NCBI GenBank assembly: GCA_902780985.1
Contig: CACZHN010000135.1
Span: 1-9,863, forward strand
Length of the DNA: 9,863 nt
Source: an uncultured Lachnospiraceae bacterium
GTDB taxonomy: Bacteria > Bacillota_A > Clostridia > Lachnospirales > Lachnospiraceae
Reading direction: 5' to 3'
This document shows positions 1-9,863 of the stretch, piece by piece (positions within the stretch are counted from its first letter, which is position 1; each line of letters starts with the position of its first letter). Made by a program: the position numbers and the translations under genes. Below the pieces are notes generated by a model, which saw nothing but the letters and a program-made list of their open reading frames with translations, made no database searches and was not told the DNA's origin.

Positions 1-1
1 A

Positions 2-409
2 ACAAACGAAGCAAGAGCACTTCTGCTTCTTCAGGATAACGGAGTTATAACACTTAAGGAAGGCGCAGGCCTTACAGCAACAGTACTTGATATAGTTGAC
101 AACCCAAAGAACATTCAGATTCAGGAGCTTGAAGCAGCTCAGGTATCAAGAGTTAAGGATGAAGTAGCATTTGTAGTACTTAACGGTAACTATGCACTTG
201 AGGCAGGATTCTCTGTAGCTAAGGATTCAATCGCATACGAGACATCCGATTCAGACGCAGCAAAGACATACGTAAACATCATCGCAGTTAAGGAAGGAAA
301 TGAGAACAACGAGGGTATCAAGGCTCTTGTAGAAGTACTTAAGTCAGATGAGATAAAGACATATATCACAGATACATACGACGGTGCGGTTATTCCGTTC
401 GAAGACTAA
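2..409 (+). CDS. metQ: MetQ/NlpA-family substrate-binding lipoprotein, 3' end only
   Basis: This is the C-terminal 135 codons of an ORF that enters from the left edge, with the first whole codon at position 2 and a TAA stop at 407-409. The translation fits the last part of the NlpA/MetQ family: a segment like LLQDNGVITLKEGAGLTATV, then a DIxxNPKNIQIxELEAAQ stretch, then a VAFVVLNGNYALEAG hinge region, and near the end a KTYVNIIAVKEGNE stretch. Family members are lipid-anchored binding proteins that deliver methionine or related amino acids to MetNI. The signal peptide and lipobox lie outside the window. The metN start follows after 24 bases, so the genes are very likely co-transcribed. Any SAM (S-box) or other leader control of the operon would lie upstream and cannot be seen. 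The substrate is inferred from family and neighbours and could be another amino acid. Confidence 0.85.
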   Translation, partial: TNEARALLLLQDNGVITLKEGAGLTATVLDIVDNPKNIQIQELEAAQVSRVKDEVAFVVLNGNYALEAGFSVAKDSIAYETSDSDAAKTYVNIIAVKEGNENNEGIKALVEVLKSDEIKTYITDTYDGAVIPFED

Positions 410-433
410 TTAATCAACCGATTGGAGACGAAG

Positions 434-1204
434 ATGAGCTTTATAGAAGTAGAAAACCTGACAAAAGAATTTGAAGTAAACGGCGAAAAGCTGACAGCGC
501 TTGATAATATCAGTCTTTCTATCGAAGAGGGCGAAATCTTCGGAGTAATAGGACTGTCCGGGGCCGGAAAAAGTACATTTGTAAGATGCTTAAACCTCCT
601 GGAAAAGCCGACCTCGGGAAAGGTTCTTATAAACGGCGACGAGCTTTCTACTCTTAAAGAGAGGGAGCTTAGAGATAAAAGAAAAAATATTGGAATGATA
701 TTCCAGCATTTCAACCTGCTTATGCAGAGAAATGTACTCGACAATGTGTGCTTCCCACTTGAGATTTCGGGCATGAAAAAGAAGGAAGCAAGAAAAAAGG
801 CACTGGAATACCTGGAAATAGTTGAGCTTGCCGATAAGGCAAAGTCTTATCCGGCTCAGCTTTCAGGCGGCCAGAAACAGCGAGTAGCTATAGCCAGAGC
901 CCTGGCATCGGATCCGCGGATCATCTTATCCGATGAAGCAACCAGCGCACTCGATCCGCAGACCACACGCAATATTCTAAACCTCCTGAAAAAAATAAAT
1001 ACCCAATACGGTATCACCATAGTAGTTATTACCCATGAAATGCGTGTTGTCCGCGAAATCTGCGACAGGGTAGCCGTACTCGATCACGGCGAGCTGAAGG
1101 AAGAAGGAAGGGTCGGCGAGATATTTGAAAATCCAAAGACCAGGGCGGCTAAGCGGCTTATTTTGGAAAACGAATATGACGAAGAAGAAAGGAAGGTGGG
1201 ATGA
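434..1204 (+). CDS. metN: MetN-type methionine ABC transporter ATPase, short form without NIL domain
   Basis: This is the cytoplasmic ATPase that powers amino-acid import with MetI. From the ATG at 434 it has 256 residues. Walker A is GLSGAGKST at residues 40-48, the Q-loop glutamine is Q91, the signature LSGGQ is at 143-147, and Walker B with catalytic glutamate is IILSDE at 163-168. The D-loop is SALD at 171-174 and the H-loop is H201. The ITHEMRVVREICDRVAVL and NPKTRAAKRL stretches are typical of MetN. I chose the ATG because GGAG at 424-427 sits 6 bases before it. An in-frame TTG at 422 overlaps that ribosome site and has none of its own. Classical MetN proteins are about 340 residues and end in a NIL (ACT-like) domain that binds methionine and shuts transport off. 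This one stops shortly after the nucleotide-binding domain, so that feedback should be missing. It overlaps metI by four bases (ATGA). Confidence 0.9.
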   Translation: MSFIEVENLTKEFEVNGEKLTALDNISLSIEEGEIFGVIGLSGAGKSTFVRCLNLLEKPTSGKVLINGDELSTLKERELRDKRKNIGMIFQHFNLLMQRNVLDNVCFPLEISGMKKKEARKKALEYLEIVELADKAKSYPAQLSGGQKQRVAIARALASDPRIILSDEATSALDPQTTRNILNLLKKINTQYGITIVVITHEMRVVREICDRVAVLDHGELKEEGRVGEIFENPKTRAAKRLILENEYDEEERKVG

Positions 1205-1863
1205 TGACAGCAGATAAGATGTTTGAAATGCTCCTATCGGGAACGGGGGAGACACTTCTCATGGTTATCATTTCCACGGCTATGGGATATGTGATAGGTC
1301 TTCCTCTGGGAGTGGTGCTTACGGTTACCGACTCAAAGGGAATATCGCCTAATCCGGCGGTATATAAGGTTCTGGACGCCATAGTAAATGTGACACGAAG
1401 TGTTCCTTTCCTTATTCTTCTTATACTTATACAGCCTCTTACAAAACTTATTGTAGGAAAGAGTTACGGAACTCTGGCAACGGTAGTTCCTCTTACTGTT
1501 GCTGCAACACCGCTTATAGCAAGAATGGTTGAAAGCTCCCTCAAGGAAGTGGACAGCGGAGTGGTGGAAGCGGCCGTCAGCATGGGCGCGGATAAGCGCA
1601 GGATAGTAACAAAGGTTCTTGTACCGGAAGCAAGGATATCGCTTCTCATCGGAGTGACCATAGCCCTCGGTACGATACTCGGATACTCGGCTATGGCAGG
1701 TGTTGTCGGCGGCGGAGGTCTGGGAGATATAGCCATAAGATACGGTTATTACAGATACGAAACACGTATCATGATCATAACGGTTGTGGTACTGGTAGTA
1801 CTTATGCAGGTACTTCAGTGGACGGGAAATTTCCTGTCCAAGAAGCTGGACAGACGTAAATAA
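1201..1863 (+). CDS. metI: MetI methionine ABC transporter permease
   Basis: This 220-residue inner-membrane permease is expected to form the MetI dimer that works with MetN and the MetQ lipoprotein. The sequence has about five hydrophobic segments. It shows the MetI stretch NVTRSVPFLILLI around residues 64-76 and the cytoplasmic EAA coupling loop EAAVSMGADKRRIVTKVLVPEA at about 121-142. A glycine-rich GVVGGGGLGDIAIRYGY segment, strongly typical of MetI, lies near 170-186. The ATG at 1201 gives an ATGA overlap with the metN stop. A second ATG directly follows at 1204 and is equally well placed behind AGGAAGG at 1190-1196, so the start is uncertain by one codon. Length matches the family (about 217-230). 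Translational coupling to metN is likely. Confidence 0.92.
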   Translation: MMTADKMFEMLLSGTGETLLMVIISTAMGYVIGLPLGVVLTVTDSKGISPNPAVYKVLDAIVNVTRSVPFLILLILIQPLTKLIVGKSYGTLATVVPLTVAATPLIARMVESSLKEVDSGVVEAAVSMGADKRRIVTKVLVPEARISLLIGVTIALGTILGYSAMAGVVGGGGLGDIAIRYGYYRYETRIMIITVVVLVVLMQVLQWTGNFLSKKLDRRK

Positions 1864-1876
1864 AGGGTGGTATAAC

Positions 1877-2524
1877 ATGAACTTTCAAGCGATAACAGAA
1901 TATATTCCTCTGTATTGGGATGCAATGCTTCTTACCCTGAAGATCGGTTGGACCGGTATCCTCCTTTCGATAATAATAGGATTTGTAACTGCTCTCATCA
2001 GGCAGCATAAGATTCCCGTATTATCACAATTTACCCACGGATATATAGAACTCTTCAGAAATACACCTCTGATGGTTCAACTGTTCTTTATGTATTTTGC
2101 ACTTCCAAGACTCGGACTTCCTATGAATGCCGAGTCTTGCGGTGTTTTGGGAATAGCACTCTTCGGCGGTGCATACATGTCGGAAACGGTACGAAGCGGT
2201 ATGGAGGCCGTAGATAAGGGACAGATGGAAGGAGCACTTTCACTGGGATTCAGCCCTCTCAAAGCAGAGCTTTTCGTGATCATCCCTCAGGCGGTAGCTA
2301 CCAGCGTTCCCGCATTTACGGCAAATATCATATTCCTGCTGAAGGAGACCAGCGTATTCTCCGCTATCAGTCTTATGGATCTCATGTTTACCGCAAAGGA
2401 TCTGATAGGACTGTACTATAAGACAACGGAATGCCTGCTGCTCCTGGTAATATTCTATCTGATAATTCTTCTTCCCGTATCCTTTGCGGGAAGCGTAGTT
2501 GAGAAGAAGTTGAGGTTTGTATGA
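1877..2524 (+). CDS. polar amino-acid ABC transporter permease, HisM/GlnP type (first of pair)
   Basis: This 215-residue membrane protein belongs to the HisM/HisQ/GlnP permease family. It starts with a long hydrophobic segment after YIPLYWDAMLLTLKIGW. It then has the family signature YIELFRNTPLMVQLFFMYFALP at about residues 55-76. The EAA coupling loop EGALSLGFSPLKAELFVIIPQA is at about 116-137, followed by LKETSVFSAISL. These are hallmarks of the polar amino-acid uptake subfamily, not of MetI. The start follows metI by 13 bases and has AGGGTGG at 1864-1870 as its ribosome site. The gene overlaps the next permease by four bases (ATGA at 2521-2524), so the two probably form a heterodimer. No dedicated ATPase or binding protein is seen with it. 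The substrate cannot be read from sequence. Confidence 0.88.
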   Translation: MNFQAITEYIPLYWDAMLLTLKIGWTGILLSIIIGFVTALIRQHKIPVLSQFTHGYIELFRNTPLMVQLFFMYFALPRLGLPMNAESCGVLGIALFGGAYMSETVRSGMEAVDKGQMEGALSLGFSPLKAELFVIIPQAVATSVPAFTANIIFLLKETSVFSAISLMDLMFTAKDLIGLYYKTTECLLLLVIFYLIILLPVSFAGSVVEKKLRFV

Positions 2525-3198
2525 TGAGTGATCTGGGTTTTGACGTTCTCTTTAAAGGACGAAATATGATAAGACTTCTGGAGGGACTGTGGGTTTCTCT
2601 CAGGATAAGTCTGATAGCGGTTCTGATCAGCATAGTTCTGGGTCTGATCATCGGAACGGCTATGAGCAGGAACAATCCTATAGTGAACTTCATAAGCCGT
2701 CTCTATCTGGAGATAGTGAGGATCATGCCTCAGATGGTGCTGCTCTTCATCGTATTCTTCGGAACCACAAAAGTTATGGGAATTAACCTTGAAGCGGAAG
2801 TTGCATCGGTGATAGTCTTCAGTTTCTGGGGAACGGCGGAAATGGCCGACCTGGTAAGAAGCGCCATATTAAGTATTCCTGCGGGACAGCGGGAAGGCGG
2901 TATGTCGCTGGGACTTTCGGAACTGCAGATTTACGTATATATACTCATCCCTCAGACGGTGAGAAGGCTTATCCCGCTTACCATTAACCTCATAACGAGA
3001 ATGATCAAGACCACCAGTCTTGTCATGATGATAGGTGTGGTCGAAGTGCTGAAGGTAGGTCAACAGATCATAGAAGCCAACAGAAAATCTTCACCGAATG
3101 CGGCCTTCGGAATATACGCAGTGGTATTCATGCTGTATTTCGTAATGTGCTGGTCGATAAGCTTAATGTCACAAAGATTGGAAAAGCGCTGGGCATAG
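2521..3198 (+). CDS. polar amino-acid ABC transporter permease, HisM/GlnP type (second of pair)
   Basis: This 225-residue permease is from the same family as the preceding gene and is its likely heterodimer partner. The N-terminal stretch RNMIRLLEGLWVSLRISLIAV starts the first membrane span. The family signature LYLEIVRIMPQMVLLFIVFFG is at about residues 61-81. The EAA loop EGGMSLGLSELQIYVYILIPQTVRR is at about 121-145. It is followed by IKTTSLVMMIGVVEVLKVGQ, typical of GlnP/GltK-like permeases. The start ATG at 2521 lies in an ATGA overlap with the upstream stop, and a second ATG follows directly at 2524. The gene ends with TAG at 3196-3198, which lies inside the loop of the operon's terminator hairpin. 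The natural ATPase partner in view is the MetN-type protein upstream. That pairing is an inference. Confidence 0.88.
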   Translation: MMSDLGFDVLFKGRNMIRLLEGLWVSLRISLIAVLISIVLGLIIGTAMSRNNPIVNFISRLYLEIVRIMPQMVLLFIVFFGTTKVMGINLEAEVASVIVFSFWGTAEMADLVRSAILSIPAGQREGGMSLGLSELQIYVYILIPQTVRRLIPLTINLITRMIKTTSLVMMIGVVEVLKVGQQIIEANRKSSPNAAFGIYAVVFMLYFVMCWSISLMSQRLEKRWA

Positions 3199-3217
3199 AT
3201 GCCGCAGCGCTTTTATA
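3182..3217 (+). terminator. intrinsic terminator of the metQNI-permease operon
   Basis: AAAAGCGCTG at 3182-3191 pairs perfectly with CAGCGCTTTT at 3205-3214. The inner part GGCA (3192-3195) pairs with TGCC (3200-3203), with one bulged G at 3204, leaving a short TAGA loop. The outer arms supply an A-tract before and a T-tract after, so the hairpin could stop transcription in either direction. The last permease's TAG stop lies in the loop, so the terminating stem includes coding sequence. Confidence 0.85.
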
Positions 3218-3218
3218 G

Positions 3219-3247
3219 TGGAAAAATATGCCGTTTTGTGTGATAAT
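3219..3247 (+). promoter_or_regulatory. predicted extended -10 promoter for the HAD-MATE unit
   Basis: TGGAAA (3219-3224) serves as a -35-like box, then a 17-base spacer, then GATAAT (3242-3247) as -10. The -10 is preceded by TGT at 3239-3241, giving an extended TGn motif. It lies directly after the terminator and about 30 bases ahead of the HAD start. The stretch TGGAAAAATATGCC closely matches one before the coiled-coil gene at 5338. Both sit 23 bases from their -10 box. The call is based on sequence pattern only. Confidence 0.5.
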
Positions 3248-3278
3248 TAACAGTGATACCTGAAAGGAAATATGACCA

Positions 3279-3944
3279 TTGGAAAGAGAAACTAAAGCAG
3301 TAATTTTCGACATGGACGGAACATTACTGGATACGGAAAGAATATATCAGAAGTATTGGAAGATAGCTGCTGACGAACTGGGATATGATCTCAGTACGGA
3401 GCAGCTGCTTCTTCTAAGAAGCCTGGGACACAGTTTCGGCATTGAACAGATGAAGGAACTGACAGGATCCGCCGAAGCTTACGATGAGATAAGAGATTAC
3501 AGAAAGAAGCTTATGGATCCGATCATGAAGGATATGAAGGAAATCCCTTTGAAACCGAAGGTAAAAGAGGCTCTTGCATATCTGAAGGATAAGGGGATCC
3601 GTCTTGCTGTAGCTACAGCCACACGACGTGACAGGACGGAGGACTATCTGGGTAGAACCGGGCTTATAGATTATTTCGATGAATTGATCAGCGCCCGTGA
3701 AGTTGCAAACGGAAAACCCGCACCGGACGTATATCTCTATGCCTGCGAGATGCTGGGAATCAGACCGGAGGAAGCTTTTGCGGTGGAGGACGCACCTAAC
3801 GGCATCAGATCCGCTGCGGCTGCCGGCTGCAGAGCCATAATGGTACCGGACCTTTCGGAACCGGACGAAGAGCTGCGCAGACTTATAGTATACAGAGCGG
3901 ACGATCTGCTCGATGCGGCGGAGTATATTTATGCTGGGAAATAA
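3279..3944 (+). CDS. HAD-superfamily hydrolase, beta-phosphoglucomutase/phosphatase-like
   Basis: This is a 221-residue cytoplasmic HAD enzyme with an alpha-helical cap after motif I. Motif I is FDMDGTLLDTE, with nucleophile D11 and acid/base D13. Motif II is VATAT with T114, motif III is K146 in NGKPAPDVY, and motif IV is VEDAPNG with E170 and D171. This set is typical of the beta-phosphoglucomutase/phosphoglycolate phosphatase subgroup. The substrate cannot be told: sugar phosphates and related small phosphate esters are common in the family. The start is TTG at 3279, because the next in-frame ATG falls inside the catalytic motif. AAGGA at 3264-3268 lies 10 bases before it. An out-of-frame ATG at 3272 is too close to that site. 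The 3' end overlaps the MATE gene by 14 bases, so the two are probably translated together. Confidence 0.87.
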   Translation: MERETKAVIFDMDGTLLDTERIYQKYWKIAADELGYDLSTEQLLLLRSLGHSFGIEQMKELTGSAEAYDEIRDYRKKLMDPIMKDMKEIPLKPKVKEALAYLKDKGIRLAVATATRRDRTEDYLGRTGLIDYFDELISAREVANGKPAPDVYLYACEMLGIRPEEAFAVEDAPNGIRSAAAAGCRAIMVPDLSEPDEELRRLIVYRADDLLDAAEYIYAGK

Positions 3945-5298
3945 AAAAGATAAACATACATATATGACCGAAACTCCTGTACCGAAGCTGATAACAAGTC
4001 TGGCTATACCGACGATCATCAGCATGCTGGTCACAGGTTTATACAATTCGGCGGATACATATTTTGTAGGACAGATTCCGAAAAATGCCACACAGGCCGC
4101 GGCTGCGGTAGGACTGGTATTTCCGATAATGGCTGTGATACAGGCCATGGGATTCCTGTTCGGACACGGTTCGGGAAACTTCCTCTCCAGAATGCTGGGA
4201 GCGGGACGAAAGAAGGAAGCTTCGGAGATGGCTTCCACAGGCTTCGCAATGGCCCTTATAATCGGCGTGATACTGGCACTGGCAGGAAATCTCTGCATAA
4301 AGGATATAATCGATTTCTTCGGCTCGGGAGAGGTCTCGGCGGAGACTGTCAGCATGGCATCGGACTATGCAAGGATCATCCTTATCGGAGCTCCTTTCAT
4401 GATGTGCCAGTTTGTAATAAACAATCAGCTGAGATTTCAGGGAAGTGCGGTTTATGCCATGATCGGCCTTATGTGCGGAGCAGTCATAAACATTTTCCTG
4501 GATCCGTTACTGATACTGGCTATGGGCATGGGAGTCCGCGGAGCTGCCATTGCAACCATATCGGGTCAGATAACCAGTTTCTTCGTGCTCCTTATAGGAA
4601 GTCGAAGAGGAGAAAATATAAGACTGAGCCTGAGAGATGTCCACATAAACGGATATTATATAGTTCAGGTGATCAACGGAGGAATCCCTTCTCTCTTCAG
4701 ACAGGGACTTGCGGCACTGGCATCAATCCTTATGAACAGAGCTGCAGGCGCTTACGGCGGAGAAGTGGCTATAGCCGGAATGTCCATCGTATCAAGGGTT
4801 ATGCTGATGCTTTCATCGGCTCTCATAGGATTCGGACAGGGATATCAGCCGTTATGTTCGTATAATTACGGCGCGGGCCTTAAGGGAAGAGTCCGCGAAG
4901 GATATTGGTTCTGCGTAAAGTGGGGAACGGCAGCGCTCCTCGTTATATCTGTTGCCTGTTACTTTTACGCACCGCAGATAATCGCATTTTTCAGAGATGA
5001 TCCGGAGGTAGTGAGTGTCGGAGAAGTGGCACTCAGATTCCAGGCGGTTGTCTTTCCGGCAAATGCGATCATAGTCATGACAAACATGATGCTTCAGTCC
5101 ATCGGAAAGGGTGTAAAGGCCTCAATTTCGGCCTCTGCAAGAAACGGTTTATTCTTTATTCCGATGATACTTTTACTGCCGAAAATGTACGGTCTGACGG
5201 GCGTGGAAGCGGCTCAGAGTGTTGCCGATGCCCTGACACTTTTCCTTTCGATTCCGTTTGCTGCATCAGAATTGAAAAATATGAAGGAAATACGTTAA
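3931..5298 (+). CDS. MATE-family multidrug/metabolite efflux transporter
   Basis: This 455-residue membrane protein has about twelve hydrophobic spans arranged as two similar halves. Near the N-terminus, PKLITSLAIPTIISMLVTGLYNSADTYFVG is a classic MATE opening. FGHGSGNFLSRMLGAGRKKEA follows the second span, and the second half carries a GFGQGYQPLCSYNYGAG stretch, also characteristic. MATE proteins export cationic drugs or metabolites using Na+ or H+ gradients. The closest flavour is the MepA/DinF-like group of Firmicutes. I start it at ATG 3931 because GGAG at 3920-3923 sits 7 bases upstream. An in-frame ATG at 3913 has no clear ribosome site, and a later one at 3964 is possible. It overlaps the HAD gene, which suggests coupled translation. 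The exported compound is unknown. No convincing terminator follows it. Confidence 0.92.
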   Translation: MLGNKKDKHTYMTETPVPKLITSLAIPTIISMLVTGLYNSADTYFVGQIPKNATQAAAAVGLVFPIMAVIQAMGFLFGHGSGNFLSRMLGAGRKKEASEMASTGFAMALIIGVILALAGNLCIKDIIDFFGSGEVSAETVSMASDYARIILIGAPFMMCQFVINNQLRFQGSAVYAMIGLMCGAVINIFLDPLLILAMGMGVRGAAIATISGQITSFFVLLIGSRRGENIRLSLRDVHINGYYIVQVINGGIPSLFRQGLAALASILMNRAAGAYGGEVAIAGMSIVSRVMLMLSSALIGFGQGYQPLCSYNYGAGLKGRVREGYWFCVKWGTAALLVISVACYFYAPQIIAFFRDDPEVVSVGEVALRFQAVVFPANAIIVMTNMMLQSIGKGVKASISASARNGLFFIPMILLLPKMYGLTGVEAAQSVADALTLFLSIPFAASELKNMKEIR

Positions 5299-5337
5299 AA
5301 AAAGCAATAAAAATAGCATATTTTATATAAAAACCTA

Positions 5338-5366
5338 TGGAAAAATTTGCCCTAACGTGGTAACAT
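5338..5366 (+). promoter_or_regulatory. predicted extended -10 promoter for the coiled-coil gene
   Basis: TGGAAA (5338-5343) and TAACAT (5361-5366) are separated by 17 bases, and TGG at 5358-5360 makes an extended -10. A start about seven bases after the -10 would leave a very short leader carrying the strong AGGAGG ribosome site at 5377-5382. The first 14 bases, TGGAAAAATTTGCC, differ by only one from those of the promoter at 3219. Confidence 0.45.
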
Positions 5367-5390
5367 TTTGTATACGAGGAGGTTGTACAT

Positions 5391-6707
5391 ATGAAGCCGT
5401 TTAAAAATGCGTATGATGCAATTAAGAGGTTATTGGAGAACATCAAGAAGAGCTTGACAGGCGAACCGAAAGATAAGCCGTCAGGAAAAGTCGTTGATGG
5501 GGGTCTGGATGAATTGGGTAAATCCGGAATGGTTGATACAGCCCAGTTCGATGATGTCGACGAGATTTTTGAGAAAGTAGAAGCTGAGAAGGCTGAAGCT
5601 AAGAAGAAGCAAGGCGATAAGTCAAAGTCTGATAAAGCGAAGGTCGACAAGACGGCAGCTGAAGCTAAGGGTGTTAAAGATAAAGCTGCAAAAGAAAAAG
5701 AAGAAAAGAAAGCAAGAGAAGATGCTGAAGCAAAGGCACAGAAGGCCAGAGCAGAGGAAGCAGCAGCAAGAAAGAAGGCAGCTAAAGAGCGCGCAGAGAC
5801 AGAGAAGAGAGTCGCTGCGGAGATGGCTCGTGAGCAGGCTGAAGCTCAGAAGAAGTACGAAGAAGAAGGTCGTAAGAGAGCTGAGAGAGCTGCTAAGAGA
5901 GAAGCTGAGGAGAAGAAGGCCGAGCAGCGTGCAGCCAGAAGACAGATGGAGACAGAGTCTTCTACAGGCAAGACTGTTGTTGATCCTGTAACAGGTGAGA
6001 CAGTTCCACTCGGATCACTTCCTGCTGAAGCAACATTTCTCAAGAAATACGAAAAGCTTTCAACCACAGGAGATGATGTACTTGTTGCAATCAACTCCAT
6101 CCTTAAGCATCCGGATATGCCTAAGAACATAGTTGTTCTCGGTAGAAACGGATTCGGTACTGTTAAGGTTGGTGAGGACTTCGCAAGAAGTTTCTTCTCA
6201 ATGGGTATCGTAAAGTCTGAAAAGATTGCTAAGGTTAAAGCTAAGTCACTTAACAAGATGGGACTTGAAAAACTTGCAGGTCTCAAGGGCGGATGTCTTA
6301 TCATCGAGAACGCAGGTCTTGTTAATCCGGACAAGCTGGTAGAGGTTATCAAGAATTCTTCACCTGAAGAGAATGACTATGTAGTTATCCTTACCGGTGA
6401 GATTGATTCCCTTGCAGCATTCTTCGAAGACAATAAGGAAATCGTTGATTACTTCATCTACCTGATCGATATACATAAGATCAAAGAGCGTGGAATGGTT
6501 ACGCTTGCTAAGGGTTATGTTAAAGAGAAGGGTTATACAGCAGATAAGCCTGTATACGATAAGTTCAAGGGTGCCCTTTCAAGTATGGAAGTCGGTAACA
6601 TCGACCGTTTCATCGATATGATCGATGCTGCAATCGCTAAGTGCGACAGCCGTGAGAAGATTGCAGGTGAAGAAAAGAAGGAGATTCATTCAGAGGACTG
6701 CAACTAA
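5391..6707 (+). CDS. coiled-coil protein with degenerate AAA+-like C-terminal domain
   Basis: I do not recognise a named family for this 438-residue protein. It has no signal peptide or membrane span. Residues 1-60 are mixed, with an amphipathic start. Residues 60-187 are almost purely Lys, Ala, Glu, Arg and Gln, which should form a long charged helix or coiled coil. Residues 194-205 (KTVVDPVTGETV) look like a linker. From about 240 on, the fold pattern resembles a CbxX/CfxQ-like AAA+ ATPase. At the Walker A position is GRNGFGTV (251-258), where the lysine and threonine of GxxGxGKT have become T and V. At the Walker B position is LIIENA (303-308) in place of LxIDEA. A sensor-1-like strand DYVVILTGEIDSLAAFF follows at 329-345. 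If this reading is right, the domain probably cannot hydrolyse ATP. The ATG at 5391 has AGGAGG 8 bases upstream. The UPF0291 gene follows by 12 bases. A structural or scaffolding role is only a guess. Confidence 0.8.
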   Translation: MKPFKNAYDAIKRLLENIKKSLTGEPKDKPSGKVVDGGLDELGKSGMVDTAQFDDVDEIFEKVEAEKAEAKKKQGDKSKSDKAKVDKTAAEAKGVKDKAAKEKEEKKAREDAEAKAQKARAEEAAARKKAAKERAETEKRVAAEMAREQAEAQKKYEEEGRKRAERAAKREAEEKKAEQRAARRQMETESSTGKTVVDPVTGETVPLGSLPAEATFLKKYEKLSTTGDDVLVAINSILKHPDMPKNIVVLGRNGFGTVKVGEDFARSFFSMGIVKSEKIAKVKAKSLNKMGLEKLAGLKGGCLIIENAGLVNPDKLVEVIKNSSPEENDYVVILTGEIDSLAAFFEDNKEIVDYFIYLIDIHKIKERGMVTLAKGYVKEKGYTADKPVYDKFKGALSSMEVGNIDRFIDMIDAAIAKCDSREKIAGEEKKEIHSEDCN

Positions 6708-6719
6708 GGTTTCCGAAGT

Positions 6720-6902
6720 TTGAACCAAGTAACAATGAACGAAGAAAAAATCAAGAGAATTAATGAGCTCTATCATAAGTCAAAAAGCGAAGGACTTACT
6801 GAAGTAGAGAAGGCTGAACAGCAGGCTCTGCGTAAGGAGTACGTAGCAGCGATAAGGGCAGCCCAGATGGCAAATGTTAGAAAATCGGAGAAGCGGACGT
6901 AA
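6720..6902 (+). CDS. UPF0291/DUF896 (YnzC-like) small protein
   Basis: This small protein is 60 residues from a TTG at 6720, or 55 from an ATG at 6735. The core KIKRINELYHKSKSEGLTEVEKAEQQALRKEY matches the DUF896/YnzC pattern: a two-helix hairpin with INEL, then L/ITEEEKAEQQKLRxEY. The family is common in Firmicutes and its function is not well settled. The TTG start is supported by AAGG at 6706-6709, 10 bases ahead. The ATG has no good ribosome site but would give an N-terminus closer to the usual length, so the start is undecided. The gene lies 12 bases behind the coiled-coil gene and is surely in the same transcript. Its stop codon lies in the loop of the terminator that follows. Confidence 0.8.
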   Translation: MNQVTMNEEKIKRINELYHKSKSEGLTEVEKAEQQALRKEYVAAIRAAQMANVRKSEKRT

Positions 6903-6919
6903 TAGTCCGCTTTTTCTTT
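6891..6919 (+). terminator. intrinsic terminator after UPF0291 gene, just ahead of guaA
   Basis: AAGCGGAC (6891-6898) pairs with GTCCGCTT (6905-6912) over eight bases around the loop GTAATA, followed by TTTTTCTTT. The UPF0291 TAA stop (6900-6902) is in the loop. Only about 25 bases separate it from the guaA start, so it could act as a full stop or as an attenuator for read-through into guaA. Confidence 0.75.
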
Positions 6920-6944
6920 AAAAAAATATACGGAGGTTACAAAA

Positions 6945-7922
6945 ATGGCAGACGTAAGACCTGCTGACATGGAGCGTATAACGACTCCGGAGTTGGCAAA
7001 GGCGTTCATAGACGAGCAGATCGCCGCTATGAAGGCTCAGATTGGGGACAAGAAGGTTCTTCTCGCACTTTCGGGCGGAGTAGACTCTTCGGTTGTAGCA
7101 GCACTTCTTATCAAGGCTGTAGGAAAGCAGCTGGTATGTGTGCATGTAAATCACGGATTACTTCGTAAGGGTGAGCCGGAGCAGGTTATCAAGGTGTTCA
7201 GAGATGAGTGGGACGCTAATCTCATCTATGTGGACGCAACAGACAGATTCCTTGATAAGCTCGAAGGTGTATCGGATCCCGAACAGAAGAGAAAGATAAT
7301 CGGTAAGGAATTCATAGATGTATTTGCTGAGGAAGCAGCAAAGCAGGACGGAATCGAATTCCTGGCACAGGGTACAATCTATCCTGATATTCTTGAGAGT
7401 GGTCCTGTAAAGTCTCATCACAATGTAGGCGGACTTCCTGAGGATCTTAACTTCGAACTTGTGGAGCCGATCAAGCTGCTCTTCAAGGATGAAGTTCGTG
7501 TAGTAGGTAAGGAACTGGGACTTCCTGACAACATGGTATACCGTCAGCCGTTCCCGGGACCGGGACTCGGAGTAAGATGTCCGGGAGCCATAACACGTGA
7601 GCGTCTCGCTGCAGTACGTGAGTCAGATGCTATCCTCCGTGAAGAGTTTGCAGCAGCAGGCCTTGAAGGAAAGGTATGGCAGTACTTCACAGTTGTTCCT
7701 GATTTCAAGTCAACAGGCGTAAGAGACGAGAAGAGAAGCTTTGACTGGCCTGTTATCATCCGTGCAGTCAACACAAGAGATGCCATGACAGCCACAGTAG
7801 AGCGTATCCCATACGACGTCCTGGACAGAATCGTAGTCCGCATCACCGGTGAAGTAGAAGGCGTAAACAGAGTCCTTTACGACCTCACCCCAAAGGGCCC
7901 GGCTACTATAGAATATGAATAA
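6945..7922 (+). CDS. guaA: GMP synthase ATP-pyrophosphatase subunit (no glutaminase domain)
   Basis: The enzyme adenylylates XMP and aminates it to GMP in purine synthesis. The PP-loop SGGVDSS is at residues 43-49, next to VLLALSGG. The lid and substrate region carries [21 protein letters not shown] (111-131) and the conserved [12 protein letters not shown] (141-152). The dimerisation domain has [13 protein letters not shown] (200-212) and a terminal GPATIEYE (318-325), the usual end of GuaA. Full GuaA proteins are about 510-525 residues with a class-I glutamine amidotransferase domain in front. Here the protein starts straight at the synthetase domain, as in the two-subunit enzymes of archaea, where a GuaAa partner supplies ammonia. 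No glutaminase gene lies in the window. The ATG at 6945 has GGAGG at 6932-6936, 8 bases upstream. TAATAA ends it. A second, complete guaA elsewhere or use of free ammonia are alternatives. Confidence 0.93.
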
Positions 7923-7945
7923 TAAGAAAAGCAGGAGGGACGAGT

Positions 7946-8107
7946 ATGGGGAAGAATGTAGTGGCATTGGGTGAGTTGCGTATATTTATCGAAGACTTTG
8001 GCGACAACATACATCGAGACGCCGGCATTTGCCGGTGTCTCGATGAGCTCTGCCATAGTCCCGATGAGCGTTTGGGTGAAAATGATGTGATTAAAGAATT
8101 ATTTTAG
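7946..8107 (+). CDS. small hypothetical protein, 53 residues
   Basis: This is an open frame of 53 codons with a near-perfect ribosome site, AGGAGGG at 7933-7939, six bases before the ATG. It starts 23 bases after the guaA stop and ends with TAG. The product starts MGKNVVALGELRIFIEDFGD and ends NDVIKELF. It is acidic overall and contains three cysteines around residues 29-36 (ICRCLDELC). I do not recognise a family. The middle of the gene is a 16-bp inverted repeat, so the peptide HRDAGICRCLDE is encoded by hairpin arms. That could mean a structured RNA, not a protein, is selected. The strong ribosome site and unbroken frame support translation. The frame being open by chance in such a short stretch cannot be excluded. 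Confidence 0.45.
   Translation: MGKNVVALGELRIFIEDFGDNIHRDAGICRCLDELCHSPDERLGENDVIKELF
8012..8045 (+). repeat. 16-bp inverted repeat (hairpin) without T-tract
   Basis: CATCGAGACGCCGGCA (8012-8027) pairs with TGCCGGTGTCTCGATG (8030-8045) with a single G-T wobble; the loop is effectively ATTT. The stem is long and GC-rich but no run of T follows, so it is not a standard intrinsic terminator. It may be a REP/palindrome-type element, an RNA processing or stabilising stem at the end of the guaA transcript, or a protein-binding dyad. Confidence 0.7.
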
Positions 8108-8108
8108 A

Positions 8109-8127
8109 TTGAAATATTCAATTTCAA
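8109..8127 (+). repeat. AT-rich inverted repeat upstream of the XRE promoter
   Basis: TTGAAAT (8109-8115) and ATTTCAA (8121-8127) are perfect inverted copies around a five-base centre ATTCA. The dyad sits directly before the predicted -35 box at 8129, a common place for an operator. It could be bound by the XRE protein encoded just downstream. It is too AT-rich to be a likely terminator, and the binding is an inference. Confidence 0.4.
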
Positions 8128-8128
8128 A

Positions 8129-8157
8129 TTGATGAAAATTAGTAGTTCTGTTAAAAT
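8129..8157 (+). promoter_or_regulatory. predicted sigma-A-type promoter for the XRE-GNAT genes
   Basis: TTGATG (8129-8134) and TAAAAT (8152-8157) are separated by exactly 17 bases. The first box matches four of six consensus positions and the second five of six. The leader to the XRE ATG at 8219 is about 55 bases and includes a weak dyad, GCCT (8175-8178) with AGGC (8186-8189), which may be an operator or a small leader hairpin. Confidence 0.55.
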
Positions 8158-8218
8158 ATTATTTGTGGTGAAATGCCTAAGATTCAGGCGTTGAGAGCAA
8201 ATAAGAAAGGTAAAAGTT

Positions 8219-8443
8219 ATGGCAATTCGTTATAACAAATTATGGAAATTACTGATTGATAAAGAAATGATGAAAAAAGATCTCAGAGATCAATCGGGAA
8301 TCACTACAAATGCGTTAGCTAAACTAGGGAAAAATGAACATGTTAGTACGCAGATTTTAGAGAAAATTTGCAGAACGTTGAATTGTAATATAGAGGACAT
8401 CTGTGAATTTGTTATTGATGAGGAGGGGAAGAATCAAAAATGA
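8219..8443 (+). CDS. XRE/Cro-type helix-turn-helix regulator (YozG-like)
   Basis: This is a 74-residue DNA-binding protein. The start MAIRYNKLWKLLIDKEMMKKDLR, then SGITTNALAKLGKNEHVSTQILEKICRTLNCNIEDI, is the standard small Cro/CI HTH pattern. Helices 2 and 3 fall at about residues 18-38 and the final helix pair runs to about residue 64. Proteins of this size are nearly a bare HTH domain and usually act as autorepressors or as regulators of the adjacent gene. AAAGG (8206-8210) lies 8 bases before the ATG. Its TGA overlaps the GNAT gene's ATG (ATGA), so the two are coupled. Codon use here is clearly more AT-rich than in guaA and the upstream genes, which fits acquisition by transfer. The operator may be one of the dyads at 8109-8127 or 8175-8189. 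Confidence 0.85.
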   Translation: MAIRYNKLWKLLIDKEMMKKDLRDQSGITTNALAKLGKNEHVSTQILEKICRTLNCNIEDICEFVIDEEGKNQK

Positions 8444-8988
8444 GATTTGGGCCTAAGGAGATAATAGATAAAAATGGGCGAAAGATAATTCTTAGAAATG
8501 CTGAAGTTGAGGATGCTGAAGCTCTTATAGAGTACCTAAAAGTTACGACAGGAGAAACACCTTTTTTGATACGTGAACCTGACGAGGTGACATTATCTTT
8601 GGAGCAGGAACAAAATTTTATTAAAGATAAAATAGATGCAACTAGAGAATTGATGCTGATTGCTACGATAGATGGTAATCATATAGGCAATTGTTCACTG
8701 ATGACTATCGCACCATATAAGCGGTATGCACACAGGTGTGATGTGGCAATAGCATTGTACCAAGAATATTGTGGATGTGGCATAGGAAAAATCATGTTGC
8801 AGACAGTGTTAAAGGTTGCAAAGAATGTCGGATATGAACAGGCTGAACTTGAAGTTATTTCAGATAATTATAAAGCAATTTCTCTTTATAAAGAACTGGG
8901 GTTTGAGAAGTGTGGACATTTCCCGAATAACATGAAATATGCGGATGGTAAATATGCGGATGCGGACTGGATGATGAAGAAATTATAA
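8440..8988 (+). CDS. GNAT-family N-acetyltransferase
   Basis: This is a 182-residue cytoplasmic acetyltransferase that uses acetyl-CoA. The opening KIILRNAEVEDAEALIEYL is the usual first beta strand and helix. Motif A runs CDVAIALYQEYCGCGIGKIML (100-120). The pyrophosphate loop CGCGIG (111-116) has cysteine in place of the common Q or R at its first position. Motif B follows as N143 with AISLYKELGFEKCG (146-159), which also contains the family's usual tyrosine (Y150). The substrate is not evident. RimJ/RimL-like or small-molecule acetylation are both possible, and a tRNA-acetylating toxin cannot be excluded given the coupled HTH gene. The start ATG at 8440 overlaps the XRE stop. AGGAGGGG at 8421-8428 is the ribosome site, somewhat far from the start. 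Codon use is AT-rich like the XRE gene. Confidence 0.88.
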   Translation: MRFGPKEIIDKNGRKIILRNAEVEDAEALIEYLKVTTGETPFLIREPDEVTLSLEQEQNFIKDKIDATRELMLIATIDGNHIGNCSLMTIAPYKRYAHRCDVAIALYQEYCGCGIGKIMLQTVLKVAKNVGYEQAELEVISDNYKAISLYKELGFEKCGHFPNNMKYADGKYADADWMMKKL

Positions 8989-9042
8989 TGAAAATGATTT
9001 GCAGAGTTTATTTTAAAAATGAATAATGAATTGAGGAACTAG

Positions 9043-9863
9043 ATGGACAGAAAAAAGATTATTATCATTGGTTGTTCCGGGAGCGGGAAAAGTACATTTG
9101 CAAGGAGACTTCATGACGTAACGGGATTACCAATATACCACTTAGATAATTTATTCTGGAAAGCAGATAGAACTCACATATCCAGAGATGAATTTGATGC
9201 GCGTTTGAACGAGTATATGCAGGGAGATCGTTGGATTATTGATGGGGACTATTCGAGAACTTATGAGATGAGAATTGCGGCGTGTGATACAGTCATCTTC
9301 TTAGACTATGGGGAAGAAGTATGCATGCAAGGAATCACTGAGCGGGTAGGAAAAGTTCGTGAAGACATGCCATGGACAGAAGACGAGTTGGACCCTGAAT
9401 TGGTGGAGATGGTTCAACAGTACGAAACACAGAATAAACCAAGGTTGCAGGAGCTCTTCCGAAAGTATCCGGAAAAAGAAGTTATAACATTCTATAATCG
9501 TGATGATGCCATGAAGTGGCTTATTAGTGAATATATGATTGTTCCGGTAGACGAAGATAACATCATTGAGGCTGCATGTATACATTCCATATCATGGCAG
9601 GAATCCCATCGTGCATTTTGCGACGAAGCATTTATCTTAAAGCATGATACGAAGGATTCAACGCTTGGATGGTTTGCTGTTGGTGATTATAAAAAACGTG
9701 CGAATGTAGTAGGTGGCCGGGAAACATCCAAACCATCGGATGTTCATAAGCATATGATGGCTTTGCTTAAGGAATACAACGCCAAGGAAAAAGTCACAGT
9801 AGAGGATATTATAGCTTTGCATGCTGAGTTTGAGTATATACATCCGTTTCAGGATGGAAACGG
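9043..9863 (+). CDS. composite ORF: P-loop NTPase + GNAT N-terminal fragment + Fic domain, 3' end outside window
   Basis: One uninterrupted frame of 273 codons runs off the right edge. Residues 1-160 form a FlaR/adenylate-kinase-like P-loop NTPase: Walker A GCSGSGKST (10-18), HLDNLFWK (33-40), DGDYSRT (67-73) and VIFLDY (84-89). From M165, MIVPVDEDNIIEAACIHSISWQESHRAFC looks like the start of a separate GNAT acetyltransferase, but it lasts only about 35 residues and has no CoA site. From about residue 205, GWFAVGDYKKRANVVGG and later IHPFQDGNG (266-274, catalytic H267) are Fic-domain sequence. Fic enzymes transfer AMP or related groups to target proteins. The HPFxDGNGR motif is cut by the window edge. 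GAGGA at 9033-9037 precedes the ATG by 5 bases. This may be a real chimeric gene, a decayed fusion of three genes, or an assembly join. The frame is intact in all three parts. Confidence 0.8.
   Translation, partial: MDRKKIIIIGCSGSGKSTFARRLHDVTGLPIYHLDNLFWKADRTHISRDEFDARLNEYMQGDRWIIDGDYSRTYEMRIAACDTVIFLDYGEEVCMQGITERVGKVREDMPWTEDELDPELVEMVQQYETQNKPRLQELFRKYPEKEVITFYNRDDAMKWLISEYMIVPVDEDNIIEAACIHSISWQESHRAFCDEAFILKHDTKDSTLGWFAVGDYKKRANVVGGRETSKPSDVHKHMMALLKEYNAKEKVTVEDIIALHAEFEYIHPFQDGN

Follow-up and report, generated by a model that had tools for sequence, protein, structure and literature searches.

The window, a stretch of 9,863 nucleotides from an uncultured Lachnospiraceae bacterium (contig CACZHN010000135.1), ends in a single open frame in which a P-loop NTPase and the beginning of a GNAT acetyltransferase run into the middle of a Fic domain. 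We consider it most likely that the join between the NTPase-GNAT part and the Fic part is a library or assembly chimera, produced during library making or metagenome assembly by a read that was itself chimeric or by a false join in the graph (probability about 0.6); genuine but dead recombination debris ranks second, and a functional three-part protein is unlikely. The three-part protein probably does not exist as such, and a database entry that presented it as a new toxin architecture would mislead. The useful residue of the analysis is the genuine NTPase-GNAT fusion from which the first part of the frame derives.

Composition of the open frame

The frame occupies positions 9043 to 9861 of the forward strand, encodes 273 amino acids and is still open at the window end. 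An earlier note on this DNA had described one frame running from an NTPase through a GNAT stub into Fic, and both the frame and all of its motifs were seen in the sequence, namely, GCSGSGKST of the P-loop, HPFQDGNG within a Fic stretch, and a GNAT-like stretch between the two. Residues 1 to 164 (9043 to 9534, forward strand) form a P-loop adenylate-kinase-like NTPase, the DNA of which is 94% and 91% identical to two stand-alone NTPase loci (L001 and L002), the likeness ending at 9535. The initial 39 residues of a GNAT domain follow (residues 165 to 203; 9535 to 9651, forward strand), delimited by the protein cluster P0001, the DNA of genome G240, and the probable start codon of the GNAT homologue L096. 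The remainder is the middle of a Fic domain (residues 204 to 273; 9652 to 9861, forward strand), which extends to HPFQDGN and is cut by the window end.

Residues 209 to 273 matched the Pfam Fic profile with 38.8 bits (cut-off, 24) over profile positions 20 to 81 of 93, and no GNAT profile was present among the 25 shown of the 26 Pfam families matching the window protein. Residues 4 to 160 scored 137.2 bits against the "DNA topology modulation protein" PRK08118 (NF005994), with which they share the same P-loop NTPase core. The equivalog cut-off, at 215 bits, is well above this score, and the NTPase part is thus a relative of PRK08118 for which membership is unsupported.

The NTPase-GNAT part as a natural fusion

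Residues 1 to 203 are the 5' part of a two-domain gene that encodes an adenylate-kinase-like NTPase and a GNAT acetyltransferase. Four protein clusters of 314 to 315 amino acids (P0001 to P0004) matched approximately these residues at 85 to 99%, with P0001 reaching 99% over residues 1 to 203, and the 39 residues from 165 to 203 correspond to the start of its GNAT half. Genome G240 contains an intact 315-amino-acid NTPase-GNAT gene, with DNA that is 92% identical to the window and in which only 3 bases differ in 9524 to 9648. The four clusters and G240 have the fusion point at M165, as in the window, and the window shares its 5' DNA with G240. However, they proceed to a full GNAT domain without Fic (P0001 matches four GNAT profiles), whereas the window continues with Fic from after residue 203. 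Judged from these sequences, NTPase-GNAT is an established natural fusion in the lineage; no published name was found for the proteins P0001 to P0004 and G240. The earlier view of all three families as ordinarily separate proteins consequently fails for NTPase and GNAT.

The first junction had been placed at M165 as the probable old start codon of a GNAT gene. In line with this, the probable start codon of the stand-alone GNAT homologue L096, an ATG located 6 bases behind GGAGGAG, aligns with M165, so that P0001, G240, and L096 all point to the same fusion site; a second in-frame ATG is found in L096 five codons upstream of the probable start. Lachnospira multipara (L001) and Lachnospiraceae bacterium KH1T2 (L002) carry stand-alone NTPases that are 95% and 96% identical in protein to residues 1 to 164 and have upstream genes in common with the window, but these proteins stop at 167 amino acids, without GNAT or Fic. 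As a guess, the NTPase-GNAT protein might carry out a two-step small-molecule modification by phosphoryl and acetyl transfer.

Members of the NTPase family were also found fused to other enzymes (P0016, P0020, P0031, P0033, P0034, P0048, P0052, P0053, P0065, P0067, and P0090). These fusions include a C-terminal pyrophosphatase-like part (PF00719 listed for P0016, P0033, and P0034), an N-terminal NUDIX domain (PF00293 listed for P0048, P0052, P0053, P0065, and P0067), and an N-terminal PF00144 domain (P0090).

The Fic part and its parents

The Fic piece matches HTH-Fic proteins (L003 and P0122; best PDB sequence match, 4x2e), mostly from rumen Lachnospiraceae, with up to 97% identity over residues 197 to 273, HPFQDGNG included, and with L003 as the 97% match. 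These proteins carry an N-terminal HTH, the inhibitory motif SNHIEG, which conforms to (S/T)xxxE(G/N), and the start of the Fic domain, and the window is without all three. SNHIEG is present in 105 of the 120 Fic relatives listed; inspected by eye, the 273 residues of the window protein contain no EG or EN pair and hence no (S/T)xxxE(G/N) motif. The window stops at HPFQDGNG, within the Fic motif HxFx(D/E)GNGRxxR, which is whole in 120/120 of the relatives listed. According to an excerpt of PMC3667792, the Fic core comprises helices alpha-2 to alpha-5, and in class II proteins the inhibitory helix with the motif (S/T)xxxE(G/N) precedes alpha-1. The Pfam Fic match begins at profile position 20 in the window versus position 2 in the parent L003, so that the window frame has lost the beginning of the domain and with it, by inference, some of the helices.

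A Fic protein of a different makeup, P0148 (320 amino acids, from a 1.5-kb contig), has approximately 129 unrelated residues instead of the HTH and inhibitory part. By eye, the substituted residues resemble a restriction-enzyme subunit.

The GNAT-Fic join is a singleton among the proteins and loci searched

Protein searches covered 5.8 billion proteins, finding relatives that share short words, and the matches listed were checked for motifs. With the whole query, none of the best 120 of 7034 homologues had motifs of both halves (the Fic motif was sought), and with query residues 165 to 273, none of the best 120 of 4795 homologues had P-loop or GNAT-stub motifs. Since the parts of a query contribute jointly to the score, a true second example should have come first in either protein list. 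At the DNA level, none of the best 80 of 588 confirmed loci, drawn from 84,980 genomes, matched both halves: 76 matched the Fic half and four matched the NTPase. No NTPase or GNAT relative was detected at any of the 76 Fic loci (684,511 bases), and no viral contig contained the 32-nt junction string. Genomes G001, G002, and G240 lacked a DNA match above 66% to the Fic piece of the window, while no P0001 relative was found in G003 or G004, and G005 has only a stand-alone NTPase, at 62%.

Thus, within the proteins and loci searched, the GNAT-Fic join is a singleton. The database check proposed in the earlier note returned no protein with the same domain order among the 240 homologues listed, and the three-part arrangement was equally absent from the 80 loci listed. 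None of the homologues listed carries the Fic extension, and it was the lack of such an extension in any genome, with homologues always ending near residue 165, that the note had said would point to misassembly or a dead fusion.

A functional three-part protein would consist of the NTPase, a GNAT-derived linker, and a Fic core minus its inhibitory helix, acting as a deregulated AMPylase or toxin. The frame is open and SNHIEG is missing, and an excerpt of PMC3667792 describes a Fic protein that is activated by truncation of its inhibitory helix. We nevertheless regard this possibility as very unlikely, because the start of the Fic domain is lost along with the inhibitor, because the GNAT part would retain only beta-1, alpha-1, and one short helix in the P0001 model, and because no second example exists among the relatives listed. 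The Fic residues remain close to those of the parents, with dN/dS values of 0.06 to 0.24 in five of six pairwise comparisons with loci and 0.03 in the sixth, but this is no evidence for a fused protein, since the selection predates the join. The GNAT stub differs from G240 by one synonymous and four non-synonymous changes, two of them within codon 203 at the join, which are too few for judging selection. If the join is real, Fic activity would be doubtful, because part of the domain is lost besides the inhibitory helix, while the NTPase part could fold, as its solo relatives suggest. Slimmer still is the chance that this is a real Lachnospiraceae gene, produced by short-homology recombination in an actively shuffled accessory locus, in which an NTPase tethered to a Fic core freed of its inhibitory helix represents a new deregulated AMPylase architecture. 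With defining parts of both GNAT and Fic lost and no second example among the relatives listed, the idea of a new toxin or signalling architecture found no backing; debris, which the earlier note had offered as the alternative, or misassembly fits better.

The two parents share 18 nt, and probably 20 to 21 nt, at the second junction

The window is identical to G240 at 9623 to 9648 and differs from it from 9649 onward, and it aligns with the Fic parents L003, L005, L007, and L010 from 9631 onward. The overlap, TTTATCTTAAAGCATGAT (18 nt; 9631 to 9648, forward strand), is thus an exact string common to the NTPase-GNAT parent G240 and the Fic parents, and when the G240 gene was compared with 78 loci, no exact match on the same strand was longer (median, 12). 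With a P0001-type parent, the shared string would be 20 to 21 nt long and would reach 9650 or 9651, because this nearer parent has HDT-D and Fic has HDT-K. The final residues common to both parents are FILKHDT (197 to 203), confirming the placement of the second junction near residues 199 to 206, and the measured 18-nt string bears out the proposal that the join went through short similarity.

From the matches of the G240 gene in unrelated DNA, we extrapolated that chance matches of at least 18 nt would number, roughly, 0.7 per 3-Mb genome and 226 per Gb, and those of at least 20 nt roughly 0.07 per 3-Mb genome and 25 per Gb. The string of 18 to 21 nt is probably common to the two parents by chance. 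The join deletes most of GNAT, together with the Fic inhibitory motif and domain start, and the frame stays open across it because the shared string has one and the same reading frame in both parents. The second junction lies at most 233 bases from the window end, a distance that a single read pair or merged read would cover.

Residues 1 to 203 thus come from an established NTPase-GNAT gene, which lies in an accessory stretch downstream of a guaA-like gene, and inside the shared string the sequence passes into an HTH-Fic gene that is unrelated to it, entering this gene in its middle. If the join arose outside the cell, as we favour on the inferred premise that the window stems from a metagenome, the two Lachnospiraceae genes would have been brought together by a chimeric read or by a graph error. 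The underlying genome would then most likely carry an ordinary 315-amino-acid NTPase-GNAT gene, and the cell would make an ordinary NTPase-GNAT protein. This origin is favoured by the length of the homology, by the finding that neither parent occurred alongside the other in the 6 genomes and 76 loci checked, and by the position near the window end. An excerpt of PMC3100316 on simulated short-read metagenome assemblies describes the number of between-species chimeric contigs as "noticeable" even in simple communities. Against a chimera, we counted that the window may be an excerpt rather than a whole contig and that real short-homology rearrangements occur in the same locus of sequenced genomes (the S66-peptidase scars of L001 and G240, described below). 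In addition, the smallest k used by common assemblers equals or exceeds a length of 18 to 21 nt, and a pure graph error is for this reason not certain.

A mosaic accessory stretch upstream of the join

GC content drops from approximately 0.50 to 0.33 near 8000 to 8100. From 8071 onward, the window is 91 to 97% identical to L001 (8330 to 9535) and L002 (8071 to 8993 and 9022 to 9535, all in window coordinates), whereas before 8071 matches of at least 290 bases to the L001 and L002 genomes and G240 show only 64 to 68% identity, some shorter pieces being higher. The GC drop and the identity jump at 8071 together indicate a horizontally shared accessory stretch behind the guaA-like gene, which spans 8071 to 9630. 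It contains a small HTH regulator, HTH_26 (8219 to 8443, forward strand), a complete separate GNAT gene common to L001 and L002 (8440 to 8988, forward strand), and the relic of an LD-carboxypeptidase (S66) gene (8994 to 9042, forward strand), of which an internal piece survives, joined to the final 15 bases, and which ends at the NTPase start.

The S66 relic of L001 (5949 to 6000) likewise joins an internal piece to the last 15 bases, with approximately 4 to 6 nt of homology by eye, as in the window. The L001 copy was matched by blastn and the window copy by eye, and the intact gene was identified by Pfam in L002 (5161 to 6000). In G240 (L103), a 5' piece of 60 to 66 bases of the S66 peptidase gene is joined to its last bases through approximately 6 nt of homology (by eye). 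These relics are natural short-homology deletions. A further S66 gene copy is found in L103, and the relics ahead of the NTPase are cut differently each time.

Such relics in the window, L001, and G240 give the NTPase a mosaic neighbourhood and lend some weight to short-homology recombination in a living cell, in which a Fic gene that had newly arrived recombined with the NTPase-GNAT gene. The product would be non-functional, consisting of an NTPase, the 39 residues of the GNAT stub, and a Fic tail without its head; the NTPase part could still work, given the solo copies in L001 and L002. Exchange within the gene is also suggested by an allele switch near the domain boundary (9523 to 9535), as the window and G240 differ by 46 mismatches in 9054 to 9523 and by 3 in 9524 to 9648, and by P0002, in which the NTPase is 95 to 96% like those of P0003 and G240 while the GNAT is nearer that of P0004 (86.5% versus 79%). 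Moreover, the stand-alone NTPases L001, L002, and P0005 nest amid fused relatives. A parallel is P0007 (297 amino acids; a cluster of 16 member sequences), another one-off composite, in which the NTPase-GNAT gene is cut within GNAT, as in the window, and fused in frame to a RelB-like antitoxin; its join, however, lies further into GNAT, and its partner is not Fic. In L002, that RelB gene is located directly behind the stand-alone NTPase.

Because the frame is open, the neighbourhood is mosaic, and P0007 is composite, we hold a real origin of this kind to be possible, if clearly the less probable account. The natural scars use only approximately 4 to 6 nt, whereas 18 to 21 nt shared between unrelated genes of one genome would be rare, the two parents did not co-occur in any of the 6 genomes checked or at any of the 76 Fic loci, and the join sits at the window end. 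We therefore retain the chimera as the preferred reading. Short-homology deletions visibly reshuffle the accessory genes of these bacteria, and real and artefactual fusions are hard to separate without reads; homology length at the join (18 to 21 nt here versus approximately 4 to 6 nt in natural scars) offers a simple screening idea for fusions.

Other genes were also noted. Positions 6945 to 7922 of the window encode the ATP-pyrophosphatase part of GMP synthase alone (325 amino acids; GMP_synt_C), and the families listed for it include no glutaminase domain. In L126 (G197), the gene behind guaA resembles what we take to be an Abi_2 abortive-infection protein, and in L103 (G240), a 293-amino-acid gene, presumably RhuM/Fic-DOC-like (HPFADGCKR), lies immediately upstream of the intact NTPase-GNAT fusion. 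Finally, a 53-amino-acid frame behind guaA in the window (7946 to 8107) begins with MGKNVVALGEL, which presumably resembles the N-terminus of a fructokinase; this frame could be one more relic of a deletion.
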